A stretch of 64,000 nt of DNA from Rhodobacter viridis (GTDB lineage Bacteria > Pseudomonadota > Alphaproteobacteria > Rhodobacterales > Rhodobacteraceae): positions 124,001-188,000 of the forward strand of contig NZ_QJTK01000004.1 in assembly GCF_003217355.1 (NCBI RefSeq), read 5' to 3'. A program made the position numbers and the translations under genes. Below are positions 1 to 64,000 of the stretch, in pieces (within the stretch, counting starts at the first letter, position 1; the number at the start of each line of letters is the position of its first letter). The notes below the pieces were generated by a model. That model did not search any database, had not been told where the DNA came from, and saw only the letters and a list, made by a program, of their open reading frames with translations.

Positions 1-537
1 AAGATGGTCGAAGACGTGGCGGGCAAGGACGGTCTGGTCTACTTCCCCTATATCTTCACGCTGTTCCTGTTCATCGTCTTCTCGAACTTCCTCGGGCTGA
101 TCCCGGGGGCCTTCACGCCCACCTCGCACATCGCGGTGACGGCGGTCATGGCGATGGGCGTGTTCGTCGGCGTCACGGCGCTTGGCTTCATGAAGCACGG
201 CAGCCACTTCCTCGGCCTGTTCTGGGTCTCGGCCGCGCCGCTGGCGCTGCGCCCGATCCTGGCCGTGATCGAGGTGATCTCCTACTTCGTGCGCCCCGTC
301 AGCCACTCCATTCGTCTTGCCGGCAACATGATGGCTGGCCACGCGGTGATGGAAGTGTTCGCGGCCTTCGCTCCGCTGATCCTGTTCTCCTTCGTCGGCG
401 TCATCGTGACCCCGCTGTCGGTGCTGGCGATCGTCGCGATGTATGCGCTCGAAATCCTCGTGGCCTTCGTGCAGGCCTACGTCTTCACCATCCTGACCTG
501 CGTCTACCTGAAAGACGCGCTGCATCCGGGCCACTGA
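1..537 (+). CDS. atpB: F0 ATP synthase subunit a (5' end cut off by the window)
   Basis: Subunit a forms the two proton half-channels beside the c-ring in the membrane. The reading frame is open from base 1, so the N-terminus lies outside the window and the Met at base 4 is probably internal. What remains is about 178 residues of hydrophobic helices, including the diagnostic [12 protein letters not shown] segment whose Arg is the essential stator charge facing the c-ring carboxylate. The C-terminus lies in the long last helices typical of the family. The c-subunit gene follows 70 bases later, and atpX and atpF come after it, giving the usual separate F0 operon of Rhodobacter; no F1 genes are in view. 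Confidence 0.95.
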
Positions 538-607
538 GGCCCGGACCGCAGACAGGTCTTCGAAACAACCTCAATTCAGCCAATTCCAACCTCAAGGAGT
601 GTCCATC

Positions 608-844
608 ATGGAAGGCGATATCGTTCAAATGGGTGCCTACATCGGTGCTGGTCTTGCGTGCACCGGCATGGGCGGCGCCGCCGTCGGTGTGGGCCACGTC
701 GTCGGCAACTTCATCTCGGGCGCGCTGCGTAACCCGTCGGCGGCCGCTTCGCAAACCGCCACCATGTTCATCGGTATCGCGTTCGCCGAAGCGCTGGGGA
801 TCTTCTCGTTCCTCGTCGCGCTTCTGCTGATGTTCGCCGTCTGA
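608..844 (+). CDS. atpE: F0 ATP synthase subunit c
   Basis: This 78-residue hairpin proteolipid builds the rotating c-ring. Two hydrophobic helices flank the polar loop RNPS (residues 41-44), and the proton-carrying carboxylate is Glu61 in the second helix (IAFAEALG). The Gly-rich first helix fits close helix packing in the ring. I chose ATG 608, preceded by AAGGAG at a good distance, over the in-frame GTG nine bases upstream. It lies between atpB and atpX in the F0 operon. The protein matches the Rhodobacter c subunit in length and sequence as I remember it. Confidence 0.97.
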
Positions 845-918
845 TCCCTGCTACCTATCCTTGCGGTCGGGTGGGTGCCCCGCACCCACCCGGTAACTGA
901 GGGGTCCAGGGGGACGAC

Positions 919-1479
919 ATGGCAAACGAAACTCAAGCGGTCGAAGCCGCTGCTGCTGTCGCCGGACACGCTGCCGAGGCTGCGGAAAAAGGCGGGATGC
1001 CGCAACTCGACTTCTCGACCTTCCCGAACCAGATCTTCTGGCTGCTGTTGGCTCTGGGCGCCATCTACTGGCTTCTGACCAACATCGCCATTCCGCGCAT
1101 CGCGGGGATCCTTGCGGACCGCGCGGGCACCATCACCGGTGATATCGAAGCGGCGGAACAGTACAAGCTGAAGGCCAAGGACGCGGAAGCGGCCTATGCC
1201 AAGGCTCTGGCCGACGCCCGTGCGCAAGCGCAAAAGATCATCGCCGAGACTCGTGCGGCGATCCAGAAGGACCTTGATGCTGCCGCGGCGAAAGCCGATG
1301 CGGATATCGGGGCCCGGGTTGCGCAGTCGGAAGTGAAGATCGCCGAAATCCGCGCCGGTGCGCTGGAGGCGGTTCAGATCGTCGCCACCGACACGGCCAC
1401 GGCCATCGTCACGGCGCTGGGCGGCAAAGCCGATACGAGCGCGGTCACCGCCGCGGTCGGTCAGCGGGTGAAGGGGTAA
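919..1479 (+). CDS. atpX: F0 ATP synthase subunit b'
   Basis: A 186-residue peripheral-stalk subunit. The N-terminal 35 residues are soluble and Ala/Glu-rich. One membrane helix follows (about residues 36-57, [19 protein letters not shown]), then a long Ala/Lys/Glu-rich amphipathic helix that pairs with subunit b and reaches F1. Photosynthetic bacteria typically carry both b and b', and having both genes in tandem here is the main reason for this call. The stop lies 4 bases before atpF, so the two are probably translated together. Which of the two copies is called b or b' rests on gene order and on the absence of a signal-like N-terminus here. Confidence 0.9.
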
Positions 1480-1483
1480 CGCG

Positions 1484-2044
1484 ATGAAGAAACTGACGTT
1501 CCTGCTGGTTGCTCTGGCGGCGAACCCGGCTTTCGCTTCGGAAGAAGGCCCGTTCGTCTCGCTGCGCAACGCGCATTTCGTGATCCTCACCGCGTTCCTC
1601 ATCTTCCTCGGCGTCCTGATCAAGTTCAAGGTCCCGTCGATGCTGATGGGCATGCTCGACAAGCGTGCCGAAGGCATCAAGTCGGAGCTGGACGAGGCCA
1701 AGGCGCTGCGTGACGAAGCGCAGAAGATCCTGGCGAGCTACGAGCGCAAGGCGCGCGAAGTGCAAGGGCAGGCCGACGAGATCGTCGCCGCTGCCAAGCG
1801 CGACGCGCAACTGGCGGCCGAGCAAGCCAAGGCGGACCTGAAGGAGGCCATCGCGCGCCGCCTGAAGGGCGCCGAAGACCGGATCGCCTCGGCGGAAGCC
1901 GCTGCGCTGAAGGACGTGAAGGACCGGGCCGTGCAAGTGGCGGTTGCCGCTGCGGCCGAGGTTCTGGCGAACCAGATGTCGGCGGCCGAGAAGTCGAAGA
2001 TGATCGACGCCTCGATCGCGGAAGTGGAAACCCGGCTGAACTGA
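1484..2044 (+). CDS. atpF: F0 ATP synthase subunit b
   Basis: A 186-residue peripheral-stalk subunit. The first 18 residues ([18 protein letters not shown]) look like a cleavable signal peptide. One membrane helix follows near residues 27-45, then a long charged coiled coil with regular Ala/Lys/Glu content that pairs with b'. It is the last gene of the F0 operon: a strong rho-independent terminator begins about 20 bases after the stop. The product holds the stator against rotation of the c-ring. Confidence 0.92.
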
Positions 2045-2065
2045 GCCGATTTCCAGACCAGATCG

Positions 2066-2095
2066 AAAACCCGGCCTCGCGGCCGGGTTTTTTTC
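2066..2095 (+). terminator. Rho-independent terminator of the F0 operon
   Basis: Perfect stem AAAACCCGGCC (2066-2076) and GGCCGGGTTTT (2081-2091) with a TCGC loop, followed by a run of T. It lies directly after atpF. Confidence 0.9.
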
Positions 2096-2121
2096 TTTTG
2101 GGCCGTGTCGCAACGGGGCAG

Positions 2122-2154
2122 GGCAAAAGAAAACGCGCGCCCGAAGGCGCGCGT
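2122..2154 (-). terminator. Rho-independent terminator of phaZ
   Basis: Stem ACGCGCGCC (2133-2141) and GGCGCGCGT (2146-2154) with loop CGAA. Read on the minus strand it is followed by TTTTCTTTTGCC. It lies 24 bases past the phaZ stop codon. Confidence 0.85.
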
Positions 2155-2178
2155 CGTTCCTTGAACGGGGCAGGGGGC

Positions 2179-3447
2179 TCAGACGGCGCGGATCGGCGTC
2201 ACTTTCGCCATTGCAGGCGCCGCATTCGCGTCGATGAAATCGAGCACCAGCGGGCGGATGTTGTTGCGCCAGGACGAACCCGCGAAAATGCCGTAATGGC
2301 CTGCGCCCGGCTCCAGATGCTGCGCCTTCTTGCTGTCGGGCAGGCCGGTGCAGAGCCGCAGCGCCGCCACGCATTGCCCGGGCGCCGAGATGTCGTCGTT
2401 CGAGCCTTCAACCGTCTTCACCGCGACGCGGGTGATCTTGCCGATATCGACGCGCTTGCCTTCGACCTCGAAGCGGTTCTGCGCGATCTCGAGCCCCTTG
2501 AAGATGCGCTCGACCGTCGACAGGTAGAATTCTGCGGTCATGTCCATCACCGCCAGATATTCATCATAGAAGATGTTGTGATGGTCGTGTTCCGAGCCTT
2601 CGCCCTTCGACTCCATCAGGATCTTGTCCGAGAAGGCCTTGGTGTGCTTGTCCATGTTCATCGAGATGAACGAGGCAAGCTGCATCAGCCCCGGATAGAC
2701 CAGACGCCCGGCGCCCTTGTATTTGAAGCCGACGCGCTGGATCACCATGTGCTCGAGCTGGCCCATCGTGACGCGGCGGCCGAAGTCGGTCACCTCGGTC
2801 GCGGCGGCATCGGGGTCGATCGGCCCGCCAATGAGCGTCAGCGTGCGCGGCTGCGCCTCGGGCTCTTCCTCGGCCAGATAGGCGGTGGCGGCCAGCGTCA
2901 GCGGCGCCGGTTGGCACACGGCGATGACGTTGATGTCCGGGCCAAGAAGCCGCATGAACTCGACGAGATAGAGCGTGTAGTCTTCGATGTCGAACTTGCC
3001 CGCCGAAACAGGGATGTCACGCGCGTTATGCCAATCCGTCACGTAAACGTCAGCATCGGGCAGGAGGCTCGCGACGGTCGAGCGCAGGAGCGTCGCATAA
3101 TGGCCCGACATCGGCGCAACCAGAAGGATACGCCGGGCCATCGGCGCCCGGCCCTGCACCTTGAAGTGGATCAGCGCGCCGAAGGGCTTGTCGACCAGCG
3201 TCTCGATTTCGATCAGGTGATCCTTGCCGTCGGCGGCGGGAATCGAGCGGATGCCCCAGTCGGGCTTGATGACCATGCGCGCGAAGCTGCGCTCGGTCAC
3301 GCGGCCCCAAGCCGACATCAGCTTGAACATCGGGTGCGGCGTCAGCCCCCAGACAGGATAGGACGCCATGGCCCGGGCCGAGGCGCCCATCCACTCATTC
3401 GTGTTCCTGATGGTTTCCATCAGGTCATAGCTCATCATGCCCTTCAT
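2179..3447 (-). CDS. phaZ: Intracellular polyhydroxyalkanoate depolymerase
   Basis: A 422-residue enzyme of the intracellular PHB depolymerase family, which mobilises stored polyester granules. It has no signal peptide. The nucleophile is Cys178 in VCQPAP, where lipases have Ser; later Asp and His residues (GAGHYGIF near the C-terminus) fit the triad. The start at 3447 is preceded on its strand by GGGGAG; ATG 3438 is an alternative. It is transcribed divergently from phaC, 91 bases away, so polymer breakdown and synthesis share one control region. It has its own terminator downstream. Confidence 0.93.
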   Translation of the reverse strand: MKGMMSYDLMETIRNTNEWMGASARAMASYPVWGLTPHPMFKLMSAWGRVTERSFARMVIKPDWGIRSIPAADGKDHLIEIETLVDKPFGALIHFKVQGRAPMARRILLVAPMSGHYATLLRSTVASLLPDADVYVTDWHNARDIPVSAGKFDIEDYTLYLVEFMRLLGPDINVIAVCQPAPLTLAATAYLAEEEPEAQPRTLTLIGGPIDPDAAATEVTDFGRRVTMGQLEHMVIQRVGFKYKGAGRLVYPGLMQLASFISMNMDKHTKAFSDKILMESKGEGSEHDHHNIFYDEYLAVMDMTAEFYLSTVERIFKGLEIAQNRFEVEGKRVDIGKITRVAVKTVEGSNDDISAPGQCVAALRLCTGLPDSKKAQHLEPGAGHYGIFAGSSWRNNIRPLVLDFIDANAAPAMAKVTPIRAV

Positions 3448-3475
3448 TGGCGCTCCCCAAGAAACCGCTCAATCG

Positions 3476-3497
3476 CCGCTTGTCCCTGTCCAAGCGG
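3476..3497. promoter_or_regulatory. Inverted repeat between phaZ and phaC
   Basis: CCGCTTG (3476-3482) and CAAGCGG (3491-3497) form perfect 7-base arms around an 8-base spacer, in the 91 bases separating the divergent phaZ and phaC starts. It could be an operator shared by both genes. The binding protein is unknown, and it lacks the CTGC-N3-GCAG form seen upstream of phaP. Confidence 0.4.
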
Positions 3498-3538
3498 ACG
3501 TTATGTTTCTTAGTCAAGGATAGGGAGGAAATATAGTT

Positions 3539-5332
3539 ATGACAACGCCTGAAAAGGTCGAATCTGCTGCATCGCAGCAAATGCGGGACAATCTGGCGCG
3601 AATTGAGACCCTCACGCAACGCATGGTAGAAGCCATTGCGCAAAAGCGCCCGTTGAATCCGGCTCTGGAAGGGCCGGGGCTTGATCTTTACGTGTCGTCT
3701 TCGACCGCGCTGATGCGCGAGATGACGGCGAATCCCGCGAAGATCTTCGAGGCGCAGGTGAACTATTGGGCGCAGGCGATGACGCATTACATCGACGCCA
3801 CCCATGCTTTCGCGCAAGGCACGTTCAAACCCCCGGCAGACCCGGGGCCGAAGGATCGCCGCTTTTCCAATCCGCTTTGGGATACCCATCCCTATTTCAA
3901 CTTCATCAAGCAGCAATATCTGATCGCCTCGACCTCGATCGAAGAGGCGCTGGCGAAGATCGAGGGGCTTGACCCCGTCGATCGCAAGCGGCTCGAGATG
4001 TTCTCGAAGCAGATCATCGACATGATGGCGCCGACGAATTTTCTGGCGACCAACCCCGATGCGCTGGAAAAAGCCGTTGCGACAGAAGGGGAAAGCCTGG
4101 TGCGCGGGCTGGAGAATCTCGTGCGCGACATCGAGGCGAACCGGGGCGATCTGGTGATCACGCTCGCGGACAAGAACGCTTTCAGTGTCGGGCACAACAT
4201 CGGCACGGCGAAGGGGCAGGTGGTCTATCGCAACCGGCTGATGGAGCTGATCCAGTACACGCCGACGACGCCCACCGTGCACAAGACACCGCTGATCATC
4301 TTCCCGCCGTGGATCAACAAGTTCTACATCCTCGATCTGAAGCCGCAAAACAGCCTGATCCGCTGGATCGTCGATCAGGGCTTCACCCTTTTCGTCGTCA
4401 GCTGGAAGAACCCGGACCGGTCTTACGCCGATGTGGGGATGGAGGATTACATCCGCGACGGCTATCTGACCGCGATCGAGGAGGTGAAGGCGATCACCGG
4501 CGAGAAGCAGGTCAATGCGGTGGGCTATTGCATCGCCGGAACGACGCTGAGCCTGGTTCTGGCGCTGCTGGAGAAGCGCAAGGACCGCTCGATCAAGACC
4601 GCGACCTTCTTTACCACGCTGACGGATTTCTCCGATCAGGGCGAGTTCACGCCGTTCTTGCAGGATGATTTCGTCGACGGGATCGAGCGTCAGGTGCGCA
4701 TGGACGGGGTGCTGTCGAGCTATTACATGACGCGCACCTTCTCCTATCTGCGGGCGAATGACCTGATCTATCAGCCCGCGATCCGCAGCTACATGATGGG
4801 GGAATCACCCCCAGCCTTCGATCTGCTCTACTGGAACGGCGACAGCACGAACCTGCCGGGCAAGATGGCGGTGGAATATCTGCGCGGGCTTTGTCAGGCC
4901 GATGCCTTCACCACCGACGGCTTCGATCTGATGGGCGAGCTGCTGCATGTCTCGGGGGTCAAGGTGCCGCTTTGCGCCATTGCCTGCGAGACCGACCATA
5001 TCGCGCCCTGGGTCGCCTCGTTCCACGGCGTCGCGCAGATGGGGTCGAACGACAAGACCTTCATCCTGTCGGAATCGGGCCATATCGCCGGGATCGTGAA
5101 CCCGCCGACGAAGGAGAAATACGGTCACTACACCTCCGAGGTGCCGATCGAGGATCCGCAGGAATGGCGGGCTGGTGCGACCTATACCAAGGGCAGCTGG
5201 TGGCCGCGTTGGGGGGCCTGGCTCTCTGGCCATTCGGGCAAGATGGTGGCGGCGCGCGAACCGGGCGATGCCCGTCATCCTCCGCTTGCCCCCGCGCCCG
5301 GCACCTATGTCGCCGAGGTCGTTGTTCTCTGA
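3539..5332 (+). CDS. phaC: Class I poly(3-hydroxyalkanoate) polymerase
   Basis: A 597-residue PHA synthase that polymerises 3-hydroxyacyl-CoA on the granule surface. The lipase-like box GYCIAG holds the catalytic Cys331. The triad Asp is in ACETDHIAPW and the His in SESGHIAG. The length and the N-terminal PhaC domain are normal for class I, which needs no PhaE or PhaR partner subunit. ATG 3539 follows GGGAGGAA. Phasin and repressor genes lie downstream, but a strong terminator after phaC separates them. The beta-ketothiolase and reductase genes are not in this window. Confidence 0.96.
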   Translation: MTTPEKVESAASQQMRDNLARIETLTQRMVEAIAQKRPLNPALEGPGLDLYVSSSTALMREMTANPAKIFEAQVNYWAQAMTHYIDATHAFAQGTFKPPADPGPKDRRFSNPLWDTHPYFNFIKQQYLIASTSIEEALAKIEGLDPVDRKRLEMFSKQIIDMMAPTNFLATNPDALEKAVATEGESLVRGLENLVRDIEANRGDLVITLADKNAFSVGHNIGTAKGQVVYRNRLMELIQYTPTTPTVHKTPLIIFPPWINKFYILDLKPQNSLIRWIVDQGFTLFVVSWKNPDRSYADVGMEDYIRDGYLTAIEEVKAITGEKQVNAVGYCIAGTTLSLVLALLEKRKDRSIKTATFFTTLTDFSDQGEFTPFLQDDFVDGIERQVRMDGVLSSYYMTRTFSYLRANDLIYQPAIRSYMMGESPPAFDLLYWNGDSTNLPGKMAVEYLRGLCQADAFTTDGFDLMGELLHVSGVKVPLCAIACETDHIAPWVASFHGVAQMGSNDKTFILSESGHIAGIVNPPTKEKYGHYTSEVPIEDPQEWRAGATYTKGSWWPRWGAWLSGHSGKMVAAREPGDARHPPLAPAPGTYVAEVVVL

Positions 5333-5347
5333 CGCCGGGATCGCGTC

Positions 5348-5376
5348 GAAAGGGGGCTTTGGCCCCCTTTCGTTTT
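5348..5376 (+). terminator. Rho-independent terminator of phaC
   Basis: Stem GAAAGGGGGC (5348-5357) and GCCCCCTTTC (5362-5371), loop TTTG, then GTTTT. It makes phaC and phaP separate transcription units. Confidence 0.88.
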
Positions 5377-5421
5377 GGTGACCTGCCTTGATGCAAATCA
5401 ACCGCGGCGCGAATAATCGCG

Positions 5422-5470
5422 CTGCAATGCAGAAATTATTCTTGCAATGCTGCACTGCAGCATTTATATC
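5422..5470 (+). promoter_or_regulatory. phaP promoter with two PhaR-type operators
   Basis: Two CTGC-N3-GCAG sites are present: 5422-5432, and 5450-5460. The second extends to a perfect dyad AATGCTGC-ACT-GCAGCATT (5446-5464). A good promoter overlaps it: -35 TTGCAA (5442-5447), 17-base spacer, -10 TATATC (5465-5470). The second operator therefore fills the promoter spacer, so a bound repressor would block RNA polymerase. The CTGC-N3/4-GCAG form is what I recall for PhaR of related bacteria; phaR itself lies downstream. Confidence 0.75.
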
Positions 5471-5527
5471 TGAGTCAAGCGAACGGGCCCCGCCGCCTCG
5501 AAGGGCCCACTGACCGGAGCGACAGAA

Positions 5528-5974
5528 ATGGCCAAGACCCAAGATCTCACCAAGATGATGCAAGACATGATGGCCTCGATGCCGATGGACATGTCGAAGA
5601 TGCAGGATGCGTTCAAGGCGCAGACCGTGCTGACCGAAAAGATGGCCAAGGTTGCCATCGACGCCGCTGAAAAATCGACCGACATCTCGGCCAAATGGGC
5701 CAAGGACTCGCTGGCCAAAGTTGGCGCGCTGACCTCGTCGAAAGTCGAGCCGGCCGATTACGCCAAGGTGATGAGCGATTTCGCCTCGGCCTCGGTCGAA
5801 ATGGCGACGGAAAACCTCGCCGCCTTCGCCGAAGTGGCGAAGAAGGTTCAGATGGACACCGTCGAGCTGATGCTGGCCGCTGGCAAGGAAATGACCGAAG
5901 AAACCACCGCGGCCGTGAAAAAAGCGACCGAGGAAGTGACCGCCGCCGCCAAGAAGACCGTCGCGGCGAAGTAA
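5528..5974 (+). CDS. phaP: Phasin, PHA granule-associated protein
   Basis: A 148-residue all-helical protein rich in Ala, Lys, Met and Glu, with an amphipathic pattern and a C-terminus of AAVKKATEEVTAAAKKTVAAK type. This fits phasins, which coat PHA granules and limit their fusion. It has no signal peptide or membrane helix. GGAGCGACAGAA lies before the start. It sits between the polymerase and the PHA repressor and has its own promoter with PhaR-type operators, as expected if phasin is made only when granules are present to titrate PhaR. A terminator follows. Confidence 0.88.
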   Translation: MAKTQDLTKMMQDMMASMPMDMSKMQDAFKAQTVLTEKMAKVAIDAAEKSTDISAKWAKDSLAKVGALTSSKVEPADYAKVMSDFASASVEMATENLAAFAEVAKKVQMDTVELMLAAGKEMTEETTAAVKKATEEVTAAAKKTVAAK

Positions 5975-6016
5975 TCGGGATCGACCCGGTTCTCTCCTCC
6001 CTGCCGGGTTGACCAT

Positions 6017-6045
6017 GGGCGCACTTCGGTGCGCCCTTTTCTTTT
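6017..6045 (+). terminator. Rho-independent terminator of phaP
   Basis: Stem GGGCGCAC (6017-6024) and GTGCGCCC (6029-6036) with a TTCG tetraloop, then TTTTCTTTT. Confidence 0.9.
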
Positions 6046-6112
6046 GTTGCTTTTGCCGCGGCGCGGCCTAAACATTGCTGCAGCGCCAATAAAACCACGG
6101 GGAGGAGAGACC

Positions 6113-6658
6113 ATGGCCGATGAGGCGAAACCGTTGCTCATCAAGCGGTATGCGAGCCGGCGGCTCTACAACACCGAGACGAGCGACTATGTCACGCTCG
6201 AGGACATCGCATCCTTCATCCGCCAAGGGCGCGAGGTGCAGATCGTCGATCTGAAATCGGGCGACGACCTGACGCGGCAATATCTGCTGCAGATCATCGC
6301 GGAACATGAAAGCCGGGGCGAGAACGTGCTGCCGGTCGACGTGCTGACCGATCTGGTGCGCAGCTATGCGACGCAGGCGCAATCGGTGGTGCCGCAATTC
6401 CTGGCCGCGAGCTTCGAGATGCTGCGCGAAGGCCAGTCGAAGATGATGGAGAATCTGTCCACCTTCCCGGCGGTCCCCGGTTTCGAGGCGCTGCAGCGTC
6501 AGCAGGAAGCGTTCCTGAAGACGATGATGGCGGGCTGGGGCGCCGCGGTCGGCACCACGCCCGAAGCGGGTGGCGGTGAGACGGCGGGCGGGCGCGAAGA
6601 GCTTGACGCGATCAAGAAGCAGCTGGCCGATCTGCAGTCGAAGCTGTCGAAACTTTGA
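6113..6658 (+). CDS. phaR: Polyhydroxyalkanoate synthesis repressor PhaR
   Basis: A 181-residue DNA- and PHA-binding repressor. The N-terminus carries the PhaR DNA-binding domain signature LLIKRYASRRLYNTETSDYVTLEDIA (first part quoted only to about residue 26), followed by the granule-binding region and a C-terminal coiled coil (EELDAIKKQLADLQSKLSKL). ATG 6113 follows GGGGAGGAGAG. In the family, PhaR represses phaP and itself until it is sequestered on nascent PHA granules. A CTGCAG-centred sequence at about 6080 could be an autoregulatory site. GC-rich tandem hairpins follow the gene. Confidence 0.93.
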   Translation: MADEAKPLLIKRYASRRLYNTETSDYVTLEDIASFIRQGREVQIVDLKSGDDLTRQYLLQIIAEHESRGENVLPVDVLTDLVRSYATQAQSVVPQFLAASFEMLREGQSKMMENLSTFPAVPGFEALQRQQEAFLKTMMAGWGAAVGTTPEAGGGETAGGREELDAIKKQLADLQSKLSKL

Positions 6659-6664
6659 GCCGGG

Positions 6665-6711
6665 CGGGGGGCGCTGCCCCCCGTCCCCCCGCTCGGGGGC
6701 GTGCCCCCGAG
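6665..6711. repeat. Tandem GC-rich hairpins after phaR
   Basis: Two adjacent perfect stems: CGGGGGGC (6665-6672)/GCCCCCCG (6676-6683), and CTCGGGGGC (6692-6700)/GCCCCCGAG (6703-6711). There is no T run, so this is not a classical terminator. The same kind of unit occurs between hypD and hypE (43617-43696), and a related set lies after hupV. Confidence 0.7.
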
Positions 6712-6821
6712 ACCCCCGGCCCGGATCTGGGCTGTTTTCTTGAAATTGCAGGGGCTTCCATGGGCGCGGGCTTGCCAAAGCAAGGCCGGGGTCGTCATTC
6801 TGGCCCGGACAGGGGGCGCGG

Positions 6822-7766
6822 ATGACAGGCAAGGCGAAAGGGCGGGGCGAGAAGATCAGCCTCTGGGCGGTCGAGATGCTGGTGGCGACGGCCGAGGAAG
6901 GCGCGATCACCGCCGCCGCGCGGCGGCTGGGCGTTTCGGCCTCGGCGGTCAGTCAGCAGATCGTGGCGCTGGAAACCGCGCTGGGGGCGGAACTCGTCGA
7001 TCGCACCGCGCGGCCCTTTGGATTGACCGCCGCGGGGCGGGCCTTTCTGCCCCATGCCGAGGCGATGCTCGATGAACTGGCGCGCGGTCGCGCCGGGGTG
7101 GGGCTGGCCGATCCTGCCGGGCTGCGCAGTTTCCGCCTTGGCATGATCGAGGATTTCGAGGCCGAGGTGACGCCGCTTCTGCTGTCGGGCATGGGCGCCG
7201 AGCTGACCGCCTGCCGCTTCCTGCTGGAAACCGGGCCGAGCCATCGGCTGGCGGCGCAGCTCGAGGCGCGGGCGCTCGACATGGTGGTGGCGGCCGAGAT
7301 CGAAGGCGCGCAGGAAGGGCTGGAGCTGCATCCGCTTCTGTCCGAGCCTTTCGTGGCGGTCTGGCCGGAGGGTCAGCTGGGCGCCGATCTGCCACTTCTG
7401 CATTATTCGCGCCGCACGCTGATGGGGCAGCAGATCGCGGCCTATCTGGGGCGGATCGGCGAGAGCCCCGGGCATCGGTTCGAAATCGACAGCACCCCGG
7501 CGATTCTGGCGATGGTGGCAGCGGGGCAGGGCTGGTCGATCCTGACCCCCTCGGGCGTGCTGCACGGCAAGCGCGCGGGGGTGGCGCTGGCGCCGCTGAA
7601 AGGGCCGGGCATGAGTCGCCGTATCGTTCTGAGCGCGCGGGCGGGCACGATGGGCGATCTGCCTGGCGCGGTCGCCCTGCGGCTGCGGGGGCTTTTGGCC
7701 GAACGGATCGTGGCGCCCGCGCTGATCGAGGCGCCGTGGCTTCAGGCCGCTTTGCGCGTCGAATGA
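6822..7766 (+). CDS. LysR-family transcriptional regulator
   Basis: A 314-residue protein with an N-terminal winged helix-turn-helix (about residues 12-70, AITAAARRLGVSASAVSQQIVALETALGA as the core) and a C-terminal periplasmic-binding-like effector domain. The target cannot be inferred: it stands alone, with phaR upstream and pyrG converging downstream, and no divergent partner gene. The effector domain has no feature that I can tie to a specific ligand. Confidence 0.85.
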   Translation: MTGKAKGRGEKISLWAVEMLVATAEEGAITAAARRLGVSASAVSQQIVALETALGAELVDRTARPFGLTAAGRAFLPHAEAMLDELARGRAGVGLADPAGLRSFRLGMIEDFEAEVTPLLLSGMGAELTACRFLLETGPSHRLAAQLEARALDMVVAAEIEGAQEGLELHPLLSEPFVAVWPEGQLGADLPLLHYSRRTLMGQQIAAYLGRIGESPGHRFEIDSTPAILAMVAAGQGWSILTPSGVLHGKRAGVALAPLKGPGMSRRIVLSARAGTMGDLPGAVALRLRGLLAERIVAPALIEAPWLQAALRVE

Positions 7767-7790
7767 AAACGCCCGCTGTCGCGGGCGTTT
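7767..7790. terminator. Bidirectional terminator between the lysR-type gene and pyrG
   Basis: Stem AAACGCCCGC (7767-7776) and GCGGGCGTTT (7781-7790) with loop TGTC, placed between two convergent stop codons. Confidence 0.85.
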
Positions 7791-7794
7791 GAGG

Positions 7795-9438
<1,644 letters not shown>

Positions 9439-9589
9439 GAGACCCCCGTGACAAGCAAAAGAAAGGCTTGTTCCGGTCGGGATCGACCGGAACCACGGGA
9501 TTTGACTGTTACACGATTCGCAGCCTGCCCGCAACCAGACCGCAAGACTTGGAGTAAACTATGCGCTGAACGCCCCAGTGCTTGTGGCC

Positions 9590-10063
9590 TCAGTTCGAGG
9601 CAGGCGCCTGCGAATAGGGCGAAACGCCACCCGGCAGCGCCGGCATGTTCGAGCTCGGCGCCGGGGTTTCCGGCTGCGCGGGCGCTTCGGCCGGGGCCGG
9701 AGTCTCGGTCGCGGCGGGCGGCGTCACCGGCGGAACGACGGGTTCGTCGGTCGCGGCCGGCGGAGCCGTGGTTTCGGGCGCGGCGGGCGCTGTGGCCGTG
9801 GTCGTGTCGATCACCGAGGCTTCCTTGCCCGCGCGGGCCGACAGCACGGTCAGCGTGATCGAGGTCGTCAGGAAGCCGATCGCGAAGACCCAGGTCAGCT
9901 TGGTCAGCGCATTGGCCGCCTGCCGCCCGGTCATCACGCCGCCACCGCCACCGCCGCCCATGCCAAGGCCGCCACCTTCCGAGCGCTGCAGCAGCACCAC
10001 CCCGATGAGGAGGAACGCCAGCACGAGGTGGACAACGAGGATGACGTTTTGGACGTTTTCCAT
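9590..10063 (-). CDS. secG: Preprotein translocase subunit SecG
   Basis: A 157-residue membrane protein with two membrane helices (about residues 2-25 and 51-73) joined by a Gly-rich loop [13 protein letters not shown], as in SecG, which assists SecYE protein export. The C-terminal half (about residues 83-157) is a Thr/Ala/Pro/Glu low-complexity tail, roughly doubling the length of E. coli SecG. The start MENVQN at 10063 was preferred over an in-frame Met eight codons upstream. pyrG follows 151 bases downstream on the same strand. Confidence 0.9.
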
Positions 10064-10241
10064 GAGGGGAGCCGCGCCTTTTTTCAATCGACGCGCCTAT
10101 CTAGGCGCTTGGCCGTCTGCGCGCAACCCGGTTTTCTGCCGCGCGGAGCCACGGCCCGGGTCCTTGCGGCGAAAAATCGGTTTCCCCCGGGCGCTCACCC
10201 CGCTATATGTCGCGCGGTTTTCAGACCAGCGGAGAAATCGA

Positions 10242-11534
<1,293 letters not shown>

Positions 11535-11538
11535 TCCC

Positions 11539-11784
11539 GTGCCGATCCCCTACAAGACCCGCCGTCGCCTTGCGCTGTTCGTTCTGGTCGTGGGCCTGCC
11601 TGCCTATATCGTCGTGGCGGTCAGCGCCGTGGCCTGGGCCGAAGGGCGCTGGGGGGCGATGCCTTGGTGGGGATCGGTCCTTGTCTATGTCGTGCTCGGC
11701 TTCCTCTGGATCGCGCCGATGAAGCCGATCTTCATCGGCGTCGGCAAACCGGACCCGGACGCGCCGCAGACGAACGACAAATGA
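11539..11784 (+). CDS. Small membrane protein, DUF2842 family
   Basis: An 81-residue protein with two predicted membrane helices (about residues 9-31 and 41-60) and a charged C-terminus. It resembles the short DUF2842 proteins that follow purA in Rhodobacterales; the family has no known function. The start is GTG at 11539, 4 bases after the purA stop, suggesting coupled translation. A terminator follows directly. Confidence 0.75.
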   Translation: MPIPYKTRRRLALFVLVVGLPAYIVVAVSAVAWAEGRWGAMPWWGSVLVYVVLGFLWIAPMKPIFIGVGKPDPDAPQTNDK

Positions 11785-11810
11785 AAACGGAGGGGCTTGC
11801 CCCTCCGTTT
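11785..11810. terminator. Bidirectional terminator after purA-DUF2842
   Basis: Stem AAACGGAGGGG (11785-11795) and CCCCTCCGTTT (11800-11810), loop CTTG, with A and T runs on either side. It serves the plus-strand pair and probably also the convergent gene ending at 11833. Confidence 0.85.
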
Positions 11811-11832
11811 CGCTTTTCTCTCGGTCGTGGTT

Positions 11833-14220
11833 TCAGGCCCGGGCCTTGAAGAACCGGCTCGCCTCGGTGATCGCATATTGGCCGCGCTTCACCTTGGCGA
11901 TCTTGCCCTGACGCAGCAGCGTGCCGAACATCCGCAGCCGATCTTCGCGGCTGAAGCTCCCGTCCCCGATCGCCGAGACCTTGCTCATGATCTGCGGCGG
12001 CGAGAAATGCGGCCGCCCCTCGACCTGCGCCGTATAGGCGGCGGCGGCTTCCAGAAGCTCGGCCAGACCCTGCGGCGACCGGCTTTGCGCGAATTCGGCA
12101 AAGCTCGAGGCCTCTTCGGGGCTCAGCGGCACTTCGACCTCGTCTTCCGTCAGGCTGTCGGACGCGGTGTCCTGCGCGAGGCTCGCGGCGCTGATCCGGC
12201 GCGGGCGAACCGCCTGCGCCTTGGCGACGGCCTCGGCGGGGGCGCGATCGACGCGCTGTTCGGAGACCAGCACCAGCGGCGCGGGGCGCACTTCGGGGCG
12301 GGCCGCGGTCTGATGATGGCTCTCGCCGACCGAGGGCAGCACCGGCCGACGCGGCCGCACCGCTTGCGTCAGATCCTGCCGATAGGGGGCCGTCTCGTCC
12401 TTTTCGACCCCATCGCCCGCGACGCGACGCTCGGCCACGGTGGCGGCAACGGCGGCCTTGAGATGCGCGATCGCCGAGATCCGGCGCCGGTTCTCGTTGC
12501 CCGCCATCTGCGCATCGGCCTTTTCGAGCAGCCGCGGCAGGTCGCCCTCGGGCAGCGGCGGCACTTTCGAGGTGGGCCGCACGGGCACGAGGATCGGCTC
12601 GGTCGGCTGCGTGCGCCGATCGACGAAGCCGGGCGGCAGCTCTTCGGGCAGGAAGGCGGCAACGGCTGTCGGTTCCGGCTCGTCCTCGGCGAACAGCGTA
12701 TCAAGGTCGATCGTCGGGGTCGTCGGGGGGACGGCTTCGGGCGCGACGCTTTCGGCGAGGGACTCCTCTGTCAGGTCTTCCGGTTCGGGATCGAGGTCGA
12801 CCACCAGCGCTTCGATCCCGGCCTCGGCCTCGGCGTCCGGATCGGCCTCGACCGCAGCAGCGGCCGTGGCTTCGACGCCCTCGGCTTCGATTCCGGTCGT
12901 GGTGCTCTCGTTGCTCCAGCCTTCGATGCCCCAATCGACATCGCCCAGATTGTCCGTCAGCGCCGCAAGTTCCGCCATCAGCTCGGCTTCCGCCTCGGGG
13001 CTGAGCCCCGGGGCCTCTTCCGCAGCCGCGTCGCTTTCGGGCGCCGGGGCCTCGGCAACGGTCGCCGAAACGGCCGCGATCATCTGCGCCAGTTCGTCAT
13101 CGGCAGCCGTCGCCTCCGCGACAGGCTCGGCCTCCGGCTCGGTGACGGATGCCGTCGCCACCTCAGGCAGCGCGACTTCCACGACGCGCTCGGCGACGCG
13201 GGGGCCGTCCGCGGCCGCATCGGAGCGACGCAGCTTGATGACACGCGCCCGGATCACCGGGCGCGGAGTCTCGACGGGGGCAGGTTGCTCCGTCGCTTCC
13301 GCCACCGGTTCGACCGGCGCGGGCATCGGCGCGGGCACAGGGGCTTCGGGCTCGGCAGCGCTCTCGGCCGCGGCGGCTTCGACTGGCGCGACGTTGGCGT
13401 CGGCGACCGGCGCAGCAGGCTCGGCCTGCACCAGCCGCGCGGCGCGGCGTTCGGCGCGACGGCGCATGCGTTCGGCCTTTTCCGGGTCCATGCCGGACAC
13501 CGTGGCCTCGTCCTCGTCGTCGGCCTCGTGGTCGGGCGCGCGCTCCTCCGGGGCCGTATCTTCGAGAGCGGGCGCATCCGAGCTCGGTGTTTCGGGGGCC
13601 TGATCGGTCTCGATGTCCTCGGCTTCATCCGGGCTCAGCGGGCCGGAAATATCGAGGGCAAAGCCGAAATCCTCCGGCGCTGCCGCAACCTGTTCCGCGG
13701 GGGCGCGGAGTTCGGGCTCCGGATCGGGCTCCGGTTCGGCAGGCGCCTGCGCGGCGCGGGCCTGGGCCACGGCCGAGCGGATGCGTTGCAACTTCGCCGC
13801 CACCGATTCGCTGATCGGATCGCTGGCCGGTTCGACCCGCGGGGTCGCGACGGGGGGCGCGACAGGGGCGGTCGCAACCGGAGCTGTGTTCGGCACGGTT
13901 GCCAGTGCGACGGCCGGTGTGGCGACTGCCGCCGGTGCAGGCTCGGCCTGTTCCGGCGCCGCCGGATCGCTTGGCCGCAAAATAACGCCATTTTTCTGTA
14001 TTTTCGCCTCGACCCGGCGCGCCATTTCCCGCTCGGCGATGCGATGCAGCATCTCCGCATCGGGCTGCGGCGGCTCGGCGCCGAAATACCGGTCCTCGGC
14101 GGCCAGATCGCGGAAATACTCCGCAATCGCCTTCATCGTCGTGAAGGGCTCATCGAACCCCTCAAGCGTGCACGAGAAGGTGCCGTAGGACACGGTTAAG
14201 ATCTTGCTCGCTCCAACCAT
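11833..14220 (-). CDS. Large acidic Ala/Glu/Pro-rich protein of unknown function
   Basis: A 795-residue protein with two ordered ends and a long low-complexity middle. Residues 1 to about 85 (MVGASKILTVSYGTFSCTLEGFDEPFTTM...) look folded and include Arg/Lys-rich helices. Residues about 90-680 are dominated by Ala, Glu, Pro and Val and are probably disordered. The last about 65 residues (FSREDRLRMFGTLLRQGKIAKVKRGQYAI) resemble a small winged-helix-like domain. I chose Met 14220 because the sequence becomes structured there; Met 14259 is in frame. Similar proteins are widespread in Rhodobacteraceae and are sometimes labelled chemotaxis protein without a visible basis. Function unknown. Confidence 0.75.
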   Translation of the reverse strand: MVGASKILTVSYGTFSCTLEGFDEPFTTMKAIAEYFRDLAAEDRYFGAEPPQPDAEMLHRIAEREMARRVEAKIQKNGVILRPSDPAAPEQAEPAPAAVATPAVALATVPNTAPVATAPVAPPVATPRVEPASDPISESVAAKLQRIRSAVAQARAAQAPAEPEPDPEPELRAPAEQVAAAPEDFGFALDISGPLSPDEAEDIETDQAPETPSSDAPALEDTAPEERAPDHEADDEDEATVSGMDPEKAERMRRRAERRAARLVQAEPAAPVADANVAPVEAAAAESAAEPEAPVPAPMPAPVEPVAEATEQPAPVETPRPVIRARVIKLRRSDAAADGPRVAERVVEVALPEVATASVTEPEAEPVAEATAADDELAQMIAAVSATVAEAPAPESDAAAEEAPGLSPEAEAELMAELAALTDNLGDVDWGIEGWSNESTTTGIEAEGVEATAAAAVEADPDAEAEAGIEALVVDLDPEPEDLTEESLAESVAPEAVPPTTPTIDLDTLFAEDEPEPTAVAAFLPEELPPGFVDRRTQPTEPILVPVRPTSKVPPLPEGDLPRLLEKADAQMAGNENRRRISAIAHLKAAVAATVAERRVAGDGVEKDETAPYRQDLTQAVRPRRPVLPSVGESHHQTAARPEVRPAPLVLVSEQRVDRAPAEAVAKAQAVRPRRISAASLAQDTASDSLTEDEVEVPLSPEEASSFAEFAQSRSPQGLAELLEAAAAYTAQVEGRPHFSPPQIMSKVSAIGDGSFSREDRLRMFGTLLRQGKIAKVKRGQYAITEASRFFKARA

Positions 14221-14360
14221 GGGCCTTTCGCCTCTACTGATCCTCATTGCATTCACCATCTTCCGGAACTGGTTCTTTCCGGTGAACGAAAAAGGGCAAA
14301 TGCAGGGAATTTTAGCGATATAGGTTGCACGGCTTTGCCTTAATCGTAATCAATCATGCC

Positions 14361-15032
14361 ATGAACGAGGAAATTGTCCATTGTGAAGCCGGGGTAACGC
14401 TCCTTGGCGGGGGAATCGCGTCTGCGGCCGATGTTGCGATTTCGTTAACGATCGCGCCCGTGCTGGTGGCGGCCGATGGCGGCGGGGATCGGGCGCTTGC
14501 GCTGGGTCTGACGCCTGCGGCGGTGATCGGCGACATGGACAGCCTGTCGGCGGCGGGCCGTGCGGCGCTGGCCGGGCGGCTTCATCCGGTAGCCGAGCAG
14601 GACAGCACCGATTTCGGCAAATGCCTGCGCCTTGTCGCGGCGCGGTTCTATCTGTGCCTTGGCCTCACCGGGCTCAGGCTTGATCACACGCTGGCGGCGC
14701 TGACCGAGCTGACCTCGCGCCCCGATCAGATCGTGCTCCTGATCGCCGAGGACGAGGTGATCTTTCGCGCGCCGCCGCGGCTTTGCCTCGATCTTCCCGT
14801 CGGCACGCGGGTGTCGCTGCATCCGATGGGGGCGGCGTCCGGGCGCTCGACCGGGTTGCGCTGGCCGATCGACGGGCTCGCTTTCGCTCCCGAGACCCGC
14901 ACCGGAACCTCCAATGAAGCGGTCGGGCCGGTCGAGTTGCAGATCGACGGCCCGATGCTGGTGCTGGTGCCGAAGGATCAGCTCAGGCCCGTGCTGCACG
15001 CGCTTTTGCCGCCAGCCGCTCGCGGTGAATGA
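14361..15032 (+). CDS. thiN: Thiamine pyrophosphokinase
   Basis: A 223-residue enzyme that transfers pyrophosphate from ATP to thiamine to make the cofactor TPP. Recognisable parts are VAADGGGDRAL, the conserved VIGDMDSLS, and EQDSTDFGKCLRL, which together line the active site of the TPK family, and the C-terminal thiamine-binding domain. ATG 14361 is used; a TTG 36 bases upstream is also in frame. Its 3' end overlaps the convergent exporter gene by 50 bases. Confidence 0.88.
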   Translation: MNEEIVHCEAGVTLLGGGIASAADVAISLTIAPVLVAADGGGDRALALGLTPAAVIGDMDSLSAAGRAALAGRLHPVAEQDSTDFGKCLRLVAARFYLCLGLTGLRLDHTLAALTELTSRPDQIVLLIAEDEVIFRAPPRLCLDLPVGTRVSLHPMGAASGRSTGLRWPIDGLAFAPETRTGTSNEAVGPVELQIDGPMLVLVPKDQLRPVLHALLPPAARGE

Positions 15033-15894
15033 TGTAAAGCCCCGAGGCGGTGATGATGCCGATGCCGACCCAGGTCAATGCATTCGGGAAATCGCCGAAG
15101 ACCAGATAGCCAAAGAGCGTCGCCGTCAGCATTTCGAAGTAATGCAGCGGCGCCAGCGTCGAGGAGGGGGCGTATTTCAGCGCGTAGCTCATCGACATGT
15201 GGCTGACGGTCGAGGCAAGGCCGACGCAGAAGCACCAGAGCCAGAAGATCCCCTCGGGCGCCTCGAACCGCATCTGGCCGATTTCGAGCTGGCCGCCGAG
15301 GGCAAGGATCGGGATCAGGATCAGGATCGCGGCCCAGGCGGTGTGCAGGTTCATCGGCACCGGATGCATGTGGCGCGACAGCGCCCGCGTCAGCAGGATG
15401 TAAAGCGCGAAACCGACCGCCGTGCCGAGCGGATACAGCGCGACGGCGCCGAAAACCGCAAACGACGGCTGGATCACGAAGAGCGCGCCGATGAACCCCA
15501 CGACCGAGGCGCCGATGCGGCGCGGTCCGACCTCTTCGCCCATGAAGAAGCGGCCGATGAACAGGATGACGAAAGGCTCGACGAAGGCGATGGCCAGCGC
15601 ATCGGCGATCGGCATGTGCTGCACGGCCGCTACAAAGGAATAGGTCGACAGGATCGACACCGCGGCGCGGGCAAAGGTCAGCCCAAGAGCGCGGCGGCTC
15701 ATCCCCCAGGGATGGCCGAGAAGCGCGACGATCGGCACCATCAGGAGCAGCTGTGCGACATAGCGGCCCAGCGTGACCGTGCCGACCGGCACGGCCTGGG
15801 CGGCCAGTTTCGAGGCGACGTCGATCAGCGGCGCGATGATGCAAAAGCCGAGCATCAGCAGGATGCCGGGCAGGATACGGTCTTGATGGCTCAT
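14983..15894 (-). CDS. EamA/DMT-family transporter
   Basis: A 303-residue inner-membrane protein with ten predicted helices in two EamA repeats, the pattern of drug/metabolite exporters. The start at 15894 (MSHQDRILPGILLML) begins just before the first helix. The same frame stays open far upstream, but that sequence is not hydrophobic and overlaps a real hydrolase gene on the other strand. The substrate cannot be told from sequence. The 3' end overlaps thiN tail to tail. Confidence 0.85.
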   Translation of the reverse strand: MSHQDRILPGILLMLGFCIIAPLIDVASKLAAQAVPVGTVTLGRYVAQLLLMVPIVALLGHPWGMSRRALGLTFARAAVSILSTYSFVAAVQHMPIADALAIAFVEPFVILFIGRFFMGEEVGPRRIGASVVGFIGALFVIQPSFAVFGAVALYPLGTAVGFALYILLTRALSRHMHPVPMNLHTAWAAILILIPILALGGQLEIGQMRFEAPEGIFWLWCFCVGLASTVSHMSMSYALKYAPSSTLAPLHYFEMLTATLFGYLVFGDFPNALTWVGIGIITASGLYIIHRERLAAKARAARA

Positions 15895-16032
15895 GCTTTC
15901 GCCTAGCCTGCGGGGCAGGGGGCGTCCATCCCGAAAGCGACCGATCCCGGGCGATTTGCCGCGACCCGCATTGCCGGGTTGAGTGCGGCCGCGCTTGGGG
16001 GTTAGGTTTTCCCGAAGCTTCAGGAGACTGCC

Positions 16033-16773
16033 ATGACCGATTTCTTCGACAGCCCCGAGGGCCGCCGCATCGCCTATGACCATCGTCCGGGCAAGGGGCC
16101 GGGGGTGATGTTCCTGCACGGGCTGCATTCCGACATGACCGGCACCAAGGCCACCGCGCTTGACGCCTGGGCGGCGGAAACCGGCCGCGCCTTCCTGCGG
16201 TTCGATTGCTCGGGGCACGGGCAATCCTCGGGCGTCTATGCCGAAACCTCGGTCGCGGAGTGGTATCAGGATGCGCGCTCGGTGCTGTTGAACCTGGCCG
16301 AGGGGCCGCAGATTCTGGTCGGCTCGTCGATGGGCGGTTGGTTGGCGCTTTTGCTGGCGCGGGAATGCCCGGAGAAAGTCGCAGGTCTGGTGACGATCGC
16401 GGCGGCGGCCGATTTTACCGAAGACGGCTATTGGGCCAGCTTCTCGCCCGACCAGCAGGCGCGGTTGATGGAACAGGGCTATCTCGACCTGCATCACGGC
16501 GGGCCGGTGCCCTACCGCATCAGTCGCAAGTTCATCGTCGATGGCCGCGATCATTTCGTGCTGCGCAGCCCACTGTCGCTGCCCTTCCCGACGCGGCTGC
16601 TGCAGGGCTCGGAGGACCGGGCCGTGCCGCCGGACTGGGCGGTGAAGCTTTTCCACCACGCTTCGGGGCCTGATATCCGGCTGACGATGGTGAAGGGCGC
16701 GGATCACAACTTCTCGGCCCCTGACAATCTGGTGCTGATCACGGCGACGATCGACGAGATTTCGCCGATCTGA
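16033..16773 (+). CDS. Alpha/beta hydrolase
   Basis: A 246-residue cytoplasmic serine hydrolase. The oxyanion-hole segment FLHGLHSDMTG, the nucleophile elbow GSSMGG (Ser99), the Asp in GSEDRAVPP and the His in KGADHNFS make a complete triad in the right order. Residues SGHGQSSG fit the strand after the oxyanion hole. It resembles the ABHD10/acyl-protein thioesterase-like branch, but the substrate is not known. The start ATG 16033 follows CAGGAG. A second hydrolase of the same fold follows after 102 bases. Confidence 0.85.
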   Translation: MTDFFDSPEGRRIAYDHRPGKGPGVMFLHGLHSDMTGTKATALDAWAAETGRAFLRFDCSGHGQSSGVYAETSVAEWYQDARSVLLNLAEGPQILVGSSMGGWLALLLARECPEKVAGLVTIAAAADFTEDGYWASFSPDQQARLMEQGYLDLHHGGPVPYRISRKFIVDGRDHFVLRSPLSLPFPTRLLQGSEDRAVPPDWAVKLFHHASGPDIRLTMVKGADHNFSAPDNLVLITATIDEISPI

Positions 16774-16875
16774 GACAGAAAAGCCGATCCCCGTCTTCGA
16801 AGGGATTAACCTTTCGCCCCGCCCGCGCTAGTTTCGCGCAAAAAGCGCGGAACCGCGCGGGTGACTGGGGTGAGC

Positions 16876-17583
16876 ATGTCTGCCGATCCGTTGATCTTTC
16901 TGCCGGGCTTCATGTGTGATGCACGGCTGTTCTGGCATCAGATCATTGATTTTTCCGCCGATCGCACGGTGATGGCGGTGCCGCTGGCCGGGGCGACGAT
17001 CGAGGAGATGGCGGAAGCCGTCATCGCCGTCGCGCCGTCCCGGTTCTGTCTGGTCGGGCATTGGCTGGGCGCGCTCGTCGCGATGGAGGTTTTGCGCCGC
17101 GTGCCCGAACGGGTCTCTGGCCTTGTGATGATCGATGTTTCGCATCTGTCAGAGACCCCGGCCATGGCCGCCAGTCGCGAACCGCGGATCATCCGCGCCC
17201 GCACCGGGCGGCTTGACGAAGTGATGCTTGAAGAAATCCCCGCGTCGGCGCTGGCGCCGGGCGAGGGGCGGGCCGAGGTGCAGGCGATGCTCCTGGAAAT
17301 GGCCGGGACCTTGGGCCCCGAGGTCTTCACCAATCAATCCCGGGCCTTGATGCGTCGGCCCGATCAGCAGCGCGCCTTGCGCAATACGAGGGTGCGGACG
17401 CTGCTGCTCTGCGGGGAACATGACACGATCTGCCCGCCGCGGCGACACGAGTTTCTGGCCGAGCTCATGCCGCAAGCCGAGTTTCGGCTGATCCTCGGCG
17501 CCGGGCATCTGGCGCCGCTCGAGCAGCCGATCAAGGTGTCGACGGCGCTGCGCAGCTGGCTTGAGGCGCCGCTGCGCAGCTGA
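16876..17583 (+). CDS. Alpha/beta hydrolase-fold protein lacking the Ser nucleophile
   Basis: A 235-residue alpha/beta hydrolase-fold protein. The oxyanion segment FLPGFMCDARLF, the acid GEHDTICPP and the His in GAGHLAPLEQP are all present. The nucleophile elbow, however, reads VGHWLGALV where the family has GHSLG: codon 63 is TGG at 17062-17064, one base from TCG (Ser). The protein therefore lacks the usual nucleophile unless this is a base error. I placed the start at ATG 16876, since GGGGTGAG precedes it; GTG 16861 and GTG 16870 are alternatives. The function, if any, is unknown. Confidence 0.78.
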   Translation: MSADPLIFLPGFMCDARLFWHQIIDFSADRTVMAVPLAGATIEEMAEAVIAVAPSRFCLVGHWLGALVAMEVLRRVPERVSGLVMIDVSHLSETPAMAASREPRIIRARTGRLDEVMLEEIPASALAPGEGRAEVQAMLLEMAGTLGPEVFTNQSRALMRRPDQQRALRNTRVRTLLLCGEHDTICPPRRHEFLAELMPQAEFRLILGAGHLAPLEQPIKVSTALRSWLEAPLRS

Positions 17584-17593
17584 ATGCGCGGGT

Positions 17594-19960
17594 TCAGGCG
17601 CTGCGCCGCGACACGAAGAGCGCCTTGCCGGGGTCTTCGGCGGCGGGCGTGTAACGGGGGCGCATCTCCTCCCCTTTCAACCGGAACGCCGCAACCGACT
17701 CGGCCAATGCGGTGGCCTCGCCCTGCAGCGAGCGCACCGCAGCATTGGTTTCCTCGAACACGGCGGCGTTTTGTTGCGTCGTGCGGTCGAGTTCGGTCGT
17801 GGCATTCGAAATCTCGCCGATCCCGGTCGCGGTTTCCTGCGAGGCGGTGACGATCTCGGAGATCTTCTGCGCCACATCCTCGACCCCGGCCACGATCTCG
17901 CGCAGCGCCTGACCGGAATCATGCACAAGCCCGACCCCATGATTGACGTTGTTCGAGGCCGTTTCGATCAGCCGGGCGATTTCGCGCGCGGCCTCGGAAG
18001 ACCGCTGCGCAAGCGCCCGCACCTCCGAGGCGACGACGGCAAAGCCCCGTCCTGCATCGCCCGCCCGCGCGGCTTCAACCCCGGCGTTCAGCGCCAGCAG
18101 GTTGGTCTGGAAGGCGATGTCATCGATCACCTGGAGGATTCGCCCGATCGCCTCGGACGAGGTCTTGATCTCGTCCATGGCCGACACCGCACGGGTCACG
18201 ACTTCGTGGCCCTTGCCAGCCCGGTTCGAAATCGCCGTCACGGCGCTGCGGGCCGTCTGCGCCGAGTTCGCGGCAGACCGCACGGTGGCCGACATCTGCT
18301 CGAGCGCCGAAGCGGTTTGTTCCAGCATCGCGGCGTTGCGTTCCGAGCGACGGGCAAGATCGTCGGCCGCCCCCGCGATTTCGCGGGCTGAAGTGTCGAC
18401 GGCCGTGGCCGATATCGAGATGTCGGTCAGCGTGCCGGTCAGGCTCTCGGTGGTGCGGTTCATCGTTTCGGCGATCTCGGCAAAGATGCCGTGGAATCGG
18501 GTCGGCATCCGATGCGTCAGATCGCGCTCGGCCAGGCGCTCAAGTGCGACACGCACCGCTGTCAGCCCATCATCCGCGGCCTCGCCGATCCGGTTCATGC
18601 CGGCGCAAAGATCGGCGAACACCCCGGTCTTGTCGTCGGTGCGCAGCCGGCGCGAGAAATCACCTTCGGCGCAAGCGGCCACCACTTCAGCGATTTCCTG
18701 CGCGGCGGCATGCTCGCGTGCCTGAGCGGCGGCGGCGGCGGCGCGTTCCTCCTCGGCTTTGCGGGCGCGGTCGGCCATTTCGGCCCGTTCCTGAGCGGCG
18801 GCGGCGGCGCGGGCCTGGTCTTCGCGTTCGGCCGCAGCCGCGCTTTCGACTTCGAGCCGCTGGCGTTCCAGAATCGTCGCGCGGAAGCTTTCCAGCGCCG
18901 CAGAGATCGAGCGCACCTCGCTGACCCGGGCGTTCGGAACGCTGATATCCGTCCGACCTTCGGCCAGTTCCTGCACCGCGGTCGTCACGTCGCGCAGCGG
19001 CATCACCGTCGCCCGGAACAGTCGCACCGCCGAGAAGGCGAGCACCAGCATCCCGATCACGCCAGCAACTCCCATCAGCATGTAGCCGCGGGCCTTTTCG
19101 GTATCGGCCTTCGCCTGCAACTGCGCGACGTCGCTGCCAAAATGCGCGCGCAAGGCATCGAGCGCTTTCGGCATCGTGTCATAGCTTTCGTCGCAAGCGC
19201 GGGTCGTATCGCCGATCTGCAGGGCAAGATCGGCGTATTGATGGAAGGCTTCCTGATATTCGGTCAGCTTCGCGAGGGTCCGATCCCGGTGCTGCTGAGA
19301 CAGGAACATCGTGTCGGGATAGGTGCTGAAGGTCGCGATTTCCTTGTCGAGTTCGTCGATATATTTCGGGTCGAGACGCATGATGAAGTCTTTTTCGTGC
19401 CGCCGCATCTTCAGCAGCGTGATTTCGACCTTCGGCACGGCGATCGATCCGATCATCTTTTCCGCGGCGTGAACCGCGGTGCGCAGCTGTCCCTCGAGAC
19501 CCGATTCCGCATCGAGGCCAAGCACCCGGCGCGTGTCCGCGTAAAGCGCGAAATTCTCCTCATAGGTGTCCAGCAGGTCCTGCATCGCTGCGGCCTGAGT
19601 CGCGCTGGCGGTCAGCCCCAGCGCACTGGTTTCGGTCACCAGGTCCTTGAGCTCGGCCGAGGCCCGGGCGATCTTCTTCGCATGATCTTCGATCTGCGCC
19701 TCTTCGCGCGAGATGCGGAATTTCGCTTCGAGGTCGCGCGCCGAGGCAAGTGTGCGCTCGAGCGTGGCCAGATCGGCGTTCAATTCCGCGATCGAGACGC
19801 TTTGGCGTTCGGCGGCCCTGTCGATCAGGGCCGAATAGAAGATGGTCGCAAAGACCGCCAACGTGCAGATGACGATGACGAGGCCCATGCGGACGAGGTA
19901 GGAAAGGAAGCTGCGGGACGTGCCTGCGCGTGCCATGCGGTTGCTCCGAAAGTTCGCCAT
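17594..19960 (-). CDS. Methyl-accepting chemotaxis protein
   Basis: A 788-residue transmembrane chemoreceptor. Membrane helix 1 lies near residues 20-42. A mainly helical periplasmic domain with no recognisable Cache fold follows, then helix 2 near residue 300 ([16 protein letters not shown]). After that come a HAMP domain, an Ala/Glu/Arg coiled coil, and a second HAMP-like segment ([16 protein letters not shown]). The signalling hairpin has the invariant core [20 protein letters not shown] and EVRALAQRS. The C-terminus lacks a CheR-docking pentapeptide. AGGGGAT precedes the start. The ligand is unknown. It lies beside a second receptor of the same orientation and about 3 kb before the hydrogenase cluster. 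Confidence 0.92.
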
Positions 19961-20061
19961 CGCAAAATCCCCTAAAGGAATTAAGGGCAGGTGAAGCTGC
20001 GCCAAGATTGGTCAACTTGTTGCTTTTGTCGCAGCTTTTCCGTCACGCGATCCCCGAAAAG

Positions 20062-20084
20062 CAAACCCCGGCACGAGGCCGGGG
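20062..20084 (-). terminator. Terminator of the Cache-domain chemoreceptor gene
   Basis: Stem CCCCGGC (20066-20072) and GCCGGGG (20078-20084) with a 5-base loop. On the minus strand it is followed by TTTGCTTTT. It lies 41 bases past the stop of the receptor gene ending at 20125. Confidence 0.7.
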
Positions 20085-20124
20085 CTGCGGGGGTTCTGGA
20101 CAGACGGGCCAAGGGGGCGGCCCT

Positions 20125-22062
20125 TCAACAGGCGATCTGGTGCTCCCAGGAATTGCCAGACACATGGGTGCCGATGCGGAAGACGGCACTGAATTCCTTC
20201 AGAGTGCGCGCCTCGTGCAAGAGCCCCTGCGTCGCGGCCGAATTCTCTTCGAACATCGCGGCGTTGTGCTGGGTCACCTGATCGAGTTGGTTCACCGCGG
20301 CCGTCACCTCGGCAATGCCCGAGGATTGCTCGGCGGCGGCATTTGCGATCCCGTCCAGCAACGTGTCGAGTTCGGTGACCAGCGCTTCGATTTCGCCCAG
20401 GGCGGTGTCGGACCGCGCCGCCAGATCGACCCCGGCCGCGACCTGCCGCGACGAGGTGTCGATCAGCGCCGCAATCTCGCGCGCGGCTTCCGAGGAGCGT
20501 TGCGCCAGCGCCCGCACCTCCGAGGCCACGACGGCAAAGCCGCGCCCGGTCTCGCCCGCGCGCGCGGCTTCGACCCCGGCGTTCAGCGCCAGGAGGTTGG
20601 TCTGGAAGGCGATGTCATCGATCACATGGGTGATGCGCGAAATCTTGTCCGAGCTTTGCGCGATGTCGTCCATGGCGCGTTGCGTCTGGCGTACGACCTC
20701 CCGCCCGGTGGCGGTGGTGGAGCGCGTGCGGTTCACCGCCTGCGCGGCCGACCGCGCCCCTTCGACCGATTGCGCGACCGAGGCTGCCATCTCGTTCATC
20801 GCCGCGGCCGTTTCCTCCAACGAGGCTGCCTGAGTCTCGGTGCGCCGCCCGAGTTCCATCGAGGCCGTGCCGAGCTGCCCGGCTTCGGTTTCGACCACAT
20901 CGGTTGTCTGCACGATCGAGCTGATCAGCCCCGCGACCTTGTCGATGGCGGCGTTGAAATCATTGCGCAATCCCTCGTAAGCGGGGGGGAAGGTCTCGGT
21001 GATCCGCGCTGTCAGATCGCCCGCCGACAGCGCCTGCAGACCCTGCGCCAGAGCGGTGACGACATTCAGTTGCTCGCGCATCTGTGCCTCCCGCTCGGCC
21101 TCGGTCCGCTGCCGCTCGGCCTCGCGTTCGGCCTGACGGGCGGCTTCGGCGCGTTGCAGTTCCGCCTCGGCCTCCTGTTCGCGCTGCCGCAGGGCTTCCT
21201 CGCGCTCGCGCGCCTGCAGCTCGGCTCGGGCCATCTCGGCCTCCTGCGCACGCCGCTGCCGCGCCAGTTCCGCCTTTTCCGCCAACGAGGCCCGGAATAC
21301 TTCAAGCGCCCGCGCCATCTCGCCCACCTCGCCGCGGACCGTGGTGCAGGGCACCGCCGTTTCGGTATCCCCCTCGGTCATCTTGCGCATCCGGTCATGC
21401 ACCGCCCCGAACGGGCCGGTGACCGAACGTGCCAGCGCTGTTGCTGCGCCGCCCAGCGCCAGCAGGCCAACGAGCATCGAGATCAGCGAAACCTGACGCA
21501 GGCCGGACAGCGCCGCGGCGATGTCGGCAACATAGGAGCCGGTGCCGACGATCCAGCCCCAGGGGGCGAAATCGCGCACGAAGCCGATCTTTTCCTCGGG
21601 CGTGTCGCTGTCGGGCTTCTTGAAATGATATTGGATTTCGCCACTGCCCGCGGTCTTGGCGATGTCGAGCATCTCGACGAAGATCTTCTTGCCGTAGGGA
21701 TCGGTGTAGCCCAGTTGCGACTGCCCGACCCAGGCCGGCATCGTCGGATGCGCCTGGATCACGCCTTCATGATCCAGGACGAAGAAATAGCCCGCCTTGT
21801 CGAAGCGCAGCGCCGTCAGACGGCGCGCGCCTTCCGCTTTGGCCTCGGCGGCGGTGAGTTTGCCCGTCTGTACCTGCGTTTCGAGGTCGGCCAGCACGCC
21901 AATGGCGGTGTCGACCACGTCACTCAGATGTTGCTCCCTCATGTCATAAGCGTTTTTGACCGCAAAGTGCAGCAGGGTTTCGGACAGGATGACGAGCGCG
22001 ATCGCGGCTATGGCCACGATCGCATAGATGCGAGCGGATATACCGAAGAATTTGTTTTTCAT
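20125..22062 (-). CDS. Methyl-accepting chemotaxis protein with a single Cache domain
   Basis: A 645-residue chemoreceptor. Membrane helix 1 is at about residues 8-30. The periplasmic sensor is of sCache_2 type ([30 protein letters not shown]), the class that often binds small carboxylates. Helix 2 and HAMP follow, then a Gln/Glu/Arg/Ala coiled coil, then the conserved hairpin [20 protein letters not shown]. The tail ends NSWEHQIAC, which vaguely recalls a CheR-docking NWETF but lacks the last aromatic residue. Met 22062 starts immediately before the first helix. It has its own terminator and so is not co-transcribed with the receptor gene ending at 17594. Confidence 0.93.
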
Positions 22063-23107
22063 GGGCCTTGGAGACTGGGAAGGTGGAGGTGCCTGGCCAG
22101 AGAACGGTACGAGCAAAACTTGGAAACAGGGCCGGAGTGGAGCCTCAGTCTTGCAAGCATCCGTCAAGATTCCCTTACAGATCTGGAGTTGTTTCAGGTT
22201 GACTTAACGTCGCAAACACAATGTCGCAGGTCGCTTTCCGTTTCCGGGCGGCAAGGTTGTGCGCTGAGTCCCCTGTCGGGAGCCGGTATGAGGAGGAAGA
22301 ACGAGGGCGACTCTCCCCAGAAAGCGGCCGATGGCAAGTAGGTTTCCAATTTTCCATTTTGGTGAGAGATTTGGCGTTGGTGTGGGTTTTTGCGGGCGCC
22401 CGACGTGTTGCGCAAATGCGCGGCGACACCCGTTCAAACCGCTTCGATGCAGGCAAAAATCAACCTTTAGGTGAGATTTGTATGCGCAATTTCCACCCAA
22501 AACGGGGCCGATCCGGTCGTAAATTTGGCGATGATCCTACGGATGGCGGCTTCGGGTGGGTTTTCTGCTCGGTTTTGTGCTGTGATGCGCCGGAAATGAA
22601 GCGCGCTTGCCGCGCGTGATCGGCCGTCTTTCCCGACTTGTCCCGGAATCAAGGTTCTTCGCCGCACGTGCGGGGCGAATTTCGGAAATAATGGTCAGTA
22701 ATTTTTACTTATCGCGCATCGAGGTCCTCGGGGTCGCGAAACCGTCCGTTCTGAGTGGGTGAAAAGCTTTTTACCAACCAAGGCAAAACGTTTGACCCTC
22801 CCGCCGGTTGGGCGCAATTTTGACCCATCCCAAGGGAAGGGTGGAGGATGGAGAGGTTCGGGCCGCTTTAGGATCGCAGGTCTTGGAACATGGATACGGG
22901 GTCGGGTCGGACCAAAGGCCCCCGATGACATGGCGTCGGTGCCGGAACAGAACCGCATCAGACCACAAGAATTGCGGCGATTGTGCTCGACCTCTCCATG
23001 ACCCTCGACCGGACGTTGGCGCCACTTGTTACCTTGCCACGTGCCCCTCCGGTCCTTTCCCTTCGATCCGCGGTTTCACCGCCCGTTCTCTGCCGTTGAG
23101 TGCCCTG
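22063..23107. other. Gene-free kilobase upstream of the orphan hydrogenase gene
   Basis: About 1,045 bases with no reading frame that looks coding on either strand. It is visibly richer in A and T than its neighbours. It holds a hairpin TTCGCC-GCACGTGC-GG-GGCGAA (22658-22679), a short dyad AGTAA-TTT-TTACT (22697-22709), two related GGTGAGA...TTTG motifs (near 22360 and 22470), and two GCGCAATTT..ACCCA motifs (near 22484 and 22811). It must contain the promoters of the minus-strand receptor gene and of the HoxH-like gene. No HupR-type TTG-N5-CAA site was found. It could also hide a small RNA or a decayed gene. Confidence 0.6.
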
Positions 23108-24607
23108 ATGCTTGCCCTCGAGACGACCCCAGTTCCCCGGTTTCCGGCCCGGATGCTTTCCGAGCCGGTCGCGCTTTCCGAGGATGCGGGGCACGAAGGC
23201 CGTGGCAAGGTGACGATCCAGCTTGATTCGCGGGGACAGGTGCATCACGTCGATCTGCAGATCCTCGCCCTGCGCGGCTTCGAGGAATTCATTGAAGGCC
23301 GCCCCTGTGACGAGGTGCCCGAGGCGGTGCAGCGGCTCTGCGGCACTTGCCCGGTCAGTCATCATCTGGCGGCGGTCAAGGCGATGGACCGGATCGCGGG
23401 TTACGACCGGCTCACCCCCACGGCGGAAAAGCTGCGCCGGCTGATGCATTTCGGCCAGTTCGTGCAAAGCCATGCCGTGCATCTGTATCATCTGACCGAG
23501 CCCGACCTGCTTCTGGGTTTCGACAGCGAGACCAATCGGCGCGGCCTTGTCGATGTGGCGCGCAGCTTTCCGCAACTCGCCACCGAAGGCGTGCTGATGC
23601 GCCGCTTCGGGCAGGAGGTGGTCCGCGCCGTCATGGGCCCTCGTCTTGCGGGGGCGGGAGCGGTTCCGGGCGGCATGCGCCGGGCGCTGAGCCGCGAAAG
23701 CCGTGATCTTCTGCGCGCCGATGTCGATCAGGTGATCGACTGGGCGGTGGGCGCGCTGCGCGTGCTCGAACGTCTGCACGACACCAATCCGGCCTTCTAC
23801 GATCATTTCGGCGAAGTCGGCGGCAACATGATCGGCCTTGTCGGCCGGGGTGGGGCGCTGGATTTCTACACCGGTCGGCTGCGGGCCCGCGATGCGCTGG
23901 GCGTGACGCTCTTCGACGGTGTTGCCCCCGCGGCCTATCGCGGTGTTCTGGCCGAAGAGCCCGGCCCGGGCGGTCCGCATATTCGCGCGCTTGGCCCCGA
24001 GGCGGGCTGGTATCGCGTCGGCCCGCTGGCCCGTTTGCAGGTCTGCGACCTTCTGACCTCCGAGAAGGCCGAGACCGAACGGCAGCGGCTTCTCGCCGTC
24101 GGTGGCGGGAAGCCGTTGCATGGAACGCTGTTCTATCACGGGGCGCGGCTGGTCGAGCTGCTGCATGCGGCCGAGCTGATCCGGGATCTTCTCGACGATC
24201 CCGAGCTGCTGGGGCACGATCTGATGGCTGATCGCGGGGCACCCCAGCGCGAGGCGATCGGCGTGATCGAAGCCCCGCGCGGCACGTTGTTCCACCGCTA
24301 CGAGGTCGACGACGACGCCCGCGTGCGCCGCTGCGAGTTGATCATCTCGACCGCCAACAACACCCAGGCGATGAACGCGGCGGTCCGCAAGGTCGCGGCA
24401 GAGTATTTCGACGGCAGCGAGATCACCGAGGGGCTCTTGGGTCATATCGAGGTCGCGATCCGGGCCTATGACCCTTGTCTGGCCTGCGCCACCCATGCGC
24501 TGGGGCAGATGCCGCTTTCGGTCGAATTGATCGACGCCGCGGGCGCGGTTGTCTCGGGCCTGCGCCGGGGCGCCGACGGGGGGGTGTCATGCTGCGTTCC
24601 ATCCTAG
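23108..24607 (+). CDS. Orphan HoxH-type (group 3) [NiFe]-hydrogenase large subunit
   Basis: A 499-residue catalytic-subunit homologue. The first Cys pair is in RLCGTCPVSHHLAAVKAMD, and LMHFGQFVQSHAVHLYHL and GAGAVPGGM follow; all are typical of the bidirectional NAD-linked HoxH branch rather than of HupL. The C-terminal ligand motif is YDPCLACATHALGQMP, followed by a 36-residue tail after the His that a protease would remove. The N-terminal PVTRIEGH motif is degenerate: PVALSEDAGHEGRGKV keeps the Glu but loses the Arg. No small subunit (HoxY) or diaphorase (HoxFU) gene is adjacent. ATG 23108 was chosen; the frame is open upstream. Its 3' end overlaps the protease gene by 19 bases. The electron partner is unknown; a remnant of a lost enzyme is possible, but the frame is intact. 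Confidence 0.85.
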   Translation: MLALETTPVPRFPARMLSEPVALSEDAGHEGRGKVTIQLDSRGQVHHVDLQILALRGFEEFIEGRPCDEVPEAVQRLCGTCPVSHHLAAVKAMDRIAGYDRLTPTAEKLRRLMHFGQFVQSHAVHLYHLTEPDLLLGFDSETNRRGLVDVARSFPQLATEGVLMRRFGQEVVRAVMGPRLAGAGAVPGGMRRALSRESRDLLRADVDQVIDWAVGALRVLERLHDTNPAFYDHFGEVGGNMIGLVGRGGALDFYTGRLRARDALGVTLFDGVAPAAYRGVLAEEPGPGGPHIRALGPEAGWYRVGPLARLQVCDLLTSEKAETERQRLLAVGGGKPLHGTLFYHGARLVELLHAAELIRDLLDDPELLGHDLMADRGAPQREAIGVIEAPRGTLFHRYEVDDDARVRRCELIISTANNTQAMNAAVRKVAAEYFDGSEITEGLLGHIEVAIRAYDPCLACATHALGQMPLSVELIDAAGAVVSGLRRGADGGVSCCVPS

Positions 24608-25137
24608 GTCCGCGTCTGGTCGTCTTTGCCTGGGGCAATGAAAGCCGCGGCGATGACGGGCTTGGCCCGCGGCTGGCGGCAAGGATCGCGACGGCGGGCT
24701 GGCAACACATCACGCTGATCGAGGATGTGCAGCTGCAGGTCGAACATGCGCTCGATCTCGTCGGGCAGGACATGGCGCTGTTCATCGATGCGGGGATGGG
24801 CACGCCCGCGCCCTTTGCCTTCGTGCAGACCGCGCCGCGCCGCCACCTTGGGCATTCGACGAGCCACGGCATCGGCCCCGAAGGCGTGCTTGAGGCCTTC
24901 CGGCAGGTCATGCATGACGAGCCGCCGCCCGCTTTCGTGCTGTGCCTGCGTGGCGAAAGCTTCGCGCTGGAGGAAGGCCTGAGCGAGACCGCCCGGGAAA
25001 ATCTGGCGAAGGCCTGGGGCTTTCTGATCCCGCTGCTGTCCTGGCCGGGGCTCGATCGCTGGCAGGCGGCCGAGACCGGCCCGCTCGAGGATCTTTCGCC
25101 CCTGCACGAGAACCGCCGTCGCCCGGCGGCCGAGTAA
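24589..25137 (+). CDS. Hydrogenase maturation protease, HoxW-like
   Basis: A 182-residue member of the HyaD/HycI/HoxW endopeptidase family, which clips the C-terminal tail of nickel-loaded large subunits. The signature VFAWGNESRGDDGLGP is at the N-terminus. Later carboxylate and His residues (LFIDAGMG, LGHSTSHGIGPEGVL) can form the nickel-sensing site. It starts inside the 3' end of the HoxH-like gene, so the two are translationally coupled; the natural inference is that it processes that protein's tail. It is distinct from hupD, the protease of the uptake hydrogenase. Confidence 0.85.
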   Translation: MLRSILGPRLVVFAWGNESRGDDGLGPRLAARIATAGWQHITLIEDVQLQVEHALDLVGQDMALFIDAGMGTPAPFAFVQTAPRRHLGHSTSHGIGPEGVLEAFRQVMHDEPPPAFVLCLRGESFALEEGLSETARENLAKAWGFLIPLLSWPGLDRWQAAETGPLEDLSPLHENRRRPAAE

Positions 25138-25228
25138 GCCCCCCGTTTCAGCGCGGTCTGCCGGGGCCAGCCCCTTGCGCGGGGCTCTTGGCCCGATATG
25201 CTGAGCCCGACCCCACCGGAGCTGCATC

Positions 25229-26599
25229 ATGCCCCGACCGCCCGTCAAGGACAGTCCGCCCCGTTTCGACCCGGCCAATCTGGGCGGCCTCCTGCCCGGC
25301 ATGGAGGCCAGCGATGCCGTCTGGGTCGATGTGCTCTCGGCCGTCGACCGCACCTATGCCGAACTTGTCGATTATCAGGAGCGGCTTGAGCGGCAGAACC
25401 ACGAACTCGAGGATCTGCGGTCGTATCTCGGTTCGATCTTCGCCTCGGTCTCGGATGCGCTGATCGTCGCCTCGCGCACGGGGGAGGTGCTGGGCACCTC
25501 GGCCTCGGTCGAGGCGCTGACCGGTGCGCGGTCCGAGGTCTGGCAGGGGCGGCCCCTCTCGGCGATGTTCGACCCGGCCTCTGGCGCGCGGCTCGAACGC
25601 ACGATGGCCGAGGCCGCAAACCGCCGCGCCCCCGTGACGGTCGAGGCGGCGCTGCTGGGTCCGCGCGGGCCCGCACCGCTTGAACTTTCGGTCAGCCCGC
25701 GGCTCGATGAGCGCGACCGCATCATCGGCTATGTGCTGACCGGCCGCCCCTTGGGCGAATTGCGGCAGGCCTATTCGGAACTGGAACGCTCGCATGCCGC
25801 GCTGATCGCGGCGCAGGCGCAGCTGGTGCGCAATGAAAAGCTTGCCTCGCTTGGCCGTTTGCTGGCGGGGGTGGCGCATGAACTGAACAACCCGATTTCC
25901 TTCGTCTATGCCAATGCCCATGCGATGGAGCGCTATGCCGCGAAATTCGAGACCTATTTCGCCGCGGTGCAGGCGGGCGTCCCGCGCGAGGAACTGGTGG
26001 CCCTGCGCGAAACTCTGAAACTCGAACGCGAAGTCGGCAATCTGCGTATCGCCATCAATGGCGCCCGCGACGGCGCCGAACGTGTCCGCGCCATCGTCGA
26101 GGATCTGCGCCGGCTCTCGTCGGAGGGCACCGGCGAGCAGGTCGTCTTCGATCTGGTGGCGACGGCGGGGGTGGCGGCCGATTGGGTGCGGCGCGGCTCG
26201 AAGACGGCGGTGGCGGTCGAGTTCACCGGCCTGCCGAAGCTCGACGTGATCGGGCGGCCCGGCCATATCCAGCAGGTGGTGATGAATCTGGTGCAAAATG
26301 CCATCGATGCGATGGGCGATTTTCAGGACGGCCGCATCCGCATCGAAGCGCGGATCGCGGGCGACCGCGGCGAGCTCGTCGTCTCCGATACCGGGCCGGG
26401 CGTGCCCGAGGACGTGGCCGCGACGATCTTCGATCCGTTCTTCACCACCAAGGACGTCGGCAAGGGCACCGGGCTTGGTCTCTCGATCAGTCACAAGATC
26501 GTCGAGGAACACGGCGGGCGGCTCAGGCTTTTGCCCGAAAACCCCCTTGGCGGCGCCTGTTTCTGCTTCGATCTGGCGCTGGCGGGGGAACCGCAATGA
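25229..26599 (+). CDS. hupT: Hydrogen-signalling histidine kinase HupT
   Basis: A 456-residue soluble kinase. A short coiled coil precedes a PAS domain (about residues 65-170). The H-box [13 protein letters not shown] contains His217 (codon 25877), the phosphorylated residue. A HATPase domain follows with N box ([12 protein letters not shown]), G1 (SDTGPG) and G2 (GKGTGLGLS). No membrane helix is present. HupT phosphorylates HupR in the absence of H2 and is controlled by the HupUV sensor (established for R. capsulatus). Its stop overlaps the hupU start (ATGA 26596-26599), giving one hupTUV unit. Confidence 0.97.
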
Positions 26600-27594
26600 A
26601 GGTTCTGTGGTTGCAGGCCTCGGGCTGCGGCGGCTGCACGATGTCGGCGCTTTGCGCCGAGGCGCCCGATCTGATCGACACGCTTGCTGCAGCGGGCGTC
26701 GAATTCCTCTGGCATCCGGCGCTGAGCCTTGCCTCGGGGGGCGAGGTGACGCGGCTCCTGCAGGCGCTTGAGGCCGGAGAGATTGCGCTTGATTGTCTGG
26801 CGGTCGAGGGCGCGATTGCCCGCGGGCCGATGGGCACCGGGCGGTTTCAGATGCTCTCGGGCACCGGGCGCTCGATGCTCGACTGGGTGCGGGCGCTCGC
26901 GCCGAAGGCCGCGCATGTGGTGGCGGTCGGGTCCTGTGCGGCCTATGGCGGCGTGACCTCGGCCGGGGGGAACCCCTCCGATGCGGTGGGGCTGCAGTAT
27001 GACGGCGCGCATCCGGGCGGGGTGCTGGCCGCGGGCTTCCGGGGCGGGCTCGGCCTTCCCGTCGTCAATGTCGCGGGCTGTCCGACCCATCCGGGCTGGG
27101 TGACCGAGACGCTGATGCTGCTCGCCAAGGCGCGGCTGACCGAGGCCGATCTCGACAGTCTCGGGCGGCCGCTCTTTTACGCGCAGCATCTTGTGCATCA
27201 TGGCTGCCCGCGCAACGAATTCTATGAATACAAGGCCTCGGCGCTGCAGCTCTCGGATCTGGGCTGCATGATGGAGCACCTGGGCTGTGTTGGCACGCAA
27301 GCCGTGGGGGATTGCAACATCCGGCCGTGGAACGGCGAGGGCTCCTGCACCCGCGGCGGCTATCCCTGCATCGCCTGCACCGCGCCCGAGTTCGAGGAAC
27401 CGCGCCACCCCTTCACCGAAACGCCAAAAGTGGCGGGCATTCCGGTGGGTCTGCCCGCCGACATGCCGAAGGCCTGGTTCATGGCGCTGGCGTCGCTCTC
27501 GAAAGCCGCGACGCCCGAGCGGATCGCGAAGAACGCGGTGGCCCCGCGCGTGGCCGTGACGCCGACGATCCGCAAGCCCGGAGGTCGGCGATGA
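26596..27594 (+). CDS. hupU: H2-sensor hydrogenase small subunit HupU
   Basis: A 332-residue iron-sulfur subunit of the regulatory hydrogenase. It begins directly with the first cluster motif, WLQASGCGGCTMSALC, and has no Tat signal, in contrast to HupS. This fits a soluble cytoplasmic sensor. Further cluster ligands are in VGSCAAYGG, VAGCPTHPGW, HHGCPRNEFYEY and the C-terminal Cys-rich segment GDCNIRPWNGEGSCTRGGYPCIAC. It forms the H2-responsive complex with HupV, which signals to HupT. It overlaps both neighbours by 4 bases, so sensor subunits and kinase are made together. Confidence 0.96.
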   Translation: MKVLWLQASGCGGCTMSALCAEAPDLIDTLAAAGVEFLWHPALSLASGGEVTRLLQALEAGEIALDCLAVEGAIARGPMGTGRFQMLSGTGRSMLDWVRALAPKAAHVVAVGSCAAYGGVTSAGGNPSDAVGLQYDGAHPGGVLAAGFRGGLGLPVVNVAGCPTHPGWVTETLMLLAKARLTEADLDSLGRPLFYAQHLVHHGCPRNEFYEYKASALQLSDLGCMMEHLGCVGTQAVGDCNIRPWNGEGSCTRGGYPCIACTAPEFEEPRHPFTETPKVAGIPVGLPADMPKAWFMALASLSKAATPERIAKNAVAPRVAVTPTIRKPGGRR

Positions 27595-29021
27595 GCGACA
27601 CGCCGCGTCTGGTCGTCGGCCCCTTCAACCGGGTCGAGGGCGATCTGGAGGTGCATCTCGACATCTCCGAGGGGCGCGTCGCCGCGGCCCGGGTCAATGC
27701 GCCGCTCTATCGCGGTTTCGAGCGCATGCTGGAGGGGCGGGCCCCTGGTGACGCGCTGACGCTGACGCCGCGGATCTGCGGCATCTGCTCGATCTCGCAA
27801 TCGGCGGCCGCGGCGCGGGCGCTGGGCGCGGCGATGGGGCTGGTGCCGACCGATCAGGGCGCGATGCTTGCGGCGCTCATTCATGCGGTCGAGAATGTCT
27901 CGGACCATCTGGTGCATTTCAACCTGTTCTTCATGCCCGATTTCACCCGGCCCTGTTACGCCGCCCGGCCGTGGTATCCGCGCGCCGTCGCGCGGTTCGC
28001 CGCGATCGAGGGACAGGCGGCCCGGGCCGCCATCGCGGCGCGGGCTGGGCTGATGCACATCCTTGGCCTTGTCGCCGGGAAATGGCCGCATACGCTGGCG
28101 CTGCAGCCGGGCGGCGTCACCCGCACGCCCGGCGCGCGCGACGTGCTGCGCATTCAGACCGAGCTGCGGATGTTCCGCAAGCATCTGGAAACGCAGGTCT
28201 TTGGCGGCCCGCTTGAAGACTTCGCTGCGCTCGACAGCCGGTCGGCGCTGATGCGCTGGGATCGCGGCGATGCGGGGCTTTTCCTTGAAATCGCGGCCGA
28301 TCTGGACCTTGACGCGCTGGGCCGTGGCGCCGGGCGCTATCTGAGTTTCGGCGCCTATCCGCTGGCCGAGGGGCATGGCTTCGCCCCCGGCCTCTGGCAG
28401 GCGGGCGAGGTCACGGCGCCGAACATGGCGGCGATTGCCGAGGATCTGAGCCATTCCTGGATGCTGGGCGGCATGGCCCATCCCTTCGACGGCGTGACCC
28501 GCCCCGACGAGACGATGCGCGAGGGCGCCTACAGCTGGTGCAAGGCGCCGCGGCTGGAGGGCGCGCCGGTCGAGGTGGGGGCGCTGGCGCGGCAGCTGAT
28601 CGACGGCCATCCTCTGGCGGTGCAGTTGGCGGGCGGTGGCGTGCTGGCGCGGGTCGCCGGGCGGCTTCTGGAACTCGCGCGGACACAGATCCTGATGGAG
28701 GCCTGGGCCGAGGCGCTTGACCCGGGCGCGGTCTTCATGCGTCAGGGCAACCTGCCCGAGACGGGCGAGGGCGCGGGGCTGGTTGAGGCCGCGCGCGGCA
28801 GTCTGGGGCATTGGCTGCGGATCGAAGGCGGCAAGATCGCGTCTTACCAGATCATCGCGCCGACGACCTGGAACTTTTCCCCGCGCGATGCTCAGGGGGT
28901 GCCGGGGCCTCTGGAAGCGGCGCTGGTTGGGGCTCCGGTCGAGCCGGGCGAAGATAGCCCGGTTTCGGTGCAGCATATCGTGCGCAGTTTCGATCCCTGC
29001 ATGGTGTGCACCGTGCATTGA
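27591..29021 (+). CDS. hupV: H2-sensor hydrogenase large subunit HupV
   Basis: A 476-residue [NiFe] subunit. The N-terminal motif is GPFNRVEGDLEV. The first Cys pair is RICGICSISQSAA, with Gln where catalytic hydrogenases have His, a hallmark of regulatory hydrogenases. The protein ends exactly at FDPCMVCTVH with no C-terminal tail, so no protease is needed for its maturation. Both traits are established for H2 sensors. It starts at ATG 27591, overlapping hupU by 4 bases. A set of hairpins separates it from hypF. Confidence 0.96.
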   Translation: MSDTPRLVVGPFNRVEGDLEVHLDISEGRVAAARVNAPLYRGFERMLEGRAPGDALTLTPRICGICSISQSAAAARALGAAMGLVPTDQGAMLAALIHAVENVSDHLVHFNLFFMPDFTRPCYAARPWYPRAVARFAAIEGQAARAAIAARAGLMHILGLVAGKWPHTLALQPGGVTRTPGARDVLRIQTELRMFRKHLETQVFGGPLEDFAALDSRSALMRWDRGDAGLFLEIAADLDLDALGRGAGRYLSFGAYPLAEGHGFAPGLWQAGEVTAPNMAAIAEDLSHSWMLGGMAHPFDGVTRPDETMREGAYSWCKAPRLEGAPVEVGALARQLIDGHPLAVQLAGGGVLARVAGRLLELARTQILMEAWAEALDPGAVFMRQGNLPETGEGAGLVEAARGSLGHWLRIEGGKIASYQIIAPTTWNFSPRDAQGVPGPLEAALVGAPVEPGEDSPVSVQHIVRSFDPCMVCTVH

Positions 29022-29112
29022 AACCGGCTGGGGGCTTTGCCCCTCTCAGGGCTGCCACGGGCAGCCCGTTCGATTGGAAAGCCTTCCACCGGAAGGCTTT
29101 TCGATCCAATCT
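29022..29112 (+). repeat. Hairpin set between hupV and hypF
   Basis: Three consecutive stem-loops: a small GGGGC-TTT-GCCCC near 29032-29044; GGGCTGCC (29050-29057)/GGCAGCCC (29061-29068); and a long one with AAGCCTTCC (29080-29088)/GGAAGGCTT (29092-29100) extended by GATTGGA (29073-29079)/TCCAATC (29106-29112) across a TTCGA bulge. There is no T run. They could slow transcription, protect the hupTUV mRNA end, or be a mobile-like intergenic repeat. Confidence 0.75.
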
Positions 29113-29141
29113 CACCCCAGCGTATTGGGACCAAGAAGAAA

Positions 29142-31361
29142 ATGCAGGGTTGGCAGATCAGGGTGCGCGGGCAGGTGCAAGGGGTGGGGTTCCGGCCCTT
29201 CGTCTGGCAATTGGCGCGGGCGCGCGGGTTGCGCGGAGTGGTGCTGAACGACGCCGAGGGAGTGCTGGTGCGGGTCGTGGGGGCGCTTGGTGATTTCGCC
29301 GAGGCCTTGCGGGATCAGGCGCCGCCCTTGGCGCGGGTTGATGCGGTCGAGGTGGCCGCAGTTGTTCTTGACGACCTGCCCGAGGGGTTCGAGATCGTCG
29401 CCTCGGGTGGGGCAGGGGCCGAGACGCGGGTGACGCCCGATGCCGCGACCTGTCCGGCCTGTCTGGCCGAGATCCGGGGCGAGGGGCGGCGGCGCGGCTA
29501 TGCCTTCAGCAACTGCACCCATTGCGGGCCGCGCTTCACCATCCTGCAAAGCCTGCCCTATGACCGTGCCCGCACGACGATGGCCCCCTTTGTGATGTGC
29601 CCGGCCTGTCGCGCGGAATACGGCGATCCGGCGGACCGGCGCTTTCATGCGCAGCCCATTGCCTGCCCCGACTGCGGGCCGCGGCTGTGGCTCGAGGCCG
29701 GGGGCGTCGAAGTCGCGGGGGATGCCATCGCCGCGGCGGCTAAGCGGCTGAAGGCAGGGGAAATCCTTGCGGTGAAAGGGCTCGGCGGCTTTCATCTGGC
29801 CTGCGATGCCGCCAATGCCGGGACGGTCGATCTATTGCGCGCGCGCAAACGCCGCCCCGCAAAACCCTTTGCGCTGATGGCCCGCGAAGGCGATCTGGAG
29901 CGGATCGTGTCCGTCAGCCCGGGCGCCTTGGCCGCTTTGCGTGACCCGGCCGCGCCGATTGTCCTCATGCCGTCGCGGGGCGTGCTGCCCGAAACCGTCG
30001 CCCCCGGCGTGGCCGAGCTGGGCGTGATGCTGCCCTATACGCCGCTGCATCATCTGCTGCTCGATGCCTTTGGCGGCGTGCTGGTGATGACCTCCGGCAA
30101 CCTGTCGGGCGCGCCGCAGGTGATCGGCAATGACGAAGCGCGCGACAAGCTTTCCGCCTTTGCCGACGCCTTTCTGATGCATGACCGCGAGATTGCCCGG
30201 CGGCTGGATGACTCGGTCGTTCGGGTCGATCCGCCGATGGTGTTGCGCCGCGCCCGTGGGCAGGTGCCGGGTACGCTGCCGCTGCCGCCGGGGTTCGAGA
30301 CCGCGCCGCAGGTCGTCGCTTACGGTGGGCAGATGAAGGCCGCGCTGTGCCTGATCAAGAACGGGCAGGCGCTGCTCGGCCATCACCTTGGCGAGCTGGA
30401 CGAAGCCCTGACCTGGGAGGCGTTCCAGCAGGCCGATGCCGATTATGCGGGCCTTTTCGACCATCATCCGCAGGCGGTGGCCATCGATCTGCACCCCGAT
30501 TTCCGCGCCAGCCGTCACGGCGCCAAACGGGCCGAGGCGCTTGGCGTGCCGATGATCGCCGTGCAGCATCACCACGCCCATATGGCCGCCTGTCTGGGCG
30601 AGAACCTTTGGCCGAAGGACGGCGGCAAGGTGGCGGCGATCGTGCTCGACGGGCTCGGGCTTGGGCCCGATGGCACGGTCTGGGGCGGCGAGCTGCTTCT
30701 GGGCGATTACACCGGCTTCGAGCGCATCGCCTGGCTCAAGCCCGCGGCGCTGATCGGCGGGGATCGCGCGCAGCTGGAGCCTTGGCGCAATGCGCTGGTG
30801 CGGCTCGATGCGGCGGGGCTCTCCGATCTTGCGGATCGGCTTTTCCCGGAGGCCCCGCGCGATCTGGCGCGGCAGATGGCCATGAAGGGGATCAACGCGC
30901 CGCTGTCCTCCAGCGCGGGGCGACTTTTCGATGCGATCGCCGCCTGTCTGGGGATCTGTCCGATGCGCCAAAGCTACGAGGGCGAGGCGGCGATGCGGTT
31001 GGAATCACTTGCTTCCGAGACCGGACCCGGCCCCGATCTGCCCGTCGTCGCGGGCGAGATCGACCCCGCGCCGCTGTTTCAACTTCTGGCGGCAAACGAG
31101 CCCCCCGCGCGCATCGCCCATGCGCTGCATGCAAGCCTTGCGCGCGCGTTTGCGACGCAGGCGGCGCAGCTGATCGAGAGCGGTCGGGCTCAGGCGGTGG
31201 TGCTGTCGGGGGGCTGTTTCCAGAATGCGAAACTTGCAACCTTGACGCGAAAAATGCTGGCGGGGCAAAGGATTCTGACGCACCGCAGCATTCCCGCCAA
31301 CGACGGAGGGCTGGCACTGGGTCAAGCGCTCGTCGCAGCGGCGAAATTGGAAGGAAATTGA
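29142..31361 (+). CDS. hypF: Hydrogenase maturation carbamoyltransferase HypF
   Basis: A 739-residue protein that turns carbamoyl phosphate into the thiocarbamate on HypE, the precursor of the cyanide ligands of the active site. Domains in order: acylphosphatase (GQVQGVGFRPFVW, residues 1-90); two zinc fingers (CPACLAEI..CTHCGPR and CPACRAEY..CPDCGPR, about 100-185); YrdC-like nucleotide-binding domain (about 195-380); and a Kae1-like carbamoyltransferase domain with VQHHHAHMAACLGE and VLSGGCFQN. It lies between hupV and hupS and is needed for both the sensor HupUV and HupSL in R. capsulatus. ATG 29142 follows the hairpin set. Confidence 0.97.
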   Translation: MQGWQIRVRGQVQGVGFRPFVWQLARARGLRGVVLNDAEGVLVRVVGALGDFAEALRDQAPPLARVDAVEVAAVVLDDLPEGFEIVASGGAGAETRVTPDAATCPACLAEIRGEGRRRGYAFSNCTHCGPRFTILQSLPYDRARTTMAPFVMCPACRAEYGDPADRRFHAQPIACPDCGPRLWLEAGGVEVAGDAIAAAAKRLKAGEILAVKGLGGFHLACDAANAGTVDLLRARKRRPAKPFALMAREGDLERIVSVSPGALAALRDPAAPIVLMPSRGVLPETVAPGVAELGVMLPYTPLHHLLLDAFGGVLVMTSGNLSGAPQVIGNDEARDKLSAFADAFLMHDREIARRLDDSVVRVDPPMVLRRARGQVPGTLPLPPGFETAPQVVAYGGQMKAALCLIKNGQALLGHHLGELDEALTWEAFQQADADYAGLFDHHPQAVAIDLHPDFRASRHGAKRAEALGVPMIAVQHHHAHMAACLGENLWPKDGGKVAAIVLDGLGLGPDGTVWGGELLLGDYTGFERIAWLKPAALIGGDRAQLEPWRNALVRLDAAGLSDLADRLFPEAPRDLARQMAMKGINAPLSSSAGRLFDAIAACLGICPMRQSYEGEAAMRLESLASETGPGPDLPVVAGEIDPAPLFQLLAANEPPARIAHALHASLARAFATQAAQLIESGRAQAVVLSGGCFQNAKLATLTRKMLAGQRILTHRSIPANDGGLALGQALVAAAKLEGN

Positions 31362-31402
31362 CCAGACTGGAAAGATCATTGAACTTAAACCTTCCAGATT
31401 TT

Positions 31403-31413
31403 TTGCGTGACAA
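31403..31413 (+). promoter_or_regulatory. HupR binding site of the hupSLC promoter
   Basis: TTG-CGTGA-CAA is an exact match to the TTG-N5-CAA recognition pattern reported for HupR. It lies 150 bases before the hupS start codon and about 100 bases before the inferred transcription start, the place for an upstream activator that needs DNA bending. Confidence 0.8.
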
Positions 31414-31415
31414 AA

Positions 31416-31428
31416 TCACACACCATTG
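31416..31428 (+). promoter_or_regulatory. Integration host factor site of the hupSLC promoter
   Basis: The 13 bases TCACACACCATTG are, as I recall, the sequence reported as the IHF-binding site of the R. capsulatus hydrogenase promoter. It lies between the HupR site and the core promoter, where a bend would bring HupR to RNA polymerase. It is a poor match to the E. coli IHF consensus, so the call rests on memory of the R. capsulatus work. Confidence 0.7.
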
Positions 31429-31471
31429 AAGTTAAACAATAATTTTTTCTGCGACATTTTGCCGTTTCTCA

Positions 31472-31500
31472 TTGGCGGAAACCGGCCCAAACGTGACAAT
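31472..31500 (+). promoter_or_regulatory. Core promoter of hupSLC (sigma-70 type)
   Basis: -35 TTGGCG (31472-31477), 17-base spacer, -10 GACAAT (31495-31500). This predicts transcription starting near 31507-31509, about 87 bases after the centre of the IHF site, which agrees with the spacing I recall for R. capsulatus. No -24/-12 element (GG-N10-GC type) is seen, as expected for a HupR-dependent sigma-70 promoter. Confidence 0.6.
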
Positions 31501-31562
31501 TCCACTCTACCCATGGGCGCGTCTTGCTGGTCACGACGCTTCCCGAGGCAAGGGAGGGATAA

Positions 31563-32639
31563 TTGTCGGACATCGAAACTTTCTATGACGTGATGCGGCG
31601 TCAGGGGATCACCCGGCGCAGTTTCATGAAGTTCTGTTCGCTGACCGCGGCGGCGCTGGGCCTTGGCCCGTCCTTCGTGCCGCAGATCGCGGAGGCGATG
31701 GAAACCAAGCCGCGCACGCCGGTCGTCTGGGTGCATGGGCTTGAGTGCACCTGCTGCTCGGAAAGCTTCATCCGCTCGGCGCATCCGCTGGCGAAAGACG
31801 TTGTGCTGTCGATGATCTCTCTGGATTACGATGACACGCTGATGGCCGCCGCCGGTCACGCCGCCGAAGCGGCGTTCGAGGAAACCATCGAGAAATACAA
31901 GGGCAACTACATCCTCGCCGTCGAGGGCAACCCGCCCTTGAACGAAGACGGGATGTTCTGCATCACCGGCGGCAAGCCCTTCGTCGAAAAGCTGCGCCAC
32001 GCCGCCGAGGGCGCGAAGGCGATCATCAGCTGGGGCGCCTGTGCGTCTTACGGCTGCGTGCAGGCCGCGGCGCCGAACCCGACGCAGGCGACGCCGGTGC
32101 ACAAGGTGATCACCGACAAGCCGATCATCAAGGTTCCGGGCTGCCCGCCGATCGCGGAAGTCATGACCGGCGTGATCACCTACATGCTGACCTTCGATCG
32201 CATGCCCGAACTCGACCGTCAGGGCCGCCCGGCGATGTTCTATTCGCAGCGCATCCACGACAAATGCTACCGCCGTCCGCATTTCGACGCCGGTCAGTTC
32301 GTCGAGCACTGGGACGACGAGAACGCGCGCAAGGGCTATTGCCTTTACAAGATGGGCTGCAAGGGCCCGACCACCTACAACGCCTGCTCGACCGTGCGCT
32401 GGAATGGCGGCGTCAGCTTCCCGATCCAGTCGGGCCACGGCTGCATCGGCTGTTCGGAAGACGGGTTCTGGGATCAGGGCAGCTTCTATGACCGGCTGAC
32501 TACGATCAAGCAATTCGGCATCGAGGCCACCGCCGACAAGATCGGCTGGACCGCCACCGGTCTGGTCGGCGCTGCCGTCGCAGCCCATGCGGCCGTCTCC
32601 GTGCTCAAGCGGGCGCAGAAAAAGAACGAGGAGGCGTAA
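31563..32639 (+). CDS. hupS: Uptake [NiFe]-hydrogenase small subunit
   Basis: A 358-residue iron-sulfur subunit of the membrane-bound H2-oxidising enzyme. The twin-arginine signal ITRRSFMKF (Arg18-Arg19) exports the folded HupSL pair. Cluster ligands include [50 protein letters not shown] and [12 protein letters not shown]-terminal helix ([20 protein letters not shown]) anchors it in the membrane beside HupC. The start is TTG at 31563 after AGGGAGGGA; the encoded [11 protein letters not shown] start matches the known R. capsulatus protein length. It is the first gene of hupSLC, under HupR, IHF and the H2-sensing system. Confidence 0.97.
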
Positions 32640-32642
32640 GCC

Positions 32643-34436
<1,794 letters not shown>

Positions 34437-34446
34437 GGGGGGCGCC

Positions 34447-35235
34447 ATGAAGGGAGTTTCTGACGAAAGGATAAACGCACCAGTCCGTGGCCCCGACGAG
34501 ATCTTCGAGGCCTCGCGACTGACCGGCGACGCCACCCGCGAAGACCTCGAAAGCATCCGGCGGCGAACGTCCGTCTATGTCTACGAGGCCCCGGTCCGGG
34601 TCTGGCACTGGGTCAACGCGCTGGCGATCACCATTCTGGTGATCTCCGGCTACTTCATCGGCTCGCCGCTGCCCTCGATGCAGATCGGCGAAGCGACGAG
34701 CCAATTCGTCATGGGCTACATCCGCTTTGCGCATTTCGCCTGTGGCGTGGTGCTGTCGGTGGGCTTCTTCGGGCGCATCTACTGGGCTTTCGTGGGCAAC
34801 CGCCACGCCTGGCAGATGTTCTACATCCCGGTCTTCAACAAGCGCTACTGGCAGGAATTCTTCTTCGAGCTCCGCTGGTACCTGTTCCTTGAAGAGGAGC
34901 CGAAGAAGTACATCGGGCACAACCCGCTGGCGCAGGCGGCGATGTTCACCTTCATCACGCTCGGCATCACCTTCATGATGGTGACGGGCTGGGCGCTTTA
35001 CGCCGAAGGTGAAGGGCAGGGCTCGGTTCCCGATACGCTCTTCGGTTGGGTGCTGGGCCTCGTGCAAAACAGCCAGCGGCTCCACACGCTGCACCATCTC
35101 GGCATGTGGTCGATCGTGATCTTCGCGATCATCCACATCTACGCCGCCGTCCGCGAGGACGTGATGAGCCGCCAGTCGATGGTCTCGACGATGATCTCGG
35201 GACACCGGACGTTCAAGGACGACCGTATCGAGTGA
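34447..35235 (+). CDS. hupC: Hydrogenase cytochrome b subunit
   Basis: A 262-residue membrane protein with four long hydrophobic helices and the haem-ligand His residues of the Ni/Fe-hydrogenase b-type cytochrome family (VRVWHWVNALAI, IRFAHFACG, LHTLHHLGMW, FAIIHIYAAVREDV). It anchors HupSL and passes electrons from H2 to quinone. It is the last gene of hupSLC: a strong terminator begins 18 bases after its stop. Confidence 0.96.
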   Translation: MKGVSDERINAPVRGPDEIFEASRLTGDATREDLESIRRRTSVYVYEAPVRVWHWVNALAITILVISGYFIGSPLPSMQIGEATSQFVMGYIRFAHFACGVVLSVGFFGRIYWAFVGNRHAWQMFYIPVFNKRYWQEFFFELRWYLFLEEEPKKYIGHNPLAQAAMFTFITLGITFMMVTGWALYAEGEGQGSVPDTLFGWVLGLVQNSQRLHTLHHLGMWSIVIFAIIHIYAAVREDVMSRQSMVSTMISGHRTFKDDRIE

Positions 35236-35253
35236 CCGTGGTGAAAGTTACGG

Positions 35254-35287
35254 GCCGGGCGCAGAGCACTCTGCGCCCGGCTTTTTT
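35254..35287 (+). terminator. Terminator or attenuator between hupC and hupD
   Basis: Perfect 11-base stem GCCGGGCGCAG (35254-35264)/CTGCGCCCGGC (35271-35281) with a 6-base loop and six T. It is as strong as the terminators of unrelated genes in the window, although hupD and the accessory genes follow in the same direction. Confidence 0.88.
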
Positions 35288-35294
35288 GTGGAAA

Positions 35295-35319
35295 TTTCAC
35301 TTCCAATTTGGCAGTGAAA
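35295..35319. promoter_or_regulatory. 25-base near-perfect dyad upstream of hupD
   Basis: Arms TTTCACT-T-CCAA (35295-35306) and TTGG-C-AGTGAAA (35308-35319) are symmetric about T35307, with one mismatched pair (T35302/C35312). It lies just past the hupC terminator and about 120 bases before the hupD start. A dyad of this form is typical of an operator for a dimeric regulator, but it could also fold in RNA. The binding protein is unknown. Confidence 0.6.
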
Positions 35320-35437
35320 ATGGTAAGAAGATTTCCGAAATATGCGATATTCCGACTCTCTTCCCGGGTTTATCCGGGCTGGGGGCTGGATCATAAGGGC
35401 TGAACGCCCGCGCGAGCGGCGGTCTAGGGAGGGACCC

Positions 35438-36070
35438 ATGCCAGCATTCCAACCTGAACGGGTGCTCGTTCTGGGCATCGGCAACGTGCTTTGGGCCGAC
35501 GAGGGCTTCGGGGTGCGCTGTGTCGAGCGCATGGCCGAAACCCATGCGCTGCCTGCGAACGTCAAGCTGCTCGATGGCGGCACGCAGGGGCTTTACCTGC
35601 TGCCTTTCCTTGAAGAGACCGATGCGCTGATCGTCTTTGATGCGGTCGATTTCGGCTTCACGCCGGGCACGCTCGTGACGATGCGTGATGATGACGTGCC
35701 CGCCTTCATGGGGGCGAAAAAGATGAGCCTGCATCAGACCGGCTTTCAGGACGTGATCGCGACGGCGCAGCTGATGGGCTATTGCCCGGAGCGGATGACG
35801 CTGATCGGCTGTCAACCGGTCGAGCTCGAGGATTACGGCGGCAGCCTGCGCCCGGCCGTGGCCGAGCAGATCGATCATGCGATCCTCGAGGCCGTGCGCG
35901 AGCTTCGCGCCTGGGGCATCGAGGTGGCGCGGGGATCGACCGAAAGCAACGATCTCGTCGATCCGTCGCTGGCCCGCGATGTCTACGAACGCGGGCGCCC
36001 CTCCGAAGACGAGGCCTGCCGCATCGGCGATCACCGCTTCTTCCCCTCCGCCGCGAAGGTCCGCGCCTGA
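35438..36070 (+). CDS. hupD: HupL C-terminal processing protease
   Basis: A 210-residue HyaD/HybD-family endopeptidase that cuts the 15-residue tail from nickel-loaded HupL. The signature [18 protein letters not shown] contains the Glu ligand. The Asp (VFDAVDFGF) and His (KMSLHQTGF) complete the metal site. ATG 35438 after GGGAGGGACCC was chosen; the frame is open upstream. It is separated from hupC by a terminator and a 25-base dyad and overlaps hupF by one base, so it heads the long accessory operon. Confidence 0.96.
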
Positions 36071-36390
36071 TGTGCGTCGGTATTCCCGTGCAACTTCTGT
36101 CGGTTGACGGCATCCGCGGTGACGTGATCGAGGACGGCCGTCCGGCCATCGTCGATCTGTCGCTCACCCCCGAGGCGCGGCCCGGTGACTGGGTTCTGGC
36201 CTTTCTGGGCGCCGCCCGCGAAGTGCTGACGCCAGACGCGGCCGCACAGATTTCGTCGGCCCTCAATGGGCTGCGTTCGCTGATGGCGGGCGGTGATCTC
36301 GGCGATGCTTTCGCCGATCTCGAAGCCCGTTCGCCGCAGCTCCCCCCCCATCTTCAAGCCGCGCTCGACGCCGGCAAGACCACCGCCTGA
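36070..36390 (+). CDS. hupF: HypC-family hydrogenase chaperone HupF
   Basis: A 106-residue paralogue of HypC. The N-terminal MCVGIPVQL has the essential Cys2 used to hold the Fe(CN)2CO unit, and an OB-like beta core follows. The C-terminal extension (about residues 60-106) is longer than in HypC. In related bacteria HupF is dedicated to HupL and helps under oxygen. The start overlaps the hupD stop by one base. Confidence 0.94.
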
Positions 36391-36397
36391 GGACCTC

Positions 36398-36814
36398 ATG
36401 CACGACTTTCACATGCCCGACACGGCGGCGCCCTCGGGCAAGACCCATCCGTTGGTCACCCGGCTTTCGACCGAATTCGGCTGGCCGCGGCTCGACAATG
36501 CGCATGACCTGCGTGAATTCACCACCCGGCCGGGGGCGCATTGCCTGTTCGTGCCGGGCGACAGCGCGCGCAATCTGGAAACCCCCGATGCGGCCGTGGT
36601 CCTGCCCGAGCTGCGTCAGGCCTTCCAGAATGCCTTCGACTGCGCCGTGGTCGGTGACGGCATCGAGACCGAACTGCGCGAAACGACCCGAGTTCTGAAG
36701 ACCCCCTCGTTCCTGTTCTTCCGCGACGGCGACTTCCTTGGCGGTATCGAGAAGATCCGCGACTGGGACGATTACATCGCCCGCACGTCCCACATCCTTG
36801 CCGCGAAAGGCTGA
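36398..36814 (+). CDS. hupG: Hydrogenase assembly protein HupG (HyaE family)
   Basis: A 138-residue thioredoxin-fold protein of the HyaE/HupG family. It has no CxxC pair where thioredoxins have theirs, so it is a chaperone rather than a redox enzyme; HyaE proteins bind the Tat signal of the small subunit. Recognisable strands include HCLFVPGDS and TPSFLFFRDGDFLGGI. ATG 36398 was chosen since the upstream frame overlaps hupF. Confidence 0.92.
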   Translation: MHDFHMPDTAAPSGKTHPLVTRLSTEFGWPRLDNAHDLREFTTRPGAHCLFVPGDSARNLETPDAAVVLPELRQAFQNAFDCAVVGDGIETELRETTRVLKTPSFLFFRDGDFLGGIEKIRDWDDYIARTSHILAAKG

Positions 36815-36817
36815 GCC

Positions 36818-37645
36818 ATGGTTTCGAATTTCCACCTGCCCCCCGTCGGTTTCGGCCCCGGCTCGCAGCCCGAAGGCGATGAGGAACTGGGTTACATGCA
36901 GCTGCCCTCGGGCATGCGGACCTATTCGGCGCATCTGCCCGAGGTCGAGGATACCTCGGCCGTTGCCCCGGCGCTGAAACTGCTCTCCGACGTCGCCGCG
37001 GCGGCCGAGGCCTGCGCGCTGGGTGGCATGGCGAGCTTCGATCTGGAAGGGCTCGATGCGCAGAACCGCGCGCTGATCGCCGAGACGATGGGGCAGGGCG
37101 AGGTCGCGATGAAGATCCGCGGCATCCCGGCGCTGATGGTGCAGGAATCGGTCTTTGCCGGGGTCTGGTCGGTGGCGGGCGTGGGGGTCGATCGCATCGA
37201 GGTGGGCGCGGTCCCCGCCGCGGCGCTGTCGCGTGCCTTCGAGCCGTTCCGCAAGGGGCAGACCTCGTTGCCGCCGCTTGCCGACGGGGTGGTGAATGCC
37301 CCGGCGCTGATCGCGGAACTCTTCGACAAATCCGCGGCTTACGTGGGCGGCGCGGCCGATGTCATCAACCTGACGCTGCTTCCGCATACCGAAGAAGACC
37401 TGACGCTGCTCGATTACATGCTGGGCGAGGGCGCGGTGACGATCCTCTCGCGCGGCTATGGCAATTGCCGGATCACCGCGACGGCGACGCCGCATGTCTG
37501 GCGCGTGCAGTTCTACAATTCGACCGATGCGTTGATCCTCGACACGATCGAAGTGACGGTGATGCCCGAAGTGGCCTTGGCCGCGCGCGAAGACCTTGAA
37601 GACAGTGCCGCCCGCATCCGCGAAGTGCTGGAGGCGATCCGTTGA
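36818..37645 (+). CDS. hupH: Hydrogenase assembly protein HupH (HyaF family)
   Basis: A 275-residue member of the HyaF/HupH family, needed for assembly of the small subunit of membrane hydrogenases. Typical segments are FGPGSQPEGDEELGYMQLPSGM (start quoted in part) and the C-terminal GYGNCRITATATPHVWRVQFYN. The gene starts 3 bases after hupG, and its stop overlaps the TTG start of hupJ. Confidence 0.93.
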   Translation: MVSNFHLPPVGFGPGSQPEGDEELGYMQLPSGMRTYSAHLPEVEDTSAVAPALKLLSDVAAAAEACALGGMASFDLEGLDAQNRALIAETMGQGEVAMKIRGIPALMVQESVFAGVWSVAGVGVDRIEVGAVPAAALSRAFEPFRKGQTSLPPLADGVVNAPALIAELFDKSAAYVGGAADVINLTLLPHTEEDLTLLDYMLGEGAVTILSRGYGNCRITATATPHVWRVQFYNSTDALILDTIEVTVMPEVALAAREDLEDSAARIREVLEAIR

Positions 37646-38490
37646 GCGGGGCCGCGCGCGCGGGCTTCGAGGGCTCGTATCTTGGCGCCAACGACCGGAT
37701 TTCCGATCTGGCGATCATGGAATGCAAGATCTGCTGGACGCCCTATGATCCGGCGACGGGCGATGATTTCCGGCAGGTTCTGCCGGGTACGCCCTTCACC
37801 CAACTGCCCGAGGACTGGCATTGCCCGAATTGCGATGCGCCGAAAGCGCAGTTCATCGTGCAAAGCGACCCCGGCGCCCCCGCGCTTCTGGAGCAGCAGC
37901 GCGTCGATGCGCAGGTGGCGGCCCTCGTCGCCGATTTCCGCGAGATCTGGCACTCGAAGATGCGCGATGTGCCGCTGGTGAACAAGGCGCTGTCCATTGA
38001 AGCCGTGGGCTTTCACAGCCATGCGGGCCGCGGTCTGGGCGTGCTTGTCAGCCCGTGGTTCATGAATCTCGTCCTGCTTCCGGCCGAGGGCGAGGATTGG
38101 TCCGAGCTGATCCCCGGCGCCAAGGAAGACGTGCATTTCGCCTCGGGAACCTATGAATTCATCCACAATCGGCGCGAGATGGTGGGCGGCTACAAGGCCT
38201 GTTCCCTTTACGCCACGATGGGTGATTTCCAGACCCAGATGCAGGCGGTCGATCTGGCGCGCGCCGTGATGATCGAGCTTTTCAAGGAAGAAAACCGCGC
38301 CGAGACCGACCGCGCCGCCGAAATCCGCGCCACGCGCACGGCGGAACTGGCGGCGGTCGAGGCGGCTGAGGCGGCACAAGCCGAGGCCGAAGCCGCTGCA
38401 AAGGACCGGGCCGAGGCGATGGCGCAGCCGACGCGGCGGCGGCTGATCTCGGCGGGCCTTGCGAGCGAGCCGGAGGATGTCGCGGAATGA
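37642..38490 (+). CDS. hupJ: Rubredoxin-HupJ fusion protein
   Basis: A 282-residue protein. Residues about 26-75 form a rubredoxin domain with two CxxC pairs (MECKICWTPYDP, WHCPNCDAPKAQF) and the Pro-rich core. The rest is the HupJ assembly domain, with an Ala/Glu-rich helical tail. In Rhizobium these are two proteins, HupI and HupJ. Rubredoxin-type partners help make the small-subunit clusters in the presence of oxygen. The start is TTG 37642 overlapping the hupH stop; an internal ATG at the rubredoxin domain is a possible alternative. Confidence 0.92.
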   Translation: MSGAARAGFEGSYLGANDRISDLAIMECKICWTPYDPATGDDFRQVLPGTPFTQLPEDWHCPNCDAPKAQFIVQSDPGAPALLEQQRVDAQVAALVADFREIWHSKMRDVPLVNKALSIEAVGFHSHAGRGLGVLVSPWFMNLVLLPAEGEDWSELIPGAKEDVHFASGTYEFIHNRREMVGGYKACSLYATMGDFQTQMQAVDLARAVMIELFKEENRAETDRAAEIRATRTAELAAVEAAEAAQAEAEAAAKDRAEAMAQPTRRRLISAGLASEPEDVAE

Positions 38491-39371
38491 GCCCTGCGTT
38501 GCGCATCGTGCTGCGCCCCGAGGGGCAGCGGCTGGCGGTGGCGATGACCCCTCCCGATCCGTTGCCGGTCGCGGCTTTGATGCTGGGCAAGCCCCCCGAA
38601 GAGGTGGCGGTGCTGCTGCCGCGCCTGTTCAACCTCTGCGGCGCGGCACAGGGCCATGCGGCGCGTCTGGCGCTGGGTCTGAAGGCTGACGCGGCCCCCT
38701 CGCGGCGCGAGATCCTGCGCGATCATCTGGCGAAGCTCTGCCTGATCTGGCCGAAGCTTCTCGGCCTGACGCCGCAGCCCTTGCCCGACGCCTGGGCCGA
38801 GGGCGGCGCGGCCTTGCAAGCCTGGCTGTGGGGCGGCGCGAAACCCGCGGATCTGTGGCACTTCCTGACCTCGGGGCAGGGGGTGTCGCCGCTTCTGGCC
38901 ACTTTGGGCCATGCGTTCGCGCCGGGCGAGGCGGTGGCAGTCCTGCCGCCGCTGACCGATCCGATGGCCTTGACAGCGCAGGAAAATTCCCCGGCCGGGC
39001 GGGTGGCGGATGATCCGCTGATGCGTCAGGCCGAGGCCCGCTTTGGCCGCGGTCCGCTCTGGCGCGCGCTTGGTCGCATCGTCGATCTGCACCATCTGGC
39101 GCTGGCGCCGCTCGCGGCGGAAGTGCCGAAGCCGGGGCTTGCGCTCGTGGCCGCGGCGCGCGGCACCTATGCGCTTTCGGCCCGGGCCGAGGCCGGGATG
39201 GTCACGGCGCTCGCGCGGGTCACCCCCACCGATCATCTTCTGGCCCCCGGCGGGGCGCTTGCGCTGTCGCTGGCGACGCTGCCCGCGGCCAAGGCCGGTC
39301 TGGCGGCTTTGGTGATCGACATGCTCGACCCCTGTGTGGCAGTCTCGGTTCAGGAACTTGCCCATGCATGA
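38487..39371 (+). CDS. hupK: Hydrogenase assembly scaffold HupK
   Basis: A 294-residue protein that looks like a shortened large subunit. [13 protein letters not shown] corresponds to the first Cys motif of HupL, but only one Cys remains. The C-terminal [14 protein letters not shown] echoes DPCxxCxxH with the second Cys replaced. HupK is thought to hold the iron-ligand unit during transfer from HypCD to HupL. It overlaps hupJ by 4 bases and hypA by 8. Confidence 0.92.
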
Positions 39372-39705
39372 GATGTCGATCGTCGAAGGGATTCGCACGG
39401 TGATCGAAGAGGCTGCACGGGCAAACGGGTTTTCAAAGGTGACGATGGTGCGGCTCGAGATCGGGCGGCTGGCGGGGGTGGAGCGCGCGGCGCTGGAATT
39501 CGCCTTCGACGTGGTCCTGCGCGGTTCCGTGGCCGAGGGTGCCAGCTTGCAGATTTTCGATCTTCCCGGGCAGGCAGCCTGCTTTGACTGCGGAAAAACG
39601 GTCGAAATCGAACATAGGCTGGATCTGTGCCCGGAATGCGGCGGGGCTCGTCTGCTGGTGCAGGGGGGCGAGGAGATGCGGATCAAGGATTTGGAGGTGC
39701 TCTGA
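39364..39705 (+). CDS. hypA: Nickel chaperone HypA
   Basis: A 113-residue protein that delivers nickel to the hydrogenase large subunit with HypB. The N-terminal MHEMSIVEG has the nickel-binding His2. The zinc site is [22 protein letters not shown] (two CxxC pairs). It overlaps hupK by 8 bases and hypB by 1 base. Confidence 0.96.
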
Positions 39706-40715
39706 TGTGCACGGTATGCGGGTGTGGCGGTCACAGCGTCGAGGACCAGTTCAAGGACCATCTGAAAAGTCAGGGCAAATCCGCCGCGGCGCACAAGCCC
39801 GCGCCTTTCGCCGTTCTGGCCGAGGCGAAGGGCACGCACAGCCATTCCCACAGCCATTGGCACACCCATGCCGACGGCACGAGCCACAGCCATCCGCATG
39901 ACCATTCGCACAGCCACGACGCCGGTCACGGTGCCGAGGCGGAAACCGATCATCCGCATGCCCATGGCCACGATCACGGCCATTCGCATGCGGCTTGCGC
40001 GCATGACATCCATCTTGGCCACGGTCCCGCAGGCACCGAAGTGCCCGGCATGTCGCAGGCGCGGCTGATCGAGATCGAGACCGACATCTTGTCGAAAAAC
40101 AACCAATATGCCGCCCGCAACCGCGCCGGGCTGGCGCAAAAGAGTGTTTTTGCAACCAACCTCGTGTCCTCGCCCGGGTCGGGCAAGACGACGCTGCTGG
40201 TGAAGACGATCCAGATGCTCGGCGCGCAGCCCCTGGCCGTGATCGAGGGCGATCAGCAGACGACGAATGACGCCGATCGCATCCGCGCGACCGGAGCGGC
40301 GGCGATTCAGGTCAATACCGGCAAGGGCTGCCATCTGGACGGTGCGATGGTCGAACAGGCGCTGGCGCATCTGCCGCTGCCCGAGGGCGCGCTTTTGTTT
40401 ATCGAAAACGTCGGCAATCTGGTCTGCCCCGCCGCCTTCGATCTGGGCGAAGATGCCAAGGTGGCGATCCTGTCCGTCACCGAAGGCGAAGACAAGCCCT
40501 TGAAATACCCGGACATGTTCGCCGCCGCAGGTCTGGCGATCCTGAACAAGGTCGATCTGGCGCCGCATTGCGATGTCGATCTGGACCTTTACGAGGCGAA
40601 TATCCGCCGGGTGAATCCGGCGATCGAGGTGCTGCGCGTTTCGGCCCGCACCGGCGAGGGCATGGCGGCCTGGATCGACTGGCTGCGCGCAGGTCTGGCA
40701 CGGAAGGCGCGCTGA
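39705..40715 (+). CDS. hypB: Nickel-storing GTPase HypB
   Basis: A 336-residue GTPase for nickel insertion. The N-terminus MCTVCGCGG is the high-affinity nickel motif. A His-rich stretch (about residues 45-108, some 23 His) stores nickel. The G domain has P-loop [10 protein letters not shown], the metal-site Cys-His in [10 protein letters not shown] and the base-recognition NKVD. The long His tract makes it larger than E. coli HypB. ATG 39705 overlaps the hypA stop; the upstream open frame is the shadow of hypA. Confidence 0.97.
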
Positions 40716-42193
40716 TGTCCGCCTCGACCCCTGCGATCCTTCTGGTCGATGACGAGCCGCATTCGCTGACGGCGATGAAGCTCGCGCTCGAGGACGATTT
40801 TGACGTTCTCACCGCGCAGGGCGCCGAGGCGGCGATCGCGATTCTGGAAGAGGAATGGGTGCAGGTCATCATCTGCGACCAGCGGATGCCGGGCCGGACC
40901 GGGGTCGATTTCCTGACCGAAGTGCGCGAGCGCTGGCCGGAAACCGTCCGCATCATCATCACCGGCTATACCGACAGCGCCTCGATGATGGCGGCGATCA
41001 ATGATGCGGGCATCCATCAGTTCCTGACCAAGCCCTGGCATCCCGAGCAGCTTCTGTCCTCGGCGCGCAACGCGGCGCGGATGTTCACGCTGGCGCGCGA
41101 AAACGAGCGGCTCTCGCTCGAGATGCGGCTTCTCAATTCGACCTCGGAAAGCCGGGTGGAAAAGCGGCGCCGCGCGCTGCGCGAGGGCATGGGTTTCGAG
41201 ACGATCCTGCGCGCGCCGAATTCCGCGATGAACGGGGCGATTGCGCTGGCGCGGCAGTTTGCCAGTTTCGACGTGCCGGTGCTCTTGCGCGGCGAGCCCG
41301 GTTCCGGCCGGGCGCAGCTGGCGCGGGCGATGCATTATGTCTCGCTGCGTTCGGACAAGCCGTTTTACGAGATCAACCTCGCCGGTTTGCCCGAAGATCT
41401 GGCGATGATCGAGCTTTTCGGGGCGCGCCGTGGCGTGCTGCCGGGCGGGGTGGCGAAGATCGGTCTGGCGCAAAAGGCGGACCGGGGTACGCTCTTCGTG
41501 GCGGGGGTCGAGGCGGCGAGCCCGGCGCTGCAACTGGCGCTGCTGCGGATGCTGGGCGACGGCGCGATCACGCCGCTCGGCGGACAGGAGACGGCCTCGA
41601 CCAACCTGCGGCTGATCACCGGCGCTGCGGCCGATCTGCGCGCGATGGTGGCCGAGGGGAAATTCCGCTCGGATCTTTATTATGCGCTCTCGGCGGGCGA
41701 GATCGCGATGCCGCCTCTGCGTGCCCGGCGCGGCGATGTGGCGCTTCTGGCGCAATCGATGCTGGCCGAGGCGGCGGTGCGGCATGGCAAGCAGGCTCTG
41801 GGCTTCGATGCCGCCGCGCTCGAGTTTCTGGAAAACTACGACTGGCCCGGCAACTTGCGGGAATTGCACAATGAAGTCACGCGGATGCTGATTTTCGCGC
41901 AAGACAATGTGCTCGGCGCCGAGCTGATTTCGCGCCACATCCTGCAGGCCGCGCCCTCGGAAAGCGGGGCGGATCGCTCGGCCGACGAGGTGATGACGGC
42001 GGAGGGCACGCTCAAGGATCGGGTCGAGCTGATCGAGATGCGGATCCTGCGCGAGACGTTGACCCGCAACCGCTGGAACAAGAGCCGGGCGGCGGCGGAG
42101 CTGGGGCTGAGCCGGGTCGGCTTGCGGGCCAAGCTTGACCGCTACGGCATCGAGCACCCGGCGGGGCGGGTGCAGGAAGAGGAGGAAGACTGA
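40715..42193 (+). CDS. hupR: Response regulator HupR, activator of hupSLC
   Basis: A 492-residue NtrC-type regulator. The receiver domain has the phosphoacceptor Asp55 ([10 protein letters not shown]; numbered 54 in some reports), Thr in IIITGYTD and Lys in LTKPW. The central AAA+ domain is degenerate: the Walker A is GEPGSGRAQ with Arg for Lys, and the region of the sigma-54 contact loop reads [13 protein letters not shown] instead of GAFTGA. The C-terminal Fis-type helix-turn-helix is intact ([19 protein letters not shown]). This fits an activator of a sigma-70 promoter that is active when unphosphorylated, as established for HupR. It overlaps hypB and hypC by one base each. Confidence 0.97.
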
Positions 42194-42483
42194 TGTGTCT
42201 GGGGATTCCGGGCCAGATCGTGGCGATCACCGACGCCGGTCGGATGATGGCCTTGGCCGATGTGTCGGGGGTGAAGCGCGAGGTCAACGTCGCCTGTGTG
42301 GCGGAAGGGCCGCTTGAGGCGCTGGTCGGTCATTGGGCGCTGATCCATGTCGGCTTCGCGATGAGCCTGATCGACGAGGACGAGGCCGCGCGGACGCTGG
42401 AGGCCTTGCGCGATCTGGGCGAGGCGCAGGAGACCTTGGCGCAGATGGCCGAGGGCGCTGCGGCGCTGGAGGGGCGGGCATGA
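42193..42483 (+). CDS. hypC: Hydrogenase maturation chaperone HypC
   Basis: A 96-residue chaperone. MCLGIPGQI carries the functional Cys2. Together with HypD it carries the iron with its CN and CO ligands to the large subunit. It is a second HypC-family protein beside HupF, shorter and closer to the canonical length. It overlaps hupR by 1 base and hypD by 4. Confidence 0.96.
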   Translation: MCLGIPGQIVAITDAGRMMALADVSGVKREVNVACVAEGPLEALVGHWALIHVGFAMSLIDEDEAARTLEALRDLGEAQETLAQMAEGAAALEGRA

Positions 42484-43613
42484 AATTCGCCTCGGAATTC
42501 CGCGACCCCGCCTTGGCCAAGGGCCTGCTGGCCGAGATTGCGAAGCTGGCCGAGCAGATTGGCGCGACACGTGAAAAGCCTGTCCACATCATGGAGATCT
42601 GCGGCGGGCACACGCATTCGATCTTTCGCTACGGGCTCGACAAGCTGATCCACGAGGGGATCGAATTCATCCACGGGCCGGGCTGCCCGGTCTGCGTGCT
42701 GCCGCGCGCGCGGGTCGATGAATGCATCGAAATGGCCGAGCGGCCCGAGGTGATCTTCACCACTTTCGGCGATGCGATGCGGGTGCCCGGATCGAAACTT
42801 TCGCTTTTGCAGGCGAAGGCGGCGGGGGCGGATATCCGGATGGTCTATTCGCCCTTGGACGCGCTGGAACTCGCCCGGCGCAACCCGGGGCGCGAGGTGG
42901 TGTTCTTCGGTCTGGGGTTCGAGACGACGACGCCCTCGACCGCGCTCGCGATCCAGCAGGCGGCGCGCGAGGGGCTGACGAATTTCAGCGTCTTTTGCAA
43001 CCACATCACCGTACCCGAGCCGATCAAGGCGCTGCTGGATGACCCCTACATGATGCTCGACGGCTTCATCGGGCCCGGGCATGTGTCGATGGTGATCGGC
43101 ATCCATCCCTACGATTTCATTGCGCAAGACTACGGCAAGCCGCTGGTCGTCGCCGGGTTCGAGCCGACCGATCTGCTGCAGTCGGTGCTGATGGTGCTGC
43201 GCCAGATCGCCGAGGGGCGGGCGGCGGTCGAGAACCAATATGCCCGCGTCGTGCCCGAGCATGGCAACAAGGTGTCGCTCGCCGCGATCGCGGATGTCTA
43301 TGAGCGGCGGCCCTCGTTCGAATGGCGGGGGCTGGGGGAGATCGACGCCTCGGGGCTGCGGATCCGGCCGGCCTATCGCGCCTATGATGCCGAGGAGAAA
43401 TTCGGCATCGGCTATGCGGGCAAGCGCGCCGAGGTCGAAGAGGCCGAGGGCTGTGCCTGCGGCGCGGTGATGACCGGGCGGATGAAGCCCGTCGCCTGTC
43501 CGCAGTTCGGCAAGGGCTGCACGCCGGAGATGCCCTTGGGCGCCTTGATGGTGAGTTCGGAAGGGGCCTGTGCGGCCTACTGGCAATACGGCGGGGCGCG
43601 GGCGGCGGAATAG
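42480..43613 (+). CDS. hypD: Hydrogenase maturation factor HypD
   Basis: A 377-residue iron-sulfur protein on which the Fe(CN)2CO unit is assembled with HypC and HypE. The conserved motifs are ICGGHTHSIFRYGL, HGPGCPVCVLP and the C-terminal cluster region CACGAVMTGRMKPVACPQFGKGC. Full length. A 111-base gap filled with three GC hairpins separates it from hypE, the only sizeable gap in the hypAB-hupR-hypCDE run. Confidence 0.97.
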   Translation: MKFASEFRDPALAKGLLAEIAKLAEQIGATREKPVHIMEICGGHTHSIFRYGLDKLIHEGIEFIHGPGCPVCVLPRARVDECIEMAERPEVIFTTFGDAMRVPGSKLSLLQAKAAGADIRMVYSPLDALELARRNPGREVVFFGLGFETTTPSTALAIQQAAREGLTNFSVFCNHITVPEPIKALLDDPYMMLDGFIGPGHVSMVIGIHPYDFIAQDYGKPLVVAGFEPTDLLQSVLMVLRQIAEGRAAVENQYARVVPEHGNKVSLAAIADVYERRPSFEWRGLGEIDASGLRIRPAYRAYDAEEKFGIGYAGKRAEVEEAEGCACGAVMTGRMKPVACPQFGKGCTPEMPLGALMVSSEGACAAYWQYGGARAAE

Positions 43614-43616
43614 CTT

Positions 43617-43696
43617 CGGGGGCGTTTGCCCCCGACCCAAGCGGGGGGCGGCTGCCCCCCGCACCCCCTGCCCGGGGGAGAGGCGCTCTCCCCCGG
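43617..43696. repeat. Three tandem GC-rich hairpins between hypD and hypE
   Basis: CGGGGGC (43617-43623)/GCCCCCG (43628-43634); GCGGGGGGC (43641-43649)/GCCCCCCGC (43654-43662); CCGGGGGAGAG (43672-43682)/CTCTCCCCCGG (43686-43696). No T run follows. It is built from the same units as the repeat after phaR (6665-6711), so it is a dispersed intergenic element placed inside an operon. Confidence 0.8.
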
Positions 43697-43724
43697 ACCC
43701 CTGCGAAATCTGGAGCAAGATGAG

Positions 43725-44747
43725 ATGGCGTTGAGAGATGAGCGGGTGACGCTGGCCCATGGCGGTGGCGGCAAGGCGATGCGGGACCTGATCGAGGAGG
43801 TCTTCACCGCCGTCTTTCAGCCGCCCGGCATGGAAGATCAGGCGCGTCTGACCGAGGCGGCGCTGGCCGAGCCCGGCGCGCGGCTGGCCTTCACCACCGA
43901 CAGCTATGTGGTGACGCCGATCGAATTTCCGGGCGGCGATATCGGCAAGATCGCCGTTTGCGGCACGGTGAACGATCTGGCCGTGGGGGGCGCGCGGCCG
44001 CTCTGGCTCTCGGCCGCCTTCATCATCGAAGAGGGGACCGAGATCGCGCTGTTGCGCCGGATCGTCGCCACGATGGCGCGCGAGGCCGAGGCCGCCGGGG
44101 TGCGGATCGTCACCGGCGACACCAAGGTGGTCGGGCGCGGCGCCTGTGATGGTGTCTTCGTCACCACCGCGGGGGTGGGGGTGATCCCGCCGGGCCGCGA
44201 GATGGCGGCGGGGCTGGTGCAGCCCGGCGATGTGGCGATCGTCAATGGCGTGCTGGGCGATCATGGCGCGACCATTCTGGCGACGCGGGGGGATCTGGCG
44301 CTGTCGAGCGACATCGAAAGCGATTGCGCGGCGCTCGGCCATCTGATGGCCGGGGTGATGGCGGCGGCGCCCGGCATTCGGGCGGCGCGGGATCTGACCC
44401 GGGGCGGTCTCGCCTCGGCGCTGAACGAGATCGCGCAGGCGGCGGGCTGTGGCATCGTGATCGACGAGACCGCGCTGCCGCTGCGCGCCGAGGTGGTGGG
44501 GCTGTGCGAGATCCTTGGTCTCGATCCGCTTTATCTGGCGAACGAGGGGCGGCTGGTCACCTTCGTGCCCGAGGCTGAGGCTGCGGCGGCGCTGGCCGCG
44601 ATGCGGGCGCGGCCCGAGGGCGCAGGGGCTTGCGTCATCGGGCGGGCGGTGGCAGACCACGCAGGACAGGTGCGTATGCGCACAGCCTTTGGCGGCGCGC
44701 GCATCGTGGACATGCTGGTGGGTGAGCAGTTGCCGCGGATTTGTTGA
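43725..44747 (+). CDS. hypE: Hydrogenase maturation protein HypE
   Basis: A 340-residue PurM/AIRS-type ATPase that dehydrates the C-terminal thiocarbamate made by HypF to thiocyanate, the source of the CN ligands. LAHGGGGKAMRDLI and FTTDSYVVTPIEFPGGDIGKIAVCGTVNDLA (segments) are typical, and the protein ends in PRIC with the reactive C-terminal Cys. ATG 43725 is the normal start. It is the last gene of the hydrogenase cluster. Confidence 0.97.
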   Translation: MALRDERVTLAHGGGGKAMRDLIEEVFTAVFQPPGMEDQARLTEAALAEPGARLAFTTDSYVVTPIEFPGGDIGKIAVCGTVNDLAVGGARPLWLSAAFIIEEGTEIALLRRIVATMAREAEAAGVRIVTGDTKVVGRGACDGVFVTTAGVGVIPPGREMAAGLVQPGDVAIVNGVLGDHGATILATRGDLALSSDIESDCAALGHLMAGVMAAAPGIRAARDLTRGGLASALNEIAQAAGCGIVIDETALPLRAEVVGLCEILGLDPLYLANEGRLVTFVPEAEAAAALAAMRARPEGAGACVIGRAVADHAGQVRMRTAFGGARIVDMLVGEQLPRIC

Positions 44748-44793
44748 GCGGTGGGTCGGAGCGGCGAGGGCCGGTCCGGCATCTGGAAATGGG

Positions 44794-44823
44794 TTGACAG
44801 CGAGAGGCCAAGTGCTTCTCAAT
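44794..44823 (+). promoter_or_regulatory. Candidate promoter of the CheB-CheR-PAS gene
   Basis: -35 TTGACA (44794-44799) is a perfect consensus. An 18-base spacer leads to CTCAAT (44818-44823), a fair -10. It lies about 100 bases before ATG 44926 and 46 bases past hypE, suggesting the signalling pair is transcribed independently of the hyp operon. Confidence 0.5.
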
Positions 44824-44925
44824 CGGTAAAATTTCGGTGGTTGGGCAAGGTCTTCGCACGTGTCGCGAGGGGCGGGTCGAAACCGGCGAAAACGCTAGGG
44901 CAGAGCCCGGAAAGGAGCGATCGCG

Positions 44926-47900
44926 ATGGACGTTCCTGCGCAAGAGACGGACCTGCAGACGGAGCCCGCGGCCGAGACCTCGGCGGGGCCGGAACCGCGC
45001 GCAGTGGTGGCGATCGGCGCCTCGGCCGGGGGGCTTGATGCGCTCGAGCGGCTCTTTGACGGGTTGCCCGCCGATACCGGCGCGGCCTATGTGGTGATCC
45101 AGCACCTGTCGCCCGATCACAAGTCGATCATGGCCTCGCTCTTGGCGCGGCATACGAAGATGCCCGTCGTCACCGTCGAAGACGAGATGGAACTGGCCGC
45201 CGACACGGTCTTTCTGATCCCGCCCGCGACGATCATGACGCTCGAAGGGCGGCATCTGCGGCTGGCGCCGAAGGATCGCCGCGTGCTCTCGCTGCCGATC
45301 GATGCCTTCTTCACCTCGATGGCCTCGGGCTATGGCAGCCGCTCGGTCGCGGTTGTGCTGTCGGGCACCGGGTCGGACGGCACCCGCGGCGTTGGCGCGG
45401 TGCATGCGGCGGGCGGCGTTGCCATCGCGCAAGACCCGCGCGATGCGCGTTTCGACGGCATGCCGCGCTCGGCCATTGCGACGGGCTTCATCGATTCCGC
45501 GCTCGGGATCGAGCGGATCGGCCCCTGGATCGCCGATTACCTGATCCGCCGCCCGCGGCTTGGGCAGCTGACCGGGGCCGAGCGTCCCGATGCGGGCGGG
45601 GCCGCGGCGGTGGATGACGACCGGCTCGCGGTCGGGCAGTTCGACGGGCTGGAACCGGCCGAGGCGCTGGGGCGGATCGTCGAGATCCTGTCGCTCTCGG
45701 GCGAGGTCAACTTCCTCGATTACAAGCCGGGCACGGTGCAGCGCCGGATCGAGCGGCGGATGGGTGTGCGGCAGGTGCCGGACCTGACCTCGTATCTGGA
45801 ATTGCTGACGCATGATCGCACCGAACTGGCCTGCCTGCGCCGGGAAATGCTGATCCCGGTCACCTCGTTCTTCCGCGACCCCGATTCCTTCGCCGAACTG
45901 GCGGAAAAGGTGATCGACCCGCTTGTGGCGCAAGCTGCGGTGGGCTCGACGCTCCGGGTCTGGACGGCGGGCTGCGCGACGGGCGAGGAAGCCTATACGC
46001 TGGCGATGCTCTTCTTCGACGCGTTCGAGCGGGCGGGGCGCTGGCCGACGCTGAAGATCTTTGCCACCGATGTCGAACCGATGAACATCGAGACGGCGGC
46101 GGCCGGGTTCTTCCCCGAGACGATCGCGGCCGACCTGCCCATGACCTTCCTCGAGCGTTTTTTCACCACCCGCGGCGGCCAATATACGATCCGCCCGGAG
46201 ATCCGGCAGACCATCGTCTTTGCCCGGCACAACCTGCTGTCCGATCCGCCCTTCACCCGGATGGATCTGGTGACCTGCCGCAACACGCTGATCTATTTCC
46301 GCCCCGAGGCGCAGGAACGCGCGCTGCGGCGGATGCATTACGCGCTGCGCACCGGGGGGTATCTGTTCCTTGGCGGCTCCGAGGCGCTGGTGCAGGTGCA
46401 GGATGATTTCTCGGTCCTGTCGGCGCGGCACCGGATCTGGCAGGCGCTGCGCCCGGGCGCGGCCCCGCTCACCGACCGCCGCGCCGGGCTTTACGTCACG
46501 CCGCGCCCGCCCCGCACCCGGTCGGACAATGCGCCCGTCACCGCGGTCGAGCGCGGCTTTGCCACGCTCTCGCGCACCTACGCCCCGCCGCCCGCGCTTC
46601 TGGTCAACAGCCATCACGAGATCCTGCATTCCTATGGCGACGTGAGCCGCTTCATGCAGATGCGCGAAGGCGCGGCCTCGCTTGAAATCGGGCGGATGCT
46701 GGTCGAGCCGCTCTTGCCCGTGGCCTCGGCGCTGCTGTTCAAATCGGCGCGTCTGGGCGAGGAAGCGGCCTCGGATTCGATCCCGCTGGCCGAGGGGCTG
46801 ATCGGCCCCGATCCGATGCGGCTGCGGCTGCGCGTCGTGCCGGTCAAGCAGGGCCCCGACAGTGACGAGGGGCGGCTTTACGTTCTGGCTTTCGAGCCGG
46901 ACGAGGGCGCCGATGACGGCATCGCGGGGATCGACATCGACCGCGAGGTCGGCGCGCGCATCGAGATGCTCGAAGCTGAACTCGCGATGACGCGCGAAAG
47001 CCTGCAGGCGATGATCGAGGAACTGGAAACCTCGAACGAAGAGCTGCAGGCGACGAACGAAGAGATGATGGCCTCGAACGAGGAGCTGCAATCGGCGAAC
47101 GAGGAATTGCAGTCGGTCAACGAGGAACTGAACTCGCTCAACGCGGAATATCAGGAAAAGATCGACCTGCTGAACCGCTCGAATGCCGATCTGGACAGCC
47201 TGACCGAGATCATGGCGATGGGCACGATCTTCGTCGACAGCGAGCTGACGGTGACGCGCTTCAGCCCGGATGCGGCCGAGCTGTTCCGCATCCGCGATGT
47301 CGACATCGGCCGCCCCTTGGGCGACCTGACGCATCGGCTTGATTATCCGGGGCTGCTTGACGATCTGCGCCGCACGCTGCAGGGCCAGTCGCGCACCGAG
47401 CGCGAGGTTTCCGGGCTGAACGGGCGGCATTATCTGGTGCGGATGCTGCCTTACCGCGTGCCCTCGTCTTCGGCGCAAGGCGCGGTCGTCACCTTTGTCG
47501 ACATCACCCAGACCCGCAACCTGCAGCTTCTGCAGGCGGTGATCGACGGGCTGGCCGAACATGTGGCCGTGCTCGACAGCCACGGCGATATCCTGCTGGT
47601 GAACGCCGCCTGGACCCGGTTTGCGGTCGACAATGGCGATCCGGCGCAGGCCCATACCGGGGTCGGCACCAATTATGTCGGGCGCTGCGATATCGGCGAG
47701 GCGGCGATCGATTGTTCCTATGCCAAGCGCGCGGTCGAGGGGATCCGCGGCGTTCTGGCGGGCAAGCAGCGGCATTTCACCATGGAATATCCCTGCGATG
47801 CGCCCGGCCGTCCGCGCTGGTTCGTCATGCACGCCCGGCCGCTGGACGGCTTGCAGGGCGGCGCGGTGGTCAGCCATATCGAGATCACCCGCTGGCACAG

Positions 47901-47928
47901 TCAGACCGACGAGGTGGCTGGTTCATGA
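44926..47928 (+). CDS. CheB-CheR-PAS chemotaxis-type signalling protein
   Basis: A 1000-residue soluble protein. The CheB methylesterase domain (about residues 24-210) has Ser in GASAGG, His in VIQHLSPDH and Asp in [10 protein letters not shown]. The CheR methyltransferase domain (about 240-510) has the SAM site [16 protein letters not shown] and the TCRNTLIYF motif. A coiled coil of repeating SNEELQ/TNEEM units (about 685-750) leads to two PAS domains. There is no kinase or receiver domain. Such fusions are common, but their partners are largely unknown. The stop overlaps the next gene by 4 bases (ATGA). Methylation of a receptor, possibly the two encoded at 17594-22062, is only a guess. Confidence 0.9.
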
Positions 47929-50609
47929 GCCCGACCCGCTCGGTTTCGGCACAGACGATCGAGGGCGATCGCGCCGAGCTGGCGGGGGGCTTTGGCCACG
48001 ACCTTGTCACCCTGACCGACACGCAGTTCCGCCTGGTCGAGGAGCAGCTGCGGGCGGCGGGCCTTGATGAGGCGACGCTGCTGGGCTTCAATCGGCTGCG
48101 TGTGGGGGTGGCCGAGCAGGCCGCCGCGCTGTCGGAACTGATCGACGAGGGCGCGCGGCAGCAGGAGGCGCTTGACGAGTTGCGGGCGCTCCTGCGCAAT
48201 GCGCCGCTGCCGGTTCTGCGCGTCGATGCGCATCTGGCGTTGCAGCATTCGAACGAGGCGGCGCGGCAGTTTCTGGGCGAGAGCTTCGAGGAAAATGGCG
48301 TGGCCGCGCTGCGCCGGGCGCTGACGCGGCCGCAGATCGGGCGGCTGATGACGGCCTTGGCGCTGGCGACCGAGCCCGCGGCGGGCGAGATCGCGCTGCC
48401 CCTGCCGCTCATTCTCAGCACCGATGCCGGGCAGCAACGCGGGGCGCGGGCCTCGGTCCTGCGGGCGCGCAAGCCGCATCCCGACAGCCCCAGCGCCTGG
48501 TGGCTGATGCTGCAGCCCGAAACCGCCCCGGCCGCGGCCGATGCCGACCTGATGCGGCTTCTTTTCGATGCCTTCCCCGATCCGGTCAGCATCACCGATC
48601 TCGAAGGTCGGGTGAGCTTGGCGAACCGCGCCTATCTGCGCGCGACGGGCAGGTCCGAGACCGAGGTGCTCGGCCGGACGCCAAAGGACTTCCTGCCGCT
48701 GATCGAGGCGCTGCATGTGACGCAGCTCGACACACGGGTGCGGGCGACGCAGACCGCGGTCACCTTCGAGCAGACCCGGCGGCGCCTGCCCGAAGAGGTC
48801 GCACTGGCCCCCGAGGGAGCGATCGGTGCGAATTGGGAACGTCATCAGACCGAGAAACGGCCGCTTTTTGACGGCTTCGGGCAGCTGATCGGGGTCGTGA
48901 CGCACAGCCATGACGTGACCGAGGAACTGCGGGCCCGGGAACTGGCGGAGATGGTCTTCGACCAATCCGCCGAAGCGATTGTGCTGACCGATCCCGATCT
49001 GCGCATCCTGCGTGCCAATGCCGCTTTCGAGCAGATCGCGGGCTTCGGGAATGAGCAGCTTGCCGGGCGGATGATCGAGGGGCTGGTCACGACCGCCGGG
49101 GCCGGTGAACCGAGCAGTGCGGCGCGCACGCTGCGGACCGAATTGCGCGCGCAGGGCAGCTGGCGGGGCGAGGTCGTCGTGCGCTCCTCCGAGGGGGCGA
49201 CGATCATCTGCTGGAGCCGGATCACCCGGCTGGCCGACACGGCGGGGCGGATGCTGGGCCATGTGGCGATGTTCTCGGATCTGACGCCGCTGCGGCAGGC
49301 GCAGGCCGACAATCTGCGACTGGCGAATTACGACCTGCTGACGGGCCTGCCGAACCGCAACATGCTGGCCGAGCGGATCGACGCCTGGATCCGGCTGGCG
49401 AGCGGCAGCGCGCGGGTTTTCGCGGTGCTGTTCATCGACCTCGACCAGTTCAAGGCGGTGAATGACACGCTCGGTCACGAGACCGGCGATCTGCTGCTCT
49501 CGGCGGTGGCGCAGCGGCTACGGATCGGCGAGGGCACGGATCATTTCATCGCCCGCATCGGCGGCGACGAATTCGTGCTGCTTTTGGGCGACGCCGGAGC
49601 GGCGGAAGCGCTTGCCCATGCGCAGGCGCTGCTCGAGGCGCTGGCCGCGCCGATCGACCTGCCGGGGCTGCATCAGTATCGGCCTGCCGCGACGGTCGGC
49701 ATCGCCTGTTTCGGCGCCCATGGCGACAGCCGCGACGTGCTGTTGCGCAATGCCGATCTGGCGATGTACGCGGGCAAGATCCAGCGGCACCGGGTGATGA
49801 TCTACGAGCCCGAAATGGGCATCGAGGCCGCGCGCGAGCTTGATCTGCGCAACGCCCTTGCCGGGGCGGTGGAGCGGGGCGAGATGGTGCTGCATTTCCA
49901 GCCGCTCTTCGGGCTTGGCGATCGTATCCCGCGCGGCTGCGAGGCGCTGATCCGCTGGAACCGGCCGGGCCGCGGGCTGATCTCGCCCGGCGAGTTCCTG
50001 CCCGTGGCGCAGCGTGCCGGGCTGATGCCCGCGCTGGATCGCTGGGTGTTTTCCGAGGCGCTGGCCACGATGTGCCGCTGGCGCCACGAGGGGCTTGTCG
50101 ATGTCGACTGGCTGATGTCGATCAACCAGACGGCGGCGGATCTCGCCGCGCCCGATTGGGCGGAGGCGCTGGTGGGCTGTCATGGCTGCGGCTGCGGTTG
50201 CGCCGGCTTGCAGATCGAGCTGACCGAGGAGCAACTGGCCGACCGCGTGCCCGGCGCGGTCGCGGCGCTGGAACGGTTGCGCGCGCGCGGGCTGCGCCTT
50301 GCGATCGACGATTTCGGCACCGGCTATTCTTCGCTGGCCTATCTGTCGCGGCTGCCGGTTTCGATGCTGAAGATCGATGCCCATTTCGTCCGCGGCATCG
50401 AGGCGGATCACAATGCCCGGCTGATCGTCGAGGCGATCACGGCGCTGGCGAAGCGTTTCGGCTATGGCACGCTCGCCGAGGGGATCGAGACCGAGGCCGA
50501 GGCCGCCGTGCTGGCCGAGATCGGCTGCGACATGGGGCAGGGGTTCCTGATGGCTCCGCCGCTGGCGCGACAGGCCTTCGAAGCGCGTTTCCTGCGCCCG
50601 GGGGGGTGA
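47925..50609 (+). CDS. PAS-GGDEF-EAL c-di-GMP turnover protein
   Basis: An 894-residue cytoplasmic protein. An N-terminal coiled coil and divergent PAS-like region are followed by two PAS domains (about residues 200-330 and 340-450). The diguanylate cyclase domain has an intact GGDEF at residues 546-550, but the RxxD inhibition site before it is absent (EGTD). The phosphodiesterase domain has EAL at 673-675, LTEEQL, DDFGTGYSS and GIETEAEA. Both activities look possible. The start overlaps the CheB-CheR-PAS stop (ATGA 47925-47928), so the two are made together. No membrane helix is seen. An odd Cys/Gly run, GCHGCGCGCAG, sits inside the EAL domain. Confidence 0.92.
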   Translation: MSPTRSVSAQTIEGDRAELAGGFGHDLVTLTDTQFRLVEEQLRAAGLDEATLLGFNRLRVGVAEQAAALSELIDEGARQQEALDELRALLRNAPLPVLRVDAHLALQHSNEAARQFLGESFEENGVAALRRALTRPQIGRLMTALALATEPAAGEIALPLPLILSTDAGQQRGARASVLRARKPHPDSPSAWWLMLQPETAPAAADADLMRLLFDAFPDPVSITDLEGRVSLANRAYLRATGRSETEVLGRTPKDFLPLIEALHVTQLDTRVRATQTAVTFEQTRRRLPEEVALAPEGAIGANWERHQTEKRPLFDGFGQLIGVVTHSHDVTEELRARELAEMVFDQSAEAIVLTDPDLRILRANAAFEQIAGFGNEQLAGRMIEGLVTTAGAGEPSSAARTLRTELRAQGSWRGEVVVRSSEGATIICWSRITRLADTAGRMLGHVAMFSDLTPLRQAQADNLRLANYDLLTGLPNRNMLAERIDAWIRLASGSARVFAVLFIDLDQFKAVNDTLGHETGDLLLSAVAQRLRIGEGTDHFIARIGGDEFVLLLGDAGAAEALAHAQALLEALAAPIDLPGLHQYRPAATVGIACFGAHGDSRDVLLRNADLAMYAGKIQRHRVMIYEPEMGIEAARELDLRNALAGAVERGEMVLHFQPLFGLGDRIPRGCEALIRWNRPGRGLISPGEFLPVAQRAGLMPALDRWVFSEALATMCRWRHEGLVDVDWLMSINQTAADLAAPDWAEALVGCHGCGCGCAGLQIELTEEQLADRVPGAVAALERLRARGLRLAIDDFGTGYSSLAYLSRLPVSMLKIDAHFVRGIEADHNARLIVEAITALAKRFGYGTLAEGIETEAEAAVLAEIGCDMGQGFLMAPPLARQAFEARFLRPGG

Positions 50610-50682
50610 CCCTGTCCTTTGGCGCGGGCGGCCCTACCATCAAGGGATTGCCAATTCCGTCCGACCCGAAAGGAGCATGCTG

Positions 50683-50886
50683 ATGTCGAACCTGCCGCCG
50701 ACCCCGCTCGGCACGTCGAAGAATTATCTGATCGCGATGGGAGTCGCCCTGCTTCTGGGGGGCTTTGAATATCTGGGCATCTGGCGGCACGAGGAACGCG
50801 CCAAGGCGCTGGCCGCCGCGGCGGCGGCCTCGGCGGCGGCGAAACCCGCCCCCGCCGCCAGCACGTCTACGGCCCCGGCGCATTGA
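50683..50886 (+). CDS. Small single-helix membrane protein
   Basis: A 67-residue protein with one membrane helix (about residues 14-32, LIAMGVALLLGGFEYLGIW) and a short charged segment followed by an Ala/Pro/Ser/Thr tail. ATG 50683 has AGGAG at a good distance; ATG 50677 is too close to it. I do not recognise the family. It may be co-transcribed with the GGDEF-EAL gene 73 bases upstream. A hairpin follows at once. Confidence 0.65.
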   Translation: MSNLPPTPLGTSKNYLIAMGVALLLGGFEYLGIWRHEERAKALAAAAAASAAAKPAPAASTSTAPAH

Positions 50887-50915
50887 AACGAAACAGGCGC
50901 GGTCTGCCGCGCCTG
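50884..50915. terminator. Terminator between the small membrane gene and sqr
   Basis: Stem CAGGCGCGG (50894-50902) and CCGCGCCTG (50907-50915), loop TCTG. On the minus strand it is followed by TTTCGTTTC, so it mainly ends sqr transcription. Confidence 0.8.
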
Positions 50916-50942
50916 CCTGTCCAGGTCCGGTCGGAAGGGGGC

Positions 50943-52226
50943 TTACCCCTTCTTCACCGCCTTCAGCTTGTCGATGCCGAGGAATTTCATCGCCGCCTTC
51001 TCGTAGAAGGTTTCCGAGGTGCCCCGGCGCAGCTTGTGCATGAAGTAGCGCTCGAAGCCCTCTTTCGCCCAATGCACCCATTTGCCCTGGCTCGACCAGT
51101 TCACATTGCGCGGCGGGATCTGCGGCTGCGCGACGAAGGCGATGCCCTGATCGCCGAAATCGGCCAGACAGACGGCGTTCCAGCTGCCGACCTCGTCCGC
51201 CTCGAAGCCGCGCACGATCCGGCCGATGTTATGGGCGGTCGCGGTGACCATGCTTTCGATCATGAAGCCGGTCTTCGGCACGCCGCAGGGCACCGGCGTC
51301 GCCGCAATCGGCGGGATCGCGACGCAGACGCCGACGGCGAAGACATTCTTGTATCTCGGGTTCTGCTGGTGCTGATCGACGAGAACGAAGCCGCGCGGAT
51401 TGACCAGCCCTTCGAGCCCCATCAGCGCCTTGATGCCGCGGAAGGCGGGCAGCATCATCGCATAGCCGAAGGGCATTTCCTTTTCGGGTTTGACCGAGCC
51501 ATCCTCGTTCACCTCCTCGACCACCATCTTGCCCTTTTCGACGCGCTTGATCCGGGTCGAGGTCATCCATTTGATGTGCTTGTCGCGCAGGTTGCTTTCC
51601 AGAAGCCCCTTGGTGTCGCCCACGCCGTCAAGGCCCAGATGGCCGACATAGGGTTCCGAGGTGATGAAGGTCATCGGCACCCGGTCGCGGATCTTGCGCT
51701 TGCGCAGCGCAGCATCAAGGATGAAGGCGAATTCATAGGCCGGGCCGAAGCAGCTGGCGCCTTGCGCCGCGCCGATGATGATCGGGCCCGGGTTTTCGCA
51801 AAAGCGGTCAAAGGCCACGCGCGCATCTTCGGCATGATCGATGTGGCAGATCGATTGCGTATGCCCCGCGGGACCGAAGCCCTCGATCTCGTCAAAGGCG
51901 AGTTCCGGGCCGGTGGCGATGACGATCTGATCGTAGCTGACCGACTGGCCGTTTTCGAGCTCGACCCGGTTTTCGTCGGGATGAAGCCGCTTGGCCGCCA
52001 CCGGGATGAAGTTGATGTTCTTGCGCGCCATCGTCGGCGCAAGGTCCACGGTGATGTCCTTGCGCGACCGCCACCCCACCGCCACCCAGGGGTTCGAGGG
52101 CACGAAATGATACATCGGGTCCTTGGTAATAACGGTGACCTTGTCTTCCTTGCGCACCTGTTCGCGCAACTCGTACGCCATGATGGCACCGCCCAAACCG
52201 GCACCCAGAACCACGATATGAGCCAT
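50943..52226 (-). CDS. sqr: Sulfide:quinone oxidoreductase
   Basis: A 427-residue flavoprotein that oxidises sulfide and reduces quinone at the membrane. The FAD-binding N-terminus is IVVLGAGLGGAIMAYEL. Catalytic Cys residues lie in AAQGASCFGPAYE and AVGVCVAIPP, with the second FAD segment PKTGFMIESM. The C-terminal amphipathic region (KWVHWAKEGFERYFMHKL) binds the membrane from the periplasmic side despite the lack of a signal peptide, as known for R. capsulatus Sqr. Length and sequence closely match that enzyme as I remember it. I chose Met 52226 (MAHIVVLGAG) over the upstream in-frame Met. An operator-like dyad lies upstream. Confidence 0.96.
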   Translation of the reverse strand: MAHIVVLGAGLGGAIMAYELREQVRKEDKVTVITKDPMYHFVPSNPWVAVGWRSRKDITVDLAPTMARKNINFIPVAAKRLHPDENRVELENGQSVSYDQIVIATGPELAFDEIEGFGPAGHTQSICHIDHAEDARVAFDRFCENPGPIIIGAAQGASCFGPAYEFAFILDAALRKRKIRDRVPMTFITSEPYVGHLGLDGVGDTKGLLESNLRDKHIKWMTSTRIKRVEKGKMVVEEVNEDGSVKPEKEMPFGYAMMLPAFRGIKALMGLEGLVNPRGFVLVDQHQQNPRYKNVFAVGVCVAIPPIAATPVPCGVPKTGFMIESMVTATAHNIGRIVRGFEADEVGSWNAVCLADFGDQGIAFVAQPQIPPRNVNWSSQGKWVHWAKEGFERYFMHKLRRGTSETFYEKAAMKFLGIDKLKAVKKG

Positions 52227-52271
52227 CTGTCCCTCCCCGAACTGGCTGTCGGGCCGAGGCCCGTATATGCA

Positions 52272-52302
52272 CATATGGGAATATGAATCTATGACCTGTC
52301 AA
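52272..52302 (-). promoter_or_regulatory. sqr promoter with operator-like dyad
   Basis: On the minus strand a perfect -35 TTGACA (52297-52302) is followed by the dyad CATAT-TCCC-ATATG (52272-52285), whose distal arm could serve as the -10 (CATATG at 52272-52277, spacer 19). A regulator on the dyad would cover the -10. R. capsulatus controls sqr with the persulfide sensor SqrR, an ArsR-family repressor; this dyad is a candidate site, though it does not match the ATTC-N8-GAAT form exactly. Confidence 0.5.
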
Positions 52303-52332
52303 GCGGGAAGATCGGTTCCGCTGGACCGGGGG

Positions 52333-52363
52333 CAAAAGAAAGGGGCGGACTCGCGTCCGCCCC
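52333..52363 (-). terminator. Terminator of the xdh-transporter operon
   Basis: Stem GGGGCGGAC (52342-52350) and GTCCGCCCC (52355-52363) with loop TCGC. On the minus strand it is followed by TTTCTTTTGCC. It lies 28 bases past the binding-protein gene. Confidence 0.88.
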
Positions 52364-52390
52364 ACAACCTTAACAGGAAAAATGCTCAGG

Positions 52391-53473
52391 TCACTTGGGC
52401 ATTTCAGCCGCAATGCCTTCGACGAAGAAGTTCAGACCGGCCAGTTCGCCATCCTCCGGGGTCTTGCCCTCGGCCAGCCATTCCGAGCCGTCCTGTTTCT
52501 TCAGCGGGCCGGTGAAGGGGTGATAGGAGCCGTCGCCGATCTTCGCGATCAGCTCTTCGGCTTCGGCCTTTACCTCGGCGGGGACCGCATCGGTGATTTC
52601 GCCGATCTTCACCATGCCGGTGCCGATGCCGCCCCAGGTGCTTTCCGAGGCCCAGGTGCCATCGACCAGCGCCTGCGCGCGCTTGATGTAATAGGGCGCC
52701 CAGTTGTCGATCGTCGAGGCGACGCGGGGCGAGGGTTTGAAGGCTTCCATGTCCGAGGCCTGCCCGAAGGTGAAGACATTGCCCGCTTCCTGGGCCTTCG
52801 CCTGCGGCGCGGTCGAGTCGGTGTGCTGCAGGATGAAGTCGCAGCCCTCGGCGATCAGCGCGGCGGCGGCATCGGCTTCCTTGGCCGGGTCGAACCAGGT
52901 GTAGGCCCAGACCACCTTGATCTCGACATCCGGGTTCACCTTCTTGGCGTGGATGTAAGCGGCGTTGATGCCCTGGATGACTTCCGGGATCGGGAAGGAG
53001 CCGATGTAGCCGATCTTGTTGGTCTTCGTCATGCGGCCCGCGATCGTTCCCTGCACGGCACGACCTTCGTAGAAGCGCGCGTCATAGGTGGCGAGGTTGT
53101 CGGCGCGCTTGTAGCCCGTCGCATGCTCGAACTTCACGTTCGGGAATTTCGCGGCGATGTTCACCGCGGCTTCCATGAAGCCAAACGAGGTCGCGAAGAT
53201 CATCTGGTTGCCTTCGAGCGCCAGTTGGGTCAGGGCGCGCTCGGCGTCCGGGCCTTCCGGCACGTTCTCGATGAACGAGGTGACGACCTTGCCGCCCAGC
53301 TTCGCTTCCATCGCGCGGCGCGCGACGTCATGCTGATACGACCAGCCCATGTCGCCGACCGGGCCGACGTAGATGAAGCCGATCTTCAGCGGATCGGCGG
53401 CGCGCACCGGCAGGCCGACGGCGGCAAGCGTCGCGGTGGCGGCGGTGGTTTTCAGGAAGGATCTGCGGTCCAT
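52391..53473 (-). CDS. BMP-family ABC transporter substrate-binding protein (purine/nucleoside type)
   Basis: A 360-residue periplasmic protein. The N-terminus MDRRSFLKTTAATATLAAVG is a signal peptide with a Tat-like RRSFLK. The mature part belongs to the BMP/Med/PnrA family, which binds nucleosides or purine bases (IGFIYVGPVGDMGWSYQHD, GSFPIPEVIQGINA). It is the last gene of an operon that begins with xanthine dehydrogenase, so hypoxanthine, xanthine or their nucleosides are the likely ligands (inference). The ordering and 39-base gap allow higher expression of the binding protein. Confidence 0.9.
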   Translation of the reverse strand: MDRRSFLKTTAATATLAAVGLPVRAADPLKIGFIYVGPVGDMGWSYQHDVARRAMEAKLGGKVVTSFIENVPEGPDAERALTQLALEGNQMIFATSFGFMEAAVNIAAKFPNVKFEHATGYKRADNLATYDARFYEGRAVQGTIAGRMTKTNKIGYIGSFPIPEVIQGINAAYIHAKKVNPDVEIKVVWAYTWFDPAKEADAAAALIAEGCDFILQHTDSTAPQAKAQEAGNVFTFGQASDMEAFKPSPRVASTIDNWAPYYIKRAQALVDGTWASESTWGGIGTGMVKIGEITDAVPAEVKAEAEELIAKIGDGSYHPFTGPLKKQDGSEWLAEGKTPEDGELAGLNFFVEGIAAEMPK

Positions 53474-53512
53474 GGGAGCTTCCTTGTTGCGGGCGATGGC
53501 CCGGGTTTGGCC

Positions 53513-54442
53513 TCAGTTCGAGGCGTGGAACGTCCGCCCGAGGGCCGCCGGCGCGGCCGGTGCCCCGTAGCGGTGGGTTGCGGAGAGGACCACCAGCACG
53601 AGCACGGTGATCACGTAAGGCGCCATCGACAGGAAATGCACCGGGATCGCATAGCCTGCCGCCTGCAACTGCAATTGCAGCGCGGTGATGCCGCCGAAAA
53701 GATAGGCGCCGATCAGCACGCGCTCGGCCCGCCACGACGCGAAGACGACGATGGCAAGCGCAATCCAGCCCGCGCCTGCGGTCATCCCCTCGGTCCATTG
53801 CGGCACCCGCACGAGGCTGAGGTAAGCTCCGCCAAGCCCGGCCAGCGCGCCGCCAAAGGCGAGGGCGGCAAAGCGCACGGCGATGACGCGATACCCCAGC
53901 GCATGGGCCGCGTCATGGTTTTCGCCCACGGCGCGCAGGATCAGGCCAAGGCGCGCGTATTTCAGGAAGGCCCAGACCGCGGCCACGAGGGCGAGCGAGA
54001 CATAGACCATCCAGTCATGACCAAAGACGATCGGGCCGACGACGGGCAGATCGGCGAGCGGGCCGAAGGGCACCTTGCCGGTGGGCGGCGGGCGCACACC
54101 CTCGAAGCCCTTGCCCGCCAGCGCCGAAAGACCCAGCCCGAACAGCGTCAGCGCAAGGCCGGTGGCGGTCTGGTTCGACAGGAAAACCTGTGTGAGAAGC
54201 GCAAAAAGCGACGCCATCAGCGCCGCGGCCAAGGCGCCGCCCGCAAAGCCCAGCACCGGGCTGCCGGTGGTGACGGCGGTGGCAAAGCCCGCGACGGCGC
54301 CGACGATCATCATCCCCTCGACCCCAAGGTTCAGAACGCCCGCCTTTTCCGCGACCAACTCGCCCGTCGCTGCCAGCAGAACCGGCGTCGAGGCGGCCAT
54401 CAGCGCCGCGATCAGGGTGACGATATCGATGCCGCCGATCAT
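53513..54442 (-). CDS. ABC transporter permease, nucleoside/purine type (second subunit)
   Basis: A 309-residue inner-membrane permease with about eight hydrophobic helices, of the branched-chain/ribose-type permease family found with BMP binding proteins (LVAEKAGVLNLGVEGMMIVGA, LRAVGENHDAAHALGY). The start overlaps the stop of the other permease by 4 bases (54439-54442), so the two subunits are made together. Confidence 0.9.
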   Translation of the reverse strand: MIGGIDIVTLIAALMAASTPVLLAATGELVAEKAGVLNLGVEGMMIVGAVAGFATAVTTGSPVLGFAGGALAAALMASLFALLTQVFLSNQTATGLALTLFGLGLSALAGKGFEGVRPPPTGKVPFGPLADLPVVGPIVFGHDWMVYVSLALVAAVWAFLKYARLGLILRAVGENHDAAHALGYRVIAVRFAALAFGGALAGLGGAYLSLVRVPQWTEGMTAGAGWIALAIVVFASWRAERVLIGAYLFGGITALQLQLQAAGYAIPVHFLSMAPYVITVLVLVVLSATHRYGAPAAPAALGRTFHASN

Positions 54443-55518
54443 TTCGAGCCCTTTCCAAGCCGCAGACGGTAATGCGTCAGCAGATCGAACCCCAAGAGGA
54501 AAAACAACAACATCCCTTGGAAAACCTGAATCGCCGCGGTGGGCAGGCCCAGCATCAGCTGCGCCATGTCGCCGCCGATATAGGTCAGCGCCATCAAGAG
54601 GCCCGCAAGCAAGATGCCGATCGCATTCAGCCGCCCGAGGAAGGCGACGATGATCGCGGTGAAGCCATAGCCCGCGTTGAAACTGTCGGTGATCTGGCCC
54701 GAGGGGCCCGAGACCTCGAACATCCCCGCAAGGCCCGCCAGCGCCCCGGAAAGCCCAAGGCAGAACATCACGAGGTTTGCGGGCAGAACGCCTGCAAACC
54801 GGGCCGCCCGCGGCGCCTCGCCCGCGACGCGGATGCGGAAGCCCGCAATGTGGCGCTGCATCAGCACATAGGTGGCGATGACGGCAATCAGGGCCGCGAC
54901 GACGCCCCAATGCATGCCGGTGCCCGCGAACAGCTCGGGGTTATGCGCGGACGGATATTGCTGCAGGTTGCGCGAGCCGGGAAAGCCGTAGCCCTCGGGG
55001 TTCTTCAACGGACCAAAGGCCGCCCAGGCCAGAAAGTTCTGCGCCACATAGACGAGCATCAAGGACACGAGGATTTCCGAGGTGCCGAACAGCACCTTCA
55101 GCACCGCCGGGATCATCCCCCAGATCCAGCCGCCCAAGGCGCCCGCCACCACCATCGCCGGAAACAGCCAGTGGCTTTCCGCGGGATAGGCCGCCAGCGC
55201 GACCGAGGCCCCCGCAAGCGCCCCCATGATGTATTGCCCCTCGGCGCCGATGTTCCAGATGCCCGCGCGAAAGCCGACGGCCAAACCCGCGGCGATCAGG
55301 ATCAAGGGCCCCGCTTTCACCAGCAATTGACCCCGGAAATAGGCCGCGTTCGGACCCAGAAGCGGGTCCCAGAAGATCACTTTGATCGCCTGCACCGGGT
55401 CCTTGCCCAGAATGGAGAACAGCACACCGCCCGCGATCATCGTGGCGATGACGGCCAGAACCGGCGTGGTGAAGGACCAGAAGCGCGAGGGCGTCGGGCG
55501 TTTGATCAGCGTAATCAC
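54439..55518 (-). CDS. ABC transporter permease, nucleoside/purine type (first subunit)
   Basis: A 359-residue inner-membrane permease with about nine helices, partner of the downstream permease. The family hallmark FRAGIWNIGAEGQYIMGALAG is near residue 85, and an IRVAGEAPRAARFAGV segment contacts the ATPase. Overlaps of 4 bases with both neighbours show tight translational coupling. Confidence 0.9.
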   Translation of the reverse strand: MITLIKRPTPSRFWSFTTPVLAVIATMIAGGVLFSILGKDPVQAIKVIFWDPLLGPNAAYFRGQLLVKAGPLILIAAGLAVGFRAGIWNIGAEGQYIMGALAGASVALAAYPAESHWLFPAMVVAGALGGWIWGMIPAVLKVLFGTSEILVSLMLVYVAQNFLAWAAFGPLKNPEGYGFPGSRNLQQYPSAHNPELFAGTGMHWGVVAALIAVIATYVLMQRHIAGFRIRVAGEAPRAARFAGVLPANLVMFCLGLSGALAGLAGMFEVSGPSGQITDSFNAGYGFTAIIVAFLGRLNAIGILLAGLLMALTYIGGDMAQLMLGLPTAAIQVFQGMLLFFLLGFDLLTHYRLRLGKGSK

Positions 55519-57032
55519 AGCGCCGCCTCCTGCATGCCATGGGCGCCGCCCAGCATCAGCCCGATCTCTTCCATCGTCAGCCCCTCGGTCGGGCGCGGCT
55601 CCGAAAGCCGCCCCTCGTTCAGCGCACAGAAGCGATCGGCGATTTCCATAAGCTCGTCAAGGTCTTGGCTGATCACGATCACAGCCGCGCCCTTCGCTGC
55701 CAGATCCAGCAGTGACTGCCGGATCGCGGCGGCGGCGGCGGCATCGACGCCCCAGGTCGGCTGGTTGACCACCAGCACTTCGGGCGATTGCAGCACCTCG
55801 CGGCCGATGACGAATTTCTGCAGGTTTCCGCCCGAGAGCGCGCGGGCGGCCACATGCGGCCCCGGCGTGCGGACGTCGAAGCCCTTGATGATTTCCTCGG
55901 CAAAGCGCCGCGCCGCGCCCATGTTCAGAAAGCCGTTCCGCGTCAGCGGACGGCGCACGGTGCCGGTCAGGATCGCGTTTTCCGTCAGGCTCAGGTTCGG
56001 CACGGCGGCATGGCCCAGCCGTTCCTCGGGGGCGGCCAGCAGCCCCAGACGGCGGCGGTCGTTCGGCCCGAGGTCGGAAATGTCCTGCCCATGCAGGCTG
56101 ACCGTGCCCGCGCCCGAGGGACGTTCGCCCGAGAGCGTGGCCAGCAGTTCCTCCTGCCCGTTGCCCGCGACGCCGCCGATGCCCAGCACCTCGCCGGCGG
56201 CCAGGCTGAAGCTCACATTCTTCAGCGCCGGGCCGAATTGCGTCATCGGCGGCAGGTTCAGGTGATCGACTTCGAGGATCGTCGCGCCGCTGACCCGTCC
56301 GGCCCGGTCGGTCGCGGCAAATTCGCCGCCCACCATCAACTCGGCCAGCTCGCGCGCCGATTTCTCGCGCGGGATGCAGCTCGCCACCACCTTGCCGCCG
56401 CGCAGGATCGTCGCGCCGTCACACAGGCTGCGGATTTCCTCGAGCTTGTGGCTGATATAAAGAATCGCCGTGCCCTCGGCCGCAAGCTTGCGCAGGGTGT
56501 GAAACAGGATCTCGACCTCTTGCGGCGTCAGCACCGAGGTCGGCTCGTCCATGATCAGAAGCTTCGGGTCCTGCAAAAGACAGCGGATGATCTCGACCCG
56601 CTGCCGTTCGCCCGCGGACAGATCGCCCACGGTGCGCGCGGGATCGAGCGGCAGGCCATAAGCCGTTGAAATCGCGCGAATGCGTTCGGCCAAGTCACCC
56701 ATCGGCGGCGGGTTTTCCATGCCAAGCGCGACGTTTTCCGCCACATTCAGCGCCTCGAACAGCGAGAAATGCTGAAACACCATCGCGACGCCCGCAGCCC
56801 GCGCCGCCCGCGGCTCGGCGGGCGTGTAGGGGCGGCCCTGAAAGGTCATCCGCCCGGCATCGGGTTTCACCAGCCCGTAGATCATCTTCACCAGCGTCGA
56901 TTTGCCGGCGCCGTTTTCGCCCAGAAGCGCATGCACCTCGCCCGGCGCGACCTCGAAACCGACGCCGTCGTTCGCCACGACCCCGGGATAGGCCTTGGTC
57001 AGGCCCTCGATCTTGAGCAGCGACCCTGTCAC
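55515..57032 (-). CDS. ABC transporter ATPase with two nucleotide-binding domains
   Basis: A 505-residue fused ATPase of the sugar/nucleoside type. The first domain has Walker A GENGAGKST, signature LSAGERQR and Walker B LLIMDEPTS. The second is degenerate at Walker A (GGVAGNGQEEL) and has signature ALSGGNLQK, the usual asymmetry for this family. Its start overlaps the xdhC stop by 4 bases, tying the transporter to xanthine dehydrogenase. Confidence 0.93.
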   Translation of the reverse strand: MTGSLLKIEGLTKAYPGVVANDGVGFEVAPGEVHALLGENGAGKSTLVKMIYGLVKPDAGRMTFQGRPYTPAEPRAARAAGVAMVFQHFSLFEALNVAENVALGMENPPPMGDLAERIRAISTAYGLPLDPARTVGDLSAGERQRVEIIRCLLQDPKLLIMDEPTSVLTPQEVEILFHTLRKLAAEGTAILYISHKLEEIRSLCDGATILRGGKVVASCIPREKSARELAELMVGGEFAATDRAGRVSGATILEVDHLNLPPMTQFGPALKNVSFSLAAGEVLGIGGVAGNGQEELLATLSGERPSGAGTVSLHGQDISDLGPNDRRRLGLLAAPEERLGHAAVPNLSLTENAILTGTVRRPLTRNGFLNMGAARRFAEEIIKGFDVRTPGPHVAARALSGGNLQKFVIGREVLQSPEVLVVNQPTWGVDAAAAAAIRQSLLDLAAKGAAVIVISQDLDELMEIADRFCALNEGRLSEPRPTEGLTMEEIGLMLGGAHGMQEAAL

Positions 57033-57967
57033 CCGGTCTGTCCTTCCGTGTTGACGGCCAGCGAGGCTCGGCTGACCCGCTCTCTCAGTAGCGCGGCGGC
57101 GACCGAAATCGCAATGGCCTGCGGCTCCTTTCCGAGCCGCGGATCGCCTATCGGGCAGGCAATGCGCGAAATTTGCGCGGGGGAATGCCCCAGATCACGC
57201 AGCCGGTGCTGAAATCTTGACCATTTGGTCGCAGAGCCGATCAGCCCGCAACCGGCGAAGCCGTGGGACAGAATCCGGTGGCACAACTCGAGGTCGAGCG
57301 CATGCGAGAAGGTCAGGATCAGATGGTGTGCTGATGTAGCGGCAAGCGGCGCCAGATCGGCGGGATTGGCCGCGATGACCGGGGTGACCTGGTCGGGAAC
57401 CGACTCGGGGAATCGGCTTTGGTCGGTGTCGGCCCAGCGGATCGACCAATGCGGCAGGGGCGCGAGCGTGGCGACCAGCGCGCGGCCGACATGGCCCGCG
57501 CCCCAGATCCAAAGCTCCTGCGCCGGGGGGGCGAGCGGTTCGATCAACCAGCCGTCCAGAAGCAGTGGCGGGGCTTCGCCGCTGTTGCGCGCTTTCGCGA
57601 GCGCGCGTTGCACCGACAGTGGCATCTCGGGCCGGGTCAGGGGCCGGGCATGGATCGGCCCGCTGATCTGCGCCAGTTTTGCCGCATCCAGCGGCTCGAA
57701 GGCGAGCGTCACCGACCCGCCACAGCACTGACCCAGCGTCGGGCCAAGCGCGAAGCGGCGCAGGGCAGGGGCGGTCAAGCCGCGGGCGATCGTGATCGCC
57801 TCGGCTTCCAGCGTGCCGCCGCCGATCGTGCCTTCGGTCCGGTCCTGCCAGATCCGCATCTCGGCGCCCACCTCGCGCGGGGTCGAGCCCTTCGTCTCGA
57901 CCACCAGCACGCGCCAGAAAGGCCCTTTGATCGCCGCCTGTGCAAGGGCCTGAAGAGGCAGACTCAT
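57029..57967 (-). CDS. xdhC: Xanthine dehydrogenase accessory protein XdhC
   Basis: A 312-residue molybdenum-cofactor chaperone that binds Moco, promotes its sulfuration and inserts it into XdhB. The family segments KGSTPREVGAEMRI, GTIGGGTLE, GPTLGQCCGG (with the Moco-binding Cys) and the C-terminal Rossmann-like WIWGAGHVGRALV are all present. It is not part of the mature enzyme. Starts at 57967, overlapping the xdhB stop by 4 bases. Confidence 0.95.
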   Translation of the reverse strand: MSLPLQALAQAAIKGPFWRVLVVETKGSTPREVGAEMRIWQDRTEGTIGGGTLEAEAITIARGLTAPALRRFALGPTLGQCCGGSVTLAFEPLDAAKLAQISGPIHARPLTRPEMPLSVQRALAKARNSGEAPPLLLDGWLIEPLAPPAQELWIWGAGHVGRALVATLAPLPHWSIRWADTDQSRFPESVPDQVTPVIAANPADLAPLAATSAHHLILTFSHALDLELCHRILSHGFAGCGLIGSATKWSRFQHRLRDLGHSPAQISRIACPIGDPRLGKEPQAIAISVAAALLRERVSRASLAVNTEGQTG

Positions 57968-60264
57968 GCCCGTCCCTCGGCGCGGTGGACGGCGGCCATA
58001 ACCGCCTCGGGCGTGGCGGGAGCCTGCAGATCGGGCCAATGCGGCCCACAGGCGGCGCAGGCGTCATTCAGCGCCAGAAAGGCGGAAATCCCCAGCATGA
58101 AGGGCGGTTCGCCCACGGCTTTCGAGCGAAAGATCGTGTCCTCGCGGTTGGGCTGATCCCAGAGCGCGACGTTGAAGATGCGCGGCCGGTCGGAAAAGGC
58201 CGGGATCTTGTAGGTCGAGGGCGCATGGGTCATCAGTTTTCCGCGTTCGTCCCAAACCAGTTCCTCGGTCGTCAGCCAGCCCGCCCCCTGCACATAGGCG
58301 CCCTCGATCTGCCCGATATCGAGCGCCGGGTTCAGGCTCGCCCCGGCATCGTGCAGAATATCGGCGCGCAGTATGCGGTTTTCACCGGTCAGCCGGTCGA
58401 TCACCACCTCGGTGATGGCCGCGCCATAGGCGAAATACAGGAACGGCCGCCCCTGACCGCGCAACCGATCCCACGAGAGTTTCGGGGTCGCGTAAAACCC
58501 TGTCGCGGAAAGGGAAATCCGCGCCATATAAGCGGCCGCGACGATCTCGGCAAAGGGCCAGGTCTTGCCCTGGGCCTGCACCTTTCCGCCCTCGAAGATC
58601 ACCCCGCCCGGTGCACAGCCCTCGCGGGCAGCGATGAAATCGGCCAGACGCCCGCGCAGAATCTCGCAAGCGTCCTTTACCGCCATCCCGTTCATGTCCG
58701 CGCCAGAGGAGGCCGCCGTGGCCGAGGTGTTGGGTACTTTCGAGGTGTCGGTCGCGGTGATCCGCACCTGTGCCGTATCGATTCCCAGCACTGCCGCGGC
58801 GACCTGCACCATCTTCGCATGCAGACCCTGACCCATCTCGGTGCCGCCATGATTGAGCGCGACCGAGCCGTCAGTATAGATCTGCACCAGCGCCCCCGCC
58901 TGATTGAGATGGGTCAGCGTGAAGGAGATCCCGAACTTCACCGGCGAAAGGGCGATGCCGCGCGCCAATGTTCGATTAGTGCTATTCCATTCGGCAATTT
59001 CGGCCCTTCGAGGCTCAAAATTCGCGGATTTCTGCAAGCTTGCGACGAGGTCGGATAGCGCGAAATCTTCAACCTCCTGCCCGTAATGGGTCGTTTGGAC
59101 CTTGGTCGGACTATTCTTGACGATCGGCGGGTCATAGAAATTCCGCGCCCGCAACGCGGCCGGATCCTGTCCCATCACCCGCGCCAGATGCTCGATGGCG
59201 CGCTCCATCCCCAGCATCCCCTGCGGACCACCGAAACCGCGAAAGGCGGTGTTCGATTGCGTGTTCGTGCGCAGCCGATTGCTTTCGACGCGCAGCGCGG
59301 GAACGAAGTAGCTGCTGTCGGCATGCAGCATGGCGCGGTCACAGACCGGCAGGCTCAGGTCCGCCGACCAGCCGCAACGCGCCAGATGCACGAAATCTGC
59401 CCCGACCAGCTTGCCCGAGGCATCCGCGCCGATCCGATAGCGAATGCGGAAATCATGCCGCTTGCCGGTGATCACCATGTCGTCGTCGCGGTCGTAGCGC
59501 ATCTTGCAGGGCCGCCCCGTCGCCTGCGCGGCGACGGCACAGGCAATCGCCAGATGATTGCCCTGACTTTCCTTGCCGCCGAACCCCCCGCCCATCCGCC
59601 GCATCTCGACGCGGACATCGTGGAAGGCGAGCCCCAGCGCCTGCGCCACCTTGTGCTGGATTTCCGACGGGTGCTGGCTGGAACAGTGGATCACCATGCC
59701 GCCCTCGGCCGGCAGCGCCAGTGCGGCCTGGCCTTCCAGATAAAAGTGCTCCTGCCCGCCGATTTCGAACGTGCCTTCGGCCAGATGCGCGGCCCCGGCC
59801 AAGGCGGCATCTACGTCGCCGCGCGCCCAGATCACCGGGCCGCCCTCGAACCGGCTGTTCGCGGCAAGCGCCTGATCCAGGGTCAAGATCGCCGGGCGTC
59901 GCGTATAGGTTACCTGCGCTTTCCGCGCGGCAATGCGTGCCGCACGGTGGCTGTTTGCTGCGACCAGAAAAATCGGCTGACCCACGTAATGCACCTCGCC
60001 CGTCGCCAGAACCGGCTCCGGGCTTGGGGCGGGCGAAGCATTGTTTTCATGCGGCAGGTCTTCCGCGCTGAAGACGGCCACGACCCCGGGGCAGCGCCGC
60101 ACCGGATCAAGGTCGAGGGAAATGATCTCGGCCGAGGCCTCGGTCGACAGGCCAAAGGCCAGATGCAGCGTGTTGGCGGGACAGGGCAGGTCGTCGAGAT
60201 AGCGCGCCTGACCCGTCACATGTGCCCGCGCCGAGTCATGCGGAAGCGGTTTGCCCACGCTCAT
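57964..60264 (-). CDS. xdhB: Xanthine dehydrogenase, molybdopterin subunit
   Basis: A 766-residue catalytic subunit, hydroxylating hypoxanthine and xanthine to urate at a molybdenum centre. Active-site residues are visible in [16 protein letters not shown] (substrate-binding Glu), [12 protein letters not shown] (Arg) and [11 protein letters not shown] (the catalytic base Glu), with the cofactor-contact Gln in the GGGFGG region. It forms the (XdhA-XdhB)2 enzyme. It overlaps xdhA and xdhC by 4 bases each. Confidence 0.97.
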
Positions 60265-61649
60265 GCCGATACCTCCAGCACCGAGACCGAGAGGCCGGAA
60301 AGCTCGCGGACATACCGAAGCGCCATGGCCTGCGCGGCATTCATCCGATAGGCGGCGGACGCGCGCATGTCGGAGAGCGGCGTAAAATCCTGCTCCAGAA
60401 GCGGCAGGGCGGCGGTGATGGACTCTTCGGTGAAAGGCTGTCCGATCAGCGCCGCCTCGAAGTTTGAGGCGCGTTTCGGGATGCCCGCCATGCCACCAAA
60501 GGCCGCGCGCGCACTTTCAATTTTCGAACCTTTCAGGGTCAGATTTAGGCATACGCACACGGAGGAAATGTCCTGATCGAACCTTTTCGAGAGTTTGTAG
60601 CAGCGCAGCTCCGGCGCGGATTTCGGCAGCGTGACGCCTTCGACGAATTCGCCCGGACGGCGGTCCTGCTTGCGATAATCGAGGAAGAAAGCCTCAAGCG
60701 GGATCACGCGGCGGTCCTTTCCTCGCCGCAGCGTCAGGCTTGCCCCCATCGCGATCAGAGCCGGGGGGCCGTCGCCGATGGGGGAGCCATTCGCGATATT
60801 GCCGCCGATCGTCGCCATCTGCCGCACCTGCTCCGAAGCAAACCGGCGCAGCAATCTGGCCAAGGCTGGATGCGGCCCCTCGGCCCAGGCGCGCAGGGCC
60901 GCGATGGTGACACCTGCGCCAATCACGAACCCCTCGGAAGTTTCGCGGATCTGCGTCAAATCCTTGCAATGATCCAGAAACGCGACTTCGGGGAGGTCGC
61001 GCAGGCCTTTTGTCACCCAAAGGCCGACATCGGTGCCGCCCGCGATCAGCGTCGCCTCGGGGTGGGCAAGATACCACTCGGCCAGCGCATCGGCGGTTTC
61101 GGGCAGGAAGGCGGTAGCGGTTTGCCCCGGCCCGCCCGGGGATCTTTGTGTCAAAGCAAAAGCCGCATCGGCGCACAGCCATTCGGCGGGCGGTGCCGTG
61201 GCGGCGGCTTCGGCGGCGCGCAGGATCGGGGCGTAGCCGGTGCAGCGGCATAGGTTTCCCGCCAGGAGATCGTCGTAGTCGGTCCGTTCCTTGCCATGCG
61301 CGGCGGCCATCGAGACGATGAAACCGGGGGTGCAAAAGCCGCATTGGCTGCCGTGATGATCGATCATCGCTTGTTGCACCGGGTGCAATGTGCCGTCGGG
61401 GGCCGCGATCCCTTCGACCGTGCGCAGCGCCTTGCCCGCCACCTGTGGCATCATCGTCAGGCAGGCATTGACCGCCCGACTGCCCGACGCATCACGCACC
61501 ATCACCGTGCAGGCGCCGCAATCGCCCTCGTTGCAGCCCTCCTTGGTGCCGGTCAGCCCCTCGGCCCGCAGCCAGTCCAGCAGGCTTTGCGTGGGGTCAT
61601 CAATCCTCACCTGCCGGGTTTCTCCATTGAGAAGAAACGCAATTTCCAT
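60261..61649 (-). CDS. xdhA: Xanthine dehydrogenase, FAD and iron-sulfur subunit
   Basis: A 462-residue subunit that carries electrons from the molybdenum centre to NAD. The plant-type 2Fe-2S cluster is in [11 protein letters not shown], the second cluster in [12 protein letters not shown] and [10 protein letters not shown], and the FAD domain has [14 protein letters not shown] and [14 protein letters not shown]. Its length equals that of R. capsulatus XdhA as I recall. Met 61649 ([12 protein letters not shown]) is the real start; the frame stays open antisense to dnaE but that is not coding. First gene of the operon. Confidence 0.97.
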
Positions 61650-61771
61650 GGCATGTTCCGCCGCGATACCGGTTTCCGGCTTCCCCCGCCCGATGCGGCG
61701 TAGAGCGGGGGGCTCTCCCTGAGCCCAGATTTGCGCAAGGCGCGGGGTCTGGCAAGAATTTCCACGGAAGG

Positions 61772-61801
61772 TTGCACGAAAATGCACCGGATGGTCAATA
61801 T
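61772..61801 (+). promoter_or_regulatory. Candidate dnaE promoter and TGCA-N6-TGCA dyad
   Basis: -35 TTGCAC (61772-61777) and -10 CAATAT (61796-61801) with an 18-base spacer, about 55 bases before ATG 61857. The TTGCAC is part of the dyad TGCA-CGAAAA-TGCA (61773-61786), which lies between the divergent xdhA and dnaE starts and could bind an xdh regulator. Confidence 0.35.
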
Positions 61802-61856
61802 TTGGGCGCTCGCGCGCGCCCTTGCCCAGCCCCTTTGCCGCCCTTAGTCTGCCGCA

Positions 61857-64000
61857 ATGCGTGATCCCCGATTCATCCATCTGCGTGTGCACACCGAATA
61901 TTCGCTGCTCGAGGGCGCGGTTCCGGTGAAGAAGCTGATCAAGCTTTGCGACGCGATGAATATGCCCGCCGTTGCCGTGACCGACACCAATGCGATGTTC
62001 GCGGCGCTTGAATTTTCCGTTCTGGCACAAGGGGCTGGGCTGCAACCGATCGTCGGTTGCCAGGTCTCGGTCGCCTATGAGATCGCTGCCCCGGGCGAGA
62101 AACCGCGGCTGCCTGCGCCGCTTGTTCTGCTGGCGCAGAACGAGGCGGGCTACATGAACCTGATGAAGCTCTCGTCCTGTCTTTATGTCGACAAGGGCGG
62201 GCAGCTGCCGCAGGTGACGCTCGAGGATCTGGAACGCCATGCGGAGGGGCTGATCTGCCTGAGCGGCGGGGCCGAGGGCCCGGTGGGCAAGCTGTTGCAG
62301 CATTCTCAGGCGGGCAAGGCGCGGCTCTTGATGGAGCGGCTTGCCGCCTGCTACCCGACCCGGCTTTATGTCGAGCTGCAACGCCATCCGGGCGAGGGCG
62401 GGCAGCTGACCGAGGGCGAGCGGATGACCGAGCGTCCGTTCCTCGAAATGGCCTATGACCTTGGCCTGCCGATCGTGGCGACGAACGATGTCTACTTTCC
62501 AAAATCGGACATGTACGAGGCGCATGACGCGATGATCTGCATCGCCGAGGGTGCCTATGTCGATCAGATCGAGCCGCGTCGCCGCCTGACGCCGCAGCAT
62601 TATCTCAAGACCGAAGCCGAGATGGCGGCGCTGTTTGCCGATCTGCCCGAGGCGCTTGAAAACACGGTTGAAATCGCCAAACGCTGTGCCTTTGCCGCAT
62701 TCAAGCGCAAGCCGATCCTGCCGCGCTTCGCCGATGACGAGGTGGAGGAACTCCGCCGTCAGGCCTGGGAAGGGCTGAGCGCAAGGCTCGCCGTGATCCC
62801 CCATGCGGTGCCGGTGGCCGAATACGAAGAAAGATTGAAATTCGAACTTGGCATCATCGAGCAGATGGGCTTCCCGGGCTACTTCCTGATCGTGGCCGAC
62901 TTCATCAAATGGGGCAAGTCGCAGGGGATTCCGGTCGGCCCGGGGCGGGGCTCCGGGGCCGGTTCGCTCGTCGCCTATGCCTTGACGATCACCGACCTTG
63001 ACCCGCTGCGCTACAGCTTGCTTTTCGAACGGTTTCTGAACCCCGAGCGGGTCTCGATGCCAGACTTCGACATCGACTTCTGCATGGATCGCCGCGAGGA
63101 GGTGATCAAATATGTGCAGGGCAAATATGGTCGCGACAAGGTGGGGCAGATCATCACCTTCGGGGCGCTCTTGTCGAAGGCCGCCGTGCGCGACGTGGGT
63201 CGTGTGTTGCAGATGTCTTACGGACATGTCGACAAATTGTCGAAAATGATCCCGGTCGAGGGGGTGAAACCCGTTTCGATCGAAAAGGCCTTGGCGGATG
63301 AGCCGCGTTTGCGCGAAGCGGCGAAATCCGAAGAGGTGGTGGCGCGGCTCTTGAACTATGCGCAGGCGATCGAGGGGTTGTTGCGTAACGCCTCGACCCA
63401 TGCCGCGGGGGTTGTGATCGGCGACCGGCCGCTTGATGCGCTGGTGCCGCTGTATCAGGATCCGCGGTCCGACATGCCCGCGACGCAGTTCAACATGAAA
63501 TGGGTCGAACAGGCGGGGCTGGTGAAGTTCGACTTTCTGGGGCTGAAGACGCTGACGGTGATTCAGAACGCGGTCAACCTGATCCTGAAATCCGGCCGTC
63601 CGCTGCATGTAAACCCTTTGGGCGAAACGCTTTATACGCCCGCCGCCGGGGCCGAGAACGAGATCAACCTGATCCCGATCGACGACGCGAAGACCTATGA
63701 GCTTTACGCGGCGGCGAAGACGGTCGCGGTGTTCCAGGTCGAATCCACCGGCATGATGGACGCGCTGCGGCGGATGAAACCGACCTGCATCGAGGATATC
63801 GTGGCGCTTGTGGCGCTCTATCGTCCCGGCCCGATGGAGAACATCCCGACCTATTGCGAGGTGAAACACGGGCTGCGGCCGCTCGAATCGCTGCATGTGA
63901 CCATCGATCCGATCCTGAAGGAGACACAGGGCATCATCGTCTATCAGGAACAGGTGATGCAGATCGCGCAGGTCATGGGGGGCTATTCGCTGGGCGGGGC
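61857..64000 (+). CDS. dnaE: DNA polymerase III alpha subunit (3' end cut off by the window)
   Basis: About 714 residues of the replicative polymerase. The N-terminal PHP domain begins [14 protein letters not shown]. The polymerase palm has [18 protein letters not shown] and the catalytic Asp pair in [12 protein letters not shown] (about residues 402-413), and a further active-site region, [13 protein letters not shown]. The frame runs off the end at base 64000. The gene is divergent from xdhA with 207 bases between starts. The antisense open frame along it is a GC-rich artefact. Confidence 0.97.

Follow-up and report, generated by a model that had tools for sequence, protein, structure and literature searches.

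An orphan HoxH-type [NiFe] large subunit kept under purifying selection after loss of hoxFUY in Rhodobacter

Introduction

Large subunits of [NiFe] hydrogenases have descendants that serve another use, the NuoD-like proteins, which have lost the metal ligands and kept their small-subunit partner. What a large subunit can do by itself has been approached with laboratory preparations. Isolated HoxC and HoxG of C. necator are reported to carry a redox-active NiFe(CN)2(CO) site and to activate H2 slightly, whereas isolated HyhL of T. kodakarensis was obtained only without cofactor (PMC9886862). Among solved structures, the nearest relative of the protein described here is the group 3d HoxH of 5XF9/5XFA.

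Here we describe a hoxH gene of Rhodobacter viridis within the window, i.e. the whole stretch of 64,000 nucleotides that was analysed. Its product shares the Cys motifs and EAPRG with HoxH of 5XF9/5XFA, but neither a HoxY nor an extra HoxF was found in the genome and the RVEGHG motif is broken. Like the C. necator preparations, which derive from complete hydrogenases, it is a [NiFe] large subunit without a small subunit, but here the partner gene has gone in nature. Like the NuoD-like proteins it may be a large subunit turned to another use; unlike them, it keeps the ligands and has lost the partner. If true, a [NiFe] large subunit under selection after loss of its small subunit would be a natural test of the NiFe site alone, a question that, in the literature searched, was met only with subunits isolated in the laboratory.

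The arrangement is shared with R. capsulatus, a genetically tractable model for the regulation of [NiFe] hydrogenases. Two regulon papers name the hoxH of R. capsulatus a NAD-reducing hydrogenase (PMC9603517, PMC5359404). Given that no HoxY and no extra HoxF was found in the R. capsulatus genome G297, the label does not fit; it designates an enzyme whose parts the genome lacks. A literature search, which covered its sources in part, found no mention of the missing hoxFUY in R. capsulatus.

Results

hoxH occupies 23108-24607 of the plus strand as an intact frame encoding 499 amino acids. The frame stays open upstream as far as a TTG at 22808; the Met at 23108 coincides with the alignment start of the three R. 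capsulatus-type HoxH proteins. The product matches PF00374, and its homology to HoxH of 5XF9, the closest solved relative, is near-full-length (443 bits over residues 7-463). Both CxxC motifs that supply the Ni-Fe ligands are present, L1 as RLCGTCPVSHH (residues 76-86; 23333-23365, plus strand) and L2 as DPCLACATH (residues 455-463; 24470-24496, plus strand), so that the initial annotation was right in describing an intact frame with both Cys motifs. The protein extends beyond DPCxxCxxH by a C-terminal peptide (residues 464-499; 24497-24604, plus strand) and a maturation protease gene, hoxW, adjoins it. Because the 5XF9 HoxH chain ends at the same His, cleavage is expected after H463, and the peptide would be removed by HoxW. 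The family feature that is missing is the L0 motif RVEGHG, whose Glu aligns with Glu32 of 5XF9 HoxH. Judged by its sequence, the product is HoxH, an intact group 3d [NiFe] large subunit. Assignment to group 3c was considered, as VhuA is the best NCBIfam match, and rejected because the score of 299.5 lies far under the cut-off of 800 and HoxH of 5XF9 is the closer solved relative. An AlphaFold2 model of HoxH built from a 6-row alignment is weak (mean pLDDT 62.1, pTM 0.64).

The gene order in the window is hoxH, hoxW, hupT, hupU, hupV, hypF, all on the plus strand, which bears out the earlier description of a protease gene and hupTUV next to hoxH. hoxW (24589-25137, 182 amino acids) shares 19 nt with the end of hoxH. 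TIGR00072 (58.3 bits, cut-off 47.45) identifies its product as a hydrogenase maturation protease, for which there was no Pfam match at E<=0.001. After a gap of 91 bp follow hupT (25229-26599), a PAS histidine kinase by domain search, hupU (26596-27594; PF01058 and PF14720) and hupV (27591-29021), the products of the latter two being presumably the small and large subunits of an H2 sensor, and then hypF (29142-31361; TIGR00143). HupV ends in CTVH without a C-terminal extension; HoxH, with its extension and protease gene, differs from HupUV-type H2 sensors, and the successor of HupU in the gene order is HupV, not HoxH. On the other side, 940 bp (22168-23107) lie between hoxH and a minus-strand chemoreceptor gene (20125-22167), which is preceded by a second one (17594-20005, minus strand); one of the two carries an sCache_2 domain, and by eye similar chemoreceptor proteins are encoded at the corresponding place of the R. 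capsulatus-type genomes. In R. aestuarii the interval corresponding to 22168-23107 holds hoxY, preceded by hoxF and hoxU. Here it is free of remnants: comparison of 21901-23250 with HoxF, HoxU and HoxY gave 18.9, 17.3 and 16.9 bits, all within the range of 20 shuffles (17.3-24.3, 15.4-20.8 and 15.0-19.6, respectively). An Rfam scan of the window gave no match.

The whole assembly (3.87 Mb, 55 contigs, 99.98% complete) was then searched for partners. PF01058 occurs at three places, in a NuoB-like protein of 184 amino acids on contig C1, in HupU and in HupS, and no PF01058 protein beyond these was found, so that the search gave no HoxY small subunit. PF00374 occurs at five places in three genes, namely HoxH, HupV and HupL. 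PF01512, which covers HoxF, NuoF and kin, occurs at three places. Of the other six Rhodobacter genomes with hoxH, five, none of which has hoxF, give the same number; the sixth, R. aestuarii, gives four, among them its hoxF. By this count no extra hoxF was found in the genome. HoxU was not found in the stretch upstream of hoxH, where it was searched. The initial annotation had noted that HoxH lacked HoxY and HoxFU, and the genome-wide counts of PF01058 and PF01512 agree with it; no complete hoxFUYH set turned up elsewhere. Its suggestion of a partner encoded elsewhere found no support, as the PF01058 search yielded no further protein, and its other suggestion, that hoxH was only recently orphaned, is wrong for the window species, since the loss is common to the three R. 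capsulatus-type genomes and has left no hoxFUY debris.

The pairing of hoxH with a small-subunit gene is the rule elsewhere. In a family sample of 295 genomes, 11 besides our own have HoxH (49-51% identity) and all 11 have an adjoining PF01058 gene. In a phylum sample of 398 genomes there are matches in 33 others, of which 31 have a PF01058 gene within ~1 kb on the same contig (read from coordinates by eye); 6 of the 33 are weaker (E 1e-116 to 1e-65) and may be other group 3 subunits. The two exceptions are G869, where hoxH starts 314 bases from the contig end, and G809, a partial match on a contig with no PF01058 hit. The phylum sample stands in for a class sample in which 2 of 385 genomes, our own included, matched at E<=1e-60, too few to tally. 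Within the genus, hoxH is present in 7 of 18 genomes at 62-100% identity: the window genome, three R. capsulatus-type genomes (G296, G297 and G298), R. aestuarii (G295), Rhodobacter sp. TJ_12 (G308) and R. maris (G303). G297 is consistent with R. capsulatus SB1003, judging from where a published 15-base RegA motif lies in it, whereas G298 is termed R. capsulatus-type on sequence only. Of the remaining 11 genomes, 7 have weak partial matches only and 4 have none. The hoxHW-hupTUV arrangement is found in 7 of the 18; orphan hoxHW is not peculiar to one strain, nor did it arise by a recent accident. Six Rhodobacter loci carry hupTUV without adjoining hoxHW (in two of them the view is limited to 1.2-1.5 kb upstream of hupT), and HupTUV therefore does not need hoxHW.

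Several stages of the loss can be seen among these genomes. R. aestuarii has hoxF, hoxU, hoxY, hoxH and hoxW directly before hupTUV. Its hoxHW is orthologous to that of the window, with HoxH and HoxW each 70% identical and the same 19-nt overlap, but all five hox genes are present, L0 is intact, and a CbiM-type gene stands where the window has chemoreceptors. In TJ_12 (locus L093, 7910-8686 as oriented) a 258-codon open frame, in which pieces of HoxF, HoxU and HoxY have been fused by deletions, precedes intact hoxHW; the debris scores 52 (HoxF), 55 (HoxU) and 96 (HoxY) bits vs shuffle maxima of 20-24. R. maris retains a HoxY scrap of 51 residues (37.7 bits vs a shuffle maximum of 24.6). The upstream stretch of G298, like that of the window, gave hoxF, hoxU and hoxY scores within the shuffles. 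The scores of SB1003 slightly exceed those of its 20 shuffles for HoxF (25.4 vs 21.6) and HoxU (22.3 vs 21.2), as does that of G296 for HoxU (20.4 vs 19.2); these small excesses may be chance or faint traces. The hox genes of R. aestuarii, TJ_12 and R. maris (L092, L093, L094) have upstream of them a gene for a CbiM-type metal transporter, at the place that chemoreceptor genes take in the window and the R. capsulatus-type genomes; a NikR-type regulator gene lies near it in TJ_12 and R. maris, the two loci checked for this. In another genus of the family (G231, L081) hoxFUYHW likewise lies directly upstream of hupTUV, and the hox-hupTUV linkage is thus wider than Rhodobacter.

In the HupTUV tree TJ_12 and R. 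aestuarii are sisters (support 100). Because R. aestuarii is complete, the loss of hoxFUY in TJ_12 must be separate from that in the R. capsulatus clade. R. maris is placed with R. aestuarii and TJ_12 by HupTUV (support 98) and HoxW (support 83), and the CbiM-type gene is common to these three. In the tree of the HoxH protein, however, it joins the R. capsulatus clade, and its grouping with R. aestuarii and TJ_12 is rejected by an AU test on HoxH (p 0.014). The HoxH placement could come from the long branches of fast-evolving orphans; a loss common to R. maris and the R. capsulatus clade is possible. A count of three independent losses was therefore softened, and the trees suggest that hoxFUY was lost two or three times, with hoxHW spared each time, in a count that is based on hoxH searches and leaves lineages that lost everything uncounted. 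As two separate losses hold on either tree, the probabilities that we assign to the readings discussed below are unchanged. R. maris also keeps hoxHW and hupTUV together though its HupL gene is on another contig, and it has no hypF within 4 kb after hupV.

To describe what the orphans have kept, we used the 166 alignment columns that show 97% or more invariance among 38 control rows of HoxH proteins from hox operons; these rows include G242 twice (L079 and L127) and the contig-end case G869 (L123), in which no HoxY is visible. In the five hoxY-less orphans (window, three R. capsulatus-type and R. maris) 107 of the 166 columns are kept throughout, among them R76, C78, C81, H85, E388-G392 (EAPRG), C457, C460 and H463; A464, G466, M468, P469 and L470 are also kept in all five. 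The changed columns number 30 in the window, 44, 41 and 42 in the R. capsulatus-type proteins and 33 in R. maris, compared with 8 in TJ_12. Controls left out in turn show a median of 1 change, R. aestuarii having 6 of 170 and the outlier L128 17 of 172. In the window, L0 (codons 28-33; 23189-23206, plus strand) aligns as GHEGRG in place of RVEGHG, with the Glu (E30) kept and the Arg, Val and His changed. It reads ETAGQG in SB1003, EREGQG in G296 and G298 and PLGDQG in R. maris, so that SB1003 has Ala and R. maris has Gly at the Glu position. The motif is intact in R. aestuarii, in TJ_12 and in the 11 family HoxH proteins, and broken in the five hoxY-less orphans. L0 is located at the small-subunit face and on the proton path, and its Glu has roles in proton transfer and at nickel; the broken motif argues against ordinary H2 turnover. 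Compared with related HoxH proteins, the WSYMKFP loop is four residues shorter in the HoxH of the window and of the three R. capsulatus-type genomes, i.e. in four of the five hoxY-less orphans.

Since hoxH is an orphan in the window and in the R. capsulatus-type genomes alike, divergence within this orphan clade postdates the loss. Pairwise codon likelihood gave omega values of 0.17-0.26 for hoxH in all six pairs of the clade, with omega=1 rejected in each (2dlnL 37-158); the hoxH dS between the window and the three R. capsulatus-type genomes is ~0.9-1.1 by YN00, a method used for close pairs only. The same six pairs gave 0.06-0.12 for hoxW (0.11-0.12 for the window vs the three R. capsulatus-type genomes), 0.06-0.10 for hupT, 0.04-0.08 for hupU, 0.06-0.10 for hupV and 0.09-0.15 for hypF, and hoxH of R. 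aestuarii vs TJ_12 gave 0.08. Constraint on hoxH is thus relaxed two- to threefold relative to the R. aestuarii/TJ_12 pair, yet clear. By the cruder NG86 ratio, 100-codon stretches of hoxH span 0.12-0.57 for three orphan pairs and 0.05-0.21 for R. aestuarii/TJ_12; in orphan hoxH the ratio peaks at the N terminus and is raised elsewhere too. Branch lengths follow the same trend: the HoxH stem of the R. capsulatus trio is 0.23 vs 0.03 in HupTUV and the HoxH branch of R. maris 0.57 vs 0.16, while the HoxH branches of R. aestuarii and TJ_12 are not long. The initial annotation had asked whether related strains carry disabled copies; none of the six genomes without complete hoxFUY, our own included, has an internal stop in hoxH. 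Neutral simulation gave a mean of 1.9 stops per lineage and left 14% of runs stop-free, few stops being expected because the genome is GC-rich. This simulation is weak, and the case for selection therefore rests on the codon likelihood.

Evidence on regulation comes from R. capsulatus. A RegA ChIP peak is reported to cover 833738-834931 of SB1003, on hoxH (PMC5359404, Table 2), and RNA-seq marks hoxH (2.96-fold, rich medium only) and hoxW (2.05-fold, minimal medium only) as repressed by RegA (PMC5359404). In G297 the motif of this peak starts at 834361, 39 bp before hoxH. FnrL and RedB act indirectly on R. capsulatus hoxH and in the opposite sense to hupT and hupU (PMC9603517). About 280 bp upstream of hoxH in the window, comparison revealed a conserved non-coding block (22781-22880, plus strand), which is a candidate control element, promoter or leader, of the window/R. 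capsulatus clade. The window and the three R. capsulatus-type genomes agree at every position of a 29-nt run within it (22825-22853, CCATCCCAAGGGAAGGGTGGAGGATGGAG), which in G297 falls inside the RegA peak of the literature. A 27-base part of the run, searched for with as many as 3 mismatches allowed, occurs once in each of these four genomes and was not found in the other three hoxH-bearing Rhodobacter genomes. The run may fold into a short hairpin, a fold judged on its own rather than against shuffles. A sigma-70 scan of 22168-25300 gave no promoter-like site.

Discussion

The possible explanations are weighed against what has been observed: the gene content, reading frames that are intact, purifying selection that persisted once hoxFUY had gone, retained Cys ligands and a retained cleavage site, a broken L0 and, from the literature, transcription and RegA/FnrL/RedB control in R. 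capsulatus. With no small subunit and no electron outlet, HoxH cannot be a NAD-reducing hydrogenase; selection on the leftover subunit and on HoxW suggests that HoxH has a job of its own. The explanation that we consider most likely, giving it about an even chance, is that HoxH, still matured, has become a NiFe protein that stands alone and serves a new role after the loss of hoxFUY. The ancestral locus would have been a complete hoxFUYHW NAD-hydrogenase operon, from which hoxF, hoxU and hoxY were probably lost before the split of the window species and R. capsulatus while hoxH and hoxW stayed. HoxH would be produced, most likely be given its NiFe cofactor by the shared Hyp machinery and be trimmed by HoxW, and would then work alone, perhaps as a homodimer, in a role presumably tied to the redox control of hydrogen metabolism. 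Since the isolated C. necator subunits are reported to hold the cofactor and HyhL was obtained without it, a stand-alone NiFe protein is plausible, not assured. A more specific form of this proposal is tentative, and we regard it as rather doubtful: HoxH of the R. capsulatus clade would be a natural one-subunit [NiFe] protein, matured by HoxW and carrying a NiFe(CN)2CO site, that acts within the RegA/FnrL circuit, either regulating in response to redox state or H2 or serving as a reservoir that sets the supply of NiFe cofactor to HupSL.

The strongest rival is slow decay, a real possibility to which we give clearly less weight than to a stand-alone protein. It holds that the NAD-hydrogenase became useless, that hoxFUY was lost, and that hoxHW is the last, eroding remains, kept by weak selection, e.g. 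against a misfolded protein that is toxic or clogs the Hyp machinery. Evolution of hoxH has indeed accelerated, as in the R. maris branch compared with HupTUV, and its omega exceeds that of the measured neighbours and of hoxH in R. aestuarii/TJ_12; L0 is broken, the four-residue loop is deleted in four of the five hoxY-less orphans, 30-44 of the 166 near-invariant positions have changed per orphan, and 11 of the 18 Rhodobacter genomes are without hoxH. Yet omega stays well under 1 in all six post-loss pairs, hoxW is even better kept, the upstream element is conserved, and hoxHW was spared in at least two separate losses. Regulation in R. capsulatus, as described in the regulon papers, is live. 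The stop-free frames of the six genomes without complete hoxFUY also speak against decay, weakly when taken alone, given the share of neutral runs that stayed stop-free.

HoxH might instead pair with HupU, or with HupS, and form a mixed hydrogenase or sensor. We consider this improbable, even though hupU lies 2 kb downstream of hoxH and R. maris, whose HupL gene sits on a different contig, still has hoxHW beside hupTUV: the L0 motif of the small-subunit face is broken in the five hoxY-less orphans, HupU already has its own partner in HupV, and hupTUV occurs without hoxHW in the six Rhodobacter loci examined. It is more unlikely still that hoxHW persists solely because its DNA serves hupTUV as a leader or promoter. 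The common order and strand and the gap of just 91 bp between hoxW and hupT would fit such a role, but selection acts on the encoded protein and, in R. capsulatus, FnrL and RedB drive hoxH and hupT/hupU oppositely. That hoxFUY is present and was missed through an assembly gap has a negligible chance, for although our own draft assembly comprises 55 contigs, hoxH sits in the interior of one that measures 248 kb, and the hoxY-less arrangement recurs in the 2-contig R. capsulatus genome (G297) and in two others.

Two relatives encode one more PF01058 protein each, beyond NuoB, HupU, HupS and HoxY or its debris: R. aestuarii at G295:C7:16771-17100 (230 amino acids) and TJ_12 at G308:C2:275632-275967 (154 amino acids). 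The protein of TJ_12 may be a partner of HoxH there.
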